The notes under the pieces: generated by a model
The model's input: the letters and a program-made list of their open reading frames with translations, nothing else
Told to the model about the DNA's origin: nothing
Databases searched by the model: none
Position numbers and translations under genes: made by a program
NCBI RefSeq assembly: GCF_000155635.1
Contig: NZ_DS990556.1
Location: 1-64,000 of the forward strand
Direction: 5' to 3'
Origin: Cyanobium sp. PCC 7001
Lineage (GTDB): Bacteria; Cyanobacteriota; Cyanobacteriia; PCC-6307; Cyanobiaceae
DNA length: 64,000 bases
In this document: in pieces, positions 1-64,000 of the stretch
How the letters are laid out: the number at the start of each line of letters is the position of its first letter
Numbering within the stretch: position 1 is the stretch's first letter

Positions 1-93
1 ATCCGATCCGGGTGGCTGAGGGTGTTGACGGAGCGTGAGAGGGGAATGCTGAGAGAATAGGTCTCAACAACCTGAAGCACTGGGAGTTTATAT
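1..93 (+). other. 3' end of the 16S-23S rRNA internal spacer
   Basis: This stretch directly precedes the conserved 5' end of 23S rRNA and contains no open frame or tRNA. By position it is the last part of the internal transcribed spacer, which in cyanobacteria usually carries tRNA-Ile and tRNA-Ala further upstream, outside this window. The sequence just before 23S should form one arm of the 23S processing stem. That role is inferred from position, not shown here. Confidence 0.75.
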
Positions 94-2980
<2,887 letters not shown>

Positions 2981-3110
2981 TCAACTCGAGCTCTTGATTG
3001 CTTGAAATCCAGAGGATGCTGATCACAGAACCGAATCTGATTCCTGAAAGGTATGACCTGAAAGGGATGAGGGGTTGGGGATGGGATCAGGATCTAACCT
3101 ATGCAGTTCT

Positions 3111-3149
3111 CAGGGTTCACGCCCAGGGTTCACGCTCAGGATTCAATCT
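3111..3149 (+). repeat. 13-bp tandem repeat, three copies, in rrn spacer
   Basis: Copies CAGGGTTCACGCC (3111-3123), CAGGGTTCACGCT (3124-3136) and a diverged CAGGATTCAATCT (3137-3149) lie head to tail. The array sits inside the transcribed spacer, so its length could vary between strains or rrn copies. Confidence 0.9.
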
Positions 3150-3179
3150 GAGTGACGACCTGCTGAGTGACGATCTGAG
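3150..3179 (+). repeat. 15-bp tandem repeat, two copies, in rrn spacer
   Basis: GAGTGACGACCTGCT (3150-3164) is followed directly by GAGTGACGATCTGAG (3165-3179). It abuts the 13-bp array and ends ten bases before 5S rRNA. Confidence 0.85.
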
Positions 3180-3189
3180 AGAACGACTA

Positions 3190-3307
3190 TCCTGGTGTCC
3201 ATGGCGCAGTGGAACCACACCGATCCATCTCGAACTCGGTTGTGAAACGCTGCAGCGCCGACGATATTTGGGGGGTAGCCCCCTGAGAAAATAGGTCGAT
3301 GCCAGGT
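3190..3307 (+). rRNA. rrf: 5S ribosomal RNA
   Basis: About 118 bases, starting TCCTGGTGTCCATGGCGCAG and ending AGGTCGATGCCAGG, so the two ends pair as helix I. The internal CCGATCCATCTCGAACTCGG loop is the standard 5S signature. It is the last gene of the rrn operon. Confidence 0.95.
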
Positions 3308-3636
3308 AAAACTCTTTTTCTGGGCCACTTCCCGGCCACTTCACGACCACGGCGTGGTTGTGCGCCGATGGCATGGCTGTTCGGTGATGGGTCAGTGATG
3401 GAAGGACCACGGGTGTGGCCGCCATCACGGGTCCGTCTCAGGGTCCGCGCCAGATCATCGGTACGGGCAGCGATGACAGCCACCTGCGGGTGGCTTTTTT
3501 TGTGACCATGGGCTGGTGCACATCACGTCCGTTCACGTCACGTCCCAGCTCATTTCAAGGCCGGCAACGTTGTTGACCGACCATTCAGCTGTCAAACCAC
3601 CCAGCTGCAGCACCACTGAGCTGAAGCTTCGAAGGT
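3308..3636. other. Gene-free stretch between 5S rRNA and polA 3' end
   Basis: No credible coding frame on either strand. It contains the rrn terminator hairpin (3478-3501) and a weak ACCAC-GGC-GTGGT inverted repeat at 3346-3358 that has no T-tract. A short T-run just after 5S (3315-3319) has no stem in front of it. Nothing else is recognised. Confidence 0.7.
3478..3501 (+). terminator. Rho-independent terminator of the rrn operon
   Basis: Perfect 7-bp stem AGCCACC / GGTGGCT around a TGCG tetraloop (3485-3488), running into an uninterrupted T-tract (3495-3501). It lies about 170 bases past 5S rRNA and faces the convergent polA gene, so it probably ends the rRNA transcript. Confidence 0.88.
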
Positions 3637-6609
3637 TTACTTCGCTTCCATCCAGTTCGGCCCCACTCCCGTCTCCACGACGAGCGGCACCGTGAGCTGC
3701 ACGGCCCGTTCCATGGTCTGGCGGGTGAGATCGCACACCTGATCAAGGGCCTCAGGGGCAGCCTCCAGCACCAGTTCGTCGTGCACCTGCAGCAGCAGCC
3801 GCGCCGGCAGGGCCTGCTGGCTGAGAGCCTGCTGCAGATGCACCATCGCCAGTTTGATGATGTCGGCGCTGGAGCCCTGAATCGGCGCATTGGCGGCGGC
3901 CCGCAGCTGCTGGGCCTCCAGGCCGCCGCGGCGGGCCACCTCCAGGTCGATCTCCATCGGATCCTTGCCGAGGTGACGACCCAGTCCGCTGGGATCGAAG
4001 GCAAAGGGCCTTCGCCGGCCCAGAATCGTTTCCACGTAGCCGCGGCTGAGGGCCAGCCGCTCCTGCAGCTCCAGAAAGGCGAACACCTTGGGGTAACGCT
4101 GCTTGTAGCGGCTCAGAAAATCCTTGGCCTGGCTCTGGCTCACCCCGGTTTCCCGGGCGAAGCGCTGGGCGCCCATGCCGTAGATCACGCCGAAGTTGAT
4201 CGTCTTCCCGAGCCGTCGCTCGTCCGGGGTCACCGCTTCCTTGTCGAGCAACAGGCGGGCCGTGAGGGCGTGCACGTCGTCGCCGTTGCGGTAGGCCTCC
4301 ACCAGCACCTCCTCGCCGCAGAGGTGGGTGAGGATCCTGAGCTCGATCTGGGAGTAGTCGGCGCTGATCAGGCTCCAGCCCTCCTGGGGCAGGAACGCCT
4401 TGCGGATCCGCCGCGAGAACTCCGTGCGGATGGGAATGTTCTGCAGGTTGGGATTGCTGCTGGAGAGCCGTCCGGTGGCCGTCACCGCCTGGTTGAAATC
4501 GGTGTGCACCCGGCCGGTCTCCGGCTCCATCAGGCTCGGCAGGGCGTCCACGTAGGTGCTCTTGAGCTTGCTGAGGGTGCGGTGCTCCAGCACCAGCGGC
4601 ACCACCGGGTGGTCGTCCTCCAGCTTCTCCAGCACGTTCGCATCGGTGCTCCAGCCGGTCTTGGTGCGACGTGACTTTTTGCGGTCGAGCCCCAGGGTGT
4701 CGAACAGCAGCTCTCCCAGCTGCTTGGGGCTGGCCAGGTTGAACTCCACCCCCGCAGCGGCCCGGGCCTCCGCCTCCAGCCGCGCCAGGGTGGCCCCGAG
4801 CTCTTCGCTGAGCTCCTGCAGGTAAGCAGTGTCAATGCGGATTCCGGTGGCCTCCATCTGCGCCAGCACCGGCTCGAGGGGCAGCTCCACCCCATCGAGC
4901 AGCGCCGGCAGGGACGGACCCAGCTCTTCAAGCTGGCGGCGCAGCAGCGGGCTGAGCCGGCGAGTCACGTGCACATCCATGCCGCAGTAGAGGGCGGCCG
5001 CCTCGACCGGCACCGCCGCGAAGCTGGCGCCTTTGGGAACCAGCTCGCCGTAGCTGGTGGGGGTGAAGCCCAGATTGCGCTGGGCCAGCACCTCCAGGCC
5101 GTGCTTGGCGTTGGCATCGCGCAGGTAATCGGCCAGCAGCGTGTCCATCACCACACCGCCCAGGGGCAGCCCGTGGCGCAGCAGGATCAGCCGGTCGTAC
5201 TTGGCGTTCTGCAGTGCCTTGGGGTGCTCGGCGCTGGCCAGCCAGGGGGCGAGCGCCGTGAGCACCTCATCCAGCGGCAGCTGCCTGGGGGGCGTGGGCG
5301 TCTCGCTGAGCAGGTCGTCCGCCACCGGAGGCTGGTGACCGATCGGGATGTAGGCCAGTTCAGTCAGCCCTTCGCCCCAGGCCACCCCCAGGCCCACCAG
5401 TTCCGCCTGGAACGGGTTGAGGGCCGTGGTTTCCGTGTCGAGTGCCACCGGCGCCGCCGGATCGGTGCAGCCCAGCAGCCGCTGCACCAGGGCGGCCAGC
5501 GCTTCGGGGCTGAGGATCACCTGGGGCTGAAGATCCGGGGGGCCGCCCGCGGCAGCCGGAGCGGCCAGGGCCCCCTCCTCCGCAACCGCCTTGGCCTCCT
5601 GGCTGATGGTCGCGTCCGCGGCTCCGGCGTCCGCCGAGAACAGGGCGGCAAACCGGTCCACCTGGCGGGCCAGGCTGGCCAGCTCCAGCTCGTCCAGGCT
5701 GCTGCGCAGTGCCTCCCGATCCACACGCCCCAGCTCCAGACGCGGAGCCTCCGGCAGCGGTATGTTCACCAGGATCTCCGCCAGCATGCGCGAGCGGAAG
5801 GCGTTGTCGCGGTCGTCCTTCAGCTTGCCGACCAGGGCACCCTTGAGCACCCCCTTGGGATCCTTGGCCTTCGGCCCGCTCCGCTCCAACGCCTCCAGGG
5901 CCGCGTAGATGCCATCGAGGTGCTCGTAGGCCGCCAGCAGGTTGATGGCCGTTTTGGGGCCCACACCCCGCACGCCGGGGATGTTGTCGCTGCTGTCGCC
6001 GGTGAGGGCCTTGAGGTCCACCACCTCCTCCGGCGTCACCCCGAGCTTGCTCACCACCCCCTCGCGGCGGACCTCCACCGGACCGCTGTTTTTCGCGTAG
6101 GGCCCTCCGCCCATGTAGAGCACGGCGATGTCACGGCTGTCATCCACCAGCTGGAAGAGGTCGCGATCGCCCGAGAGGATGCGCACGCGCCAGCCGGCGT
6201 CTGCGGCCCGGTTGGCCAGGGTGCCGAGCACGTCGTCGGCCTCGTAGCCGGGCGCCATGCAGAGGGGGATGTCGAGGCTTTCCCGCAGGATCGTCTGCAG
6301 GTTGGCCAGGTCCTGGAAGAAGGCCTCCGGAGCCTCATCGCGGTGGGCCTTGTAGGCCGCATCGGCGTCGTGGCGGAACGTGGGCACGTCCGTGTCGAAG
6401 GCCACCACCAGGCCGTTCGGTTCCAGCCCCTTGCAGTGGTCGAGAAGAGCCTTGAGGAAGCCGTAGGTCACCGAGGTGGGCACGCCATCCTTGGTGCTGA
6501 GGCCACCCTCACCGCCCTTGCTGAAGGCGTAGAAGCTGCGGAAGGCCAGGGAATGGCCATCGATGAGCAACAGCAGCGGCCTGGGGCCGTTGGGTTCTGC
6601 TGGTGCCAC
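3637..6609 (-). CDS. polA: DNA polymerase I
   Basis: A 990-residue family A polymerase for repair and Okazaki-fragment processing. The N-terminal 5'-3' exonuclease shows IDGHSLAFRSFYAF, GYEADDVL, SGDRDLFQL and GDSSDNIPGVRGVGPKTA. The middle proofreading domain keeps all three exo motifs (ALDTET, NAKYD, YCGMD), so 3'-5' activity is probably intact. The polymerase domain has DYSQIELR, the KTINFGVIYG O-helix and the QVHDELVLE catalytic motif. The GTG start at 6609 is chosen because an AGGAG sits six bases upstream and the protein then begins just before the exonuclease fold. Longer in-frame versions add about 49 low-complexity Arg/Pro residues. It is divergent from the DUF1643 gene across 97 bases. 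Confidence 0.95.
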   Translation of the reverse strand: MAPAEPNGPRPLLLLIDGHSLAFRSFYAFSKGGEGGLSTKDGVPTSVTYGFLKALLDHCKGLEPNGLVVAFDTDVPTFRHDADAAYKAHRDEAPEAFFQDLANLQTILRESLDIPLCMAPGYEADDVLGTLANRAADAGWRVRILSGDRDLFQLVDDSRDIAVLYMGGGPYAKNSGPVEVRREGVVSKLGVTPEEVVDLKALTGDSSDNIPGVRGVGPKTAINLLAAYEHLDGIYAALEALERSGPKAKDPKGVLKGALVGKLKDDRDNAFRSRMLAEILVNIPLPEAPRLELGRVDREALRSSLDELELASLARQVDRFAALFSADAGAADATISQEAKAVAEEGALAAPAAAGGPPDLQPQVILSPEALAALVQRLLGCTDPAAPVALDTETTALNPFQAELVGLGVAWGEGLTELAYIPIGHQPPVADDLLSETPTPPRQLPLDEVLTALAPWLASAEHPKALQNAKYDRLILLRHGLPLGGVVMDTLLADYLRDANAKHGLEVLAQRNLGFTPTSYGELVPKGASFAAVPVEAAALYCGMDVHVTRRLSPLLRRQLEELGPSLPALLDGVELPLEPVLAQMEATGIRIDTAYLQELSEELGATLARLEAEARAAAGVEFNLASPKQLGELLFDTLGLDRKKSRRTKTGWSTDANVLEKLEDDHPVVPLVLEHRTLSKLKSTYVDALPSLMEPETGRVHTDFNQAVTATGRLSSSNPNLQNIPIRTEFSRRIRKAFLPQEGWSLISADYSQIELRILTHLCGEEVLVEAYRNGDDVHALTARLLLDKEAVTPDERRLGKTINFGVIYGMGAQRFARETGVSQSQAKDFLSRYKQRYPKVFAFLELQERLALSRGYVETILGRRRPFAFDPSGLGRHLGKDPMEIDLEVARRGGLEAQQLRAAANAPIQGSSADIIKLAMVHLQQALSQQALPARLLLQVHDELVLEAAPEALDQVCDLTRQTMERAVQLTVPLVVETGVGPNWMEAK

Positions 6610-6706
6610 GCCGCTCCTGCCCGATCGTCGCCCCAGCCTGCCACTCGCCAGCCATCGCCGGCAGGCTGGGCGTTGCAGGCTGGGAGCTGGTGTGCGCCGC
6701 AGGGGC

Positions 6707-7264
6707 ATGGCACTGGAACGGGGGCCAGGCGCCCGTGGCCCGAACAGCTTGGGCAAGGCCCGGTTCAGCGGCTGCGGGCTCTACCGCTGGTGGCTGCTGC
6801 GGCGCTGGGATGCCGCCCTGCCGCCGCTGCTGTTCATCGGCCTGAACCCCTCCATGGCCGATGGCCGCCGTGATGACCCCACCCTGCGGCGCCTGGTGGG
6901 GCTGGCCCGGGGCTGGGGCTTCGGTTCCCTGGAGGTGCTCAACCTCTACAGCCGCATCAGCGCCAGCCCTTCCCTGCTCCGGCGGGTGGACGACCCTGTG
7001 GGAGCGCCCAACGACCACTGGCTGCGGCGGCGCCTGGCCTTGCAGCCGCAGGCGGTGGTGTGGGCCGGCTGGGGAGCCGGCGGCGGGCTTGACGCCGGGC
7101 GACTGGCCCAGCTGGCGCCGCTGCTGCGGACCCGCCGGCTCCATGCCGTCGGGGTGACGGCCAGCGGCGATCCCCGCCATCCCCTCTATGTGCCCGCCAC
7201 GGCGGTGCTGCAGCGCTGGAGCTGGCGCGATCCGCTGGCGCTGGGGCATCCTGGGCAGACCTGA
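6707..7264 (+). CDS. DUF1643 domain protein
   Basis: A 185-residue protein with the DUF1643 signature: FIGLNPSMAD followed by DPTLRR, then LNLYSRISASP, then DDPVGAPND. The family is widespread in bacteria and phages and has no established function; the invariant Asn-Pro-Ser/Asp clusters suggest an enzyme. The ATG at 6707 is preceded by AGGGG, and the conserved fold starts about 25 residues later. A longer in-frame version would overlap the polA start and is Arg-rich, so it was rejected. It may form a short operon with the next two genes (24-base gap, then a 4-base overlap). Confidence 0.8.
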   Translation: MALERGPGARGPNSLGKARFSGCGLYRWWLLRRWDAALPPLLFIGLNPSMADGRRDDPTLRRLVGLARGWGFGSLEVLNLYSRISASPSLLRRVDDPVGAPNDHWLRRRLALQPQAVVWAGWGAGGGLDAGRLAQLAPLLRTRRLHAVGVTASGDPRHPLYVPATAVLQRWSWRDPLALGHPGQT

Positions 7265-7288
7265 GGCCAGCGTCCGGCCCTTCCCGCC

Positions 7289-7534
7289 ATGTCCCGCATC
7301 CCCCGGCGCTACAGCGTCCATCTGCACATGAGCGGTGGACAGACGCAGTCGGTCACCTTCCCGACCCTCCAGTCCTTCCAGGACTGGTACAGCGGCGTGC
7401 TCACGGCGTCGGCGCCGGACACCTTCGTGAACGTGCCGATTTCGGAGCTGGAGGGTGAGTACATCGTGGTGCGTCCCTCCGCCGTGATCGGCATCCACGT
7501 GGAACCCCGGTTCAACGCAGTCGACGATGCATGA
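7289..7534 (+). CDS. Conserved small protein of unknown function
   Basis: An 81-residue acidic protein with no signal peptide, membrane segment or cysteine pair. It appears to be a compact beta-rich fold, judging from alternating hydrophobic runs such as YSVHLHM, FVNVPI and EYIVVRP. I do not recognise a family. Its stop overlaps the start of the antiporter gene by four bases (ATGA), so the two are probably translationally coupled. No strong Shine-Dalgarno sequence is seen. Confidence 0.7.
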   Translation: MSRIPRRYSVHLHMSGGQTQSVTFPTLQSFQDWYSGVLTASAPDTFVNVPISELEGEYIVVRPSAVIGIHVEPRFNAVDDA

Positions 7535-8781
7535 CCCCTGAGCGGCTCGGTCTGCTCTGGGGGGTCACGGTCTTTGCCGGAGCCATCGCCCAGGCTCTGG
7601 CCTGGCTCACCGGCCTGCCCGGGGTGGTGCTGCTGCTCAGCGCCGGCCTGCTGATCGGCCGGGCGGGCCTCGGGCTGGTGGAGCCCCTGGACCTCGGGGA
7701 CGGTCTCGAGACCGTGGTGGGGCTGTTCGTGAGCCTGGTGCTGTTCGACGGAGGCCTCAACCTGCGCCTGCCCGCCGATGGCACCCGCCAGGCGGTGCTG
7801 CGCATTGCCGGGGTGCGGTTGCTGCTGGCCCTGCTGGGCGGATTGCTGCTGGCCCATGGCCTGGCAGGGCTGGACTGGCCCCTGGCGGCGGTGTTCAGCG
7901 CCATCGTGCTGGCCACCGGTCCCACTGTGGTGAACCCGCTGGTGCGCCAGATCGGGCTGCGGGCCCCCCTGGGGGAGGTGCTGGAGGGGGAGGGCCTCGT
8001 GCTGGAGCCGATCGGCGCCGTGCTGGCCCTGCTGCTGCTCGAGCTGGTGCTGGGCAACCTGCATGGCTGGCGGGAGCTGGCCTTCGGGTTGCTGCTGCGC
8101 CTCGGCGGCGGGGTGCTGCTCGGGGCCGCCGCCGGCGGCCTGCTCTCGGTGGTGCTGGAGCGCCTGCCGGTGGAGCCCCGCACCGAACCCCTGCGGCTGC
8201 AGCTCACCCTGGGCACCCTGTTCCTGATGTTCACCGGGGCCGAGCAGGTGCTGGCGGAGTCGGGCCTGCCGGCGGCGGTGGCCGCGGGCGTGGTGGTGGG
8301 CCGGCGGCTGGAGAGCGAGGCCGCCGAGCTCGACGCCCTGATCCGCCAGCTGGCCCAGCTGGCGATCACCATGCTGTTTCCGCTGCTGGCCGCCGATGTG
8401 AGCTTCGCCCAGCTCAGCCCGCTGGGCTGGGGCGGCGTGGCCTGCGTGCTGGCGCTGATGCTGGTGGTGCGTCCGCTGGCGATCGCCCTCGCCACCTGGG
8501 GCATGGGCTTCTCGCTGCAGCAGCAGACCCTGCTGAGCTGGCTCGCTCCCCGGGGCATCGTGACCGCCGCCGTGGCGAGCCTCTTCGCCATCCGGCTGGA
8601 GCAGGCCGGGGTGGTGGGAGCCGGCCGGCTTCAGGGCCTGGTGTTCCTCACCATCCTGCTCACGGTGGGCCTGCAAGGACTGAGTGCGGGGCCCCTGGCC
8701 GGTTGGCTGGACCTGATCCAGGAGGACGAACCCACACCTGCGCCACAGGGGGCAGACCAGGACGGGCCTGACGACGATCTG

Positions 8782-10242
<1,461 letters not shown>

Positions 10243-10288
10243 CTGCTGAACTCCTGGAGGTCCATCGGAGAGTGGCCGATGGTGGGAA

Positions 10289-10362
10289 CGGGACTGACGG
10301 GGCTCGAACCCGCAACTTCCGCCGTGACAGGGCGGTGCTCTAACCGATTGAACTACAGTCCC
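10289..10362 (-). tRNA. trnD: tRNA-Asp (GTC anticodon)
   Basis: On the minus strand the sequence folds as a cloverleaf. The acceptor is GGGACTG / CAGTCCC with discriminator G, the D arm contains TTCAATCGGTTAGA, the anticodon loop is CTGTCAC with GTC, and the T arm has GGGTTCGAGCCCC. CCA is not encoded. It lies just upstream of gltX. Confidence 0.96.
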
Positions 10363-10566
10363 AGATTGACCTTCAGGCGCAGGGGCCCTCAGGCGAGGTC
10401 GTCAGGTGATGGCCCAGCTCAGGCACGGGTTCAGGCTTGTGAAGGCCTGGCAGGCTTGGATTCGGGCCGCTCGGGCGACCTGAAAAGTATCCGCGATCAC
10501 TGGCCCCATCGTCAACAGATTGGAATCGACCAACCCCCGACAGGGTGATGGGGCCAAAGCACTGTT

Positions 10567-10600
10567 CAGAGCCTGAATCCGGTCAGGGCCTGAATCCGGC
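10567..10600. repeat. 17-bp tandem duplication across a stop codon
   Basis: CAGAGCCTGAATCCGGT (10567-10583) is followed directly by CAGGGCCTGAATCCGGC (10584-10600), with two mismatches. The junction coincides with the stop codon of the minus-strand small gene ending at 10583, so the duplication helped set its C-terminus. Confidence 0.85.
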
Positions 10601-10771
10601 CGGTTCGATCAGCCGCACCTGGTTGCCCCGGGCCGTGAACTCACGCCCCTGGTCGCTCTGGACTACCACCCGACCACCGGATTTGACCCGGATGACCCGC
10701 GCCCGGACCCAGCCCAGGGCGGCGGATTCGAGCACCTTGACGACATCACCGGGTTGTAAATCCAACTCCAT
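10583..10771 (-). CDS. Small SH3/KOW-like conserved protein
   Basis: A 62-residue protein beginning MELDLQPGDVVKVLE and containing ARVIRVKSGGRVVVQSDQGR, a pattern of short beta strands and Gly turns like small SH3-type or KOW barrels. No catalytic residues are seen and its function is unknown. The ATG at 10771 is chosen because an upstream in-frame start would run back into the tRNA-Trp gene. It lies between tRNA-Trp and tRNA-Asp on the same strand. The C-terminal residues come from a local 17-bp duplication. Confidence 0.65.
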   Translation of the reverse strand: MELDLQPGDVVKVLESAALGWVRARVIRVKSGGRVVVQSDQGREFTARGNQVRLIEPAGFRP

Positions 10772-10807
10772 GTCCGGAACCACGAAACAGCAGATGGGGA
10801 CATCGAA

Positions 10808-10880
10808 CGCGCCGTGGAGGACTTGAACCCCCGACATCAGGTTTTGGAGACCTGCGTTCTACCAACTGAACTAACGGCGC
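10808..10880 (-). tRNA. trnW: tRNA-Trp (CCA anticodon)
   Basis: Minus-strand cloverleaf of 73 bases. The acceptor is GCGCCGT / ACGGCGC with discriminator G, the D arm contains TTCAGTTGGTAGA, the anticodon loop is TCTCCAAA with CCA, and the T arm has GGGGGTTCAAGTCCT. It is 62 bases downstream of rplS on the same strand. Confidence 0.96.
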
Positions 10881-10942
10881 AGAGCCGATGTCCCCAGGAT
10901 GAGAATGACGAGCTGGAAGGAAAACTCCTGGCGGAGTGCTCG

Positions 10943-11470
10943 TCAGCGGTCGAAGCGTTGCTTGACCCGGGTGGCTTTACCCACCCGATCGCGCAGGTAG
11001 AAAAGCTTCGCCCGGCGCACCTTACCGCGTCGCTCCACGTTCACAAAAGCCACCTGGGGGCTGTGGAGCAGGAAGATCCGTTCCACGCCCACGCCCTGGA
11101 AAATCCGACGCACCGTGATGGTGGCGTTGAGGCCGCCGTGGCGCTTGGCGATCACCACGCCCTCATACGGCTGCACGCGCTCCTTGTTGCCTTCCCGGAT
11201 GCGAACGCCCACCTTCACGGTGTCGCCCACGTAGATCTCGGGGAGTTCGTCCTTGAGCTGCTCGGCCTCGAACGCCTGGATCAGGGCCTGGGCGCTCATC
11301 CTGCCGGTTTTGGCCTGAACGACCGGTTTGGCTGCCGTGGCCACAGGGGCACTGTCCTCAGGAGCGGCCACGGCCTGGGCGCCATCGCTCAGGGCTGTCT
11401 CGCTCTGGGCGCTCTCGTCCTGGGTGATCGGGTCTTGAGCCGTCTCGTTCTGCTTGTCCTCAGCCGCCAT
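10943..11470 (-). CDS. rplS: 50S ribosomal protein L19, N-terminally extended
   Basis: L19 sits at the 30S-50S interface. The core from about residue 60 shows [48 protein letters not shown] and a basic C-terminus KATRVKQRF. The protein is 175 residues, against about 115-120 in most bacteria. The extra 55 or so N-terminal residues are Ala/Glu/Asp/Gln-rich and look disordered. The ATG at 11470 has GGAG a few bases upstream (GGAGCTGAG). An in-frame start 51 bases earlier lacks such a site. Confidence 0.94.
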
Positions 11471-11529
11471 CTCAGCTCCGCGTCGCCTGGCCAAACAGCC
11501 AGTGTACCGGCTCACCGGCACCTACCGGT

Positions 11530-11865
11530 TCACCCTTTCGCCCGGGCCAGCCCGCGGCGCAGCCGTGCCAGCGCCAGCGCCCCGCCGCTCACCAGCATCC
11601 ACGTCAGCCCCAGACCGTTGAGCAGCACGTACACGGTTTCACCGTTGGGGCCGAACCAGTGGCGCAGCCACTCCCCCTCGTGCAGCACCATCAGCACATG
11701 GGCCTGATCACGGCTCAGTCCTCCCCAGTCCCGCAGCAGCCGGTAGCCCATGCCCGTGGCCACCGTGAGGGCGAGGGGCAGCAGCACGAACGGAGCCAGG
11801 GCCGCATGCAGCTCACGCCAGCGCGGCGGTTGCCACACCGCGGGCGTCCGATCGAGAGGCTTCAC
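11530..11865 (-). CDS. PepSY-type small membrane protein
   Basis: A 111-residue protein with an N-terminal membrane helix (FVLLPLALTVATGMGYRLL) and a C-terminal one (VYVLLNGLGLTWMLVSGGAL). Between them is a short loop with VLMVLHEGEWL and FGPNGETVYV, the pattern of PepSY-associated TM proteins. Its exact role is unknown. No ATG fits; the GTG at 11865 puts GGAG about 12 bases upstream. Any longer frame would overlap map on the other strand and has no plausible composition. It is divergent from map. Confidence 0.7.
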   Translation of the reverse strand: MKPLDRTPAVWQPPRWRELHAALAPFVLLPLALTVATGMGYRLLRDWGGLSRDQAHVLMVLHEGEWLRHWFGPNGETVYVLLNGLGLTWMLVSGGALALARLRRGLARAKG

Positions 11866-11928
11866 TGCGCTGATGGTCTCCGGCGGCAGGCTGCCCCCAT
11901 GATGCGCACAGGGGCCATGGTCAGCGGC

Positions 11929-11967
11929 GATGGTGAAGGCCGATGGTGAGGGCCGATGGCGAGGGGC
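11929..11967. repeat. 13-bp tandem repeat, three copies, in map leader
   Basis: GATGGTGAAGGCC (11929-11941), GATGGTGAGGGCC (11942-11954) and GATGGCGAGGGGC (11955-11967) lie head to tail, diverging from copy to copy. They lie in the spacer between the divergent PepSY gene and map. Confidence 0.85.
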
Positions 11968-12097
11968 AGGGCCTGCCGGCCTGCACCGGGCACCGGGCTC
12001 CGCCAGAATCGGCCCAAGGCCAGAATTCGGCCCAGGGAATGACTCCCGCAGGCGTTTCCCGTGGTGGGTCGCTCCCCGTCCCGCAGCGCCCGACTCA

Positions 12098-12119
12098 CCC
12101 AACGCCAGCCCAACGCCAG
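12098..12119. repeat. 11-bp perfect tandem duplication before map
   Basis: CCCAACGCCAG occurs twice back to back (12098-12108 and 12109-12119), ending 11 bases before the map start codon. It falls where a Shine-Dalgarno sequence would be expected, and none is obvious. Confidence 0.85.
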
Positions 12120-12130
12120 CACCACCTGCC

Positions 12131-12988
12131 ATGAACCTGTTCGCCGATCTGCTGGCCTCCACCCGCGCCGCCGGAGCCCCCTCTCCGCTGGTGGAAGCAG
12201 GGCCGCGGATCCAGAAGACTCGCCGCGGTGTCGAGGTGAAATCAGCCCGGGAAATCGCCACGATGCGCCAGGCCAGCCGCATCGTGGCCACGGTGCTGCG
12301 GGAGATGTTCGACCTGGCGGTGCCGGGCTGCACGACCGGCGACCTCGACGCCCACGCCGAGAAGCGCATCCGCGAGATGGGAGCCACCCCCAGCTTCAAG
12401 GGCTACCACGGGTTCCCCGCCAGCATCTGCGCCTCGATCAACAACGAGGTGGTGCACGGCATCCCGAGCAGCAAGCGGGTGATCAAGGCCGGCGACCTGC
12501 TCAAGGTGGACACCGGCGCCTATTTCGATGGCTACCACGGCGACAGCTGCGTGACCATCTGCGTGGGCCAGGAGACCCCCGAGGAAGCTCAGCGGCTGGC
12601 GCGGGTGGCCCAGGAGTCGCTGATGCAGGGCCTGGCGCGGATCAAGGCGGGCAGCACCCTGCTCGACATCGCCGGTGCGGTGCAGGATCACGTGGAGGCC
12701 CATGGCTACGCGGTGGTGGAGGACTACACCGGCCACGGGGTGGGCCGGAACCTGCACGAGGAGCCCTCGGTGTTCAACTTCCGCACCCGCGACCTGCCCA
12801 ACATGACCCTGCGGGCTGGGATGACGCTGGCCGTGGAGCCGATCCTGAACGCCGGCAGCAAGGCCTGCCGCACCCTGCGGGACCGCTGGACGGTGGTGAC
12901 GGTGGATGGCAGCCTCTCGGCCCAGTGGGAACACACCATCGCCGTCACCAGCGATGGCTGCGAGATCCTCACCGACCGGGACTTCTGA
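12131..12988 (+). CDS. map: Methionine aminopeptidase, type I
   Basis: A 285-residue metallopeptidase that removes initiator Met from nascent proteins. The pita-bread fold is clear: [20 protein letters not shown], then the metal ligands in [14 protein letters not shown] (two Asp), [13 protein letters not shown] (His), TLAVEPIL (Glu) and [10 protein letters not shown] (Glu). About 40 residues precede the catalytic domain, a short extension. The ATG at 12131 (MNLFADLL) is taken as start; longer in-frame starts would run through the repeat-rich leader. The adjacent minus-strand gene is convergent. Confidence 0.93.
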
Positions 12989-13003
12989 GCCGCGACCTCC
13001 GGG

Positions 13004-13044
13004 CCCCGGTTTCTGAGGCCCCCCGGTTTCTGAGGCCCGGTTTC
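13004..13044. repeat. 17-bp perfect tandem duplication plus partial third copy
   Basis: CCCCGGTTTCTGAGGCC is repeated exactly at 13004-13020 and 13021-13037, followed by CGGTTTC of a third copy (13038-13044). It lies in the 76-base convergent spacer between map and the short-chain dehydrogenase gene, where a terminator might be expected. Confidence 0.9.
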
Positions 13045-13064
13045 CCGGGAGCTTCAGGGGTGGA

Positions 13065-13856
13065 TCAGCACGGGCCCGCTGGTTCCCTGGCCGAGCCCCG
13101 GCTGAAGAGGCTGTAGTACAGCCAACGGCCGACGGTGGTGAGGGGCATCAGCACGTAGGTGAGGGGGTTGGGGGTCACGATGATCAGGCGGAATCCCAGC
13201 TCCGCCTGCCAGAGCACCTGGCTGGCCACGAAACCGGGAGACATCAGCCCCACCGGATTGAGGGCCGACCGGAAGGGCCCCAGCACCAGCCGACGAAGCG
13301 TCAGCTCCCTGCCCAGATCCAGAGCCCGCAGGCTCAGAAGCTGCCCGATCAGCCGCTTGCTGATCTCGTAGAGGGGACTCACGGCCGGCTGGATCTCCGC
13401 CTCGGAGGTGTTCAGCCACACCTCGGGCTGACCGTGAACCGCTGCAGTGCCGTTCGCTTCGAGCGCTTGCCGCTCGCGCACCACGCTGGCAAACAGCTCC
13501 AGCAGCCGCCAGCCGCTGAGGGCGTTCACCTCCAGCGAGCTGCTCACCGCCTCCGGCGTGCGGGCTCCATGGACATTGATGCCATGGTTGATCACGAGCA
13601 CGTCCACCTCCGCGAGCAGAGGGCGCAGGGCGTTCTCCTGGCCGGCGCACCACTGCACCTGCCGCAGGGGGATCGGTGCGCCATTGCTGTCGCGCAGGTC
13701 GAGGGGGCGATCGCCGGCGCAGAGGGCGATCAGCTGGGCTCCGCGGCGATGCCATTCCTGCAGCAGCGCCTGGCCCAGCGCTCCGCTGGCTCCGGTGATC
13801 GCCACGGTCTTTCCTGTGGCCGCCTTTCCTGTGGCCGCTCTGCTGTGCTGCGTCAT
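13065..13856 (-). CDS. Short-chain dehydrogenase/reductase family protein
   Basis: A 263-residue Rossmann-fold protein. The nucleotide-binding TxxxGxxG motif is TGASGALG near residue 21, followed by VLVINHGIN (the NAG-like motif), and the catalytic pair reads YEISK. A Ser upstream of the Tyr (NTSEAE) could complete the triad. The C-terminal 40 residues contain a hydrophobic stretch (LTYVLMPLTTVGRWLYYSLF), hinting at membrane association. The substrate is unknown. ATG at 13856 (MTQHSR) is preferred over a longer in-frame start. Residues 8-16 carry a duplicated ATGK unit from a 15-bp DNA repeat. Confidence 0.82.
   Translation of the reverse strand: MTQHSRAATGKAATGKTVAITGASGALGQALLQEWHRRGAQLIALCAGDRPLDLRDSNGAPIPLRQVQWCAGQENALRPLLAEVDVLVINHGINVHGARTPEAVSSSLEVNALSGWRLLELFASVVRERQALEANGTAAVHGQPEVWLNTSEAEIQPAVSPLYEISKRLIGQLLSLRALDLGRELTLRRLVLGPFRSALNPVGLMSPGFVASQVLWQAELGFRLIIVTPNPLTYVLMPLTTVGRWLYYSLFSRGSAREPAGPC
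13809..13838. repeat. 15-bp perfect tandem duplication inside the SDR N-terminus
   Basis: CTTTCCTGTGGCCGC occurs exactly twice (13809-13823 and 13824-13838). Because 15 is a multiple of three it inserts five residues in frame (the AATGK unit) just before the dinucleotide-binding motif. Confidence 0.92.
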
Positions 13857-14055
13857 GCCCGGATCATGGCTGGCAGCGCCCACCCCGGTTCCTGGGGTGG
13901 AAAAAACGGCGTCCATGCCTCAGCATGAATGAGACCCAACTGGACCTCTGTGCACGGCCAGCCTGGCCAGGGTGCGCACCCGGACCCATCACGGCCCGGG
14001 AAGCCTCACCCGCCCTCTCCCATCCGGCGGCACAGCGCTTCGCTCCTGCACCACC

Positions 14056-14094
14056 CGCTTCCACACCTCTCGCTTCCACACCTCTCGCTTCCAC
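14056..14094. repeat. 15-bp tandem repeat, 2.6 copies, upstream of a small gene
   Basis: CGCTTCCACACCTCT is repeated exactly at 14056-14070 and 14071-14085, then CGCTTCCAC (14086-14094) begins a third. It lies 54 bases before the ATG at 14148. Confidence 0.9.
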
Positions 14095-14147
14095 GCTTCG
14101 TTCCATCGCGCCTCCGTCAACGCTCCGTGTCGAGTTCTCCACCGTCG

Positions 14148-14570
14148 ATGACCCTCACCAATGACGCCGTTCTGCAGATCGACACCTCCCAGGAGCGTTC
14201 CAAGGCACTCGAGCCCCTGATCCCCCTGTTTGCGCCCTACTGCGGTGGTGTGGCCCAGCAGAACAGGCTGGAGGAGGCCGTGGCCGTGCTGATGAGCGGC
14301 CACTGGTCGGGCGTGCGCCCCCTGGAGGGGGGACGCAGCCATGCCTTTGAACTGCACTGGTCCGGCGAGCCCGCTCCCCTGGAAACGCTGAGCCTTGCGC
14401 TGCGCTTTCCCGCCCATCCCAGCGTGGCCTACGACTTCGAGCTGCCGGGTTACCAGCTGGTGCGTTGGCTGATGCAGCGCCACCAGCAGGAACTGCCGGA
14501 AGCGTTCTGGCGCTGGTTGCTGCTGGGCGTTCCTCTCGAGGGGGAGAACGCGCCGTCGGCAGCGGCCTGA
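14148..14570 (+). CDS. Conserved protein of unknown function
   Basis: A 140-residue soluble protein with no signal peptide or membrane helix. It has a conserved-looking core: LIPLFAPYCGGVAQQNRLEEA, then an aromatic-rich C-terminal half with YDFELPGYQLVRWLM and FWRWLLLG. I do not recognise a family. The ATG at 14148 (MTLTNDAV) is chosen because upstream in-frame codons pass through the 15-bp repeat array and are Pro/Ser/Arg-rich. It is 151 bases upstream of the phosphotransacetylase-like gene, same strand. Confidence 0.7.
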   Translation: MTLTNDAVLQIDTSQERSKALEPLIPLFAPYCGGVAQQNRLEEAVAVLMSGHWSGVRPLEGGRSHAFELHWSGEPAPLETLSLALRFPAHPSVAYDFELPGYQLVRWLMQRHQQELPEAFWRWLLLGVPLEGENAPSAAA

Positions 14571-14721
14571 ACGGCTGCAACCCCGCGTCGTCCGGGCGCT
14601 CCCGCCCTGGGAGTCCCTACATTGGCGCCAGAACCGACACCGCGTCGCCAGTCCTCTGCAGGACCCGCGTTCTCTGCGAGACCGCAGTCCACAGCGAGAT
14701 CCTCTTCCGCGAGATCAACGT

Positions 14722-15819
14722 ATGGCTCCCACCCTGCTGATCGGCTCCTGTGAACCGTTCAGCGGCAAATCGGCAGTGGTGCTGGGTCTTGCGCGCCAAT
14801 TGCGACTTCAAGGCCTGGAGGTGCGGTTCGGCAAGCCCCTGGCCACCAGCCTGGAGGCAGACGGGCTGCCGCCGGCGGGCGAGCCCCTGGTGGATCCGGA
14901 CGTGCGGTTCGTGGGCGCCACCCTGGGCCTCGAGGACCATCAGCTGATCCCTTCGCTGGATGCCATGGAGCCCGCTCTGGCCCGCCAGCGCCTGATGGCT
15001 GCGGACCTCTCCCCAGGCCCGGGATTCAGGGCCCTCAAGGACCAACTGGCCCAGGCCAGCGGCGGCGTGGCTTTGCTGGAAGCTGCCGGCAGCCTGCATG
15101 AAGGTCTGCTGTACGGCCTGAGCCTGCCCCAGCTGGCGCGGGGTCTGGAGGCTCCGGTGCTGCTGGTGCAGCCCTGGACCGACAGCCGCAGCGTCGATTC
15201 CCTCCTGGCCGCCCGCAGCGAACTGGGGGAGCACCTGGCCGGGGTGGTGCTGAACGCCGTGAACCCCTCGATGATCGGCCAGATGGCCGAGGATGTGGTG
15301 CCGGCGCTGGAAAGTCTGGGGATCCCGATCCTGGGCGTCATGCCCCGCAGCCCCCTGTTGCGCAGCGTGACCGTGGAGGAACTGGCGCGGCGGCTGGGAG
15401 CCGAAGTGCTCTGCTGCCGCGATCGGCTCGATCTGCTGGTGGAAACCCTCTCCATCGGTGCCATGAACGTGAATTCGGCGATGGAGTTCTTCCGTCGACG
15501 CCGCAACATGGCGGTGGTGACGGGAGCCGATCGCACCGACATTCAGCTGGCGGCTCTGGAGGCTTCCACCCAGTGCCTGATCCTCACCGGCGCCGGCGAC
15601 CCCCTGCCCCAGCTGCTGACCCGTGCCGAGGAGCTGGAAGTGCCGCTGCTGAAAGTGGAGCACGACACGCTCACCACGGTGGAGGTGATCGAGCAGGCCT
15701 TCGGCCACGTGCGGTTGCACGAGGCCGTCAAGGCCACCTTTGCCTTCCGGCTGGTGGAGGAACACTGTGATTTCACGCGCCTTTTCACTCGCCTACGGCT
15801 GCCCGCAATGGCGCAATAG
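14722..15819 (+). CDS. BioD-like ATPase with DRTGG domain (phosphotransacetylase-family N-part)
   Basis: A 365-residue protein. The N-terminal half (residues about 4-210) resembles dethiobiotin-synthetase-type P-loop proteins, with GSCEPFSGKSAVV as P-loop, ALLEAAGSLHEG and GVVLNAVNP. The C-terminal half is a DRTGG domain, with VVTGADRTDIQLAAL as its signature. This pairing is the regulatory N-terminal part of some phosphate acetyltransferases, but here it stands alone without the catalytic Pta domain, so a sensor or regulatory role is more likely than acetyl transfer. The following gene starts 36 bases later on the same strand. Confidence 0.82.
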   Translation: MAPTLLIGSCEPFSGKSAVVLGLARQLRLQGLEVRFGKPLATSLEADGLPPAGEPLVDPDVRFVGATLGLEDHQLIPSLDAMEPALARQRLMAADLSPGPGFRALKDQLAQASGGVALLEAAGSLHEGLLYGLSLPQLARGLEAPVLLVQPWTDSRSVDSLLAARSELGEHLAGVVLNAVNPSMIGQMAEDVVPALESLGIPILGVMPRSPLLRSVTVEELARRLGAEVLCCRDRLDLLVETLSIGAMNVNSAMEFFRRRRNMAVVTGADRTDIQLAALEASTQCLILTGAGDPLPQLLTRAEELEVPLLKVEHDTLTTVEVIEQAFGHVRLHEAVKATFAFRLVEEHCDFTRLFTRLRLPAMAQ

Positions 15820-15855
15820 CGCTGCTAGTTTCATGGCGCAGCCTGCGATCTTGCG

Positions 15856-16368
15856 GTGACCCGATCCCTCGATCTGCCCTCACTCGATCGGATCGACACC
15901 CTGGCCCAGGAATTGGCGATGCTGCAGGATCGCAGCAAACGCCGCATCGCCATTCTTGGCAGCCGCCATGTGCCGGTGGTGTCGATTCACCTGGTGGAGG
16001 TGGTGGCCCGCTCCCTGGCTCAGGAGGGCCACAACCTGATCACTTCGGGGTCCCAGGGGGTGAATGCCGCCGTGATCCGCAGCGTGCTGGAGATCGATCC
16101 CGGTCGCCTCACCGTGCTGCTGCCCCAGAGCCTGGACCGCCAGCCCGTGGAATCCCGGGACCAGCTGGAGCGGGTCCTGCACCTGGTGGAGAAGCCCGAG
16201 CACGATGAGCTGCCTCTGCCCATGGCCAGCAGCCTCTGCAATCAGGACATCATCAGCCGTTGTGATCAGCTGATCTGCTACGCCTTCCACGACAGCGAAA
16301 CCCTCCTGGCCAGCGTGCGCGTGGCCGAGGACATGGGCAAGGTGGTGAGCCTGCTGTACTTCGATTGA
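15856..16368 (+). CDS. DprA/LOG-like Rossmann protein
   Basis: A 170-residue protein with RRIAILGSRHVPVVSIHLVE, then ITSGSQGVNAAVIRS and LTVLLPQSLDRQP: the Gly-Ser-Arg and Gly-rich loops of the DprA-like / lysine-decarboxylase-like Rossmann fold. It is shorter than DprA and lacks its SAM and winged-helix parts, so a role in DNA uptake cannot be assumed; nucleotide or nucleoside-phosphate binding is the safer reading. The start is GTG at 15856, with TAGTTT about 26 bases upstream as a possible -10 box. Confidence 0.75.
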   Translation: MTRSLDLPSLDRIDTLAQELAMLQDRSKRRIAILGSRHVPVVSIHLVEVVARSLAQEGHNLITSGSQGVNAAVIRSVLEIDPGRLTVLLPQSLDRQPVESRDQLERVLHLVEKPEHDELPLPMASSLCNQDIISRCDQLICYAFHDSETLLASVRVAEDMGKVVSLLYFD

Positions 16369-16411
16369 GCCCGGTCGTCAGCACCGTCGCAGGTGCCGTC
16401 ACCATGGCGTC

Positions 16412-16867
16412 TCAGCCCAGCACGGCCCGCAGGCCTTCCACGTAGAGCACGCCGCTGCAGAGCAGTCCCGTGGCCCAGCAGACCCCACGCAGGGGGGGGA
16501 CATTGCCGATGTAGGCCCCCAGGTAGGCCAACCGCGCCAGCGGATGGATCCAGGCGGCCGCCACCACGAGCGCCGAGCTCAGGGCTCCGGGCGAGCTCAG
16601 GGCAACCACCAGGCAAAGCAGGGCTGCCGGTGCGTGCAGGGTGAAGGCCTCGAAGCTGTTCTGGTGGGCCCAGGCCGCCCGCTTGCCCCAGGGGGAGAGC
16701 CGTTCGAACATCGCCCGGGGCGCCTGCAGGTCGCTCAGGCTGAAGTCGGCCTGGGATCGGGCCGCTCCCAGCGGCACCGTGCTGAGCACCACCAGGGCTC
16801 CGGCCAGCACCAGCGACCAGGCGAAGGGCACCGAGGTGGCTGAGAGCGTCATGGCAGAGGGCGTCAT
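16412..16867 (-). CDS. MAPEG-family membrane protein
   Basis: A 151-residue four-helix membrane protein of the MAPEG type (eicosanoid/glutathione metabolism relatives; bacterial roles mostly unknown). The family core shows in RAAWAHQNSFEAFTLHAPA, where the Asn and Glu are conserved, and in WIHPLARLAYLGAYI. The N-terminus reads MTPSAMTLSA because a 15-bp duplication copied the start region, so translation could begin at 16867 or 16852. It is divergent from the methyltransferase gene by 92 bases. Confidence 0.85.
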   Translation of the reverse strand: MTPSAMTLSATSVPFAWSLVLAGALVVLSTVPLGAARSQADFSLSDLQAPRAMFERLSPWGKRAAWAHQNSFEAFTLHAPAALLCLVVALSSPGALSSALVVAAAWIHPLARLAYLGAYIGNVPPLRGVCWATGLLCSGVLYVEGLRAVLG

Positions 16868-16871
16868 GGCG
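16842..16871. repeat. 15-bp tandem duplication containing the MAPEG start codon
   Basis: GAGAGCGTCATGGCA (16842-16856) and GAGGGCGTCATGGCG (16857-16871) lie head to tail with two mismatches. Each unit contains CAT, the minus-strand ATG, giving two equivalent starts five codons apart. Confidence 0.88.
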
Positions 16872-16959
16872 GAGGGCGGGACGGTGACCAGCAGACCGTG
16901 ACACAGCCACGGCCAGAGGCCAGGATGGTCGCAGTCCGTGGAGCCAGGATCGCTCGGCG

Positions 16960-17973
16960 ATGCCCCAAGCCGTGACCCCAGCCACCTCCCCGGCCCCCAC
17001 TCCGGCCCAAGATGCCCCGCCCAACTGGGTCGACGACCGCCATCCCATCGGCCGCCTGATCAAGGCACTGCTGGCGGTGGAGCCGCTGCGGCAGCTGATG
17101 TTCTTTCAGGCGCGCCAGTTGATCATCCGCACCGCGGAGCAACGCGGCATCGCCTGGCGAGCACGCCGCCAGCAACTGCAGCGCCAGGCCGAGCCGTTCC
17201 TGGAGGAGGCCGGCAACCCGCTCACCACCACACCCCCCTACTACCGCGCCCGCTTCCACGCCTATGGCGCAGGCAATCTCTGCTGGGCGGCGGCCTGCGA
17301 GGCCGAACAGGCCACCGATGCCATGGCGCTGCGGGTGTGGCCGGGGGAAACGCTCAGTCCCGAGCAGGCCCAGCAGCGGCTGCGCCAGGCGATCTTTGAC
17401 GCCATCGCCCCCAGCCTCGCCGGCCGCGCCGTGCACGAGGCGCTGGACCTGGGCTGTTCGGTGGGGGTGGGCACCCTCGCGCTGAAGCGCTGGCTGGAGC
17501 AGCGCCAGAGCATGCCGGTCCGGGTAAGGGGCGTGGATCTCTCGCCCCACATGCTGGCGGTGGCCCGGGTGCGGGACGCCGACGGCGAGATCGTGGCCTG
17601 GCATCACGCCGCCGCCGAGGCCACAGGGCTGCCGGACGCCAGCGTGGATCTGATCACCCTGCAGTTCGTTTGCCATGAGCTGCCGGCCGCGGCCACCGCT
17701 GCCGTGCTGCGGGAGTCGGCGCGCCTGCTCCGCCCGGGTGGGGTGATCGCCCTGGTGGACCAGGATCCCGATTCGGCCGTGATCCGGCGGCTGCCCGCCC
17801 CGATCGCCACCCTGCTGAAGAGCACCGAGCCCTACCTGGAGGACTACTTCCGCCTCGATCTGCCGGAAGCGCTGCGGCACGCCGGTTTCCAGGGGGTGCG
17901 CAGCCAGGCCTGCGACCCGCGCCATCGGGTGCTGGTGGCCAGCCGCCAGGGAGGCTCCGGGATCGTTTTCTAG
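16960..17973 (+). CDS. Class I SAM-dependent methyltransferase
   Basis: A 337-residue protein. Residues about 1-155 form an unrecognised N-terminal domain (Pro/Ala start, then helices with Arg/Gln). The methyltransferase fold follows: motif I ALDLGCSVGVGTL, motif II VRGVDLSPHML, motif III DASVDLITLQFVCHELP and motif IV RLLRPGGVIALVD. The substrate is not predictable; the pattern is that of small-molecule or lipid/quinone-type methylases. Its stop is 32 bases before the yajQ start, so co-transcription is likely. Confidence 0.85.
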   Translation: MPQAVTPATSPAPTPAQDAPPNWVDDRHPIGRLIKALLAVEPLRQLMFFQARQLIIRTAEQRGIAWRARRQQLQRQAEPFLEEAGNPLTTTPPYYRARFHAYGAGNLCWAAACEAEQATDAMALRVWPGETLSPEQAQQRLRQAIFDAIAPSLAGRAVHEALDLGCSVGVGTLALKRWLEQRQSMPVRVRGVDLSPHMLAVARVRDADGEIVAWHHAAAEATGLPDASVDLITLQFVCHELPAAATAAVLRESARLLRPGGVIALVDQDPDSAVIRRLPAPIATLLKSTEPYLEDYFRLDLPEALRHAGFQGVRSQACDPRHRVLVASRQGGSGIVF

Positions 17974-18005
17974 GCTGGAGCTGGTTGACCCGGTTCCGCG
18001 CTCCC

Positions 18006-18497
18006 ATGGCTGACACCTTTTCCTTCGACGTCGTCTCCGACTTCGACCGGCAGGAACTGGTGAACACCCTCGACCAGGTGCGCCGGGAGGTTGCCCAGCG
18101 CTACGACCTCAAGGACTCCGCCACCACCATTGATCTGGAGGAGACGAGCCTCACCATCACCACCGCCAGCGACATGACCCTGCAGGCCGTGGAGGACGTG
18201 CTGCGTCAGAAGGCCACCAAGCGCAACCTCTCCCTCAAGATCTTCGATTTCCAGACGCCCGAGGCCGTGGGCGGCAACCGGGTGAAGCAGGAGGTGAAGC
18301 TGCGCAAGGGCCTCAGCAAGGAGCTGGCCAAGGAGCTCAGCAAGACGGTGCGCGACAACCTCAAGAAGGTGTCGGTGGCGATTCAGGGGGAAAGCCTGCG
18401 CATCACCGGCAAAAGCAAGGATGATCTGCAATCCGCCATCCAGTTGCTGAAGGAACAGGATGTGGATGTGCCGCTGCAGTTCGAGAACTACCGCTGA
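18006..18497 (+). CDS. YajQ-family nucleotide-binding protein
   Basis: A 163-residue protein of the YajQ (UPF0234) family, a pair of ferredoxin-like domains that bind nucleotides; some relatives bind cyclic di-GMP. The family start MADTFSFDVVSDFD is present, followed by LDQVRREVAQRYDLKDS, and KKVSVAIQGESLRITGKSKD and DVPLQFENYR at the C-terminus. The ATG at 18006 matches the family N-terminus; an in-frame GTG-type start seven codons earlier is not needed. Confidence 0.92.
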   Translation: MADTFSFDVVSDFDRQELVNTLDQVRREVAQRYDLKDSATTIDLEETSLTITTASDMTLQAVEDVLRQKATKRNLSLKIFDFQTPEAVGGNRVKQEVKLRKGLSKELAKELSKTVRDNLKKVSVAIQGESLRITGKSKDDLQSAIQLLKEQDVDVPLQFENYR

Positions 18498-18696
18498 GCC
18501 AATGATTTGACAAGCCCCCGATGCGGGGTTGGCTGATGTCCTTCCGTGCCGTGCACACGGCGCTTACATGCCATTGGGCTGGAGCCATGTCAAGCCTTTG
18601 TTGCATCCACAATCCCGATCCAGTTGATCGACTGTCTGGTCTCGACAGCTCACTCGCTTTCGGTAACTTGTAGGTTCAACAACTATTGCTGTTTTT

Positions 18697-19299
18697 ATGA
18701 CGGACTGGAAGATTCGCAGGCTTCCTTGGTGGATGAGCAAGCGAGAGAACAGTCGAGGCGTTCTCAAACTCTCAGGAAACTCTGGATGGGCGGGCAAGTC
18801 CGTGGTGGATCGCACGGTCATCAACCCCGGGCGTGTGGACGGCAGGCCCAACAAGGTGGTGGTTGACCGTGGCATGTTCGCCAGCCTCAGCTACCAGGGC
18901 AAGGATGCGCTTGTTGACCCCACCAGCAAGGCTGTACGCAAGGGGAGGTCCGCGCTCAACAGCCAGTTCGATCCCGGCAGCAAGGCTTTTCGTGATGTGA
19001 TCATCATGAAAGCGCAGGCGGGAACGATCTCCAAGCGGTTCAACAGTGTGTTTGACCTGGGTGCCGATAAGGCCCGGGATGTCTGGGTGTTCAGCAACAC
19101 AACCCAGAAGCATGGGCCGTTCAATCACATGCAGCGCATTCGGATCAAGAATTTTGGCAGGGAAGATCGGATCGTGCTGCGGAACATCGGCAGAACGTTC
19201 CGCTTCAAGGACCTGCGCCGCATTGGCAATGGGGTCTATGGACTCAGCGGCGTACCCACGGACAAGCTGAACATCACGCTGGTGGACGGGCTGCGCTGA
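18697..19299 (+). CDS. Unknown protein, paralogue 1 of a local family
   Basis: A 200-residue basic protein, no signal peptide or membrane segment. It shares a clear pattern with the gene at 19638: LKLSGNSGWAGKSVV here against LRFSGNASWKGQPVV there; AQAGTISKRFNSV against NQAGAITKRANTV; HMQRIRIKNFGREDRIVLRN against HMQRFRIRNFGSKDFLRLRN; then RTFRFKDLRR and a C-terminal PTDKLNITLVD. The ending resembles C-termini of type-I-secreted RTX-type proteins, but no Gly/Asp nonapeptides are present. Lower GC than flanking genes. A TAGGTT box lies about 20 bases before the ATG. No function is assigned. Confidence 0.75.
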   Translation: MTDWKIRRLPWWMSKRENSRGVLKLSGNSGWAGKSVVDRTVINPGRVDGRPNKVVVDRGMFASLSYQGKDALVDPTSKAVRKGRSALNSQFDPGSKAFRDVIIMKAQAGTISKRFNSVFDLGADKARDVWVFSNTTQKHGPFNHMQRIRIKNFGREDRIVLRNIGRTFRFKDLRRIGNGVYGLSGVPTDKLNITLVDGLR

Positions 19300-19637
19300 C
19301 CGGTCAGATCAAGGACGCGTGCGACCCAGTGAATCGGTAGGTCTGGCGCGTCCAGCCGTCACGCCGATGCGAGAACTGACAGCAACCAAGAGACCCGACC
19401 CTGAGACCTCTCTCCAGTGTTGTGTGGGATCGGCCGTCTTCAGCCCTGGTCCGTCCTACCGATCGGCTGGCCTGGTCTGAAGGGTTCGCTGATGGTTGCT
19501 GGATAGCTCCTGCGCTCAGCCGTCAGGGCGGTGATCGCTGGTGATTGTTCCAACCGGATTGGGTTCTGGTTGTGAGTTGCCGGGAGATTCGCTCGATTCT
19601 TTAACACTTTATTTGCAACTCTAACTTATTTCCAATC
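19300..19637. other. Gene-free spacer between the two paralogues
   Basis: No credible frame on either strand. The last 50 bases (19590-19637) are AT-rich and probably hold the promoter of the second paralogue, as the AT-rich stretch before 18697 does for the first. No repeat or hairpin stands out. Confidence 0.6.
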
Positions 19638-20144
19638 ATGACATTGAGGGTTCGTGGGGTGCCCGCATGGGTCAACCGCAAGATCAATCGCAAAGGAATT
19701 CTCAGATTCTCCGGTAACGCCAGCTGGAAAGGGCAGCCGGTTGTTGGGCGAATCAAGGTAAAGCTATCCGGCAAGGATGACGTCACCGGCGTTCGCTTTG
19801 ATCGGATGATGCAGGCCAGTTATAACGTGAAAGGGACGCGTGGTCGTAATCGCTTCATCTGGGGGAATCAGGCTGGTGCGATCACCAAGCGTGCCAACAC
19901 GGTGGTGAATTTCGGCAAGGACGACGTGCGAGACGTGCTCGTGTTCAGAAATACAACCCCCAAAGATCCTGTGGTTCACATGCAACGCTTCAGGATTCGT
20001 AACTTTGGATCCAAGGATTTCCTCAGGCTTAGGAACTTAGGTCTGACTGTGCGTCAAAGGGATCTGCGGCGTATGGCTGACGGGCGCTACATGATCCCCG
20101 GCGTCGATCCGTCGAAAATGGTGGTCATGAACATCCTCGACTGA
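19638..20144 (+). CDS. Unknown protein, paralogue 2 of a local family
   Basis: A 168-residue basic protein related along its whole length to the 18697 gene but lacking about 30 residues in the middle. Landmarks are SGNASWKGQPVVGRIKV, GNQAGAITKRANTVVNFG, DVRDVLVFRNTT and RNLGLTVRQRDLRRMADG. The C-terminus ends PSKMVVMNILD, a short hydrophobic tail with a terminal Asp, as in type I secretion substrates; export is inference. ATG at 19638 follows a T/A-rich leader. No known domain is recognised. Confidence 0.75.
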   Translation: MTLRVRGVPAWVNRKINRKGILRFSGNASWKGQPVVGRIKVKLSGKDDVTGVRFDRMMQASYNVKGTRGRNRFIWGNQAGAITKRANTVVNFGKDDVRDVLVFRNTTPKDPVVHMQRFRIRNFGSKDFLRLRNLGLTVRQRDLRRMADGRYMIPGVDPSKMVVMNILD

Positions 20145-20496
20145 TCGCTGCGCGAGCACGCCTGATCAAGCCACTGGCAGGGTGCTTGACGGTGGTTTCC
20201 ATCCTGCCCCCAAGGTCCCCCCGCCCGGGTTTCACAGAACCGGCTGGCGCCGGATTCACCTGATCGGGGTGCAGAACGAGGACCATCAGGGAAATACTGC
20301 TCAAGATCCCCGGCGGCAGGTCAGCGTCTGTCTCTGGGGGATCTGGAAGCGACGCTGGCCCCCCCCCCTTGTTGGGCTTTTCACCCGGCAGGTCCATAAC
20401 GACCCCTGAGGGCAGTTCTCCCGTCCCTCCAGCTTGTGGAGCCCGCCTTACGGGGAGTACGATAGGGCTGAAATCTAGATTTGGGGGCTTCAACGA
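20145..20496. other. Gene-free spacer with a ten-base C tract
   Basis: No supported gene. A run of ten consecutive C residues at 20359-20368 is the only striking element; such tracts are slippage-prone. TAGGGC near 20472 could serve as a -10 box for the next gene. Weak frames on both strands are Pro/Arg-rich and unconvincing. Confidence 0.6.
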
Positions 20497-21291
20497 GTGG
20501 TCACCTCTCTCGAGCGACGCAGCGGCAGCCTCCCCGAGTCAAGTGACGATGACGCGTCGTCGTCGCCCGATGACTTTTATGCCTTCAGTCTCAGTGGTCT
20601 GAATGTGCTGGCCTACTGGGAGCAGGAAGATACCGGCGCTTTTCTCCTTGAGGATCTCGACAGTGACAAGACCTTCCGCATCAGCCCAGATCTGCAGCAG
20701 ATCGAGATCACTGAGCTGAAGTCCAACGGACGCACCAAGGTGGAGCGTCTGCAGTTGGTTCCGGGTCTCTCGCTGCCTGGCCAGCCCCCCGGAACGCTTC
20801 TCTATCAGGAGGTGTTCAAGAGTGTCACCTTTGGCTCAAGCATCGGTAGCGATGATGATGACAAACTTCGGGGCAAGCGAGGCCGGGCCGATGTGATGCT
20901 GGGGTTCGGTGGTTCCGATCGCTATGACGGCAAGGGTTGCTTCGGGCGAAAGGGTAAAAACTATGATCACCTCATCGACGACAGTGACTCATCCAGAGAT
21001 GTCTTCGTGATTGGCAAGAAGAATCGCTCCTACTACGAGGATCGTGGCCTCGGCAAGGGCAAGGGGCTCAAGAAGGGCGCCAAGGACACCTTTGCTCTCA
21101 TCGAGGGATTTGATGTTGGAACCGATCGACTTGCCTCTGGATTCGCCGGTCCGAAGCTGTACCGGATAGGCCGGTCGTCCGCTTTGCCTTCGGGGATGAG
21201 TGGCCTGCCGATCGTCAGCAAGCGCAACCCGAATGATTTGGTCGCTGTGCTTGACCAGGTCTCCGCTGCGAACATCAACAGCCTGTTCTGA
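20497..21291 (+). CDS. Aspartate-rich, RTX-like protein
   Basis: A 264-residue acidic protein without a signal peptide. An N-terminal Ser/Asp-rich tail (residues 10-25) precedes a beta-rich segment. The middle reads GSSIGSDDDDKLRGKRGRAD then GFGGSDRYDGKG, which looks like one or two degenerate calcium-binding RTX nonapeptides (GGxGxDxLx). A later FALIEGFDVGTDRLAS and the C-terminal NINSLF resemble the end of type-I-secreted RTX proteins. Probably secreted and Ca2+-binding, but no transporter genes are nearby. The start is taken as GTG at 20497, preceded by a GGGG; a later start is possible. Confidence 0.65.
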   Translation: MVTSLERRSGSLPESSDDDASSSPDDFYAFSLSGLNVLAYWEQEDTGAFLLEDLDSDKTFRISPDLQQIEITELKSNGRTKVERLQLVPGLSLPGQPPGTLLYQEVFKSVTFGSSIGSDDDDKLRGKRGRADVMLGFGGSDRYDGKGCFGRKGKNYDHLIDDSDSSRDVFVIGKKNRSYYEDRGLGKGKGLKKGAKDTFALIEGFDVGTDRLASGFAGPKLYRIGRSSALPSGMSGLPIVSKRNPNDLVAVLDQVSAANINSLF

Positions 21292-21657
21292 GTTTCCCTG
21301 GGCCAGGCATTTCCTTCTTCCCACCCGCGACCTCCCCTCCAGGCAGGCTACGGGGTACGCGCTGCTCTGAGATGTTCAGGCGAGCCATCGCCATGCCCTT
21401 GCCTTCCCAGGCAGATGCGTTGGCAGCAGCACTTGCGCTTCTTCGCAACGTCGCTTGTCGGGCATGCCTGGTGTTGTGTGTTCGGAATTTCTGACCACTC
21501 CGTCTTCATGGCCGATCGTGCATCGGCGGGTTGACGTGCCTTGTTTGGTTGAAGATTCAGTTCCGTCTGAATCTGGCATGCGATAAGCACTACGTGATCG
21601 CACACCGCAGGTGAGCAAGCACTGACGCGTCAAGACTTTGCCCGGCTGAGCGGCTGA
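21292..21657. other. Gene-free stretch before the decayed paralogue
   Basis: No supported coding frame. Frames present are short and of atypical composition. It probably held the 5' part of the now broken third paralogue or its promoter, but no clear homology to the 5' ends of the two intact copies can be read here. Confidence 0.5.
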
Positions 21658-21904
21658 GTTCCGGAACGGGACCAAGCACCTGCGCGCGGGCAACACCCGC
21701 GGCTGGGCCGGACAGCCCGTGGTGGCCCGCGTCAAGATCCCCACGGTGGCAACCGCGACATCGTGATCTGCGGCAGCCAGGCAAGCGCCATCACCAAGAA
21801 TGCGAAGTCTGACCAATTTCGGCCGGGAGGATGGGGTGCGCTTGCCCGATAACGGCAAAACCGCCTGTTTCAAGGACCTGCTCAACTACGTCAACGGCGT
21901 GTAA
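21658..21904 (+). pseudogene. Frameshifted remnant of a third paralogue
   Basis: Three successive reading frames give pieces that match the 18697 and 19638 proteins in order. The first reads GNGTKHLRAGN then GWAGQPVVARVKIP; the second GNRDIVICGSQASAITKN; the third LTNFGREDGVRLPDNGK then FKDLLNYVNGV and a TAA stop at 21902. Frame changes fall near 21750 and 21810, and segments between the blocks are missing. GWAGQPVV and NFGRED are shared with the intact copies, so this is a decayed third family member rather than chance similarity. Confidence 0.82.
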
Positions 21905-21970
21905 GGCTTCAACGGTGCGCCCCTCGAGAGGCTGTGCATCAGCCTGGCTCCGGGCCTGAGCTGAGCCCGC

Positions 21971-21977
21971 CTAGCCT
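21971..21977 (+). promoter_or_regulatory. Possible -10 box of the 5-oxoprolinase gene
   Basis: CTAGCCT lies 25 bases before the GTG start at 22002. It fits the TAGNNT pattern seen ahead of several other genes in this window. No clear -35 element is visible, which is common in cyanobacteria. Confidence 0.4.
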
Positions 21978-22001
21978 GATGTCGCCCGGCTCCTCCCCAC
22001 C

Positions 22002-25000
22002 GTGACCACCCGTCCCCGGCCATCCCATGGCTGGCGGTTCTGGATCGATCGCGGCGGCACCTTCACCGATGTGATCGGTCTTCCCCCCTGGGGCCCCATC
22101 CAGGTGAGGAAGGTGCTCTCGCTGCAGCCGGACTGTCCTGGTGATCCTGCCGCCAGGGCCATCCGGGCCATGGCCGGGGATCAGCCGATTGCAGAGCTGC
22201 GGCTGGGTACCACCGTGGCCACCAATGCCCTGCTGGAGCAGCGCGGGGCGGCGGTGGTGCTGCTGATCAACCGTGGCTTTCGCGATCTGCTGCGCATCGG
22301 CGACCAGCACCGCCCGGACATCTTTGCGCTGGCCATTCGCCGCCCCCAGCCCTTGCGGGTGCGGGTGATCGAGGTGGAGGGGCGCCTCGATGCCGCAGGC
22401 CAGGAGCTGTCAGCCCTGAGCCTCGATGATGCCCTTGCTGCCGAGCTGCGCGAGGCCAGAGCCGAGGGTTACACCAGCTGTGCCGTGGCTTTGCTGCACA
22501 GCCATCGCCAGGCCCGCCATGAGACTCAGCTGGCCGCCTGGCTGGAGCCGTTCGGCTTCGAGGCGGTGGCCCTGTCCCATCGGCTCAGTGCCCAGCCCCG
22601 GCTCGTGCCACGGGGCCACACGGCCCTGGTGGAGGCTGCGGTGGCCCCGGTGCTGCGCACCTACCTCCAGCAGCTGGAAGCGTCCCTCGGAACGGGCACC
22701 CGGCTGCGGGTGCTCTGCTCCAGCGGCGCCCTGGTGGCGTCCCCCTCCCTGCAGGCCAAGGACACGATCCTGTCCGGACCGGCCGGCGGCATGGTGGGCG
22801 CGGTGGCGGTGGCCCAGGAAGCCCTGCAAGCCGCTGGCCAGGCCCCCATCCCCGTGGTGGGCTTCGACATGGGGGGGACCTCCACGGACGTGTTCCACTG
22901 GGATCCGAGCCGCGGGCCCCTGGCCTGGGAGCGGCAGCCGGAAACGGAGATCGCCGGTCTGCGCCTGCGGGCCCCCATGCTGCCGATCCATACCGTGGCG
23001 GCAGGGGGCGGCTCGATCCTCCGCTTCGATGGCCAGCGGCTGATCGTAGGGCCGGAATCGGCGGGCGCCGATCCAGGCCCGGCGGCCTACCGCCGCGGTG
23101 GCCCCGCCACGATCACCGACGCCAATCTGCTGCTGGGGCGCTTGCCGGCATCGGCGCTGCCACCGGTGTTCGGCCCCGGCGCCGACCGGCCGGCCGATCT
23201 GGCGGCGGTGCACCACCGCTTCGCCGAGCTGGCCGCTGCGATGGCCCCCAGCTCCCCCGGCATCTCCCCCGAGCAGGTGGCCGCCGGTGCCCTGCGGATC
23301 GCGATCGAAACCATGGCGGCGGCGATCCGGCGCATCTCGATCGAGCGCGGCCACGATCTGCGCCAGGCTCTGCTGGTGAGCTACGGCGGTGCCGGAGGCC
23401 AGCACGCCTGCAGCCTGGCGCGCTGCCTCGGCATCCGGCAGGTGCTGTTCCATCCCCTGGCCGGCGTGTTGTCGGCCTATGGCATCGGCCAGGCCGAGCA
23501 GCGCTCCCTGCAGGAATGCGCCCCCGATCTGCCCCTGCAGCCGGCCTCCATGACCCGTCTGGAGCAGTTGGCGACCACCCTGCAGGGCCAGGGCAGGGAG
23601 TCCCTCCAGGCAGCAGGCGACCTGAACGACGCGCACCAGGAAGCCGTGCGCTGCTGGCGCTCCCTGGAGCTGCGCCTGCCCGGCCGGGAGGACGGACTGC
23701 AGGTGCCCTGGCCCCCTGACACCTCCACCGAAGCGCTGATCGAGGCCTTCCTGATCCAGCATCGGGAGCGCTTCGGCCATGCACCCACCCGGGATGGGCT
23801 GGAGCTGGTGGTGGAACGGCTGATGGTGGAGGTGGCTCCGCCGGACTCTGCGGCTGCCACGGCGCCGCGGGGGACCCTGAATGACGACGTGGGCGAGCGG
23901 GAGAGCGAGGCGGCCACGGCCCGGGTGTGGCTGGATGAGCAGCGGGGCTGGCAGGAGGTGCACCTCTGGCGCCGGGATCAGTTGCGTCCCGGTCAACGGC
24001 TGCAGGGCCCGGCCCTGCTGCTGGATCCCACCAGCACTGCGTTGCTGGAGCCCGGCTGGCAGGGGCGGATGCTGCCGGATCGGGCCCTGCTGCTGGAGGC
24101 GAGCGCCCTCGAGGCCACTCCACCCCTGGCCAGTGCCACAGCCAGCGCGGTGGATCCCGCCCTGCTGGAGCTCTACAACCACCGCTTTTCCGCCATCGCC
24201 GAGCAGATGGGCGTGCGGCTGCAGCAGAGCGCCCGCTCGGTGAACATCCGGGAGCGGCTCGACTTCTCCTGCGCCGTGTTCGATCGGGAGGGGGCGCTGG
24301 TGGCCAATGCGCCCCACATCCCCGTGCACCTCGGCTCGATGGGGCAGAGCGTGGCCAGCCTGCTGGCGGCGGTGGCCCGGGGCGAACGGCCGCCGCTGGC
24401 CGACGGCGATGTGGTGCTGGCCAACGATCCCTTCCATGGCGGCACCCATCTGCCGGACATCACGGCCATCACCCCGGTGTTCGCGCCCGCTCAGCCGGGC
24501 GGTGCACCGGCCTTCTACGTGGCCAGCCGGGGCCACCACGCCGATGTGGGCGGCATCTCCCCCGGTTCGATGCCCGCCTTCAGCCGCCGCATCGAGGAGG
24601 AGGGGCTGCTGCTCGACAACCAGCTGTTCCTGCATCGGGGACGGCTGGATGAGGCCGCCTGGCGGGCCTGCTTCGCCCGGGGCCCCCACCCGGTGCGCAA
24701 TCCCGATCAGCTGCTGGCCGATCTGCAGGCCCAGGTGGCGGCGAACCGCCTCGGCGTGGAGGAGCTGGGGCGGCTGATCGAGGCGGCCGGGCTTGAGGAG
24801 GTGTGCGCCTACATGGGTCATGTGCAGACCAATGCGGCGGAGGCGGTGCGGCGGGTGATCGCACGCCTGCAGGATGGCGAGGCCCGGGTGAGCCTGGATG
24901 ACGGCAGCGTCATCGCCGTGCAGGTGCGGATCGATCGCCTGCGCCGTCGCGCCCGGATCGACTTCAGCGGCAGCTCCGGCCAGCATCCCGGCAATCTCAA

Positions 25001-25751
25001 CGCGCCCCTGGCGATCACCCGGGCGGTGGTGCTCTACGTGTTCCGCTGCCTGGTGGGGGAGTCCATCCCGCTCAATGCGGGCTGCTTCGAGCCCCTGGAA
25101 CTGGTGGTGCCACCGGCCAGCCTGCTCGATCCCCGGCCTCCGGCCGCGGTGGTGGCCGGCAATGTGGAAACGTCCCAGGCCCTGGCCAATGCCCTGTTCG
25201 CGGCCCTCGGCGTCCAGGCCGCGGCCCAGGGCACGATGAACAACCTGAGTTTCGGCGACGGCCGGCTGCAGTACTACGAAACCATCTGCGGCGGCACCGG
25301 TGCGGGCAGGGATCTCGAGGGCCGCGGTTTCCACGGTGCCAGCGCCGTGCAGAGCCACATGACCAACTCCCGCCTCACCGATCCGGAGGTGATGGAGGAG
25401 CGGCTGCCGGTGCGGCTCGAGGCTTTCGGCCTGCGCCACGGCAGCGGCGGGGCGGGACTGTGGCGGGGCGGCGATGGCGTGGAGCGCCGGATCCGCTTCC
25501 TGGCGCCGATGACGGTGTCGTTACTCTCGGGTTCCCGCCGGGTGCGGCCCTTCGGCCTGGCCGGTGGCGGGGCGGGTCAGGCCGGGCGGAACTGGCTGGA
25601 GCGCGGGAACGGTGCGGTGGTGGAGCTGCCGGGGTCCACCGAGGTGACGGTCGCTGCAGGAGACCTGCTCGTGATCGAGACACCGGGCGGAGGGGGCTAC
25701 GGCCCTGCCCCGGAACCGGATCGGGGTGTGAAGGACCACCAGGGCACCTGA
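22002..25751 (+). CDS. 5-oxoprolinase / hydantoinase, HyuA-HyuB fusion
   Basis: A 1249-residue cytosolic enzyme family that opens 5-oxoproline to glutamate with ATP; hydantoinases and acetone carboxylases are relatives. The HyuA half (1 to about 700) has [36 protein letters not shown] and [11 protein letters not shown]. The HyuB half (about 710 onward) begins [15 protein letters not shown] and has [42 protein letters not shown] and TPGGGGYGP at the end. Fusion of the two subunits is typical of 5-oxoprolinase. The GTG at 22002 places the Gly-rich phosphate loop at residue 16. The V-ATPase operon follows in the same direction after 102 bases. Confidence 0.9.
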
Positions 25752-25853
25752 CCGATCCGGTTCCGCTGCCTAGGTTGACGGCACTGGAGTGAATGGACGC
25801 CAGCACGGCACCGGCCTGCACAGTCGATTCCGCTCGATCACGGCCGTGCCCCG

Positions 25854-27227
25854 ATGACCGCGCTGATCAGTTACTCGAGGATTCTTGAGATCGTCGGTGA
25901 CATCATCCGGGTGGAGGTGCCCACCGGAGTGGAGGGTGGCGAGGCTGCGCCGCGTTTCAACGATCTGGCGGTGCTGCAGAACGCCGATGGCAGCTCTTCA
26001 CTGGCCCAGGTGATCGACCTCAAGCAGGGGTCGGTGGCCCTGCAGGTGTTCCGGGGCACCAAGGGGGTGTCGACCAATTCCGAGGTGCGTTTCCTCGGCC
26101 ATCCGATGACCGCCACCTATTCCGGCAACATCCTCGGCCGGGTGTTTCGGGGCACGGGGGAGCCGATCGATGGAGGGCCCGATCTCTCCCAGGATCCGCG
26201 GGTGGCGATCGGTGGGCCTTCGGTGAACCCGATGTGCCGCATCCTGGCCTCCAAGATGATCCGCACGAACGTGCCGATGATCGACATCTTCAACTGCCTG
26301 GTGGAGAGTCAGAAGATCCCGATCTTCTCCGTATCCGGTGAACCCTTCAATCCCTTCCTGGCCCGTATCGGCATTCAGGCCGATGCCGATGTGGTGGTGT
26401 TCGGAGGTCTGGGCCTCATCTTTGATGATTACTACGCATTCCGTCAGACGTTTGAGGAGGCGGGTGTGTTTCCCCGCACGGTGATGTTCGTGAATCTGGC
26501 TTCCGACCCGATCGTGGAGCGGATCCTGATTCCCGACATGGCCCTGGCCGTTGCCGAGAAGTTTGCCGTGGAGGAAGGCAAGCGGGTGCTCGTGTTGCTC
26601 AGCGACATGACCTCCTTCGCCGATGGGCTCAAGGAGATCAGCATCGCCATGGATCAGGTTCCAGCCAACCGCGGCTACCCCGGCGATCTCTATTCCCAGC
26701 TGGCACGCCGTTATGAAAAGGCCGCCGATTATGCCAAGGGAGGTTCCGTGACCCTGCTCACCGTGACCACCATGCCCGGCGATGATGTGACCCATCCGGT
26801 GCCGGATAACACCGGCTACATCACCGAGGGCCAGTTCTATCTTCACGACGGCATGATCGATCCCTTCGGTTCCCTGTCGCGGCTCAAGCAGAACGTGATC
26901 GGCAAGGTGACCCGCGAGGATCACAATCAGATCATGAACACCACGATCCGCCTGTATGCCGGTGCCCGCGATGCGCAGCAGAAGCAGGCGATGGCGTTCG
27001 AGCTCTCCGAGTACGACGGCAAGCTGATCCGCTTCGGTGAGCTGTTCCGCCAGCGCTTCATGGACCTCAACGTGGATCTGCCCCTGGAGGCGGCCCTGGA
27101 TCTGGCCTGGCAGACCCTCGCCGAGTGCTTCGAACCCCAGGAGCTGCTGATGAAGCAGGAGCTGATTGACAAGTACTTCCCCCAGCGCGATGACCCAACC
27201 GTTGCGGGGGCCGCGGAGGTGCGATGA
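25854..27227 (+). CDS. ntpB: V-type ATPase subunit B
   Basis: A 457-residue regulatory, non-catalytic head subunit of a V-type ATPase. It begins with the family's ISYSRILEIVGDIIRVEVP and has GRVFRGTGEPIDGGP, FNCLVESQKIPIFSVSGEP (the degenerate nucleotide site lacking the Walker A lysine) and AMDQVPANRGYPGDLYSQLA. The C-terminal KYFPQRDD is typical. It is the first gene of the operon, overlapping the next by four bases. TAGGTT at 25771 may be part of the operon promoter, about 80 bases upstream of the ATG. Confidence 0.95.
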   Translation: MTALISYSRILEIVGDIIRVEVPTGVEGGEAAPRFNDLAVLQNADGSSSLAQVIDLKQGSVALQVFRGTKGVSTNSEVRFLGHPMTATYSGNILGRVFRGTGEPIDGGPDLSQDPRVAIGGPSVNPMCRILASKMIRTNVPMIDIFNCLVESQKIPIFSVSGEPFNPFLARIGIQADADVVVFGGLGLIFDDYYAFRQTFEEAGVFPRTVMFVNLASDPIVERILIPDMALAVAEKFAVEEGKRVLVLLSDMTSFADGLKEISIAMDQVPANRGYPGDLYSQLARRYEKAADYAKGGSVTLLTVTTMPGDDVTHPVPDNTGYITEGQFYLHDGMIDPFGSLSRLKQNVIGKVTREDHNQIMNTTIRLYAGARDAQQKQAMAFELSEYDGKLIRFGELFRQRFMDLNVDLPLEAALDLAWQTLAECFEPQELLMKQELIDKYFPQRDDPTVAGAAEVR

Positions 27228-27835
27228 GCAGGCTCTCGCTCACCAAGGCGTCCCTGAGTCACCAGAAGGGGCTGCTCAAGACCTACAACGACGTGCTGCC
27301 ATCGCTGGACCTCAAACGCCGCCAGCTGGCGGCGGAACGGAAAACGGCCCGGCGTCAGCTGGAGGAGGCCCGCGCCCGCGGGGCGGCCATCGCGGCCGAG
27401 GTGGGAAACACCTGCCCGATGCTGGCCCATGCCCGCATTGACCTGTCCGATCTGGTGACGATCGCGGCCGTGCAACAGGTGGAGGAGAACCTGATGGGCA
27501 CCAGGCTGCCGAAGCTGGATCGCGTCGACTTCAACGTGGCCGCGTATGGCCTGCTCACCCGGCCATTCTGGGTGGATGCCGTGGTGGGCTGGCTGCAGGC
27601 GGCCCTGCGCAATCAGCTGGAGCTGCGGGCGGCCGAACAGCGGCTGGAGCTGCTGCAGCTGGCCGAACGCAAGGTGACCCAGCGCTTCAATCTCTTCGAC
27701 AAGGTGCTGATTCCTGGCACCCGCCGCAACATCCGCAGGATCTCCATCTACCTGGCGGATGCGGAGCGTGCCGCGGTGGTGAACTCCAAGATCGCCAAGC
27801 GCAAGAAGGAGCGTGACCAGGTGGCCGCCCCATGA
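27224..27835 (+). CDS. ntpD: V-type ATPase subunit D
   Basis: A 203-residue coiled-coil protein forming the central rotor shaft. It shows the family pattern at both ends: SLTKASLSHQKGLLKTYNDVLPSLDLKRRQL at the start (cited as positions 5-35 of the protein) and QRFNLFDKVLIPGTRRNIRRI near the C-terminus. The start overlaps subunit B (ATGA) and the stop overlaps subunit I (ATGA), so the three are translationally coupled. Confidence 0.92.
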   Translation: MSRLSLTKASLSHQKGLLKTYNDVLPSLDLKRRQLAAERKTARRQLEEARARGAAIAAEVGNTCPMLAHARIDLSDLVTIAAVQQVEENLMGTRLPKLDRVDFNVAAYGLLTRPFWVDAVVGWLQAALRNQLELRAAEQRLELLQLAERKVTQRFNLFDKVLIPGTRRNIRRISIYLADAERAAVVNSKIAKRKKERDQVAAP

Positions 27836-29640
27836 CGATCATTCCGCTGGCCAAGGTCACGGTGCTGGGGCTCTCCGCCGACCGGGAGCGCCTGCTGGAC
27901 GGTCTGCAGAGCCTCGGCTGTCTGCATCTGATCCCCCTGGCTGACGCGGGCGAGGACGAGGGCTTCGTGCTGGATCGCCCCAGCGAGGATGCCCGCCAGG
28001 CCCTGCGCTATCTGATGGATGTGCGCCGGCGGCGCCATCAGACGCGCGTGGATGCCGACTTCGCGTTCGAGCGGATCGTGGCGGAGGCTCTCGCCAACCG
28101 CCGCCGGAAACAGCAGGCCGAAGACCGTCTGCTTGCCCTCGGCAAACGGCTGGAGGAGCTGAGGCCCTGGGGGGATTTCACCCTGCCGGCGCTCGATGCC
28201 CTGGGGGGGTGCCGTCTGTGGTTCTACCGGGTGCCCCATCCCAAGGCCGCCGCCTTCCGCCAGGCGCTGCAGGGTCTGGGTGTGCCCTGGCAGCGGCTGC
28301 ACGAAACCGCCCGCCATGCCTATGTCGTGCTGATTGCCGAGGAGGAGCCCGATCCGGCCCTGCTGCCGGTTCCCCGCTCCCATGTCGGTTCGCAGTCCTA
28401 CCGGGAGGTGCAGCGGGAGTGCGATCTGGCCCGCACCGCCCTCGAGGATGTGGAGGCCGAGCATGAATCGCTCAGCTGCTGGTTGTTTCTGCTCTCCAAA
28501 CATCTCACCCGGGCCGAGGATGCCCAGGCGCGCCATCAGGCCAGCGCCATGGCGCGCGACGACAGCACCCTGGTGCAGCTGCAGGGCTGGATTCCCCGGC
28601 CGCTGCTGCCGCGGCTGCAGACCTTCGCGGCGCGGCAGGGTCTGGCCTACCTGGCAGACGTGCCCGAGCCCAGGGACAGTCCGCCGACCCTGCTGCGCAA
28701 TCCCGCTTCGCTCAGCGGCGGCCAGGATCTGGTGACCTTCTACGAGACACCGGCCTACCGCGACTGGGATCCCTCGATCGTGGTGTTCTTCTCGTTCGCG
28801 TTCTTCTTCGCCATGATCATGGCGGACGCGGGTTACGCGCTGGTGCTCGGCGTCGTGCTGGCGCTGAAGTGGAAGTCGATGGGCCGTTCAGCGGGCGGCC
28901 GCCATTTCCGCATCCTGGCGGCCTTTGGCCTGGTGATGGCCCTGGTGTACGGAATGCTGGCGGGCAGCTATTTCGGCATCGAGCCACCGCAGGGCTCGCC
29001 CCTGGCGGCCATCAAGCTGCTGGATCTCAACGATTTCCCGGCGATGATGCAACTCTCGCTGCTGGTGGGCTGTGCCCATCTGCTGCTCGCCAACGGGGTG
29101 GTGGCGGTGCGGGGCCGCTCCCTGGCCCAGACGGCGCCACCGATCGGCTGGATGGCGGTGATCGTGGGTGGGCTGACGCTCTATCTCGGCAATGCCGCGC
29201 CACCCGTTCTGCATGTGGGCCTGGGTCTGATTGCCGGGGGACTGCTCACCGTTCTGCTGCTCAGCAGTGAGCGGCAGGTTCACCATCCGATGGACCTGCT
29301 GCTGCGGCTGCTGGATGGGGCTGGATCGCTCACGGCCATCTCGAAGCTGTTCGGTGATGTGATGAGTTACCTCCGGCTGTTTGCCCTGGGGCTGGCCAGT
29401 GCGTCGCTGGCGATCACCTTCAACCAGCTGGCCGGCCAGGTGTCGCGCTCGGACATCGCCCTGGGGGTGCCGATCGCCCTGCTGATCCTGGTGCTGGGCC
29501 ATGGCATCAACCTGCTGCTGGCCATCATCAGCGGCTTCGTGCATGGCCTCCGGTTGAACTTCATCGAGTTCTTCAACTGGGGACTCTCCGGCGAAGGTGT
29601 TCCCTTCAGGCCTTTCATCAAAAAGGAGCTTGCCTCGTGA
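27832..29640 (+). CDS. ntpI: V-type ATPase subunit I (a-subunit)
   Basis: A 602-residue membrane stator carrying the ion half-channels. A soluble N-domain (about 1-300) precedes about seven to eight membrane helices. The beginning of the membrane part is RDWDPSIVVFFSFAFFFAMI, followed by DAGYALVLG. The critical Arg-containing helix region is probably FGDVMSYLRLFALGLASASL, where YLRLFALGLA is the family signature and holds the essential Arg. It ends GHGINLLLAIISGFVHGLRLNFIEFF. Four-base overlaps link it to subunits D and K. Confidence 0.93.
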   Translation: MTIIPLAKVTVLGLSADRERLLDGLQSLGCLHLIPLADAGEDEGFVLDRPSEDARQALRYLMDVRRRRHQTRVDADFAFERIVAEALANRRRKQQAEDRLLALGKRLEELRPWGDFTLPALDALGGCRLWFYRVPHPKAAAFRQALQGLGVPWQRLHETARHAYVVLIAEEEPDPALLPVPRSHVGSQSYREVQRECDLARTALEDVEAEHESLSCWLFLLSKHLTRAEDAQARHQASAMARDDSTLVQLQGWIPRPLLPRLQTFAARQGLAYLADVPEPRDSPPTLLRNPASLSGGQDLVTFYETPAYRDWDPSIVVFFSFAFFFAMIMADAGYALVLGVVLALKWKSMGRSAGGRHFRILAAFGLVMALVYGMLAGSYFGIEPPQGSPLAAIKLLDLNDFPAMMQLSLLVGCAHLLLANGVVAVRGRSLAQTAPPIGWMAVIVGGLTLYLGNAAPPVLHVGLGLIAGGLLTVLLLSSERQVHHPMDLLLRLLDGAGSLTAISKLFGDVMSYLRLFALGLASASLAITFNQLAGQVSRSDIALGVPIALLILVLGHGINLLLAIISGFVHGLRLNFIEFFNWGLSGEGVPFRPFIKKELAS

Positions 29641-30092
29641 ACGACCATTTCGCTCTCCTCGGACTCGGCTGGATCGGCATCTATGCCCCGGTGGCCCTCG
29701 GTGCCATCGGGGCGGCGATCGGTTGCACCATTGCCGGGCAGGCGGCCATCGGCGCGATGATGGAGGTCAACAGCGGCTATGGCCGATTCGTTGGTCTCTC
29801 GGCGCTTCCTTCCTCGATGTCGATCTACGGCATCGTGGTGATGTTCATCCTCAACCGGCCGGTGCTGCCGGTGAATGCCGGCGCCCTGTTCGGACTGGGC
29901 GTGCTCTCCGGGCTCACCTTCCTGCTGGCCGCCATCTACCAGGGGCTCTGCTGCGCCTCGGCCATTTCCGGGTCGAAGTCGAAGCCGGAGATCTTCGGCC
30001 TGGCCCTGGCGCCGGCGGCGATCGTGGAGGGCTTCGCGGTGTTCGCCTTCGTGTTCGCCCTGGTGGCTGCCGGCGGCATTCCCAGCCAGTGA
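29637..30092 (+). CDS. ntpK: V-type ATPase subunit K (proteolipid, c-ring)
   Basis: A 151-residue four-helix proteolipid, a double hairpin with one ion-binding carboxylate. Glu131 in helix 4 (AAIVEGFAVFAFV) is the ion site. In the order of the Enterococcus NtpK sodium site (Thr64, Gln65, Tyr68, Gln110, Glu139) the matching residues here appear to be Ser60, Met61, Tyr64, Gln102 and Glu131. Four of five could ligate Na+, but the Gln-to-Met change leaves the coupling ion open. That alignment is from memory of the family. The start overlaps subunit I by four bases. Confidence 0.92.
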   Translation: MNDHFALLGLGWIGIYAPVALGAIGAAIGCTIAGQAAIGAMMEVNSGYGRFVGLSALPSSMSIYGIVVMFILNRPVLPVNAGALFGLGVLSGLTFLLAAIYQGLCCASAISGSKSKPEIFGLALAPAAIVEGFAVFAFVFALVAAGGIPSQ

Positions 30093-30127
30093 TCCCCTGC
30101 GCCTGATCCCCTTCCCTCCAGCCTTCG

Positions 30128-30829
30128 ATGCCCAGGTCCCGAACCCACCGCGATGACGACCCGGCCCGCGTGGCCTCCGGCGTGGAGGAACTGATCGCCC
30201 GCCTGCGGGATGAGGGGGTGGCCGCCGGCCGTGACCAGGCGGACAGGCTTCTGGCCGATGCCAGGACCCAGGCCCAGCACATGCTCGATCAGGCCCGGCA
30301 GCAGGCCGACCAGATCGTCAAGGACGCCCGACTTGAGGCCGAGACGCTCGAGCGCTCCGGCAAACAGGCCCTGGACCTGGCTCTGCGGGATGCCGTGCTG
30401 GCCCTGAAATCCCAGCTGATGGAGCGGTTCCGGGGTGAGGTGCGCCAGCTGGTGGGGGAGGAGCAGCAGAAGCAGGAGATCCTCGAGCGGATGATTCAGG
30501 AGGTGGTGGGCCGGGTGCGCGAGGAGGCCGACCGTTCCGCCCACAGCGAGGTGATCCTGCCCCGCCACATCGCCGGGCTGGAGGAACTGAGCCAGAACCC
30601 CGAGGAGCTCGAACACGGCGTGCTCACCCATTTCGTGCAGCTGGTGTCCCGGGGCATGCTGCGGGAAGGCGTGAGCTTCGGCGTCGCCACCGATCAGCAG
30701 AAGGGGCTGCGGTTGCGCCTGGTGGATCGCGACGTGGTGCTCGACCTCACCGATGAGGCCGTGTCGGAAGCGATCCTGCAGCACCTGCAGCCGCGCTTTC
30801 GCGCCCTGCTGGAGGGCGTCGTGAAATGA
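30128..30829 (+). CDS. ntpE: V-type ATPase subunit E
   Basis: A 233-residue peripheral-stalk subunit. Residues about 20-130 are one long charged helix, shown by repeated Ala/Gln/Asp/Glu heptads such as DQADRLLADARTQAQHMLDQ, followed by a mixed alpha/beta head with EVILPRHIAGLEEL. In other V-ATPase operons of the Chlamydia type subunit E is the first gene; here it follows subunit K after 35 bases. No subunit G/H gene is seen. The DUF2764 gene starts nine bases after the stop. Confidence 0.88.
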   Translation: MPRSRTHRDDDPARVASGVEELIARLRDEGVAAGRDQADRLLADARTQAQHMLDQARQQADQIVKDARLEAETLERSGKQALDLALRDAVLALKSQLMERFRGEVRQLVGEEQQKQEILERMIQEVVGRVREEADRSAHSEVILPRHIAGLEELSQNPEELEHGVLTHFVQLVSRGMLREGVSFGVATDQQKGLRLRLVDRDVVLDLTDEAVSEAILQHLQPRFRALLEGVVK

Positions 30830-30838
30830 CCGTGTGAC

Positions 30839-31567
30839 ATGACCGTCTCCCTCTGCGCCCCCCGCTACACGTTGCTGATGGGCAGCCTGCCCCCGCTGGG
30901 CGGCCTGTTCGAGGCGCGCACGCCTGCCATCTCGCTGCTGAAGCTGGAGAGCCGGCTGAGCCTGCTCCATCCCGACGACCGGCACACCCTGGAGCTGATG
31001 ACGGGGTTTCTGTCCCAGTCGATGCGGGATGACGACAGCCTGGCGGGACCGATCGATGAGCGCCTGCTGGAATCGGCCCGGCAGTTCTTCGCCGCGGTGT
31101 CCAATCCCACCCTGCGGCAGCTGGTGGCGCACCGGCTCGATCTGCGCACGATCCTGGCGGCCCTGCGGCGGCGCCATCGGGGCGAGAGCGAACCACCCAC
31201 GGGCCAGGCCTGGGGGTTCGGGCCCTGGGTGGCCACCATCGCGCGCCGCTGGAGCGAGCCCGCCTTCGGGCTGGAGGCGGTGTTCCCCTGGATCCCGGAG
31301 GTGAGCGGGCTGCTGGAGAGCGGGGATCTGGTGGCGCTGGAACGCACCCTGTTCGGGGTGATCTGGAGGGATCTGGATCGCCTCGTCTTCGGCCACCACT
31401 TCGACTTCGAGGCCGTGGTGGTGTACGTCGCGCGCTGGGCGCTGGTGGATCGGTGGTCCCACTACGACGCCGAGGCGGCCCAGGCCCGCTTCACCGGGCT
31501 CGTGGAGGCGGCGCTGGCTCACCACGATGCGGCTTGCGCCCGTCCACCCGCCGTTCCCCGCCGATGA
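30839..31567 (+). CDS. DUF2764 protein, V-ATPase operon subunit C equivalent
   Basis: A 242-residue protein starting TVSLCAPRYTLLMGSLPPLG and containing FGVIWRDLDRLVFGHHFDFEAVVVYV. Family DUF2764 is found between subunits E and A in V-ATPase operons of Chlamydiae and other bacteria and is thought to replace subunit C. That placement holds here. The ATG at 30839 follows a short repeat of ATGACCGT created at the subunit E stop. The stop overlaps the subunit A start by four bases. Confidence 0.85.
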   Translation: MTVSLCAPRYTLLMGSLPPLGGLFEARTPAISLLKLESRLSLLHPDDRHTLELMTGFLSQSMRDDDSLAGPIDERLLESARQFFAAVSNPTLRQLVAHRLDLRTILAALRRRHRGESEPPTGQAWGFGPWVATIARRWSEPAFGLEAVFPWIPEVSGLLESGDLVALERTLFGVIWRDLDRLVFGHHFDFEAVVVYVARWALVDRWSHYDAEAAQARFTGLVEAALAHHDAACARPPAVPRR

Positions 31568-33402
31568 CGCCCGCCGCCTTCAATCCCGCCCGCGTGGTGG
31601 CCGTTCAGGACGATCTGGTGACCATCGCCATGGCCGACACCGATCCGCGGCCGATCCTCAAGAACGAGGTGATCTACATCCTGCCGAGCCGTCTGGATGG
31701 GGAGCGGCAGGAGCGGCTGAAGGCCGAGGTGCTGCGGGTGAACGGCACCACCGCCGATGCCCAGGTGTACGAGAGCACCAGGGGCGTGGGGGTGGGGGAT
31801 CCGGTGGAGCAGACCGGTGAACTGCTGTCGGTGACCCTCGGGCCGGGCCTGCTCAGCCAGGTGTACGACGGTCTCCAGAACCCTCTGGCCGGCCTGGCAG
31901 CGGGCTATGGCACCTTTCTGCCCCGGGGGGCCACGGTTTCCCCGCTGGACACCGAGCGCAAGTGGTCATTCCAGTCCACGGCCCGCATGGGCGATCGTCT
32001 CAGGGCCGGCGACGTGATCGGCACCGTTCAGGAGGGGCGTTTCACCCACAAGATCATGATCCCCTTCGCGGAGCCCGGGGAGGTGACCCTGGAGTGGATT
32101 CAGCAGGGCAGCTTCACCGTGACCACCGCGGTGGCGCGGATCCGGGATGCCCGGGGCGAGACCCGCTCCCTCACCCTCACGCAGGAGTGGCCGGTGCGGC
32201 GTCCCCTGCCCCAGGGCCTGCTGGAGCGGCGCCTGTGCGAGCGGCTCTATCCCCAGGAGCCGATGATCACCACCCAGCGGATCGTGGACACCTTCCTGCC
32301 CATTGCCCGCGGCGGCACCGGCTGCATCCCGGGGCCGTTCGGGGCGGGCAAGACCGTGCTGCAGAACATGATCTCCCGCCACTCGGACGTGGACGTGGTG
32401 ATCGTGGTGGCCTGCGGTGAACGGGCCGGTGAGGTGGTGGAAACCATCACCGAATTCCCCAAGCTCTCCGATCCGAAGACCGGCGGATCGCTGATGGATC
32501 GCACGATCATCATCTGCAACACCTCCTCGATGCCCGTGGCGGCCCGGGAGGCCTCGATCTACACCGGCCTCACCCTCGGTGAGTACTACCGCCAGATGGG
32601 GGTGAACGTGCTGCTGATCGCCGATTCCACCTCCCGCTGGGCCCAGGCGATGCGCGAAACCTCCGGGCGTCTGGAGGAGATTCCCGGTGAGGAGGCCTTT
32701 CCCGCCTATCTCGACTCCTCGATCAAGAGCGTGTATGAGCGGGCCGGGATCCTGCGCACCAACGATGGCAGTGTGGGCAGCCTCACGATGATCGGCACAG
32801 TGTCGCCCGCCGGCGGCAACTTCGAGGAGCCGGTCACCCAGTCGACCCTGAGCACGGTGAAGGCCTTTCTGGGGCTGAGCGCCGATCGGGCCTACAAGCG
32901 CTTCTATCCCGCCGTGGACATTCTGCTGTCATGGTCGCGTTACTTCGGCCAGCTGGAAGACTGGTTCGCCCGGCATGTCTCCCCGGACTGGGTGCAACGG
33001 GTGAAGGCGATGAACGCCCTGCTGCGCCGCGGCGACGCCGTGAACCAGATGATCCAGGTGACCGGCGAGGAAGGGGTGACTCTGGAGGATTTCATCCTGC
33101 ATCAGAAGGCGCTCTTCCTCGACATGGTGTACCTGCAGCAGGATGCCTTCGATGCGGTGGATTCCAGCTGCCCGATCGAGCGCCAGAAATCATCCTTCGA
33201 TCTGGTGTGCGATCTGGTGAACCGGCCCTACCAGTTTGCCGACAAGACGGAGGTGCGGGAGTTCTTCACCCGGCTCACCGGGTTGTTCAAGAACCTCAAT
33301 TACGCCCCACTCGAATCGCCAACCTACGCCAGCTTTCTTGGGGAGATCCAGAACCTGGCCGAGGCCCAGGCCATCAGGATTCCGGCCCAGGCGGGCAGCT
33401 GA
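31564..33402 (+). CDS. ntpA: V-type ATPase subunit A (catalytic)
   Basis: A 612-residue ATP-hydrolysing head subunit. The Walker A motif GPFGAGKT is at about residues 257-264 and the catalytic region shows ACGERAGEVVETITEFP; LIADSTSRWAQAMRE and PGEEAFPAYLDSSI follow. The characteristic A-subunit insert precedes the P-loop. ATG at 31564 is chosen because it overlaps the DUF2764 stop (ATGA) and yields the family N-terminus; a longer in-frame start lies inside DUF2764. It is the last gene of the operon, and its 3' end overlaps the convergent SulP gene by 29 bases. Confidence 0.95.
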   Translation: MTPAAFNPARVVAVQDDLVTIAMADTDPRPILKNEVIYILPSRLDGERQERLKAEVLRVNGTTADAQVYESTRGVGVGDPVEQTGELLSVTLGPGLLSQVYDGLQNPLAGLAAGYGTFLPRGATVSPLDTERKWSFQSTARMGDRLRAGDVIGTVQEGRFTHKIMIPFAEPGEVTLEWIQQGSFTVTTAVARIRDARGETRSLTLTQEWPVRRPLPQGLLERRLCERLYPQEPMITTQRIVDTFLPIARGGTGCIPGPFGAGKTVLQNMISRHSDVDVVIVVACGERAGEVVETITEFPKLSDPKTGGSLMDRTIIICNTSSMPVAAREASIYTGLTLGEYYRQMGVNVLLIADSTSRWAQAMRETSGRLEEIPGEEAFPAYLDSSIKSVYERAGILRTNDGSVGSLTMIGTVSPAGGNFEEPVTQSTLSTVKAFLGLSADRAYKRFYPAVDILLSWSRYFGQLEDWFARHVSPDWVQRVKAMNALLRRGDAVNQMIQVTGEEGVTLEDFILHQKALFLDMVYLQQDAFDAVDSSCPIERQKSSFDLVCDLVNRPYQFADKTEVREFFTRLTGLFKNLNYAPLESPTYASFLGEIQNLAEAQAIRIPAQAGS

Positions 33403-35110
33403 GCTGCGCGATGGCCTCCGGCACGCTCCCGAAGGTGCCCATGCTGTTCGGCCCGCGGCCGAGGCCGAACCGGTGCAGTTCCTCCACCATGGCCCGGGAA
33501 TTGGTCACCAAGGCGGAGCGTACCCCGGAGCCCGCCAGGCGATCCCGCAGCTCCAGCAGGGCCTTGGCGGCCGAGTAGTCCACATCGTCAATGCCCGAGG
33601 CATCCACCACCAGTCCCTCCACGATCGCCCCGGGCTGGGTCACCAGGGCCAGCACCTCTTCGGTGAAGCGGTTGGCATTGGCGTAGAAGAGATTGGCCTC
33701 GAAGCGGTAGGCCAGGATCCCCGGCACGGCGAACACGCCCGGAGCCACCGGAACCGTGTGCAGGCCCGTGCCATCGGCGCGGGGAGCCCAGAGGCAGGTC
33801 CGCGGCCGGTAGGTGTGCCGCACCTGCTCGATCAGCGACAGCACCACGGCCAGCAGGATGCCCGGCATCACTCCCACCTGGGCCACGGTGATCACGGTGG
33901 CCAGGGCGATCAGAAATTCGTTGCGCTGCAGCCGCCACAGCTCCCGCAGCCCCGTCCAGTCGATCAGCTTGAGGCCGATCAGAAAGACGATCGTGGAGAG
34001 CACCGCTGCCGGGAGCAGCTCCAGGGGGCGGGTGAAGAACAGCAGCACCAGCAGCACCACGGCGGCGGCGGTGAGATGGGCCAGCTGGCTGCGGCCACCC
34101 GCCGCATCCACCATCTCGGTCTTGGTGGGGGAGCCATTCACCACGAAGGTGCCGCTCAGCCCGGCGGCCAGGTTGGCGCTGGCCAGCCCCACCAGGTCCA
34201 CGTTCTCCAGGCTCCGCTCCCTGTAGCGCTGGGCGTAGGCGCGGGCCGTGGCCGAGCTCTGGGCCAGGACCACCACGAAGCAGGAGGCGGCGCTCACCAG
34301 CACGGCGTTCCACTGGGAAGGCGCCACCACGGGCAGCACCAGATGGGGCAGGCCGCCGGGCACGGCGCCCACCACATCCAGGCCCCGGCCGGGGAAATCG
34401 AGCAGGGCGCTGACCAGGATCGAGCCGCTCACCGCGATCAGGGCGCCCGGCAGCCGCCGGTCGAGGCGCCGGCAGACCGCGATCAGCCCCAGCACGCCCA
34501 GGGCCACCAGCAGGTGGTCGATCCGGCTCTGGGGCAGCCGGGCCAATGTGGCCAGCAGCTGTTGCACGGCGCCCTGGCCCTGCCGCGGCAGGCCGAACAG
34601 GCCCGCCAGCTCCGAGGCGGCCACCTGCACGCCGATGCCGGAGAGCAGGCCGATCAGGGCGCTGCGGGAGAGGAAGTCGGCCAGAAAGCCCAGGCGCAGC
34701 AGGGCCGCCAGCAGCAGGAACAGGGCCACGCCCACGGCCACCGCCATGGTGAGCCCCAGGTAGCTGGCGGAACCGGGCGGGGCCACGCCGCCCAGGGTGG
34801 CCACCAGGATCGCCGCGGTGGCCGAATCGGCCGCCACCACCAGATGGCGCGAGGCCCCCAGCACAGCGAAGGCCACCATGGGCAGCAGCATGGTGTAAAG
34901 GCCGGTGATCACTGGCGTCTGGGAGATGCGGGTGTAGCCCATCACCTCCGGAATGGCCAGGGCCGCCAGGGTGAGACCGGCCAGCACATCGGCGGCCACC
35001 TGATCCCGCCGCAGCGGCAACAGGCCAGTCGGTCGGGGCAGCCAGGCGCCCAGGTCCACGATGGTCCGCTGCAGTTCTGAACTGTGGCCGGGCGGGGCGG
35101 GTCGTGGCAT
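33374..35110 (-). CDS. SulP-family anion transporter with STAS domain
   Basis: A 578-residue inner-membrane transporter. About 12 helices (residues about 35-440) are followed by a C-terminal STAS domain with GLVVDASGIDDVDYSAAKAL. The SulP core has AALAIPEVMGYTRISQ and ADSATAAILVATLGG, matching the substrate-binding helices. Relatives carry sulfate or, as BicA in cyanobacteria, bicarbonate with Na+; the sequence does not decide between them. Start ATG at 35110. Its 3' end overlaps ntpA by 29 bases, an unusual convergent arrangement. The small membrane gene at 35119-35373 ends eight bases upstream. Confidence 0.9.
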   Translation of the reverse strand: MPRPAPPGHSSELQRTIVDLGAWLPRPTGLLPLRRDQVAADVLAGLTLAALAIPEVMGYTRISQTPVITGLYTMLLPMVAFAVLGASRHLVVAADSATAAILVATLGGVAPPGSASYLGLTMAVAVGVALFLLLAALLRLGFLADFLSRSALIGLLSGIGVQVAASELAGLFGLPRQGQGAVQQLLATLARLPQSRIDHLLVALGVLGLIAVCRRLDRRLPGALIAVSGSILVSALLDFPGRGLDVVGAVPGGLPHLVLPVVAPSQWNAVLVSAASCFVVVLAQSSATARAYAQRYRERSLENVDLVGLASANLAAGLSGTFVVNGSPTKTEMVDAAGGRSQLAHLTAAAVVLLVLLFFTRPLELLPAAVLSTIVFLIGLKLIDWTGLRELWRLQRNEFLIALATVITVAQVGVMPGILLAVVLSLIEQVRHTYRPRTCLWAPRADGTGLHTVPVAPGVFAVPGILAYRFEANLFYANANRFTEEVLALVTQPGAIVEGLVVDASGIDDVDYSAAKALLELRDRLAGSGVRSALVTNSRAMVEELHRFGLGRGPNSMGTFGSVPEAIAQLSCPPGPES

Positions 35111-35118
35111 GGATGTTG

Positions 35119-35373
35119 TCAGCGCGATCCGGGCGCCTGTTCAGTTTCCAGGCCCGACACCAGGAACAGGGTGGTGGAGCCGGCCACGGCATAGGGGGTC
35201 AAGGCATTGCCGGCGATCAATCCCGCACCACCGCCGATGAGGACGGCGCTGGCCAGGATCAGGATCACGTTGTGGAGGCCGGTGCCGAGGCTCACCACCA
35301 CGAACAGCAACCCTGCCAGCGTTCCACCGGCCGCTCCGGTGGTGGTGAAGAAGGCGCTCCAACCGTCGAACAT
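35119..35373 (-). CDS. Short membrane protein, probably shortened family member
   Basis: An 84-residue protein beginning MFDGWSAFFTTTGAAGGTLA with two to three hydrophobic helices. The opening matches a widespread bacterial integral membrane family of roughly 150 residues (WxxFFxxTGxxxxTLxGLxFV). Here the region between helix 1 and a second helix is missing and the protein stops at LVSGLETEQAPGSR. It may have lost an internal segment or its C-terminal half. The ATG at 35373 is used; an in-frame start 12 codons earlier is possible. The SulP gene follows after eight bases. Confidence 0.6.
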   Translation of the reverse strand: MFDGWSAFFTTTGAAGGTLAGLLFVVVSLGTGLHNVILILASAVLIGGGAGLIAGNALTPYAVAGSTTLFLVSGLETEQAPGSR

Positions 35374-35407
35374 GGGGCGTCTCCTCAGTTCATCGTTCCC
35401 GTTCTCC

Positions 35408-37252
35408 ATGACCGCAGCGCCTCGACGCCCCCAACCCCAGGGCTTTCGACCGGCCTGGAGGCGGCTGGGCCCGGTGCTGCTCGCCCCCGCCCTCCTGACC
35501 CTGCCGGGGCCCCTTCGCGCCGATGTGCTGCAGGAGCGGGAGCAGCGCTCCCATCCGGTGTGGTCGGCCGGGGGGATGGTGGCGGTGCAGGAGCCCCTGG
35601 CGGCGGCTGCCGGGGCGGAGCTGCTGCGCGAGGGGGGCAATGCGGTGGATGCGGCCATCGGCACCGCCTTCGCCCTGGCGGTGACCCATCCCCAGGCGGG
35701 AAATCTGGGCGGCGGCGGCTTTTTGGTGCTGTGGCTGCCCGGAGCCTCCCCGGCGCGGGCCCGTGGCTGCCTGCCGGACGACCAGGGCCCCGCCAGCGCT
35801 GTTGGCAACGCCGAGAACCCTGAGCTCCGCATCGGCCGGGGCACCGCCGTGGCGGTGAACTTCCGCGAGACCGCCCCCGCGGCCGCCCGCGCCGATCTGT
35901 TCGTGGGGCCGGAGGGAACGGTGGATCGGGCCCTGGCCACCGGCAGCCTGCTGAGCACGGCGGTGCCCGGCTCGGTGGCGGGACTGGTGCTGGCCCAGCG
36001 CTGCTACGGCCGTCTGCCGCTGCAGCAGGTGCTGCGCCCCGCCATCGCCCTGGCCGAGACGGGCTTTCCGGTGAGCCGGGTGCTGGCGGAGGATCTGCGC
36101 CGCGCCCGGCCCCGGCTGGAGGCCGACCCCACCGCCCGGGCCCTGTTCCTGGCGGCGGACCGCCCTGGTGCCCGGCTGCGCCAGGGCGCGCTGGCCCTCA
36201 CCCTGCGAAGGATCGCCGAGCAGGGTGATCGGGGCTTCTACGCCGGCCCCACGGCGGAGGCCATCACCGGCCTGATGCGCCGCGGAGGCGGGCTGATCAC
36301 CCTGCAGGATCTGGAGCGCTACCGGGCCCAGCTGGTGCGTCCGCTGGCGGGCCGCTTCCGCGGCAGCACCGTGCTGGTGCCGCCGCCCCCCAGCAGTGCG
36401 GTCACGATCCTGCAGCTGCTGGCGGTGCTGGAGCCGATGCCGCTGGCCAGCCTGGGGGCGAACGGGGCCGAGAGCCTGCACCGCATGGCCGAGGCCATGA
36501 ACCTGGCCTACCGCGACCGCAATGCCCTGCTGGGCGATCCCGACCAGGTGGCGATCCCCCTGGCGCGGATGCTGGCCCCTGCGTATGTGGCGGCGATGCG
36601 CCGCAGCCTCGATCTGCAGCGGCACCGGCCCGCCGCCCAGGTGCAGCAGGGGCCGCCGCCCCTGCCCGAAAGCGAGGACACGATCCACCTCTCCACCGCC
36701 GATCGCCAGGGGGGCCTGGTGGCGCTCACCACCACCCTCAATTTCCCGTTCGGCAATGGCATTGCCGTGCCCGGGGCGGGGTTCCTGCTCAACAACGAGA
36801 TGGACGACTTCACCGCCCAGCTGGGCAGTGCCAACGCCTTCGGACTGGTGCAGGGGGCCTCCAATGCGATCGCGCCGGGGCGGCGGCCGCTCAGCTCGAT
36901 GAGCCCCACTCTGGTGTTCCATGCCGACGGCCGGCCCTGGTTCGCCACCGGCAGCCCCGGGGGAAGCCGCATCCTCACCACGGTGCTGCAGGTGCTGCTC
37001 AACCGCATCGAGCACGGGCTGAATCTGGCCGGGGCCGTGGCGGCTCCGCGCATCCACGCCCAGCTGCTGCCGGATCGCCTGTTCTTCGAAGAGGGCCTCA
37101 GCCCGGACACCCGCCGGCTGCTGGAGGTCAAGGGGCACCAGCTGGTGCGCAGCTCCGCCATGGGGGCCGCCAACAGCGTGGAGATCACGGCCGATGGCAG
37201 CTTGGGAGTGGTGGATCCGCGCAAGGCCGAAGGGCTCGCTATCGGCGAATGA
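35408..37252 (+). CDS. ggt: Gamma-glutamyltransferase
   Basis: A 614-residue N-terminal-nucleophile hydrolase that transfers or hydrolyses the gamma-glutamyl group of glutathione outside the cytoplasm. A leader (residues 1-40) holds RRLGPVLLAPALLTLPG. The small-subunit start is Thr425 in SEDTIHLSTAD, the autocatalytic cleavage nucleophile. Other signatures are NAVDAAIGTAFALAVTHPQ, NLGGGGFLV, FRETAP and LLNNEMDDF, then PLSSMSPTLV. The ATG at 35408 gives a secretion-type leader. With the 5-oxoprolinase about 10 kb upstream it could supply glutamate through the gamma-glutamyl cycle. Confidence 0.9.
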   Translation: MTAAPRRPQPQGFRPAWRRLGPVLLAPALLTLPGPLRADVLQEREQRSHPVWSAGGMVAVQEPLAAAAGAELLREGGNAVDAAIGTAFALAVTHPQAGNLGGGGFLVLWLPGASPARARGCLPDDQGPASAVGNAENPELRIGRGTAVAVNFRETAPAAARADLFVGPEGTVDRALATGSLLSTAVPGSVAGLVLAQRCYGRLPLQQVLRPAIALAETGFPVSRVLAEDLRRARPRLEADPTARALFLAADRPGARLRQGALALTLRRIAEQGDRGFYAGPTAEAITGLMRRGGGLITLQDLERYRAQLVRPLAGRFRGSTVLVPPPPSSAVTILQLLAVLEPMPLASLGANGAESLHRMAEAMNLAYRDRNALLGDPDQVAIPLARMLAPAYVAAMRRSLDLQRHRPAAQVQQGPPPLPESEDTIHLSTADRQGGLVALTTTLNFPFGNGIAVPGAGFLLNNEMDDFTAQLGSANAFGLVQGASNAIAPGRRPLSSMSPTLVFHADGRPWFATGSPGGSRILTTVLQVLLNRIEHGLNLAGAVAAPRIHAQLLPDRLFFEEGLSPDTRRLLEVKGHQLVRSSAMGAANSVEITADGSLGVVDPRKAEGLAIGE

Positions 37253-37270
37253 AGCCGGAAGGCTGAGCCC

Positions 37271-37810
37271 TCAGCCGGCCTGGGGGCCCGGGGTGGTGAG
37301 CATGTTCACGGCCGAGATGCCCAGGCCCACCCCCAGCAGGGTGCCGATCGCCCAGACGCTGTCGCTGGGCCACTCGGCGATCAGCATGCCGCCCAGCACG
37401 GTGGTGACGATGCCATCGAGGAGCACCAGGCCGCGGGCCGGGCCCTGGCCGGCGGCCGCCCCGGCCAGCTCCATCACCCCCTGGAAGGCGAGCAGGAATC
37501 CCACGAACAGGGTGAGGCTCACCTCGCTGGCGAGGGGGTAGAGCAGGATGTAGATGCCGCCGCCGGCATAGAGCAGGGCGGAGAGCAGGCGAAAGAGCTT
37601 GCCCTGCACATCGGGTTCGCCGGTGAGGCGCAGGCCCTGGGACACCCCCGCGGCGATCGCCACACCGCCGATGGCGATGGTGAGCAGGGTGGCCGACACG
37701 AACGGCAGGGCGATCGCCAGAGCCGCCGCAGCCAGCAGCAGGCCGGCGGTGAGCCAGCGCAGCACGGGGGAGGAGGGAGCGGCCAAGGGTGTGGGAGCAG
37801 CTGGCGACAC
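37271..37810 (-). CDS. HdeD-family (DUF308) membrane protein
   Basis: A 179-residue protein with about six hydrophobic helices in short pairs, the HdeD arrangement: LLTIAIGGVAIAAG, LFRLLSALLYAGGGIYILLY and LTLFVGFLLAFQGVMELAG. HdeD is linked to acid and stress resistance in enteric bacteria; the role in cyanobacteria is unproven. The start is uncertain: GTG at 37810 falls inside an inverted repeat that also carries a CTAG box, while a GTG 16 codons later (37762, VLRWLTAG) would fit a 50-base leader. It faces the mscS gene divergently. Confidence 0.78.
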   Translation of the reverse strand: MSPAAPTPLAAPSSPVLRWLTAGLLLAAAALAIALPFVSATLLTIAIGGVAIAAGVSQGLRLTGEPDVQGKLFRLLSALLYAGGGIYILLYPLASEVSLTLFVGFLLAFQGVMELAGAAAGQGPARGLVLLDGIVTTVLGGMLIAEWPSDSVWAIGTLLGVGLGISAVNMLTTPGPQAG

Positions 37811-37824
37811 CCTAGGCAGGGTGT
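37807..37824. promoter_or_regulatory. Inverted repeat at the hdeD-like/mscS boundary
   Basis: ACACCCT-AGGC-AGGGTGT, a perfect 7-bp inverted repeat. It contains CTAG (37812-37815) and covers the annotated GTG of the HdeD gene. It could be a dyad operator or the promoter core read by both strands. Confidence 0.45.
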
Positions 37825-37847
37825 GCTGGCCTGTTCATCGGGGAATG

Positions 37848-37877
37848 CCCACAGGGCTGTGGCAATCCATCACAGCC
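37848..37877. promoter_or_regulatory. Upstream element shared with the cta operon (copy 1)
   Basis: Starts CCCACAGGGC and ends TCACAGCC over 30 bases. 25 of 30 positions match a second copy at 41202-41231. The embedded CCACAG-GG-CTGTGG is a perfect 6-bp inverted repeat in this copy. It sits in the divergent spacer between the HdeD-like and mscS genes, suggesting a common regulator. Confidence 0.5.
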
Positions 37878-37990
37878 AGCGCAGGCCGCGGCTGAAAGTC
37901 CCCAGGTTGGGTTCCGTTCAGTGGTCTGTGGAGGTGTCCAAGGTGGAGGGCTCTCTGCCGTGGATCCACTCCGGCCACCGCCAGTCCGGT

Positions 37991-38016
37991 GCTGAGCCTG
38001 TTTGCTGAGCTTGTTT
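37991..38016. repeat. 13-bp tandem duplication before mscS
   Basis: GCTGAGCCTGTTT (37991-38003) is followed by GCTGAGCTTGTTT (38004-38016) with one mismatch, ending 24 bases before the ATG at 38041. Confidence 0.88.
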
Positions 38017-38040
38017 GTTTTCAAGGGAACGCGTGTGCCC

Positions 38041-39897
38041 ATGAGAGTGTTTCGACAACGGTGTCCTCCACGGCAGCGATGGTCTCGACGGCTTCTTCCC
38101 CGCCTGTTCCTGTCTGTTCTGCTCGCCGCTGTGCTGCTGGCCGGTCTGAGCCAGCCAGGCGCCGCCCAGCTGGCCCTGCCGGACTTTGGCCAGGCGAACC
38201 GGCGTAACCCACCCCCCGAGGTCACACGTCTGGGAAGCATTGAGGTGGCCCCTGTGCGTTCTCCGATTACCGGCGAGGACTTGTTCGTCGTGGCGTCCCC
38301 AACCATCACGGATCGCAACCTGGAGCGGGCCGACCTGACTGCCGCCGTTGAAGAACGCGCCGCCGAGGTAAGTGCCCGTCTGCGCCGCGCCGTCCTCGAT
38401 CGGCTGACACCGCCGATGAATCCGGAAACCCTGGCTGTCGATGTCGGCGTGCTCAACGGCGTCACGGTGATCACGGCCAAGGATGATCACTACACCCAGC
38501 CCCTGATTCTGGTTTCCGTCACCCGGGTTGACAGCAACTACCACGGCCTTCCGATTGCACAGCTGGCTGGCCAGTGGCGGGGCATCCTCACCACAGAAAT
38601 CAGGACAGGGCTCAAGGAACTCTCCAGCGAGGTTGTTCTCCAGGATCTGGTCTCCGTGGGACGAATCCTGCTGCTCCTGGTGGCGCTCACGGTTGGGCTC
38701 TCCGTGGCGAAGCATCTTCTGGGCCGGCGGCAACAGCGCCTGCGCCGGCTCCGCGATGAACTCCAGGCCGCTGCCGAGTCAGCCGGGCCGCAGGCTGCCC
38801 TGGATCCCCAGGAAGGCCGCGAGGCTCTAGAGCGCGATGAGCGCAGGGCACAGCAGCGCGAGGCGTTGATCCAAGGACTGGATCAGGTGGCCAGCCTGGA
38901 TCGTCGCTTGAGTGTGCTGAGTTTTCTGCAATGGTTGCTGTTCTGGTCGCTGGTTCTGGTCTGGTACTTCGGGTTGTACCAGCTGTCCAAGCAGTTTCCT
39001 GTGCTCGAGAAGTACAGCGAGGAGGTGCTGGCAATCCCGATCAGGCTGCTGCTCATCTGGTTCTTCACCGGATTTGCCATCCGTCTGTGTCGCCGGTTGA
39101 TTGACCGTTTCACCAATGTTCAGGATGGGGGCAGCCTGGTGGGTGTGCTGGCTGCAGGGGATGCCAAGCGTCTTCAGCTGCGGGCTTCCACGATCGCGGG
39201 CGCAGCCAAAGGATTTGCGACCATTCTGCTGATTGGCTTCGGCCTCCTGCTGGCACTTGGTGTTCTGGGCCTGCCCACGGGCTCAGTGCTGGCCATCGGG
39301 GGAATCTTCGGCTTGGCACTCTCCTTCGGGTCTCAGAGTCTGGTGAAGGATCTGGTGAATGGGGTGCTCATTCTGGCCGAGGATCAATACGCCATCGGAG
39401 ATGTCGTTGACACGGGTGCCGCGGCTGGCCTGGTGGAAAACCTCAACCTGCGTGTCACCCAGTTACGCAGTGTGGATGGCGAGCTGATCACCATCCCCAA
39501 CAGCACGATTACCCAGATCAAGAACCTCACCCGAAGCTGGTCCAGGGTGGCCTTCAGCATCAGTGTGGCGTACGAGACCGATCCGGATAAGGCCCTGCGT
39601 GTGCTGAACGACGTTGCCCGTCAGCTGTATGAAGATCCGAACTGGCATGACAAAATCGTGTCTGAACCCACGGTGTTGGGCATCGATAGCGTCACTTCCA
39701 CCGGAATCGCCATCACCACCTGGATTCAGACGGAGCCGGCCCAGCAATGGGCCGTGGGTCGTGAGTTCCGGCTGCGGGTGAGACGCGCCTTTTCCGAGCA
39801 CAGGATCGACATCGGCACTCCCCGTCAGACCTACCGGCTGGAGCCGCCACTGCCGGAGCTGCCGGATTCGGAGCCTGCTCACGGCTTGAAGGTGTAG
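38041..39897 (+). CDS. MscS-family mechanosensitive channel
   Basis: A 618-residue protein. A signal peptide (residues 1-45, with LFLSVLLAAVLLAGLSQPGAAQ and cleavage after Ala) is followed by a periplasmic domain of about 160 residues, a coiled charged segment (LRRLRDELQAAAESAG) and three to four membrane helices. The MscS core is IFGLALSFGSQSLVKDLVNG then EDQYAIGDVV and PNSTITQIKNLTRSWSRV. It should release solutes on osmotic downshock. The ATG at 38041 gives a normal signal peptide; earlier in-frame starts add little. The last 19 bases overlap the convergent barrel gene. Confidence 0.9.
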   Translation: MRVFRQRCPPRQRWSRRLLPRLFLSVLLAAVLLAGLSQPGAAQLALPDFGQANRRNPPPEVTRLGSIEVAPVRSPITGEDLFVVASPTITDRNLERADLTAAVEERAAEVSARLRRAVLDRLTPPMNPETLAVDVGVLNGVTVITAKDDHYTQPLILVSVTRVDSNYHGLPIAQLAGQWRGILTTEIRTGLKELSSEVVLQDLVSVGRILLLLVALTVGLSVAKHLLGRRQQRLRRLRDELQAAAESAGPQAALDPQEGREALERDERRAQQREALIQGLDQVASLDRRLSVLSFLQWLLFWSLVLVWYFGLYQLSKQFPVLEKYSEEVLAIPIRLLLIWFFTGFAIRLCRRLIDRFTNVQDGGSLVGVLAAGDAKRLQLRASTIAGAAKGFATILLIGFGLLLALGVLGLPTGSVLAIGGIFGLALSFGSQSLVKDLVNGVLILAEDQYAIGDVVDTGAAAGLVENLNLRVTQLRSVDGELITIPNSTITQIKNLTRSWSRVAFSISVAYETDPDKALRVLNDVARQLYEDPNWHDKIVSEPTVLGIDSVTSTGIAITTWIQTEPAQQWAVGREFRLRVRRAFSEHRIDIGTPRQTYRLEPPLPELPDSEPAHGLKV

Positions 39898-41135
39898 GTG
39901 AGGCCGGTGACGTACTGGAGGTTCAGATTGGGATTGTCTCTCACCGGTCTGGTCGTGTACCGCCACACGACCCTGCTGCTCCAGGCCCAGCGCTTGCTGA
40001 TCGGCACGTTCAGATTCACGTCGGAGTACATCACCAGTTGATCCAGCTGATCGGAGCCGGCCCCCACCGCCAGGGTGGGGGAGAGGGTGGCACGACCGAT
40101 GGGGATCCCGCGGCCGAACAGGATCAACACGACGGAGGGCGTGAGTTCATTCCTTTCCAGCTTGAAGTTCAGATCTTCGTACTCATAACGAGCGCCGAGG
40201 ATGCCGAACTGAAGATCAAGGAAGTGTTCGGTGCTCCGCCCCCTCCAGAGGTTGATTCCCGGGCCGACATAGGAGGCCACCAACGCGGAGGTGTCTTCGT
40301 CATCGCTTCCGCTGGCGAACACACCGGAATTGACATTGGTGAAGTTGCTCACGAACAGGTGCCAGTCGTCATTGAGGTGATAGCGGTACATCAAACTCGA
40401 GGCGATGTTGGGCTTGATGCGGTTGTTGTCCCTGCCGCTGTCGTAGTCGATCACGAACAGGCCATCGGCGCTCAGATCCTGCCGTGACCAGGGTTTGAAC
40501 AGGCTGAAGCTGAGGCTGCCGAGCATGGTCGTTTCGTCGAACGACGTTCCCGTCACGCCTAAGCCCGCTTTCAATCGGCCGGGTCCTTCCGGGAAGGGAT
40601 AGGCCACGGTCTGCTCGCTGGCATCGCCTTGGGCCAGGGCGTCCTGCTGCAGAGCGCGGCTGGTGTCTACATCCCCAAGGGCTGCGTATCCCAGCGCCAG
40701 CCTGCTCTGCCACACCCGGCGTGACGTCGCTGGGGTGATGGCCTCCACGGTCTTGCGGGCTTCCTGCAACGCAGCCTTGGCGGCCTCGGCCTCGCCCAGC
40801 TGTGCCCGCAGGCGAGCAATCGTCAGCCAGTCGTCCACCTGGGACTCCGAGGCGGGCTGGCCGCGCACGATCTCCTCCGCAGCCGCCAGCCAGGGCCCCG
40901 GATCCTCCGCACAGGTGGTGGCCAGACACCAGGCCACCTGGTCGAGCAGCACCCGCGCCTGGGCGGAGAGCTCCTGCTCGCTGCCGGACGCCGCAGGCGG
41001 TTCCGCGGCCACGGGTTCTGCCACCGGGGGGTCATCCGCGAGAGCCGCGCCCGGGGCCAGGGACAGCGCACTCACCAGGCCAACGAGGGCGGTGCCGGGG
41101 AGCGTCTCTCTCCAGCTGCCGCCTCGGATCGCCAA
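39879..41135 (-). CDS. Outer-membrane beta-barrel protein with helical N-terminal part
   Basis: A 418-residue protein. A signal peptide (residues about 1-33, LPGTALVGLVSALSLAPGAALA) is followed by an Ala/Glu/Gln-rich helical region with TPR-like repeats to about 190, then about ten amphipathic strands such as RLKAGLGVTG, SLFKPWSRQ and VVWRYTTRP. The C-terminal aromatic ending YTFKP fits outer-membrane insertion. The barrel resembles DUF481-type proteins. No ATG is available; the TTG at 41135 is used. It is divergent from the cta operon and convergent with mscS, overlapping 19 bases. Confidence 0.75.
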   Translation of the reverse strand: MAIRGGSWRETLPGTALVGLVSALSLAPGAALADDPPVAEPVAAEPPAASGSEQELSAQARVLLDQVAWCLATTCAEDPGPWLAAAEEIVRGQPASESQVDDWLTIARLRAQLGEAEAAKAALQEARKTVEAITPATSRRVWQSRLALGYAALGDVDTSRALQQDALAQGDASEQTVAYPFPEGPGRLKAGLGVTGTSFDETTMLGSLSFSLFKPWSRQDLSADGLFVIDYDSGRDNNRIKPNIASSLMYRYHLNDDWHLFVSNFTNVNSGVFASGSDDEDTSALVASYVGPGINLWRGRSTEHFLDLQFGILGARYEYEDLNFKLERNELTPSVVLILFGRGIPIGRATLSPTLAVGAGSDQLDQLVMYSDVNLNVPISKRWAWSSRVVWRYTTRPVRDNPNLNLQYVTGLTYTFKP

Positions 41136-41201
41136 TCCACCATCGCGCCGTCGCGCGAACCTTAAACCGGTACTTCACCGCCTGTTGGAGGTCTCCAAAT
41201 C

Positions 41202-41231
41202 CCCACAGGGCCGTTGCATTCCGTCACAACC
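41202..41231. promoter_or_regulatory. Upstream element shared with mscS (copy 2)
   Basis: CCCACAGGGC start and TCACAACC end, 30 bases, 25 of which match the copy at 37848-37877. It lies about 180 bases before the cta operon start and about 70 before the divergent barrel gene. The inverted repeat of copy 1 is imperfect here. Confidence 0.5.
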
Positions 41232-41410
41232 CGACGCGCTGCGGCCGTGGTCTGCCGATCGTGGATGGTGCGTGCCGCTCGGCGTCCACCTCCGTCCAGG
41301 TTTCAGCAGGCAAAGCCTCAGCGCCCGGATCTCCGGCCGGGCCTTCTGCCTCCGGGCCCTCGGCCTGAGTACCCGCCCCACCAGCCAACCTCTGCGCTCA
41401 CCCCGCCCCG

Positions 41411-41908
41411 ATGCTGGAGCTGCTCCCCGCGCTCAACGACCGCAACCTGCCGTGGATGGACACGATCCATCCGATCGTGGTGCACTTCGTGATCGCCATG
41501 GCCCTGATCAGCGTGGTGTTCGATCTGATCGGCCGCTTCGGCCGTCGGCCGGCCCTCTACGAGGTGAGCTTCTGGAACCTGCTGGTGGCCACCGTGGCCA
41601 TCTTCGTGGCGATCATCTTCGGCCAGATCGAGGCGGGCCTGGCCAATCCCTACGGCGCAGCCAGCACGATCCTCAACCTGCACAGCACCCTGGGCTGGTC
41701 GCTTGCGGGGGTGCTGGCCCTGCTCTCGGGCTGGCGCTACGTGATCCGCAGCCGTGATCCCCTGCGCCTGCCGCCGGCCTTCCTGGGTGCCGGCGCCCTG
41801 CTGAGCGTGCTGGTGGTGGTGCAGGTGCTGCTGGGCAACCAGCTGGTGTGGGTGTATGGGCTCCACACGGTGCCCGTGGTGGAAGCGGTGCGCGCGGGGC
41901 TGGTGTGA
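41411..41908 (+). CDS. DUF2231 membrane protein, first of two
   Basis: A 165-residue four-helix membrane protein with the DUF2231 signature IHPIVVHFVIAMALIS near residue 19 and NLHSTLGWSLAGVLAL. Paired His residues could bind heme or metal; relatives sit next to cytochrome oxidase genes. The start ATG at 41411 follows CGCCCCG without a clear ribosome site. The stop overlaps the next start (TGATG), so the two DUF2231 proteins and ctaC form one operon. Confidence 0.82.
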   Translation: MLELLPALNDRNLPWMDTIHPIVVHFVIAMALISVVFDLIGRFGRRPALYEVSFWNLLVATVAIFVAIIFGQIEAGLANPYGAASTILNLHSTLGWSLAGVLALLSGWRYVIRSRDPLRLPPAFLGAGALLSVLVVVQVLLGNQLVWVYGLHTVPVVEAVRAGLV

Positions 41909-42543
41909 TGGCTTTTGTTGCCGGGAAGACAGCCTTTGCTGCGCTCCGTGCCTTCACGCCGGTGGCCGATCAGCTGGGCCCCAACCAGCTGCCCTACGGC
42001 ATGCCCGTGCACCCCAACCTGGTGCACTTCACGATCGGGCTGTTCGTGATCGCGATCGTGTTCGACATCGCCGGCGCCCTGTTTCCGCTGGAGAAGCGCC
42101 TGTTCCGCTTCCTGGCCCTGCCGGTGACGCGGGCCGGCTTCCACGACGTGGGCTGGTACAACCTGCTGGCCTGTGCGGCCGTGAGCTTCCTCACGGTGGC
42201 GGCGGGGTTCTACGAGATGCTGCTGGCGGTGCCGATCCCGGGCGGCCGCAGCGACTTCGGCCTCGGCAGCGCCTCGACCATGCTCTGGCATGGCGTGGGC
42301 GGCGTGGTGGTGCTGCTGCTGATCGTGGCGATGACGGTGTGGCGCGGTCTGCAGCGCTTCCGCTGGCGTCGGGATCTGGGCCGGCAGGTGCAGTGGAGCT
42401 ACCTGGTGGCGGGCCTGGGCCTGTTCGTGCTGATCGGCGTGCACGGCACCCTCGGCGCCCAGCTGGCCGGTGAGTTCGGCGTGCATGTCACCGCCGATCA
42501 ACTGGTGGCGGCGGGTCTGAACCTGCGGGAGGCCCTGCCATGA
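41908..42543 (+). CDS. DUF2231 membrane protein, second of two
   Basis: A 211-residue four-helix membrane protein with the same pattern: MPVHPNLVHFTIGLFVIAIV near residue 32 and STMLWHGVGGVVVLLL, where the His residues align with the first protein. It is longer, with a loop GGRSDFGLGSAST between helices. ATG at 41908 is chosen because it directly overlaps the previous stop. It overlaps ctaC by four bases. It probably acts with the first as an oxidase accessory; that is inference from context. Confidence 0.82.
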   Translation: MAFVAGKTAFAALRAFTPVADQLGPNQLPYGMPVHPNLVHFTIGLFVIAIVFDIAGALFPLEKRLFRFLALPVTRAGFHDVGWYNLLACAAVSFLTVAAGFYEMLLAVPIPGGRSDFGLGSASTMLWHGVGGVVVLLLIVAMTVWRGLQRFRWRRDLGRQVQWSYLVAGLGLFVLIGVHGTLGAQLAGEFGVHVTADQLVAAGLNLREALP

Positions 42544-43499
42544 CCACCGCCACCCCATCGGGCTCCCCAAGGCTCTGGGCCGTCGCGTTGCTGCTGGCCG
42601 CGGTGCTGGCCGATCTGGCCGCCAGCTTCTGGATGGCTGCCCAGTCGCACCGCTGGCTGCCGGTGCCGGCCTCCGCGGCTGCCGGCCCGGTGGACGATCT
42701 GTTCGCCCTGGAGGTGGGCATCGGCAGCTTCATCTTCTTCGGCTGCAGCGGCGTGATGCTGTGGACGCTGCTGTTCAACCGCGCCCCCAAGTACGACCTG
42801 GACAACGGCGATCCGATCGAGGGCAACCTCAAGCTGGAGATCGTGTGGACCCTGATCCCGCTGGTGATCGTGATGCTGATCGCCTGGAAGGCGATCGACG
42901 TGAGCGACACCCTCGCCACCCTGGGCGGCAAGGTGCGGGTGAGCGGCGGCCATGCCGCCATGCACGGCGCCGAGGGGCCCATGGCTGCGGAGCTCGCGGC
43001 GGAGGATCCGGCCGCCGAGGCCCCGATCCAGGTGATCGGCCGCCAGTGGAGCTGGGAGTTCATCTACCCCAACGGCGTGCACAGCAGCGAGCTGCACCTG
43101 CCGGAAGGCCAGCGCAGCTTCCTGCGGCTGAGCGCCACCGATGTGATCCACGGCTTCTACGTGCCGGCCTTCCGCCTCAAGCAGGACCTGATCCCCGGCA
43201 GCGTGATCGATTACAGCCTCATCCCCACCCGCGCCGGCCGCTACCGGCTGCGGGATTCGATGTTCAGCGGCGGCTACTTCGCCTCCAACCAGACCGATGT
43301 GGTGGTGGAGCCGCCCGAGGTGCATGCGGCCTGGCTCAAGCAGGCCCTGCGCCAGCCGCTGCGGCCGGCCGCCAATGCCGCCACCGATCTCTATGCCCAG
43401 CGCCTGGCCCGGGGTGACCGGGGCTGGGCCACCGTGCCGCCGGCGCCGCCGCCGCTGGTGCACGTGAGCGCCGATCCCACCGCCAGTCACGAGGGCTGA
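42540..43499 (+). CDS. ctaC: Cytochrome oxidase subunit II lacking CuA (ARTO type)
   Basis: A 319-residue protein with two N-terminal helices and a periplasmic/lumenal cupredoxin domain (RQWSWEFIYPNGVHSSELHL). In cytochrome c oxidases the CuA site reads CxExCGxxHxxM; here the same place, from about residue 238, is RDSMFSGGYFASNQTDVVVE, with no Cys, His or second Met ligand. Loss of CuA is known for the cyanobacterial alternative respiratory terminal oxidase, which is thought to take electrons from quinol. It overlaps the DUF2231 gene by four bases; ctaD follows after two. Confidence 0.88.
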   Translation: MTTATPSGSPRLWAVALLLAAVLADLAASFWMAAQSHRWLPVPASAAAGPVDDLFALEVGIGSFIFFGCSGVMLWTLLFNRAPKYDLDNGDPIEGNLKLEIVWTLIPLVIVMLIAWKAIDVSDTLATLGGKVRVSGGHAAMHGAEGPMAAELAAEDPAAEAPIQVIGRQWSWEFIYPNGVHSSELHLPEGQRSFLRLSATDVIHGFYVPAFRLKQDLIPGSVIDYSLIPTRAGRYRLRDSMFSGGYFASNQTDVVVEPPEVHAAWLKQALRQPLRPAANAATDLYAQRLARGDRGWATVPPAPPPLVHVSADPTASHEG

Positions 43500-43501
43500 C
43501 C

Positions 43502-45226
43502 ATGACCAGCACCACCCCGGCACCCGCCCCCGCTCCCTCCTTCGATCCCCGTGTGCTCAAGGCACCCCATCCGGTGCCCGGCGCGCCCAACAACTGGCGG
43601 CGCTTCCTGAGCTTCAACACCGACGCCAAGGTGATCGGTCTGCAGTACATGATCACCGCACTGTTCTTTCTGCTGGTGGGCGGCCTGCTGTCGATGATCA
43701 TGCGCGGCGAGCTGATCACACCGGCTGCGGATCTGGTGGATCCCAGCGTGTACAACGGGCTCTACACGATGCACGGAACGGTGATGCTGTTCCTGTTTCT
43801 GTTCCCCATCCTCAACGGCTTCAACAACCTGCTGATCCCACCGATGATCGGCGCGCCGGACATGGCCTTTCCGCGCCTGAACGCGGCCGCCTTCTGGATG
43901 GTGCCGGTGTTCGGGGTGATCCTGATGGCCAGCTTCCTGGTGCCGGGGGGCCCCTCGGGAGCGGGCTGGTGGGCCTATCCGCCCCAGAGCATCCAGAACC
44001 CGCTGGGGCACTTCCTCAACGGCCAGTTCCTGTGGATCCTGGCGGTGGCGCTCTCGGGCATCTCCTCGATCATGGGGGCGGTGAACTTCATCACCACGAT
44101 CATCCGCATGCGGGCGCCCGGCATGGGCTGGTTCCGGATGCCGATCTTCTGCTGGACGGCGGTGGCCGCCCAGGCGATCCAGCTGATCGGCCTGCCGGTG
44201 CTCACCGCCGGGGCGGTGCTGCTGCTGTTCGACCTGAGCTTCGGCACCAGCTTCTACCGGCCCGAGGGCGGCGGTGATCCGATGCTGTATCAGCACTTCT
44301 TCTGGTTCTATTCCCATCCGGCGGTGTACGTGATGGTGCTGCCGGTGTTCGGCATCTTCTCGGAACTGTTTCCGGTGTATGCCCGCAAGCCCCTGTTCGG
44401 CTACCACGTGGTGGCGATCGCCTCGTTCGCGATCACCTTCCTCAGCCTGATCGTGTGGGTGCACCACATGTTCTACAGCGGCACGCCGCAGTGGATGCGC
44501 AACCTGTTCATGGTCACCACGATGCTGATCGCGGTGCCCACCGGTATCAAGGTGTTCGCCTGGATCGGCACCCTCTGGGGCGGCAAGCTGCGCCTCACCA
44601 CGGCGATGCTGTTCTGCCTGGGCGGGGTGTTCAACTTCATCTTCGCCGGCATCACCGGCATCATGCTGGCCACGGTGCCGGTGGACATCCACGTGGGCAA
44701 CACCTACTTCGTGGTGGGCCACTTCCACACGGTGATCTTCTCCACCATCACCTACGGCGTGTTCGCGGGCATCTACCACTGGTTCCCGAAGTTCACCGGC
44801 CGGATGATGTATGAGGGCCTGGGCAAGCTGCACTTCCTGCTCACCTTCATCGGCAGCCAGCTCACCTTCCTGCCGATGCATGCGGCCGGGCTGCTGGGCA
44901 TGCCGCGGCGGGTGGCGTCGTACGACCCGGAGTTCGCCTTCGCCAACGTGCTCGCCAGCCTCGGCGCCTTCCTGCTGGGGGTGGCCACGATCCCGTTCCT
45001 GCTCAACCTGGTGAGCTCCTGGGTGCGGGGCGAGAAGGCGCCGCCGAATCCCTGGCACGCCATCGGCCTGGAGTGGCTGCTGCCCTCGCCGCCGCCGGCG
45101 GAGAACTTCGAGCACGACGTGCCCACCGTGGTGAGCGGCCCCTACGGCTACGGCCTGGGGCGGCCGCTGGTGGAACACGAGGAGCGCTACGTGGCCAAGG
45201 CCGCCAAGGCCGGAGCAACCCCATGA
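43502..45226 (+). CDS. ctaD: Heme-copper oxidase subunit I
   Basis: A 574-residue 12-helix subunit that reduces O2 to water and pumps protons. The heme and CuB ligands are all visible: YTMHGTVMLFL, FYSHPAVYVMVLP, VHHMFYSG and VGHFHTVIF. The D-channel glutamate of the HPEVY motif is replaced by Ala (HPAVY) with preceding Tyr-Ser, the pattern of A2-type oxidases. ATG at 43502; the stop overlaps ctaE (ATGA). Confidence 0.94.
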   Translation: MTSTTPAPAPAPSFDPRVLKAPHPVPGAPNNWRRFLSFNTDAKVIGLQYMITALFFLLVGGLLSMIMRGELITPAADLVDPSVYNGLYTMHGTVMLFLFLFPILNGFNNLLIPPMIGAPDMAFPRLNAAAFWMVPVFGVILMASFLVPGGPSGAGWWAYPPQSIQNPLGHFLNGQFLWILAVALSGISSIMGAVNFITTIIRMRAPGMGWFRMPIFCWTAVAAQAIQLIGLPVLTAGAVLLLFDLSFGTSFYRPEGGGDPMLYQHFFWFYSHPAVYVMVLPVFGIFSELFPVYARKPLFGYHVVAIASFAITFLSLIVWVHHMFYSGTPQWMRNLFMVTTMLIAVPTGIKVFAWIGTLWGGKLRLTTAMLFCLGGVFNFIFAGITGIMLATVPVDIHVGNTYFVVGHFHTVIFSTITYGVFAGIYHWFPKFTGRMMYEGLGKLHFLLTFIGSQLTFLPMHAAGLLGMPRRVASYDPEFAFANVLASLGAFLLGVATIPFLLNLVSSWVRGEKAPPNPWHAIGLEWLLPSPPPAENFEHDVPTVVSGPYGYGLGRPLVEHEERYVAKAAKAGATP

Positions 45227-45825
45227 CCAGCCTCAACCCAGCACCGACGGAGGTCCCCGTGCACGGCGAGCACGCTGGCCACGGCGATCACACCCTCACC
45301 GGCTTCGTGATCTTCCTGCTCTCTGAGAGCGTGATCTTCCTGGCGCTGTTCGCCGGCTATGCCATCTATAAAACGTCTTCCCCTCTGTGGCTGCCGCCGG
45401 GGGTGGAGGGGCTGGAGGTGGCGATGCCCCTGCGCTTCACCGTGGTGCTGGTGAGCAGCAGCGGCGTGATCTACCTCGCCGAGCGGGCCCTGCACCGGGG
45501 CCGGCTGCGACAGTTCCGCGCCTGGTGGCTGCTCACGATGGCCATGGGCGCCGTGTTCCTGGTGGGGCAGGGGCTGGAGTGGGCGGCGCTGCCCTTCGGT
45601 CTGGGGGATGGCGTGTATGGCGCCAGCTTCTACCTGCTCACCGGCTTCCACGGCCTGCACGTGCTCACCGGCGTGCTGCTGATGGGGCTGATGCTGGCCC
45701 GCTCGTTCCGCCCCGGCAACTACGACGCCGGCTCGGTGGGGGTGACGGCCGTGTCGCTGTTCTGGCACTTCGTGGATGTGATCTGGGTGGTGCTGTTCGC
45801 CCTGATCTACGTGTGGCAGCGCTGA
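45223..45825 (+). CDS. ctaE: Cytochrome oxidase subunit III
   Basis: A 200-residue five-helix protein. It opens with His-rich EHAGHGDHTLTGFVIFLLSE and has ASFYLLTGFHGLHVLTGVLL and SLFWHFVDVIWVVLFALIYV, the subunit III signatures. Start ATG overlaps the ctaD stop. The GMC-fold flavoprotein starts 13 bases after the stop, suggesting one transcript. Confidence 0.92.
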   Translation: MTSLNPAPTEVPVHGEHAGHGDHTLTGFVIFLLSESVIFLALFAGYAIYKTSSPLWLPPGVEGLEVAMPLRFTVVLVSSSGVIYLAERALHRGRLRQFRAWWLLTMAMGAVFLVGQGLEWAALPFGLGDGVYGASFYLLTGFHGLHVLTGVLLMGLMLARSFRPGNYDAGSVGVTAVSLFWHFVDVIWVVLFALIYVWQR

Positions 45826-45838
45826 GGAGGCCCCCGCG

Positions 45839-47359
45839 ATGATCATCGACGACACCCTCTACGACGTGGTGGTGATCGGCAGCGGCGCGGCCGGCGGCAC
45901 GCTGGCGGCTGAACTCGCCGAGGCGGGGAGGAAGGTGCTGCTGCTGGAGCGGGGCGAGCGGCTGCCGCTGGTGGATCAGAACGTGGTGGATGTGGACCTG
46001 TTCCGCAAGCAGCGCTACCACCCCGAGCAGCCCTGGTTCGGCAGCGACGGCGATCCCTTCAATCCCCAGATGGTGTATGCGCTGGGGGGCAACACCAAGA
46101 TCTGGGCGGCGGTGCTGGAGCGGCTGCGGGAGGCGGAGTTCGAGGGGGTTGCGATGCAGGACGGCCGCTCGCCGGCCTGGGGCCTGCACTACGGCGATCT
46201 GGAGCCCTGGTATGACCGGGCCGAGGCGCTCTACCGGGTGCACGGCCAGGCCGGCGAAGACCCCACGGCGCCGCCCCGCTCAGGCGCCTATCCCTTTGAG
46301 CCGCGGCCGATGGAGCCGGTGCTGGAGCAGCTGCATGCCGACCTGGCGCGCCAGGGGCTGCGGCCGTATCACCTGCCGCTGAGCTGGAGCGAGAACGCGG
46401 CGGATCCCACCGGCGATGCGGAGCAGTTCGGCGTGGAGCGGGCCCTGGCGGCCGCCACGCCGGCGGCGGTTCGCAGCGGCGCGGAGGTGGAGGCGCTGCA
46501 TGTGGACCCCTCCGGCCGCCAGGTGAAGGGGGTGGAGGCGCGGATCGGGGAGGACCGTTGGCTGTTCCAGGGACAGCAGGTGGTGCTGGCGGCGGGGGCG
46601 GTGAACACGGCGGCGATCCTGCTGCGCTCGGCCGGGGAGCGGCATCCAAGCGGGTTGGCCAACGGCTCGGATCAGGTGGGCCGCAACCTGATGAAGCCCC
46701 AGCTCACGGCCCTGCTGCAGCGGGCCAGCAGCCCCAACTCGGGGCGCTACTCACCTGCTCTGGGTCTCACCGACTACTACTGGGGCGACAAGAACGTGAG
46801 CTACGCGCTGGGCTCGATCCGCAACGGCGGTGGCGTGCTGCAGGATCCGCTGTTCGCCGAGTCGCCGCCGCTGCTGTCGCTGGTGAGCCGGCTGCTGCCG
46901 GATCCGGCGCTGGAGTGGCTGGCCGACCGCTCGATCACCTGGTGGGCGATGACGGCGGTGCTGCCCGACCCGGAGAACCGGGTGACGGTGCGGGGCGAGC
47001 GCATCGATGTGGCCTACATCGCCAACAACCGCGAAGCCCACGACCGGCTGGTGTACCGCTGGCTGGACACGATCCAGAAAACCGAGGCCGACCCCGCCAC
47101 CACGGTGGTGCAGCGGGCCCCGATCTACCCCCGCGGCGAGGCCCCGCTGAGCGTGATGGGCCTGGCCTGCGGCACCTGCCGCATGGGCCCCGATCCGGCT
47201 ACGTCCGTGGTGAACCTGCAGGGCCGCTGCCACGAACTGGAGAACCTGTGGATCGCCGATGCCAGCGTGTTCCCCAGCTGCCCGGCGGTGGGGCCTGGGC
47301 TGACGGTGATCGCCAATGCGTTGCGGGTGGCGGAGGAAGTGCGGTGGGTGTTGGGGTGA
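45839..47359 (+). CDS. GMC-fold flavoprotein without the usual catalytic His/Asn
   Basis: A 506-residue FAD protein. The dinucleotide fold is VVVIGSGAAGGTLAAELAEA, near residue 10, followed by ALGGNTKIWAAV and a C-terminal half with GTCRMGPDPAT and ADASVFPSCPAVGPGLTV. In GMC alcohol/glucose oxidases a His lies just before GTCxM and a His/Asn in NPxLT. Here the first position is Leu (MGLACGTCRM) and the second is Gly (GPGLT), so neither pair member is present. It may be an electron-transferring or structural relative rather than an alcohol oxidase. It follows ctaE by 13 bases. Confidence 0.85.
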   Translation: MIIDDTLYDVVVIGSGAAGGTLAAELAEAGRKVLLLERGERLPLVDQNVVDVDLFRKQRYHPEQPWFGSDGDPFNPQMVYALGGNTKIWAAVLERLREAEFEGVAMQDGRSPAWGLHYGDLEPWYDRAEALYRVHGQAGEDPTAPPRSGAYPFEPRPMEPVLEQLHADLARQGLRPYHLPLSWSENAADPTGDAEQFGVERALAAATPAAVRSGAEVEALHVDPSGRQVKGVEARIGEDRWLFQGQQVVLAAGAVNTAAILLRSAGERHPSGLANGSDQVGRNLMKPQLTALLQRASSPNSGRYSPALGLTDYYWGDKNVSYALGSIRNGGGVLQDPLFAESPPLLSLVSRLLPDPALEWLADRSITWWAMTAVLPDPENRVTVRGERIDVAYIANNREAHDRLVYRWLDTIQKTEADPATTVVQRAPIYPRGEAPLSVMGLACGTCRMGPDPATSVVNLQGRCHELENLWIADASVFPSCPAVGPGLTVIANALRVAEEVRWVLG

Positions 47360-47582
47360 GGTTTGTTCCCCTTCTTGAAAGATCCTGCACAGCTGTTCTG
47401 TAGCTGGCTGAACCAGTGGTTCTTGGGTCCGATAACCACGCCTACCCTGTGGAGTGTCGAAGCTAGAAGCAATGCCGCACCTGGGTTTTGCGTCTCACCA
47501 GCTATTGCTCCAGTGTGGTTATCGGAAAGGGCGCATCGCTCTGCCTTGGTTCACGGAACCGACCAATGACTAGTTAGATTTA
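47360..47582. other. Spacer at the 5' edge of the low-GC island
   Basis: Base composition falls from strongly GC-rich to about half GC within this stretch. No tRNA, direct repeat or attachment site is recognised. It contains no supported gene. Confidence 0.5.
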
Positions 47583-48707
47583 CTACGCTGCTGGACAGTA
47601 CGACAACTCGTAGGCAAAGTCGTGTTCAACGTTAGCCCGCGAAGTCGCTGGCCGAAACGCACGAACTTCACGTGGCCTTATAGAGGAGGTCACCCCCTCG
47701 TGAACCGGCTGAACACTTCGACCGTGATCACTTTCGGCGGCATCGCGCAAGCTCTGAGTTACCCCACGAAAAAGATCATCTTTGGTAAGTTTTGCCCCTC
47801 CAATCCGAACTACGATAACAGCATGATCGCTTAGCAAAGGAATCACACCTGCCCACGCTTCACACAGGAACTGCCAGTATCGATCGATTCGGGTGTGTCT
47901 GTCATCAGGGTTCTTGCGCAGCTCAGGAAATGGTGCACCACCTAGAAACCATAATCTTAGCCATTGGTCTTCGGCATAATCGGTAGTGTCCAGGTATGGA
48001 GGTGACGTCACAACCAGGCGCACCTTCCCGCATATTTCCGGGAACGAAGCTGCTGAGTCTCTCGCATCTGCTTGGCGGACCATCCCCCTTATCTCGGCTG
48101 AGGGGGCTCTGAATCGAAACGTCGCGGTGTTACGGAGAACATCAAACACCCTCCGTCGTGGCGGTTGGAGCCCACGCTCAGCCCACCAACGTATGGAGTA
48201 ATCTGGTTTAGTGCTTATTGTGCGGGGCATGCGGTTGCTCAAGCAATAATCAGAACGGTGCGACTCTCCGTGGAGTACGCCCAAGGTTAGGGCAGCGATA
48301 AACCGATCCACTTGATCGTGACGCCACTGGAGATGTTCACGAAGAAATAGAATCTCTGCCAAAGTATTGCGTTCATAACACGCCTCAAAAAATGGACTAG
48401 GCGCTACTGATAAAATCGGGTCGCTGGTGAAGCTCTCCTCCAATTCATTTATTCTTCTGAAGATCGATTGTAGTGATGGAGCTTCCGCTTTGGCACCTGC
48501 AATGCAAGCGGCTACGGGGTTGATGTCCACCCCGTACGAAGGACGGCCATGAAGCAAACTCTCGAAGACTGTTGTCCCACGTCCACAAAAGGGATCAAAT
48601 ACAACGTCTCCCGGGGTTGTATATGTAAGAACTTGATGTTCCACAAATTCCTCTGGGAACATGGCGAAGTAGGGACAAAGCGAATGAAAAGGATGTCTAT
48701 TGCTCAT
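47583..48707 (-). CDS. DNA methyltransferase (N6-adenine or N4-cytosine type)
   Basis: A 374-residue enzyme. The SAM motif DPFCGRGT is at residues 38-45 and the catalytic TSPPYLDTTDY at about 234-244; SPPY is typical of amino-methyltransferases of adenine N6 or cytosine N4. Motif order (I early, IV late, with about 190 residues between) fits alpha/gamma-type enzymes with the target-recognition region in the middle. It is the last gene of a three-gene operon and starts with a four-base overlap with the putative nuclease. Codon use and GC are unlike the surrounding chromosome. Recognition sequence unknown. Confidence 0.85.
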   Translation of the reverse strand: MSNRHPFHSLCPYFAMFPEEFVEHQVLTYTTPGDVVFDPFCGRGTTVFESLLHGRPSYGVDINPVAACIAGAKAEAPSLQSIFRRINELEESFTSDPILSVAPSPFFEACYERNTLAEILFLREHLQWRHDQVDRFIAALTLGVLHGESHRSDYCLSNRMPRTISTKPDYSIRWWAERGLQPPRRRVFDVLRNTATFRFRAPSAEIRGMVRQADARDSAASFPEICGKVRLVVTSPPYLDTTDYAEDQWLRLWFLGGAPFPELRKNPDDRHTRIDRYWQFLCEAWAGVIPLLSDHAVIVVRIGGAKLTKDDLFRGVTQSLRDAAESDHGRSVQPVHEGVTSSIRPREVRAFRPATSRANVEHDFAYELSYCPAA

Positions 48708-49762
48708 GCGGCAGATTTTGCTTCGTTGAGTGCACTGTCAATCCACTCCCTTACAGAGGTAAGCGTATTACCACCTGATTGCGATGCCGAGCTCGTCAAG
48801 CGCCTTGCAGCTGCACCGACAATTCGCAGTCGGTCGATCACGAGACCAAACTCCTGTTCGCGGAGCCAGGCTTGGGCTGATGCGACGTCTTCGAAGGCGG
48901 CTTCACTGCTCCCAGCACATTCATGATGCTGTGGGAAAGGAATGAATATTGCTGGGATGTAGTGGTGGGTAGGCTGTTGTGAGAACCAGCTCAAGAACCT
49001 AGGTGTATCTGCTTTTACTGACTTTTTGGTCCAGTCGTTGCCAGAGGCGACTTGCCCGAATAACACCAGCTTACCCGGCCGTTTGTCGTCAAACTCACGC
49101 CAAGCCACAACATCAATTCCGGAATCCTTTTCTCTGCCATTCGACCAAATGGGAACGCTGTCGTGAACCGTACCAAGCCGAAGCTGCCGGTTCAAGTCCT
49201 GCAAAGCAGGGCGGAAAGCAGTCCCTTCCTTCCTTGGCCACCCAAAGGAAACCGAAACACCGCCAATCACATCAGCTGCAGCCTCGGAGGCAATCTCCTG
49301 AAAGTGACGAGCCATCGCACGTTCCAAATCCGGAATGCCTTGGCCCTGAATACGCCGATCACGGATGGCGCTTGTCAGAAGGCAGAAGATATAGCATTCC
49401 TGGCCCGTAGATGATTCATTGGATTGCCTGTCACGGGTCGAAACGCATCGAATGCTCCAGTTGGCGCCTCGGCTCCTGATCTGAAACGGGTAATAACTTC
49501 CGACAACAGCGCTGCGATGCTCCAGCTCGTCGAGTACAACATCTGCTGCCTCGTGCCGGTCGTCCTCCAATATTTCACTTTCTAAACTGTCCCCGTTCGA
49601 TGGGTCATATCGGACATCATGTCCGTCGTCGGCCAAACGATCATACAGACGAACAACATCCGCTCGCGTTGCTACTCCACGACTTGCTGTAAGAGCCATA
49701 ACCTCGAGCCAATCTGCCAGCCGGCTTCGCGTGTCCTGTGGCAGAGGACCTCTAATTGGCAT
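48704..49762 (-). CDS. Putative endonuclease (PD-(D/E)XK-like) of an R-M-type cassette
   Basis: A 352-residue protein of unknown family. Its C-terminal part has GIDVVAWREF (about 215-224) followed by LVLFGQVASGNDWTKK (about 232-247). An Asp after a Gly-Ile turn and a Gln/Glu strand about 20 residues later is the layout of PD-(D/E)XK nucleases, although the canonical Lys is not in place. The N-terminal 100 residues may bind DNA (LADWLEVMALTASRG). ATG at 49762 is chosen because GGGAGAGG sits six bases upstream; the longer TTG frame (49783) would lack a ribosome site. It overlaps the ParB-like gene by 11 bases and the methyltransferase by four. Confidence 0.6.
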   Translation of the reverse strand: MPIRGPLPQDTRSRLADWLEVMALTASRGVATRADVVRLYDRLADDGHDVRYDPSNGDSLESEILEDDRHEAADVVLDELEHRSAVVGSYYPFQIRSRGANWSIRCVSTRDRQSNESSTGQECYIFCLLTSAIRDRRIQGQGIPDLERAMARHFQEIASEAAADVIGGVSVSFGWPRKEGTAFRPALQDLNRQLRLGTVHDSVPIWSNGREKDSGIDVVAWREFDDKRPGKLVLFGQVASGNDWTKKSVKADTPRFLSWFSQQPTHHYIPAIFIPFPQHHECAGSSEAAFEDVASAQAWLREQEFGLVIDRLRIVGAAARRLTSSASQSGGNTLTSVREWIDSALNEAKSAA

Positions 49763-50894
49763 TGTCATCCTCTCCCTGTTCAAGTCGCTCCGTGGTGGTT
49801 TTCATAGCCCCATGCAGGGATTGCACAGTCCTCCTAAGGTTGTCACCCGCCGTCATCAAGTCAGGGCGTCCATCGAAATTGCCAACCAATCGCAGAGTAT
49901 CCTCCGCCTGCTTGATAGTCAGCATTAGAGAGCGGCTGAATTGCAAGCTCTTGTCCTCTACTTGATCGTACGCGATATGCAGGTCACGAGTCGCCTCCAG
50001 CATTGTTGTCGCATTGTCGTTACCAAGCACCTCCACCAAACGGTTCAGATCCGGATTCTGACTCGCTACAACTGCGGGCTCGTTCCTCTGCCCATATAAC
50101 CAAGACATTAGCTGACGAAGCTCATCGCTTCGCTCTGTTGGTACTGGCTGCACTGGCAACACCTCAGACAAATTGTCATCTGACAAGCCAAGGTATGACC
50201 TTACATTTGGCCTTGCGACAGCTGTATAAAGGTGCGAAAAGGGGAACGACTTTTTAGTGGTATCCTCACGGTTGAAGCCCTCTGCAAGTGCCTGTTGAAG
50301 GACATTCCATCCGTTTACAAGTCGCCGGATTGTGTTATGATTGTCTCCTAGGCGCCGGCTAACGTGATCGATAGTTGCACCGTCACTTAGCCACTCCGCA
50401 GCATACTTTGCTTTGGCCAACGCATCCCACTTAAATGGGCCATTGATGTGCTTGAATCCAATGAAGTCACGAGCGTCGCTTCGCGAATTCACGCGGCGCA
50501 CGCGCACCATCTGAGGCTGTGACTTAGGCCCAGGTTCTTCTGGAAGCTCAATGCCAAAGCGCTCACGAGTTGCCTCGTCCGCCAAGATTCGAAGTGCGGC
50601 GAGACGACGATTGCCCTCAAGAACGACGTTGTCTTGCTCAAGGACAATCAGTGGTTCGTAATCCAGCCAGCCAGAGGTCAAAATCGATTGAATAAGCTCC
50701 TGAATATCCGCGTGGTCGAGCAGATACTCTAGAACCTCTTCTTCGGATTCGAATGACTCGTCAGGAATCCGCGGATTCTGGAGATCAAGGCGCAGATTAT
50801 CGGGCGCCTCGAATTCGTCACTGATGATTGGATTGCTTTGGGACACGTTGGTTACGCCTCGTGAAATCGAGTTTTCAGTCAAAGCTCTGTTCAT
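49752..50894 (-). CDS. ParB/sulfiredoxin-fold domain protein with HTH
   Basis: A 380-residue protein and the first gene of the cassette. Residues about 35-105 carry a ParB-type N-domain: LRLDLQNPRI, IQELIQSILTSGW and VVLEGNRRLAALRIL, where GNRR (94-97) corresponds to the GERR/GNHR nucleotide-binding box. Residues about 172-195 (ATIDHVSRRLGDNHNTIRRL) form a helix-turn-helix. A C-terminal helical region (about 300-370) is coiled-coil-like. Chromosome-partition ParB genes are next to parA, which is absent here, so a role in the defence/modification cassette is likelier. Low GC. ATG at 50894. Confidence 0.82.
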   Translation of the reverse strand: MNRALTENSISRGVTNVSQSNPIISDEFEAPDNLRLDLQNPRIPDESFESEEEVLEYLLDHADIQELIQSILTSGWLDYEPLIVLEQDNVVLEGNRRLAALRILADEATRERFGIELPEEPGPKSQPQMVRVRRVNSRSDARDFIGFKHINGPFKWDALAKAKYAAEWLSDGATIDHVSRRLGDNHNTIRRLVNGWNVLQQALAEGFNREDTTKKSFPFSHLYTAVARPNVRSYLGLSDDNLSEVLPVQPVPTERSDELRQLMSWLYGQRNEPAVVASQNPDLNRLVEVLGNDNATTMLEATRDLHIAYDQVEDKSLQFSRSLMLTIKQAEDTLRLVGNFDGRPDLMTAGDNLRRTVQSLHGAMKTTTERLEQGEDDNAN

Positions 50895-52084
50895 TCTACT
50901 AGAAGAGTGCCGTTTACTGCTCGGAGTTGTTTTTCGCCATAGACAATAGAGTTACTTAACGCGTATCGAACGGCTCGGCTGTTGACTAGTGCGTCGATAA
51001 GCCGGACCACACAGCCGGCTGGATCTTATCTTCGTTCCATACGGTGATGGTGCTGCGGCTGCAGCTGCAGCAATGGCATAGAGAGTTGGAAAACTGGCCA
51101 TCTCCATCGCTTACGTGCGAGTAGCCCGTAGGTTTGTTCTAGCCACTCTAAGGCCTTGAGCGTGCGGGTTTGCACCTAAAGCTCGACGTCAGAACCAGCC
51201 CAAAGAGCGGCCCACGAGATTGACGGCCTGGATTGTCGTCGCTAAGTACAATCGTGCGTCGACTCAGCCCCAGAAATGGACGCGATCAATCTCAGCATAT
51301 ATGGAGCTTCCTTGGCTGTAGGTGCTCAGCTGGATTGAGGTGCTCCACCGGCATGAAATGATGATCGGGCTGTTCACGGAGAGCTGAGCATTATAGCGTT
51401 GGTTCGGATTTGGCCTAAGCTTTTCTTTGTTGTATTCGTTGATCGAAATGTAGCTAGGTGAATCGAAAGTCTGCGGAGAGCTAGGCGCCGTCAGGTCAGG
51501 CAATAGGCTAGAGCGAGCCAAATACGCCTCCATTTCCTGACCGACAGTTGAGGAGCATTAGGAGATAGCGTATCCGGCCAATGGTGATCCCGATGCGATC
51601 CTACTTGTAAATGAGCTGATAGATCACATAGTTCCTTTACTGACTTTTCGAGGACATCCAGACTCGCCAAGAAGAAGCATTTTGATTCGATCCGATACGC
51701 TCCTGATTTGCTCGAGTGCGTCAGACCATTCGGAGCTGCCTGGCATTTACGGATGCATGCTGTCTTGCTCGAACATGAGGAATCACACTCTATCTCGGAT
51801 GTATACGGGGCCTAACACGGCCATGCACCTGAGCCGCCACCTGAGAGTTATTCAACAGATTTGCCTCTCTCTGCGGCCAGGTGATGGCAAGCGTTAGATA
51901 AACAGTGACTACTTTCTGAATTGCCTGCCTAAGTGGTTGCCGGCTTATCCCGATCAGCCTGTCAAGGATCACCATGCCCTGCTGGAAGCGGCCGAGCCAG
52001 GACGCTTCGAGGCCCTGGTGGAGGCGGATCTACAGGGCCTAGCCCAGCAACGAGCGCTGCTCCACCCATCGAACCCACCCTCCC
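50895..52084. other. Decayed, gene-poor region upstream of the ParB-like gene
   Basis: About 1.2 kb of mixed composition with no supported intact gene. A minus-strand frame of about 50 codons near 51040-51185 (with LKALEWLEQTYGLLARKRW) and another of 89 codons at 51264-51533 have no recognised match. The last 150 bases return to high GC and encode, on the plus strand, a short fragment with PDQPVKDHHALLEAAEPGRF that has no start and looks like the cut-off end of a former gene. No transposase or integrase is evident. Confidence 0.6.
51898..52078 (+). pseudogene. Possible C-terminal remnant of a host gene
   Basis: After an in-frame stop, the plus strand reads open through YFLNCLPKWLPAYPDQPVKD, then HHALLEAAEPGRFEALVEAD and LQGLAQQRALLHPSNP. 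GC content matches the host chromosome, unlike the sequence just upstream. There is no ribosome site or natural start, and the end abuts the OYE gene. It may be what is left of a gene cut by insertion of the low-GC island. Low confidence. Confidence 0.35.
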
Positions 52085-53185
52085 TCAGACCGAAGCGAGC
52101 GTGGGGTAATCGGTGTACCCCGCCGGCCCGGGGCTGTAGAAGGTGGCCGGATCGGGTTCGTTGAGCGGAGCGCCGCGGCGGATGCGCGCGGGCAGATCGG
52201 GATTGGCCAGGAAGGCCGTGCCGAAGGCCACCGCATCCACGGCGCCGGCGGCGATGGCCGCCTCGGCCTCGGTGGCGTCGTAGCCCATGTTGCTCACCAG
52301 CACGCCGCGGTAGTGCTCGCGGGCCGGGCTGAGCACATCACCCTGCTGGCGGCCGAGGAAATCGCCGCGCATCAGATGCAGATAGGCCAGGGGCAGATCG
52401 TTGAGGCGCCGGGCCAGCCAGGTGATCAGGCCGATCGGATCGCTGTCGGCCATGGCGTTGTAGCTGTTGAGGGGCGACAGGCGCAGGCCCATCAGCGGCG
52501 TCTCGCCGGCCACCGCCTCCAGAACCTCCAGCAGCAGCCGGGCCCGCTGCGCGATCGGCCCGCCGTAGGGGCCGCTGCGGTGGTTGCTGCCGTCGCGCAG
52601 GAATTCATCGAGCAGGTAGCCGTTGGCGCCATGCACCTCCACCCCGTCGAAGCCGGCGGCCATGGCGTTGCGCGCCGCCAGGCGGAAGCCCTCCACGATC
52701 GCCGGAATCTCGTCGTCGTCCAGTTCGCGCGGCACCACATAGGGCTGCTTGCCCTCGGGCGTGCGCACCGTATCGCCGGTGATGGCGATCGGGCTGGGCG
52801 CCACCGGCACCCGGCCGCCGTTGAGCAGCGGATGGCAGGCGCGGCCGCCGTGCCAGATCTGCAGCACGATGCGCCCGCCGGCGCGGTGCACCGCATCGGT
52901 GGTGAGCCGCCAGCCATCCACCTGGGCCTGGCTGTGGATGCCGGGCTCATGCCAGAAAGCCGAATGGCCCTCCATCGCCATGGTGGCCTCGGCGATGATC
53001 AGTCCGGCGCTGGCCCGCTGCGCGTAGTACTCGGCCATCAGCGCCCCGGGCACATGTCCGTCCTCAGCCCGGCAGCGGGTGAGCGGCGCCATCCAGATCC
53101 GGTTCGGGAGCTCCAGCGCACCCAGGACCATCGGCGAGAAGAGACTGGGCATCGGGGAGGGTGAGGGCGGCAGGGCCATGGGCAT
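52085..53185 (-). CDS. Old yellow enzyme-type alkene reductase
   Basis: A 366-residue FMN-dependent TIM-barrel ene-reductase that reduces activated C=C bonds of enals, enones or nitro-compounds with NAD(P)H. It opens LFSPMVLGALELPNRIWMAP then TRCRAEDGHVP, and the substrate-binding His-Asn pair is in VEVHGANGYLLDEFLRDGSN; LQIWHGGRACHP is the usual second motif. The C-terminal FGTAFLANPDLPARI holds the FMN phosphate site. The start could be 53185 or an in-frame ATG 11 codons later; neither has a strong ribosome site. It faces the toxin-antitoxin genes divergently. Confidence 0.9.
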   Translation of the reverse strand: MPMALPPSPSPMPSLFSPMVLGALELPNRIWMAPLTRCRAEDGHVPGALMAEYYAQRASAGLIIAEATMAMEGHSAFWHEPGIHSQAQVDGWRLTTDAVHRAGGRIVLQIWHGGRACHPLLNGGRVPVAPSPIAITGDTVRTPEGKQPYVVPRELDDDEIPAIVEGFRLAARNAMAAGFDGVEVHGANGYLLDEFLRDGSNHRSGPYGGPIAQRARLLLEVLEAVAGETPLMGLRLSPLNSYNAMADSDPIGLITWLARRLNDLPLAYLHLMRGDFLGRQQGDVLSPAREHYRGVLVSNMGYDATEAEAAIAAGAVDAVAFGTAFLANPDLPARIRRGAPLNEPDPATFYSPGPAGYTDYPTLASV

Positions 53186-53240
53186 TGTGCTGAGGCTGGT
53201 TTGCCAGCCGGCCAGCGGACCCTGACCTAGGCTGTTCTAC

Positions 53241-53250
53241 GAAACGTTTC
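53241..53250. promoter_or_regulatory. Candidate antitoxin operator
   Basis: GAAACGTTTC is a perfect 10-bp palindrome, 13 bases before the antitoxin ATG and just downstream of CTAGGCT (53227-53233), a likely -10 box. Ribbon-helix-helix antitoxins usually bind such dyads at their own promoter. Confidence 0.5.
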
Positions 53251-53262
53251 ACAGGTGTCGCC

Positions 53263-53487
53263 ATGGTGATCGGCGTGCGCGTGGAACCGGAGTTGGAGCG
53301 GCAGCTCGATCAGCTGGCGCGGCAGCTCGGCAAGAGCCGCAGTGCCTGCATCCGCGAGGCCATTCGTCAGTACCTCCTCCGTCACGGCGATGCCGAGGAG
53401 GCACGCCGGCAGTCCGAACACCTGGCCCGGTTGGAGCAGCCCCACTGGACAGAACAGGTGCCCGACTGGAGCGACTGGACGGCATGA
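53263..53487 (+). CDS. CopG-type ribbon-helix-helix antitoxin
   Basis: A 74-residue protein. The beta strand VIGVRVEPELERQLDQLARQ followed by GKSRSACIREAIRQYLLRHG is a classic ribbon-helix-helix DNA-binding fold at residues 1-46; the remainder (RQSEHLARLEQPHW) should wrap the toxin. It overlaps the toxin start by four bases (ATGA). It probably autoregulates through the nearby palindrome. Confidence 0.88.
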   Translation: MVIGVRVEPELERQLDQLARQLGKSRSACIREAIRQYLLRHGDAEEARRQSEHLARLEQPHWTEQVPDWSDWTA

Positions 53488-53828
53488 CGCCGGCCGCTCT
53501 ACGCCGCGGCACGTTGGTGACCGTGGCCAGCCCCGGTGCCTATTCCGGCAAACCACGGCCGGCAGTGGTGGTTCAGGCGGACCGCTGGCTCCAGGCCCAT
53601 CCCAGCGTCACCCTCTGTCCTCTCACCAGCACCCTGGTGCAGGCTCCCCTGGTGCGGCTTGCCGTGGAGCCCTCGCCGCGCAATGGCCTGCGCAAACCGT
53701 CCCAGCTGATGGTGGACAAGCTGTTCACCGTTCCGATCCAGGCGGTGGGTGAGGTGGTAGGGCAGCTGGAGCCCCAGGTGCTGGTGGACCTGGATCTGGC
53801 CCTGCGGGGCTGGCTGGAGCTGCCCTGA
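53484..53828 (+). CDS. PemK/MazF-type mRNA interferase toxin
   Basis: A 114-residue toxin of the PemK/MazF fold. The start RRGTLVTVASPGAYSGKPRP contains the conserved Arg of the catalytic cleft, followed by AVVVQADRW, CPLTSTL (catalytic Thr/Ser) and QLMVDKLFTVP. It would cleave mRNA when free of the antitoxin. It is translationally coupled to the CopG-type antitoxin gene. Confidence 0.85.
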   Translation: MTPAALRRGTLVTVASPGAYSGKPRPAVVVQADRWLQAHPSVTLCPLTSTLVQAPLVRLAVEPSPRNGLRKPSQLMVDKLFTVPIQAVGEVVGQLEPQVLVDLDLALRGWLELP

Positions 53829-53858
53829 ACGGGTAGGTGCCCGCTCCGGAAGCCGTCC

Positions 53859-53865
53859 CTAGCGT
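53859..53865 (+). promoter_or_regulatory. Possible -10 box of the VOC gene
   Basis: CTAGCGT, 27 bases before the ATG at 53892, fits the TAGNNT element seen ahead of other genes here. Confidence 0.35.
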
Positions 53866-53891
53866 GAATCCATCCGCGCCCGAGGCCCGCC

Positions 53892-54266
53892 ATGGCCAGC
53901 AACCCCGTCACCTGGTTCGAGATCGCCGTGACCGACCTGGAGCGTGCCAAGCGCTTCTATGAGGCCGTGTTCGCGCTCACCCTCACCAACATGCCCACGC
54001 CCGAGGGCGAGGACTACTGGACCTTCCCCATGAGCGACACCCTCATGGGAGCCGGCGGTGCTCTCACCACCATGGAGGGCATGAAGCCCGGCCCGGGCGG
54101 CACCCTGATCTATTTCGCCTGCGACGACTGCGCCGTGGAACAGGCCCGGGTGGAACCCGCCGGCGGCAAGGTGCTGCAGCCGAAGATGAAGATCGGCGCG
54201 TACGGCTTCATCGCCGTCTGCATGGACACCGAAGGCAACCCCATCGGCCTCTATTCCCAGAGCTGA
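53892..54266 (+). CDS. VOC (glyoxalase-fold) family protein
   Basis: A 124-residue protein with NPVTWFEIAVTDLERAKRFY and, near the end, IGAYGFIAVCMDTEGNPIGL, the start and end of a single vicinal-oxygen-chelate domain. Metal ligands are not fully identifiable, so it could be an enzyme or a binding protein. A monocistronic gene after the toxin-antitoxin pair, with TAGCGT about 30 bases upstream. Confidence 0.82.
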   Translation: MASNPVTWFEIAVTDLERAKRFYEAVFALTLTNMPTPEGEDYWTFPMSDTLMGAGGALTTMEGMKPGPGGTLIYFACDDCAVEQARVEPAGGKVLQPKMKIGAYGFIAVCMDTEGNPIGLYSQS

Positions 54267-54289
54267 GGACGCCTTCGCGTCAGCCACCC

Positions 54290-55144
54290 TCAGACCGCCA
54301 TCGTGGAGGCGATCGCCTCGGTGATCACCTCCAGCCTCACCAGACGGTGCTCACCGAAGGACCGCAGGAACGGAACATCGCCGGCATCACGACCCTGGGC
54401 GATCAGCACCCGGCCGCAGCGGGGCATGTTGTGCCGGGCATCGAAGGTGTACCAGCGGTCGCCCAGAAACACATCGAACCAGGCTGAGAAGTCCACCGGC
54501 GCCTCCGTCACCGGAATGCCCGTGTAGCCCAGGTAGCCGGTGCAGTAGCGGGCGGGGATGTTGAGGCAGCGGCACAGGCTGATCGCCAGGTGGGCGAAGT
54601 CGCGGCACACACCGGCTCCATCGGCGAGGGTCTGGCTGGCCGTCTTCTCAGGCGTCACCGCGTCGTAGTCGAAGCGGATCTGGGCGTGAATCCAATCGCA
54701 GATGGCCTGCACCCGAGCCCAGCCTGCGGGCACCTGGGAGAAGGTGGCCCAGGCCAGACCCATCAGCGCCGCGGTGTCGCAGTAGGTGCTGGCGTTCAGG
54801 AAGGGGTAGGTGTCGATCGGCAGAAACTGAACCGGGCACAGTGCCGCCGCCGGCACCACGAGATCCCCTGCATCCGGCCGCTCGATGCTGGCGTCGTAGC
54901 CGAAGCGGGTGCTGCCGGAGGCGGCGATGAAGCGGCACCAGCGGTTCCCCTTGCCGTCGGTGAGCACCTCCACCGGGCGATCCGGCTGCAGGAACACCTG
55001 CTCCGGGTCCAGCAGGTTGGCCCTCAGGCTGGTGTGGGGGTGCACGAGGGCGAGCATCGGCGTGGGCGCCTCGCAGGCGATCTCCAGTCGGCAGCCGATG
55101 CGTAGATCCACTGCGGTGACTGAGAGCGTGCCGATCGGGCCCAT
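54290..55144 (-). CDS. Transglutaminase-like (papain-fold) protein
   Basis: A 284-residue protein. An N-terminal beta-rich region (about 1-130) precedes the transglutaminase core: Cys in DGAGVCRDFAHLAISLCRCL and Asp in WYTFDARHN. At the usual catalytic His position the sequence reads PVDFSAWFDVFLGD, with Ser instead; some members of this bacterial branch have this, so activity is uncertain. No signal peptide, so cytoplasmic. Convergent with the VOC gene, 23 bases apart. Confidence 0.8.
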   Translation of the reverse strand: MGPIGTLSVTAVDLRIGCRLEIACEAPTPMLALVHPHTSLRANLLDPEQVFLQPDRPVEVLTDGKGNRWCRFIAASGSTRFGYDASIERPDAGDLVVPAAALCPVQFLPIDTYPFLNASTYCDTAALMGLAWATFSQVPAGWARVQAICDWIHAQIRFDYDAVTPEKTASQTLADGAGVCRDFAHLAISLCRCLNIPARYCTGYLGYTGIPVTEAPVDFSAWFDVFLGDRWYTFDARHNMPRCGRVLIAQGRDAGDVPFLRSFGEHRLVRLEVITEAIASTMAV

Positions 55145-55197
55145 GCTGGCCGCTGCGCCCCTGGCCGGTGGGCGGGGTGCGGGAGCTCTGACACGCT

Positions 55198-55223
55198 CAG
55201 GCGCTCGGCTCAGGCGCTCGGCA
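55198..55223. repeat. 13-bp tandem duplication between divergent genes
   Basis: CAGGCGCTCGGCT (55198-55210) and CAGGCGCTCGGCA (55211-55223) lie head to tail, with one mismatch. In the spacer between the transglutaminase-like and hydrolase genes. Confidence 0.88.
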
Positions 55224-55386
55224 AGGGAAGGGCCGTCGCGGTCCCGCCCGCCTGCGATCGCTTCCCACTCCAGCGGATTGCCCGGCGGCGGGAGGATCGG
55301 GACATCCGTTGTGAACCCCTACCCCGGCCTCCCTGGGCGTTGAGGACACCCCAGACTGTGGCGACACCAGCGCGGAACGTGCTGCC

Positions 55387-56700
55387 ATGACGGCCAGTTC
55401 CCCCATGCCGGCGCCTCAGGACTGGCAGGTGGCTCACCACCCCGCCGACCACACCGGCCCGGGTTACGCGGTGTACCAGCGGGGCAGCCACGCCGACGGC
55501 ACCTACATCCGGGTGTACGTGCCCGAACAGGCCCGCAGCCCCAGGCCCGAGCCCCTGCGCGCCATCACCTACCTGCATGGCTTTGCCCTCTGCATGCCCA
55601 GCTTCTACGAGGCCCACCTGGTGGAGCTGGTGCGCCAGGGGAACCTGGTGTTCTTCCCGGATTTCCAGCGCAGCCTCTACCCGGACACCCCGCCCGGCGC
55701 CCCAGCGGCGGTGCGGCAGGAGCGCCGGGATGCCGCCCTCTGGCGCGGCGTGCTTCAGCAGACCGCGGACATCGACGCCGAGGAGGAGGTGTTCCCCGCC
55801 ACCCTGCGGAAGGCTCTCGGCGTTGAGTCCGACGACTCCGGTGGCGCCGGCATTCCGGCCGCTGCCCTGCGGCGCACCCTCTGGCCCCTGCTGGTGGTGC
55901 TGGCCCTGCTGGAGGCGCTCAGCTGGTTCCGCCGCCGCTACGGCCGCAACCTGATCCACTTGCTGTCCACCGTGGCCCTGAGCCTGGCCGTTGCCCCGCG
56001 TCAGTGGCTCGAGATGGCGATCGATCGGGTGGATGGGGCCTGGGCCGATCTCAGCGGCCTGGACGACTTCCGCCACTGGGCTGGGCAGTGCGTGCAGCCC
56101 GTGGCCTTCGGCCATTCCCTGGGCGGACTGCTGGCCCTGAGCCTGCCCAGTGCCTACCGCCACCGCGCCGATCAGCGCTTTGCGCCCAGCCAGGTGCTGG
56201 TGGCGGATCCGGCCGCCAGCTCCGAGATGGGCATCCCCCGCCTGGCGATCTGGCTGCTGAAGCTGTTCGGGGCTCCCTTCACCGCCGATCCGCTGCGGAT
56301 CACCAGCACCGGAGCCGCTCTCAGCGTGCCGGTGGCGATCCTGCATGGCGCCGCCGACCGGCTCGTGCCACCGGACCAGTGGGCCACGGCCCGTGGCGGC
56401 CCGGGGCCCAACTTCACCGCCATCGCCAGCACCAGCAAGGCGTTGCTGTTCTCCTGCTCCAATCCGGAGGCCGCGCCACCGCTGGTGGCCTTCCACAACC
56501 AGGCCGTGACCTCCACGGCCTATTACGACGATGCCCTGTTCCGCTCCTTCGGCGGGGTGAAGCATGGCGCCAACGCCTACAACACCCAGTTCATCTGGCC
56601 GGCGCTCCGGCTGCTGCTCTGTGGAGAGGCCACCCCTCGGCAGCTGATCGAACGGCTCTGCCCCTGTGCGTTCCGGGTGGAGCCGCTGCCGCCCCCATAG
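55387..56700 (+). CDS. Alpha/beta-hydrolase-like protein with a membrane insert
   Basis: A 437-residue protein. The oxyanion region is AITYLHGFALCMPSFY and the nucleophile elbow is FGHSLGGLLAL with Ser in GHSLG; LHGAADRLVP provides the Asp loop and FGGVKHGANAYN the His. An insert near residues 155-205 holds a hydrophobic stretch (LRRTLWPLLVVLALLEALSW) and another (LLSTVALSLAVAP), suggesting membrane attachment. Substrate unknown. ATG at 55387 follows a GAACGTGCTGCC without clear ribosome site. Confidence 0.82.
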   Translation: MTASSPMPAPQDWQVAHHPADHTGPGYAVYQRGSHADGTYIRVYVPEQARSPRPEPLRAITYLHGFALCMPSFYEAHLVELVRQGNLVFFPDFQRSLYPDTPPGAPAAVRQERRDAALWRGVLQQTADIDAEEEVFPATLRKALGVESDDSGGAGIPAAALRRTLWPLLVVLALLEALSWFRRRYGRNLIHLLSTVALSLAVAPRQWLEMAIDRVDGAWADLSGLDDFRHWAGQCVQPVAFGHSLGGLLALSLPSAYRHRADQRFAPSQVLVADPAASSEMGIPRLAIWLLKLFGAPFTADPLRITSTGAALSVPVAILHGAADRLVPPDQWATARGGPGPNFTAIASTSKALLFSCSNPEAAPPLVAFHNQAVTSTAYYDDALFRSFGGVKHGANAYNTQFIWPALRLLLCGEATPRQLIERLCPCAFRVEPLPPP

Positions 56701-56707
56701 GAGAGGG

Positions 56708-56908
56708 TCAGGTCTCCACGTCGTGGATGCTGCTGATCCGCCACTCCTCCCAGCCTTCGAGGGCCTGGCTGATCTCCTCGGCCGTGATCGTGTAGCCGGC
56801 CTCAGCGGCGATCGCCACCGTGTCAGCGCCGGGGGCGGTGAGGCGGGCTTCCAGGGCGGGATCGTTGAAGGCGGCTTTGAGAAGGCCCTTGAGGCCAGCG
56901 GCGGTCAT
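56708..56908 (-). CDS. Nif11-domain small protein
   Basis: A 66-residue acidic protein beginning MTAAGLKGLLKAAFNDPALE, then AAEAGYTITAEEISQALEGW, the Nif11 domain. Nif11 domains serve as leader peptides of ribosomally made natural products or occur in nitrogen-fixation loci. Here there is no double-Gly cleavage site, no core peptide and no processing enzyme next door, so this is a free-standing member. CTAG (56936-56939) lies 28 bases upstream as a possible -10 element. It is the last gene after yccF on the minus strand. Confidence 0.8.
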   Translation of the reverse strand: MTAAGLKGLLKAAFNDPALEARLTAPGADTVAIAAEAGYTITAEEISQALEGWEEWRISSIHDVET

Positions 56909-56945
56909 GGCAGCGTGTGGCTTCCAGGCGCCTGTCTAGCTCACC

Positions 56946-57350
56946 TCAGCGGGAGGTGGGAACCACCTCCATGCCGATCGGGGCCAGGGCGATCAGCGCC
57001 AGCTTGATGTGCTGGATCCCGAAGGGGATGCCCACGATCGTGACGAAACAGGCCAGGGCCGAGCTCAGGTGGCCGATCGCCAGCCACCAGCCGGCCACCA
57101 GGAACCACACGATGTTGCCCACCAGACCCAGCGGGCCGGTGCCGAGATCCATGGACCCGGTGAGCTCCCGCCGGCTCACGGCCTCGTAGCCGAAGGGCCA
57201 GAAGGAGAAGTTGCCGATCACGAAGCAGGCCTTGGCCCAGGGGATGCCCACGATCGTGATGGCGGCCACCAGCCCGGCCAGCCACCAGCCCAGGCCCATC
57301 ACGAAGCCGCCCAGAACAAACCAGAGAACGTTGAGCAGGAAGCGCAGCAT
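56946..57350 (-). CDS. YccF-domain membrane protein
   Basis: A 134-residue inner-membrane protein with two copies of the YccF unit, each holding a TIVGIPxxxxxxxI core: AITIVGIPWAKACFVIGN and FVTIVGIPFGIQHIKLA. Hydrophobic pairs flank each. Function unknown. It starts seven bases after dctM. Confidence 0.85.
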   Translation of the reverse strand: MLRFLLNVLWFVLGGFVMGLGWWLAGLVAAITIVGIPWAKACFVIGNFSFWPFGYEAVSRRELTGSMDLGTGPLGLVGNIVWFLVAGWWLAIGHLSSALACFVTIVGIPFGIQHIKLALIALAPIGMEVVPTSR

Positions 57351-57357
57351 GGGGGCT

Positions 57358-58731
57358 TCAGCCGGCCGGTGCGGCGAGCGAGGGGAGGAAGGTGACCATC
57401 TGGGGCACCATCACCACCAGTAGCAGCACGGCCAGCTGGATTCCCACGAATGGCCAGGCCCCCCGGTAGATGGCGCCGGTGGCCAGATCCGGCGGGGCCA
57501 CGCCACGCAGGTAGAAGAGGGCGAAGCCGAACGGCGGGGTGAGGAAGGAAGTCTGCAGGTTGGTGCCGATCACCACCCCGAACCAGAGCAGCTCGGCGGG
57601 CCCCAGCAGCTCCCGGGCCGTGGGCAGCAGCAGCGGCACCACGATGAAGGCGATCTCGAAGAAGTCGATGAAGAAGCCCAGGGCGAAGATCACCAGCATC
57701 GCGATCGCCAGGAACCCCACCCGGCCGCCGGGCAGGTTGAGCAGCAGCCCGGAGATCAGCTGATCGCCCCCCAGCCCGCGGAACACCAGGCTGAAGGCGG
57801 TGGAGCCGAGCAGGATCGCCATCACCATCGCCGTGGTGCGCAGGGTTTCATCGCTCACCTCGGCCAAGCCCTGGCGGTTGAGACCGCCCTGCAGCGCTGC
57901 CAGCACCACCGCCCCGAGGGCGCCCAGGGCACCGGCCTCGGTGGGGGTGGCGACGCCGAAGAAGATGCTGCCCAGCACCAGCAGGATCAGCCCCAGGGGC
58001 TGCAGCACCACCTGCAACAAGGTGGCTGCCGGCATGGCCCGCTCCTCGGCGGTGCTGCGCCGCGGGGCCAGCTCGGGCCGCAGCGTCGTGATCACCAGCA
58101 CGTAGAGGGCAAAGGCGCCGGCCATCACCAGCCCCGGAATGAGCGAGCCCAGGAAGAGATCGCCGATCGACACTCCGAGCTGGTCGCCCAGCACCACCAG
58201 CACGATGCTGGGGGGAATGATCTGCCCCAGAGTTCCGGAGGCGGTGATCACGCCGCAGGCCAGGGAGCGGTCGTAGCCGGCCCGCAGCATCGCCGGCAGT
58301 GAGATCAGCCCCATGGTGGTCACGGTGGCGGCCACCACGCCGGTGGTGGCCGCCAGCAGCGCCCCCACCAGCACCACCGCCAGGGCCAGGCCGCCGCGCA
58401 GTCGACCCAGCAGGTGCCCCATCGCCACCAGCAGCCGCTCGGCGATGCCCGATTTCTCGAGCATCGCCCCCATGAACACGAAGGCCGGAATCGCCAGCAG
58501 GGTGAAGTTGCCCATGATCCCGAAGATCCGCTGCGGCAGCGCCGAGAGGAACGAGGGATCGATCAGCCCCAGGGCCATGCCCAGCAGGCCGTACAGCACC
58601 GAGACCCCGCCCAGGGCGAAGGCCACGGGGTAGCCGCTGAGCAGGGCCAGCACGAGCGTGGCGAACATGCCCGCCCCGAGCCAGGCGCCGGCATCGAAGC
58701 CGATCACGTAGCCGAGCAGCTCGATCTCCAT
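57358..58731 (-). CDS. dctM: TRAP transporter large permease (DctM)
   Basis: A 457-residue protein with about 12 helices that carries a dicarboxylate- or 2-oxoacid-type solute with Na+. Signatures include LLAIPAFVFMGAMLEKSGIA and GLISLPAMLRAGYDRSLACG, then GTLGQIIPPSIVLVVLGDQL. The ATG at 58731 (MEIELLGY) gives the normal N-terminus; a longer frame upstream is misread dctQ sequence. It starts five bases after the dctQ stop and ends seven bases before yccF. Confidence 0.93.
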   Translation of the reverse strand: MEIELLGYVIGFDAGAWLGAGMFATLVLALLSGYPVAFALGGVSVLYGLLGMALGLIDPSFLSALPQRIFGIMGNFTLLAIPAFVFMGAMLEKSGIAERLLVAMGHLLGRLRGGLALAVVLVGALLAATTGVVAATVTTMGLISLPAMLRAGYDRSLACGVITASGTLGQIIPPSIVLVVLGDQLGVSIGDLFLGSLIPGLVMAGAFALYVLVITTLRPELAPRRSTAEERAMPAATLLQVVLQPLGLILLVLGSIFFGVATPTEAGALGALGAVVLAALQGGLNRQGLAEVSDETLRTTAMVMAILLGSTAFSLVFRGLGGDQLISGLLLNLPGGRVGFLAIAMLVIFALGFFIDFFEIAFIVVPLLLPTARELLGPAELLWFGVVIGTNLQTSFLTPPFGFALFYLRGVAPPDLATGAIYRGAWPFVGIQLAVLLLVVMVPQMVTFLPSLAAPAG

Positions 58732-58736
58732 GCCGT

Positions 58737-59285
58737 TCAGCGCCGCCGCCTCAGCGCACGCCCCTGCAGGCGCAGGCGGATCGCCTCGGCGATGCCCTGC
58801 AGGCCCAGCAGCAGGAAGCCAAGCGGGATCAGGGCCTTCACCCAGAACCGCGGCAGTCCGCCCGGATCGGGAGAGGCCTCGGCGATGCGCCAGCTCTCGA
58901 TCGTCGGCGCCGCCGACACGATCAGCACCAGGGCCACGAACGGCAGCAGCAGCCCCAGGGTGCCGGCCAGCTCCACCGTGCGTCGCCGTTGTTCGGGCCA
59001 GCGGGACTGCAGCACATCCACCCGCACATGGCCCTGGCGCTGCAGGGTCCAGCCCAGACCCAGCAGGAAGGCGAGCGCGAACAGGTACCACTGCGCCTCG
59101 ATCAGGCCGTTGGAGCTGAGGTTGCGGCCCAGCAGCAGACCGGCGTAGCGGCCGATCACGTTCCAGCAGCCGAGGATCAGCATCAGCACCAGGGCCCATC
59201 CCGCCAGCCGTCCCGCCCAGCAGTTCAGCCGGTCGATGGCGGCCACCAGGCGGGCGGCGGGTTGGCGCTCAGGCGGTGCCGGCAT
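58737..59285 (-). CDS. dctQ: TRAP transporter small permease (DctQ)
   Basis: A 182-residue four-helix protein (helices near 27-45, 65-85, 105-125 and 150-168) that bridges DctM and the binding protein. NGLIEAQWYLFALAFLLGLG and QGHVRVDVLQSRWP are the family signatures. It starts two bases after the dctP stop. Confidence 0.9.
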   Translation of the reverse strand: MPAPPERQPAARLVAAIDRLNCWAGRLAGWALVLMLILGCWNVIGRYAGLLLGRNLSSNGLIEAQWYLFALAFLLGLGWTLQRQGHVRVDVLQSRWPEQRRRTVELAGTLGLLLPFVALVLIVSAAPTIESWRIAEASPDPGGLPRFWVKALIPLGFLLLGLQGIAEAIRLRLQGRALRRRR

Positions 59286-59287
59286 CG

Positions 59288-60412
59288 TCAGCTGTCGCCT
59301 CCGCCGGCCTTGCCGCGGTAGGTGAAGCGGGAGAGGGAATACTCATTCACCTCGTTCCAGTCCTGCACCTGGCGGCGGAAGGTGCGCCACTGGTCGTGGA
59401 TCTCCCGGAAGCCGCGGTCGCCGGCCGCCATCTCGGCCAGCAGCTGTTCCGACGCTTCGGCGGCAGCCGTGAGGATGGCCTCGCCGTAGTTCACCAGCTG
59501 CGTGCCGCTCTGGAGCAGCCGTTTCAGGGCCACGGCGTTGAGGGCCTCGTAGCGGCTCAGCATCCCCAGGTTGGCCTCCTGGCAGGCGACGCTGAACATC
59601 GTCTGATAGGCCTTCGGCAGCCGCCGCCAGGCCTGGCGGTTCACCAGGGCGGTGAGGGTGGGCCCTGGCTCCCACCAGCCGGGGTAGTAGTAGTAGCGGG
59701 CAGCCCGGGCCAGCCCCAGCTTCTCGTCGTCATAGGGGCCGGTCCACTCGGCGGCGTCGATGGCGCCGCGATCCAGGGCCAGGTAGATCTCGCCGCCCGG
59801 CAGCACCTGCACGTTCACCCCCAGGGCGGCCATCACCTTGCCCCCCAGGCCCGGGATGCGCATCTTCAGGCCCCGCAGCGAGGCCGGGCCGTCCAGCCGG
59901 CGCTTGAACCAGCCGCCCATCTGGGCGCCGGTGTTGCCGGCGGGAAAGCTGATCACGCCGAAGTCGGCGTACACCCCGTTGATCGCCTCCAGGCCGCCGG
60001 CCTCATAGAGCCAGGCGTTCTGCTGCTGGGCCGTGAGGCCGAACGGCACCGCCGTGCCGAAGGCCAGGGCAGGGTTCTTGCCCACGTAGTAGTAGCTGGC
60101 GGTGTGGCCGCACTCCACCGAGCCGCTCTGCACCGCCTCCAGCACCTCCAGCCCCGGTACCAGCTCTCCGGCCGCGAAGGGCTGGATCTGGAAGCGGCCC
60201 TCGCTCATTTCGGCCACCCGGCGGCTCACCGTTTCGGCGCCGCCGTAGATCGTGTCCAGCGCATGGGGCCAGCTGGTGGCCATCCGCCAGCGCACGGACG
60301 GCAGGGCTGCGCCGGTGGTGGTGCCGGCCCGGCGGATGGTGCAGGCGCCCAGCAGGGCGGCCGAGCTGCCTGCAGCGGCCGCCTGGAGGAGTTGGCGGCG
60401 GGGGAGCGTCAA
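59288..60412 (-). CDS. dctP: TRAP substrate-binding lipoprotein (DctP), 2-oxoacid type
   Basis: A 374-residue periplasmic-binding protein. The N-terminus MTLPRRQLLQAAAAG with LLGAC is a twin-arginine-like signal with a lipobox Cys near residue 24. The core shows WRMATSWPHALDTIYGGAET, GWFKRRLDGP, and EIYLALDRGAIDAAEWTGPY followed by ARYYYYPGWWEPG, as in TakP-type proteins that bind 2-oxo acids with a cation; Glu-Trp of AAEW would be the ligand pair. The start is TTG at 60412, just six bases beyond the hemL stop. Ligand is inferred. Confidence 0.86.
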   Translation of the reverse strand: MTLPRRQLLQAAAAGSSAALLGACTIRRAGTTTGAALPSVRWRMATSWPHALDTIYGGAETVSRRVAEMSEGRFQIQPFAAGELVPGLEVLEAVQSGSVECGHTASYYYVGKNPALAFGTAVPFGLTAQQQNAWLYEAGGLEAINGVYADFGVISFPAGNTGAQMGGWFKRRLDGPASLRGLKMRIPGLGGKVMAALGVNVQVLPGGEIYLALDRGAIDAAEWTGPYDDEKLGLARAARYYYYPGWWEPGPTLTALVNRQAWRRLPKAYQTMFSVACQEANLGMLSRYEALNAVALKRLLQSGTQLVNYGEAILTAAAEASEQLLAEMAAGDRGFREIHDQWRTFRRQVQDWNEVNEYSLSRFTYRGKAGGGDS

Positions 60413-60418
60413 CCGGGG

Positions 60419-61735
60419 TCAGGCCACCGCGGCGAAACTCTCCTTGAAGGCCGCGATCGTGGCGTCGATGTCGCTGTCGCTGTGGGCCAGGGAGGTGAAG
60501 CCGGCTTCGAAGGCGCTGGGGGCCAGGTACACGCCGCGCTCCAGCATGGCGCGGTGCAGCTTGCCGAAACGGGCCGCGTCGGCCGCCTTGGCCTCCTCGA
60601 AGTTGCGCACCGGCCCCTCGCAGAGGAAGAAGCCGAACATGGCGCTGATCGAGCCGCCGCAGATGGGCAGGCCGGCGTCCCGGGCCGCGTCGAGGATGCC
60701 GGTGATCAGCCGCTTGGTGGTGGCCTCCAGCTTCTCGTAGGTGCCGGGTTGCTTGAGCAGATCCAGGGTCTTGATGCCGGCCGTCATGGCCAGGGGGTTT
60801 CCGCTGAGGGTGCCGGCCTGGTACATCGGGCCCGCCGGGGCCACCATCGCCATGATGTCGGCGCGGCCGCCGTAGGCCCCCACCGGCAGACCGCCGCCGA
60901 TCACCTTGCCCAGGGTGGTGAGGTCCGGCGTCACGCCGAAGCGGGCCTGGGCGCCGCCGTAGCTGATGCGGAAGCCGGTCATCACCTCGTCGAACACCAG
61001 CAGGGCGCCGTTCTCCTTGGTGAGTTCGCGAATCCCCTCCAGGAAGCCCGGCACGGGCGGGATGAAGCCCGCGTTGCCCACCACCGGCTCCAGGATCACG
61101 CCGGCGATCTCGCCGGGGTTCTCGGCAAACAGGGCCTTCACCGCCTCCAGGTCGTTGTAGGGAGCCGTGAGGGTGCAGGCAGTGGTGCTGCGCGGCACGC
61201 CGGGGGAATCGGGCAGCCCCAGGGTGGCCACCCCCGAGCCCGCCTTCACCAGGAACATGTCGGCGTGGCCGTGGTAGCAGCCTTCGAACTTGATGATCTT
61301 CTCGCGGCCGGTGAAGGCGCGGATCAGCCGCAGCACCGACATGCAGGCCTCGGTGCCGCTGTTCACGAAGCGCACCATCTCCACCGACGGCACCGCTTCG
61401 ATCACCCGCTCCGCCAGCTGGTTCTCCAGTTCACAGGGGGCGCCGAAGCTGGTGCCCTTGTCGAGGGCGGCATGCAGGGCACTGATCACCTCGGGGTGGG
61501 CATGGCCGCAGATGGCGGGGCCCCAACTGCCGATGTAGTCGATGTAGCGGTTGCCATCCACATCCCAGGCGTAGGCGCCCTTCACCCGGTCGAACACGAT
61601 CGGGTTGCCCCCCACGGAGCGGAACGCCCGCACCGGCGAACTCACGCCGCCTGGCATCAGCGCCTGGGCGGCACTGAAGAGCTCCTGGGAGCGGGTGGTG
61701 TTCAGGGCGGGGGCCGAAACGGGAGCCGAGGTCAA
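60419..61735 (-). CDS. hemL: Glutamate-1-semialdehyde 2,1-aminomutase
   Basis: A 438-residue PLP enzyme that makes 5-aminolevulinate for heme and chlorophyll. [20 protein letters not shown] at the start, [27 protein letters not shown] and the PLP-Lys motif [17 protein letters not shown] are all family-standard. No ATG lies upstream; TTG at 61735 gives the usual N-terminus. The TRAP genes follow six bases downstream. The start faces glcD across 161 bases. Confidence 0.95.
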
Positions 61736-61868
61736 GGCGGATTCCGCGGTGGGGTTGTCGGGAGGTTGGTCGGCGTTCGCAACGGCTGGGCGCAGCGCCG
61801 TAACGGCAGAGCGTTACGGAAGGACCGCTTCCCATCCTGGCCCAAGACCCTCCCCAACGGTTTGTCAG

Positions 61869-61874
61869 TAGTTT
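61869..61874 (+). promoter_or_regulatory. Possible -10 box of glcD
   Basis: TAGTTT, 22 bases before the GTG start at 61897, matches the TAGNNT pattern found before other genes here. Confidence 0.35.
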
Positions 61875-61896
61875 CGGATCACAACTGACCGGCCCT

Positions 61897-63369
61897 GTGC
61901 GTATCGACTGGCCAGCACTGGAGCGCGAGCTGCGCCGGCTTCTGCCCCCCAGGGCCGTGGTGGCGGCCCGGCAGGAGCTGCTGGCCTACGACTGCGACGG
62001 CCTCACCCTGCACCGCCATCAGCCGCCGCTGGTGGTGCTGCCGGAAACCACCCGCCAGGTGTCGGACGTGCTGGCCCTCTGCCACCGCCAGGGGGTGCCG
62101 TTCGTGGCCCGGGGCAGCGGCACCGGCCTCTCCGGCGGAGCCGTGGCGGACACGGAGGCCCTGGTGGTGGCCACCAGCCGCATGCGCCGGGTGCTGGACC
62201 TCGATCTGCCCAACCGGCGTGTGGTGGTGCAGCCCGGCGTGATCAACAGCTGGGTCACCCGGGCCGTGGCGGGCGACGGCTTCTATTACGCCCCGGATCC
62301 CTCCAGCCAGGTGGCCTGCAGCATCGGCGGCAACGTGGCCGAAAACTCCGGCGGCGTGCACTGCCTCAAGTACGGCGTCACCAGCAACCACGTGCTGGGC
62401 CTTGAGGTGGTGCTGCCCGATGGCACGGTCACCACCCTGGGGAGCGACCTGGACGAAACCCCCGAACTCGACCTGCGCGGCACCTTCATCGGCAGCGAGG
62501 GCACCCTGGGCATCGCCACCGCCATCACCCTGCGGCTGCTGCAGGCCCCCCAGAGCGTGGCGGTGCTGCTGGCCGATTTCACCGCCATGGAGGCCGCCGG
62601 CGAAGCGGTGCGGCTGGTGACGGCGGCCGGGGTGATGCCGGCGGGGATGGAAATGATGGACCGCCTCACGATCGAGGCGGTGGACGACTACTTCGGCTAC
62701 GACGAGTACCCCCGCGACGCGGCGGCGGTGCTGCTGATCGAGCTGGACGGCCAGCAGCGGGAGGTGGCCGCGGCGGTGGAGCTGGCCACCGCCCTGTGCC
62801 GGCAGGCCGGCGCCCGCCAGGTGCGCCAGGCCTGGGATGCGGACGAGCGGGCCCAGCTGTGGAAGGGCCGCAAGTCGGCGATCTCGGCCCTGGGCCGCCG
62901 CTTCCCCAGCTACTACCTCCAGGACGGCGTGGTGCCCCGCAGTGCCCTGCCCCGGGTGCTGGCGGCGATCGAGCGGCTCAGCGAGCGCTTCGGACTGCCG
63001 GTGGCCAACGTGTTCCACGCCGGCGACGGCAATCTCCATCCCCTGATCCTCTACCGGGCCGGCGAGCCGGGCATCGGCGAGCGGGTGCAGGAGCTGGGGG
63101 CCGAGATCCTGCGCCTCTGCGTGGAGGCGGGCGGCAGCATCACCGGCGAGCACGGCGTGGGCAGCGACAAGCGCTGCTACCTCGACTGGATGTTCAGTCC
63201 CGACGACCTGGCCACCATGCAGCTGGTGCGGCGGGCCTTCGATCCGGAGGCCAGGGCCAACCCCGGCAAGATCTTCCCCACCCCCCGCACCTGCGCCGAG
63301 TCGGCCCGGCGGGTGGCCGTGCTCGAAGCCCAGGGGTTGAAGCTCCCGGCCGAGGTGGTGGTGGTCTGA
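61897..63369 (+). CDS. glcD: Glycolate oxidase subunit GlcD-type FAD-linked dehydrogenase
   Basis: A 490-residue FAD protein for glycolate or D-lactate oxidation, a photorespiratory step. The FAD-binding region shows GVPFVARGSGTGLSGGAVAD, VVVQPGVINSWVTRAVAGDG and SIGGNVAENSGGVHCLKYG. The C-terminus has VFHAGDGNLHPLI and GEHGVGSDKRCYLDWMFSPD, where His and Gly-Glu-His bind substrate and FAD. Start is GTG at 61897. GlcE/GlcF are not next to it in this window. Confidence 0.92.
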   Translation: MRIDWPALERELRRLLPPRAVVAARQELLAYDCDGLTLHRHQPPLVVLPETTRQVSDVLALCHRQGVPFVARGSGTGLSGGAVADTEALVVATSRMRRVLDLDLPNRRVVVQPGVINSWVTRAVAGDGFYYAPDPSSQVACSIGGNVAENSGGVHCLKYGVTSNHVLGLEVVLPDGTVTTLGSDLDETPELDLRGTFIGSEGTLGIATAITLRLLQAPQSVAVLLADFTAMEAAGEAVRLVTAAGVMPAGMEMMDRLTIEAVDDYFGYDEYPRDAAAVLLIELDGQQREVAAAVELATALCRQAGARQVRQAWDADERAQLWKGRKSAISALGRRFPSYYLQDGVVPRSALPRVLAAIERLSERFGLPVANVFHAGDGNLHPLILYRAGEPGIGERVQELGAEILRLCVEAGGSITGEHGVGSDKRCYLDWMFSPDDLATMQLVRRAFDPEARANPGKIFPTPRTCAESARRVAVLEAQGLKLPAEVVVV

Positions 63370-63377
63370 CCGGTGGT

Positions 63378-64000
63378 TCAGGGGTTCTGTTGGCGGAACG
63401 CCTCGATGTCGTCGGCCACCGCCTGGGAGGAGGCCCCGCTGACCATGAACAGCTTGAAGCGCTGGTCCTTGGCCAGGTACTCGGCGTAGGACGAGCGCAG
63501 AAAGGGGCGGAAGGCGGGGTCCTGGCGGAGGTGGACCCCGAAGAACGGCACCGTGATCGCCTGCATGTAGCTGCCGATCAGCCCCTGGTTGGGGAGGGTG
63601 AGATCGGTGATCGATTTGATCGCCTTGCCGATGCCCGGATCGATCTGGGTGAAGTTCACGTGGGCCTGCCCCTCCACGATCAGCCAGTACTTCTCCGGCG
63701 CCCTGAGCCAGGTGAAGGAGGCCGCCTGCTCCAGGGCCGGCGGGGTGGCCGGGTCGTAGCTGCCCGAGGCCAGCACCACCGGGATCTTGATCTGCTCCAG
63801 TCCCTTGCGGCCGAAGATGGCGCGGTTCACCGGGTTGGCGGCGAACACGGCCACGGCACGGGGATCCTGCAGCCCCTGAAGCTGCTCGGCAGGGAGCCGG
63901 AGGGCCTGGCACTGCAGCAGCAGCGCGATGTCCAGGGCGGCGTAGGGGCGCTCGCACTCCTCCTTCAGATAGGCGGGATCCACCCGGGCGCCGGCGACGG
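63378..64000 (-). CDS. Alpha/beta hydrolase, DUF1400-type, partial
   Basis: The C-terminal 200 or so residues of a cyanobacterial hydrolase whose N-terminus lies beyond the window edge. VVLASGSYDPATPPALEQAA provides the Asp loop and IVEGQAHVNFTQ the catalytic His. The N-terminal DUF1400 half and nucleophile are not visible here. Convergent with glcD, eight bases apart. Confidence 0.75.
   Translation of the reverse strand, partial: VAGARVDPAYLKEECERPYAALDIALLLQCQALRLPAEQLQGLQDPRAVAVFAANPVNRAIFGRKGLEQIKIPVVLASGSYDPATPPALEQAASFTWLRAPEKYWLIVEGQAHVNFTQIDPGIGKAIKSITDLTLPNQGLIGSYMQAITVPFFGVHLRQDPAFRPFLRSSYAEYLAKDQRFKLFMVSGASSQAVADDIEAFRQQNP

Follow-up and report, generated by a model that had tools for sequence, protein, structure and literature searches.

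What is a gene for a ParB-like protein doing in a cassette with a DNA methyltransferase and without a partition partner? The question is raised by three minus-strand genes (A, B and C) of Cyanobium sp. PCC 7001, which lie within the 64,000 nucleotides analysed here (the window). The original prediction took them for a transferred restriction-modification or phage-defence system. The present analysis supports that reading, and neither of the outcomes that would have refuted it, a lack of co-occurrence or a non-nuclease fold, was found. With a probability of roughly three in four, we consider that the cassette was acquired horizontally and encodes a restriction (anti-phage) system guarded by DNA modification, in which cleavage, its block by methylation and recruitment are inferred. 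This explanation is based on gene order, on the pairing and co-divergence of A and B, on the exchange of methyltransferases, on predicted folds and motifs, and on the position in a defence hotspot.

The cassette lies on an inserted island

Positions of the three genes and their overlaps are as predicted: 11 bases are shared by A and B, counting B from its ATG (an alternative TTG start gives a longer ORF), and 4 bases by B and C (Table 1). The region had been described as lower in GC than both flanks, and this holds, with 0.504-0.544 in each 500-base window from 47500 to 51999 and 0.646-0.732 in the flanks (windows within the 4 kb on each side). Its extent had to be corrected, however, as the island covers 4.3 kb and is larger than the three genes. 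Flank homology to the close relative G005 ends at 47575 and restarts at 51890, and the flanking genes code for a GMC oxidoreductase and an FMN oxidoreductase. Upstream of A, the island has no ORF of more than 89 aa, and the four wholly internal ORFs that were tested there have no Pfam match. Direct and inverted repeats around the island provided no convincing attachment sites. The window ORFs tested against Pfam, 13 in all, match oxidoreductases, COX3 or a toxin-antitoxin pair, or match nothing; neither a ParA nor an integrase is among them, as had been stated.

Table 1 Features of the cassette and its island. Positions refer to the window.
Feature	Position	Strand	Description or basis
Gene A	50894-49752	minus	ORF, 380 aa; ParB/KorB/Noc-like; NTPase-type N domain, HTH, helical C terminus
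Gene B	49762-48704	minus	ORF, 352 aa from ATG; winged helix and PD-(D/E)XK-like predicted nuclease
Gene C	48707-47583	minus	ORF, 374 aa; N6-adenine/N4-cytosine DNA methyltransferase
Inserted low-GC island	47576..51889	.	GC profile and limits of flank homology to G005 (L155)
Island segment upstream of A	50895..51889	.	
EGNRR motif, A residues 93-97	50604..50618	minus	alignment conservation
Putative HTH of A, residues 175-204, GDxHxTxxR	50283..50372	minus	model helices and conservation
Winged-helix-like N-terminal part of B, residues 7-139	49346..49744	minus	VIA-align rows 20, 24, 34-36, 38
PD-(D/E)XK-like domain of B, residues 143-320	48803..49336	minus	model and conserved D213, D217, Q237, K247
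DPFCGRGT motif of C	48573-48596	minus	
TSPPY motif of C	47994-48008	minus	

The cassette was found in the host alone, both among 60 relatives and among 386 genomes of the phylum (host included). G005 carries a different methyltransferase-HNH cassette between the same junctions. Horizontal transfer, as proposed at the outset, is thus supported by the GC content, by presence in the host alone and by the different cargo in the same slot of the sister genome. The three E. coli copies that were inspected lie in P2-like prophages, with the replication endonuclease gene on one side and the portal gene on the other, an interval described as a defence hotspot (tin/old) in PMC9519451. This position agrees with a defence role.

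The three proteins

C matches PF01555 (1.2e-18) and PADLOC MTase_II (3.3e-26), its solved relatives being 2zie (4.6e-11) and the N4-cytosine methyltransferase 8s9m (6.9e-5). Both motifs that had been quoted for it, DPFCGRGT and TSPPY, are present.

A ParB-type N-domain and an HTH had been ascribed to A, and the predicted fold agrees. Residues 25-295 model on KorB, Noc and ParB (model m1444f0ad8d84, pLDDT 91.5), with Foldseek matches to KorB 8qa9 (4.1e-5), Noc 7nfu (2.3e-4) and ParB-CDP 6sdk (3.7e-4) and a VIA-align match to KorB with Z 10.2 over 198 residues. A belongs to phrog_3694 (3.6e-63), a family of unknown function. All five residues of EGNRR are identical in the 69 rows of the A alignment, and we assign this motif to Box II (GxxR), which binds phosphate in the ParB fold. 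At the presumed Box III the sequence reads FKHxNG (F147, K148, H149, N151 and G152 in 69/69). The putative HTH comprises model helices 175-182 and 186-204, and its G183, D184 and T188 are invariant in 29/29 rows from loci with a C-type and 34/34 from loci with a D12-type methyltransferase. The conserved Box II is compatible with a CTP switch, which would involve CTP binding, hydrolysis and clamp closure; PMC12704722 states that the bound nucleotide is not reliably predicted by sequence or by AlphaFold3. A had been thought to replace a specificity subunit. This is not shown; the role of an NTP-dependent clamp, of a loader, of a nicking enzyme or of a regulator would be just as possible for A.

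For B, which belongs to phrog_14650 (3.6e-35; the B families phrog_14650 and phrog_3984 are of unknown function), sequence searches were uninformative. Compared with all PDB sequences, it did not find a nuclease, and its 77 alignment members have no credible Pfam match (best 0.03); information came from fold comparison alone. The model (m922c1a27aa6f, pLDDT 93.0, pTM 0.92) has MspJI as top match both in Foldseek (1.2e-3, prob 0.99) and in VIA-align (Z 6.5, rmsd 4.3, 150 residues), and AspBHI is also among the nearest solved folds. The best ten VIA-align rows (Z 4.7-6.5) consist of restriction enzymes together with a nickase and SduA of Shedu, all of which we take to share the PD-(D/E)XK fold; even the best Z is under the level that VIA-align treats as safe. 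The N-terminal part matches FOXN1, HlyU, ILF1, RexT, CtsR and AntR, presumably all winged helices, at a Z of only 3.1-3.9.

D213, D217, Q237 and K247 are invariant in the 77 alignment rows and Q155 is kept in 73, while all 77 have an alanine, A239, where the canonical lysine is expected. Judged from sequence, K247, ten residues past Q237, may be the only possible stand-in for it. Among the 8 divergent rows of alignment A1, D217, Q237 and K247 are found in all 8 and D213 in 7. Alignment A1 was too divergent for scanning and had no conserved stretches, so the three-member alignments A4 and A5 were used instead. A literature search for the active-site residues of MspJI found no paper. The resemblance to PD-(D/E)XK nucleases had been proposed from GIDVVAW and LVLFGQVASG, both of which are present, and B does model with such a domain, albeit at modest Z values and with the usual lysine missing. 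The restriction-endonuclease fold is thus supported by prediction only.

A and B travel together

Homologues of the three genes co-occur in records of many phyla. B lies directly downstream of A in 94 of the 98 loci fetched with A alone, and overall it adjoins 106 of 110 A genes. The distances between A proteins and those between B proteins are correlated (Mantel r = 0.87; as high in 0/999 permutations), and this correlation together with the recurrence excludes chance. The pairing is near-constant, not absolute. A occurs without an intact B in L045, where A is interrupted, and in L082, where a 34-bit B remnant follows; no A was detected with the B of the plasmid loci L008 (where B is spread over two frames and adjoins a D12 gene) and L009 (a B fragment). 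Phage and plasmid searches with B gave 6, 6, 0 and 3 records.

Methyltransferases are exchanged around the A-B pair

A methyltransferase is found within 3 kb of 88 of the 94 A-seeded pairs (36 C, 52 D12 adenine enzymes). Overall, 97 of 106 pairs have such a partner (37 C, 56 D12, 4 C5). Twelve of the 106 came via B or DNA queries, three such queries held a methyltransferase gene, and C5 enzymes were encountered only in loci not fetched via A alone. For the other nine pairs, no methyltransferase lies within this distance; four are at contig ends (L022, L029, L048, L062), and the others are L003, L007, L051, L086 and the second pair of L006.

The A tree, a quick build with long branches that meet, has 8 changes between C and D12 when two doubtful rows are omitted, and 5 of these are forced by well-supported branches. 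The omitted rows, L011 and L054 (256 bits), remain D12 in the partner tallies and in the HTH conservation counts; if they are kept and C5 is treated as a third state, 11 changes are needed. L010 (C) and L011 (D12) were considered as a clean swap, which was dropped since the D12 gene of L011 overlaps a NotI-family endonuclease gene (PF12183, 3.2e-40) and has a low score (254 bits). A swap in the reverse direction is found in two E. coli prophages, with C5 enzymes that are 97.8% identical and A and B proteins of only 32% and 25% identity. Methyltransferase classes thus swap along the A tree while A-B stays. This counts against our reading, as it would be odd if cutter and marker must share one site.

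A proposed mechanism

In the restriction system that we propose, C, or the D12 or C5 enzyme in sister loci, would methylate host DNA as a self mark, while A and B would form the restriction arm. A, as a ParB-type NTP-binding and HTH-bearing DNA protein, would load onto unmethylated invading DNA, and the A-loaded DNA would be cut by B, the predicted winged-helix PD-(D/E)XK-like nuclease. Cutting by B, its inhibition by methylation and the recruitment of B by A are inferences, and a CTP- or ATP-gated clamp loading by A is speculative. We know of no activity for any member of the A-B families. More specifically, A might be an NTP-bound (probably CTP) sliding clamp which is loaded where sites are unmethylated, then spreads along the invading DNA and there recruits or licenses B, so that any methyltransferase that blocks loading could act as guard. 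We put this forward only tentatively, as a possibility that is more doubtful than not. If true, the ParB clamp cycle would be used for DNA restriction, which we have not seen reported, and the restriction arm would not be bound to one methylase class.

Relation to known systems

Like a Type II system, the cassette has a methyltransferase beside a predicted PD-(D/E)XK-like nuclease and spreads horizontally. It differs in the exchange of methyltransferase class while A-B stays and in its ParB-like partner, whose nucleotide-binding motif is conserved and whose near-constant presence speaks against a plain Type II enzyme. MspJI-type nucleases provide the nearest solved fold of the predicted catalytic domain of B, but B has a winged-helix-like part and has lost the usual lysine position, and to our knowledge MspJI acts without a ParB-like partner. 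With the CTP switches ParB, Noc and KorB, A shares the fold and the GxRR of Box II; the differences are that no parA was seen, that Box III presumably reads FKHxNG and that the partner is a predicted nuclease.

ParB/Srx-fold domains participate in DNA restriction, modification or modification sensing in GmrSD, SspE, DndB and ParB-methylase (PMC12373910, PMC12839542 and PMC5512222). GmrSD combines a DUF262 carrying DGQQR with HNH/DUF1524 (PMC12373910) and ParB-methylase is a single fused protein (PMC5512222), whereas here EGNRR, a PD-(D/E)XK-like domain and a methyltransferase are on separate proteins. Neither A nor B, nor any protein aligned with them, has a Pfam match to DUF262, HNH or DUF1524.

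PD-lambda-5 (Vassallo et al. 2022) comes close in two respects. The N-terminal part of A resembles PADLOC PD-Lambda-5_A (4.7e-17 at best, over residues 29-149; no match extends beyond residue 192), and one sister locus has a D12 enzyme that matches PD-Lambda-5_B (1.7e-94). However, residues 29-149 of A align to only 7-132 of the 454 positions of the best profile, whereas the A-prime protein of sister loci matches far more, e.g. 4-437 of 438 in L075. The PD-Lambda-5_A profiles, with 428-613 positions apart from one of 169, are also longer. Moreover, the window has C (PF01555) and gene B, and D12 enzymes occur in sister loci only. B was considered as a homologue of the PD-lambda-5-like A-prime; this was rejected, the C-terminal part of A-prime being unrelated to B. 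The cassette is related to PD-lambda-5, yet it is not that system.

A search of the open-access literature (subscription journals and preprints were outside it) revealed no name for the A-B-C trio, which probably represents an unrecognised kind of restriction-modification system. According to PMC12704722, many ParB-fold proteins of mobile elements have neither a ParA partner nor a known role. One widespread ParB branch (phrog_3694) is now linked with self-marking methyltransferases and with phrog_14650/3984, the predicted nuclease. If our reading is right, an unnamed restriction-modification architecture is added, across many phyla and in P2-like E. coli prophages, and it becomes easy to test whether DNA cutting is under the control of ParB-type nucleotide switches. 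As methyltransferases are swapped around an A-B lineage and A-B lineages around a methyltransferase, reading of the self mark by the restriction arm becomes testable.

Alternative explanations

Five alternatives, given in decreasing order of likelihood, partly overlap with the main reading and with each other, so their likelihoods need not sum to one. It is unlikely that A-B is an abortive infection or addiction module which, instead of policing sites, responds to a loss or block of methylation by killing the cell. The ParB part of A is common to PD-Lambda-5_A, an A-prime gene accompanies A-B in 15 D12-type loci, and PD-lambda-5 itself is described as a prophage version of an RM+Abi system (PMC9519451). 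A swap of methylases would also be easier to grasp if what A-B senses is a state and not a site. However, B has no detectable relation to A-prime and resembles a DNA nuclease, not a general toxin.

We also find it rather improbable that the cassette is a conventional Type II system, with restriction by B on its own, methylation by C, and A as merely a KorB-like transcriptional regulator (a large C protein). KorB, the best fold match of A, is indeed a repressor, and B with its own winged-helix-like part might find DNA alone. But the presence of A is almost as constant as that of B, and the two co-diverge, whereas the methylase is exchanged; moreover, the NTP-motif residues of A are invariant, and 34 of 56 D12 genes are convergent with A-B, which is ill-suited to shared control by A.

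That A-B attacks modified foreign DNA, as a Type IV-like pair beside methyltransferases, is improbable too. A methyltransferase, dispensable for a Type IV enzyme, accompanies nearly all A-seeded pairs, even if the five lone pairs away from contig ends would suit this view. MspJI is a modification-dependent nuclease, as is AspBHI to judge by its title, and both are among the nearest folds of B. Type IV systems are also known to employ GmrS proteins, which have a ParB fold (PMC12373910).

Very little favours A as the DNA-damaging part, a nonspecific ParB-type nicking enzyme with B as its non-catalytic DNA-binding partner. Nonspecific nicking is described for ParB-domain proteins, including a Bacillus cereus ParB-methylase fusion (PMC5512222), and the usual lysine is absent from B; on the other hand, the four invariant residues of B suit a catalytic role, and A has kept the ParB nucleotide motif and an HTH. 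A remnant of a partition or plasmid-stability system beside an unrelated methylase is hardly credible: A has the predicted ParB fold with HTH known from ParABS, and RefSeq labels some E. coli A genes 'ParB/RepB/Spo0J family', but no ParA is annotated in the annotated neighbourhoods inspected or present among the tested window ORFs, and the locations are chromosomal and in prophages.

Gene cassette and low-GC island

The original prediction had placed three overlapping minus-strand genes here, and their positions and both overlaps were confirmed. They code for a ParB-like protein (A), a predicted PD-(D/E)XK-like nuclease (B) and a PF01555 DNA methyltransferase (C). Their GC content is indeed lower than that of both flanks, as had been claimed (0.504-0.544 at 47500-51999 versus 0.646-0.732 in the 4 kb on each side). 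In a comparison with the close relative G005, chromosomal homology ends at 47575 and restarts at 51890, and thus the island spans about 4.3 kb, including about 1 kb upstream of A. This upstream low-GC stretch (50895-51889) contains no ORF longer than 89 aa and, among the ORFs tested, no Pfam match; it is perhaps decayed cargo.

The island is located between a GMC oxidoreductase gene and an FMN oxidoreductase gene, and this slot is variable across relatives. In G005, the flanks are 93-94% identical to the window and the slot carries a different low-GC cassette, whose 261-aa protein has no Pfam match and may be an unrecognised restriction enzyme. Other genes occupy the slot in G003, and other low-GC DNA follows the GMC gene in G002, G004 and G011, although G004 and G011 have contig ends near the slot. 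Homology to the window already ends at 47373 in G002 and at 47325 in G007; past that point, the G007 sequence shows no lowered GC. In sets of 60 genomes from relatives and 386 from the phylum (host included in each), B was found in the host only. A-B pairs occur in three more cyanobacterial records (L052, L072, L083). Just beyond the island, past the FMN oxidoreductase gene, an RHH antitoxin gene (PF01402) is followed by a PemK/MazF toxin gene (PF02452) at 53263-53828 on the plus strand.

Gene cassettes of the window and the corresponding slot, and loci combining A with a PD-lambda-5-like protein (A-prime)
Feature	Position	Strand	Content
Gene A	50894-49752	-	ORF
Gene B	49762-48704	-	ORF; overlaps A by 11 bases
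Gene C	48707-47583	-	ORF; overlaps B by 4 bases
G005 slot cassette (L155)	1986-4933		Eco57I-type methyltransferase (PF07669, 1.9e-23), 261-aa protein, HNH protein
A-prime + D12 + A loci, part 1			L015, L016, L018-L020, L023-L027
A-prime + D12 + A loci, part 2			L035, L042, L052, L055, L074, L075

A conserved pair with an exchangeable methyltransferase

An alignment of three A proteins was run against genome contigs and viral contigs. The best 80 of 139 confirmed genome-contig loci and 19 viral-contig loci were taken, leaving 98 after removal of a duplicate (L017). B lies directly downstream of A in 94 of these. The exceptions are two loci where the sequence breaks off within A at a contig end (L035, L107), one where A is interrupted (L045), and one with only a 34-bit remnant of B after A (L082). 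Near-identical loci are included (106 distinct A sequences in 111 rows). Distances of A and B covary (r 0.87 over 87 non-redundant pairs, a value reached in 0 of 999 permutations). Record titles name Cyanobacteria, Actinobacteria, alpha-, beta-, gamma- and delta-proteobacteria, Chloroflexi, Gemmatimonadetes, Acidobacteria, Entotheonella, Rhodothermaceae and Chthoniobacterales. Two plasmid loci found via B have no detectable A, which counts against strict pairing; B is split over two frames and adjoined by a D12 gene in L008, and is a fragment in L009.

When neighbouring genes were clustered, D12 (PF02086) emerged as a second methyltransferase family, seen where C is missing, and loci found through B showed C5 enzymes (PF00145). 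Within 3 kb, the 94 pairs found with A have C (36), D12 (52) or neither (6, four of them at contig ends). When the 12 pairs reached by B or DNA queries rather than by A are included, the 106 pairs comprise 37 with C, 56 with D12, 4 with C5 and 8 with none; one minus-strand pair, its orientation not scored, lacks a methyltransferase by an earlier label. C is always on the same strand immediately after B, while D12 is convergent in 34 cases, downstream on the same strand in 12 and upstream in 10. A quick maximum-likelihood tree of the A proteins requires 8 switches between C and D12 when L011 and L054 are excluded, and branches supported at 95 or more make 5 of these unavoidable; with both loci and C5 included, 11 are needed. 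The exact number is unsafe because of long branches and a short tree search. The reverse swap is seen in two E. coli prophages, where C5 is 97.8% identical, A 32% and B 25%.

Several loci have further features. A phage-like contig (L006, 6737-11576) holds two distinct A-B pairs in facing orientation, one with a C5 gene upstream. Genes for a cytosine methyltransferase, DUF262, Z1 and a DUF4420 PD-(D/E)XK protein precede A-B on a Neorhizobium plasmid (L007, 1-8789). In Entotheonella (L011, 9904-11621), the gene after A-B codes for a D12 enzyme with a low score and overlaps a gene for a NotI-family endonuclease. In cyanobacterial L072 (5156-8008) and L083 (5254-8016), a large ORF upstream of A-B-C ends at or over the A start; that of L072 (950 aa) matches N6_N4_Mtase. 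On the MAG contig L083 (10159-12107), A and B seem intact but C is split over several frames, possibly through an assembly error.

Predicted properties of the proteins

In Foldseek, the model of A (pLDDT 91.5) matches KorB, Noc and CDP-bound ParB at 4.1e-5 to 3.7e-4, and structural alignment with VIA-align gave Z 10.2 over 198 residues for KorB, 9.5 for pNOB8 ParB and 9.0 for Caulobacter ParB. Box II reads EGNRR in all 69 alignment members, of which just 17 reach Pfam ParB_N. HTH residues G183, D184 and T188 are invariant across C-type and D12-type systems, whereas R191 is present in 29 of 29 C-type versus 22 of 34 D12-type rows.

For B (pLDDT 93.0), the top match is MspJI (Foldseek 1.2e-3; Z 6.5 over 150 residues), and next come N.BspD6I, FokI, AspBHI, HindIII, BsaWI, SduA (Shedu) and EcoT38I. 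Such Z values are only modest: by the tool's own warning, a score below 8 may reflect no more than a common arrangement. The case for a nuclease rests on ten nuclease rows leading the list and on D213, D217, Q237, K247, R177 and R311 being invariant (77 of 77). The position two after Q237, where lysine is expected, is alanine in all 77; either K247 replaces the missing lysine or B is non-catalytic, and no activity is known for any member. The N-terminal part has a weak winged-helix likeness (Z 3.1-3.9). In PHROGs, the A and B families are both of unknown function. C is, judged from its sequence, an amino-methyltransferase; the base marked is not determined.

Relation to PD-lambda-5

PADLOC PD-Lambda-5_A profiles align only with the N-terminal part of A, to residue 192 at most among the matches listed. 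By hhalign, A joins A-prime, the PD-lambda-5-like ParB-type protein of sister loci (201 columns, A residues 25-241, probability 99.6), whereas B has no detected relation to it. The C-terminal part of A-prime is conserved in its own right, and its role is unknown. The D12 enzyme of a sister locus is PD-Lambda-5_B (1.7e-94). Sixteen A-B loci, 15 of them D12-type, hold an additional weaker ParB-like match, and all three tested with PADLOC match PD-Lambda-5_A. B is present in all loci joining A-prime, D12 and A except L035, where the sequence breaks off. Given the shared ParB part, the match of a D12 enzyme to PD-Lambda-5_B and the lack of a detected relation between B and A-prime, PD-lambda-5 and A-B-M (M being any of the methyltransferases) appear to employ a single ParB module in two ways, with different effector parts; PD-lambda-5 and the D12-type systems look as if they use one methylase family, too.

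Proposed function

We consider A-B-M to be a restriction-modification system, with a probability of about three in four; cleavage and its inhibition by methylation are inferred. In the simplest model, A-B would act as the restriction arm and M as its guard. The boldest reading, that A is a ParB-type nucleotide clamp licensing nuclease B, is tentative at best and is not excluded. The alternatives overlap in part, so that our estimates for them are not exclusive. That A-B is an abortive or methylation-sensing module seems unlikely, and a simple Type II pair in which A merely regulates is given still less weight. A Type IV-like A-B pair appears slightly weaker again, and a nicking ParB function of A is very improbable. 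Methylase exchange is the observation least expected for a textbook system.

Copies in Escherichia coli

A-B-D12 occurs in 20 of 5426 E. coli genomes. A-B-C5 (L004 type) is found with at least 80% query coverage in 36, and a further 103 match this query at 90-95%; the 15 of these among the matches listed cover the C5 gene only, and in the one that was inspected, C5 is accompanied by a diverged A-B pair and lies in a defective P2-like prophage. In three E. coli copies that were examined, the cassette is placed in a P2-like prophage with the replication endonuclease gene on one side and the portal gene on the other, a position described as a defence hotspot (PMC9519451). RefSeq labels the E. coli copies as ParB-type protein, hypothetical protein and DNA methylase. 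Among the matches listed, one A-B-C5 cassette (NZ_CP172159.1, 3223-7069, hit H36) carries an IS1-type element inside it.
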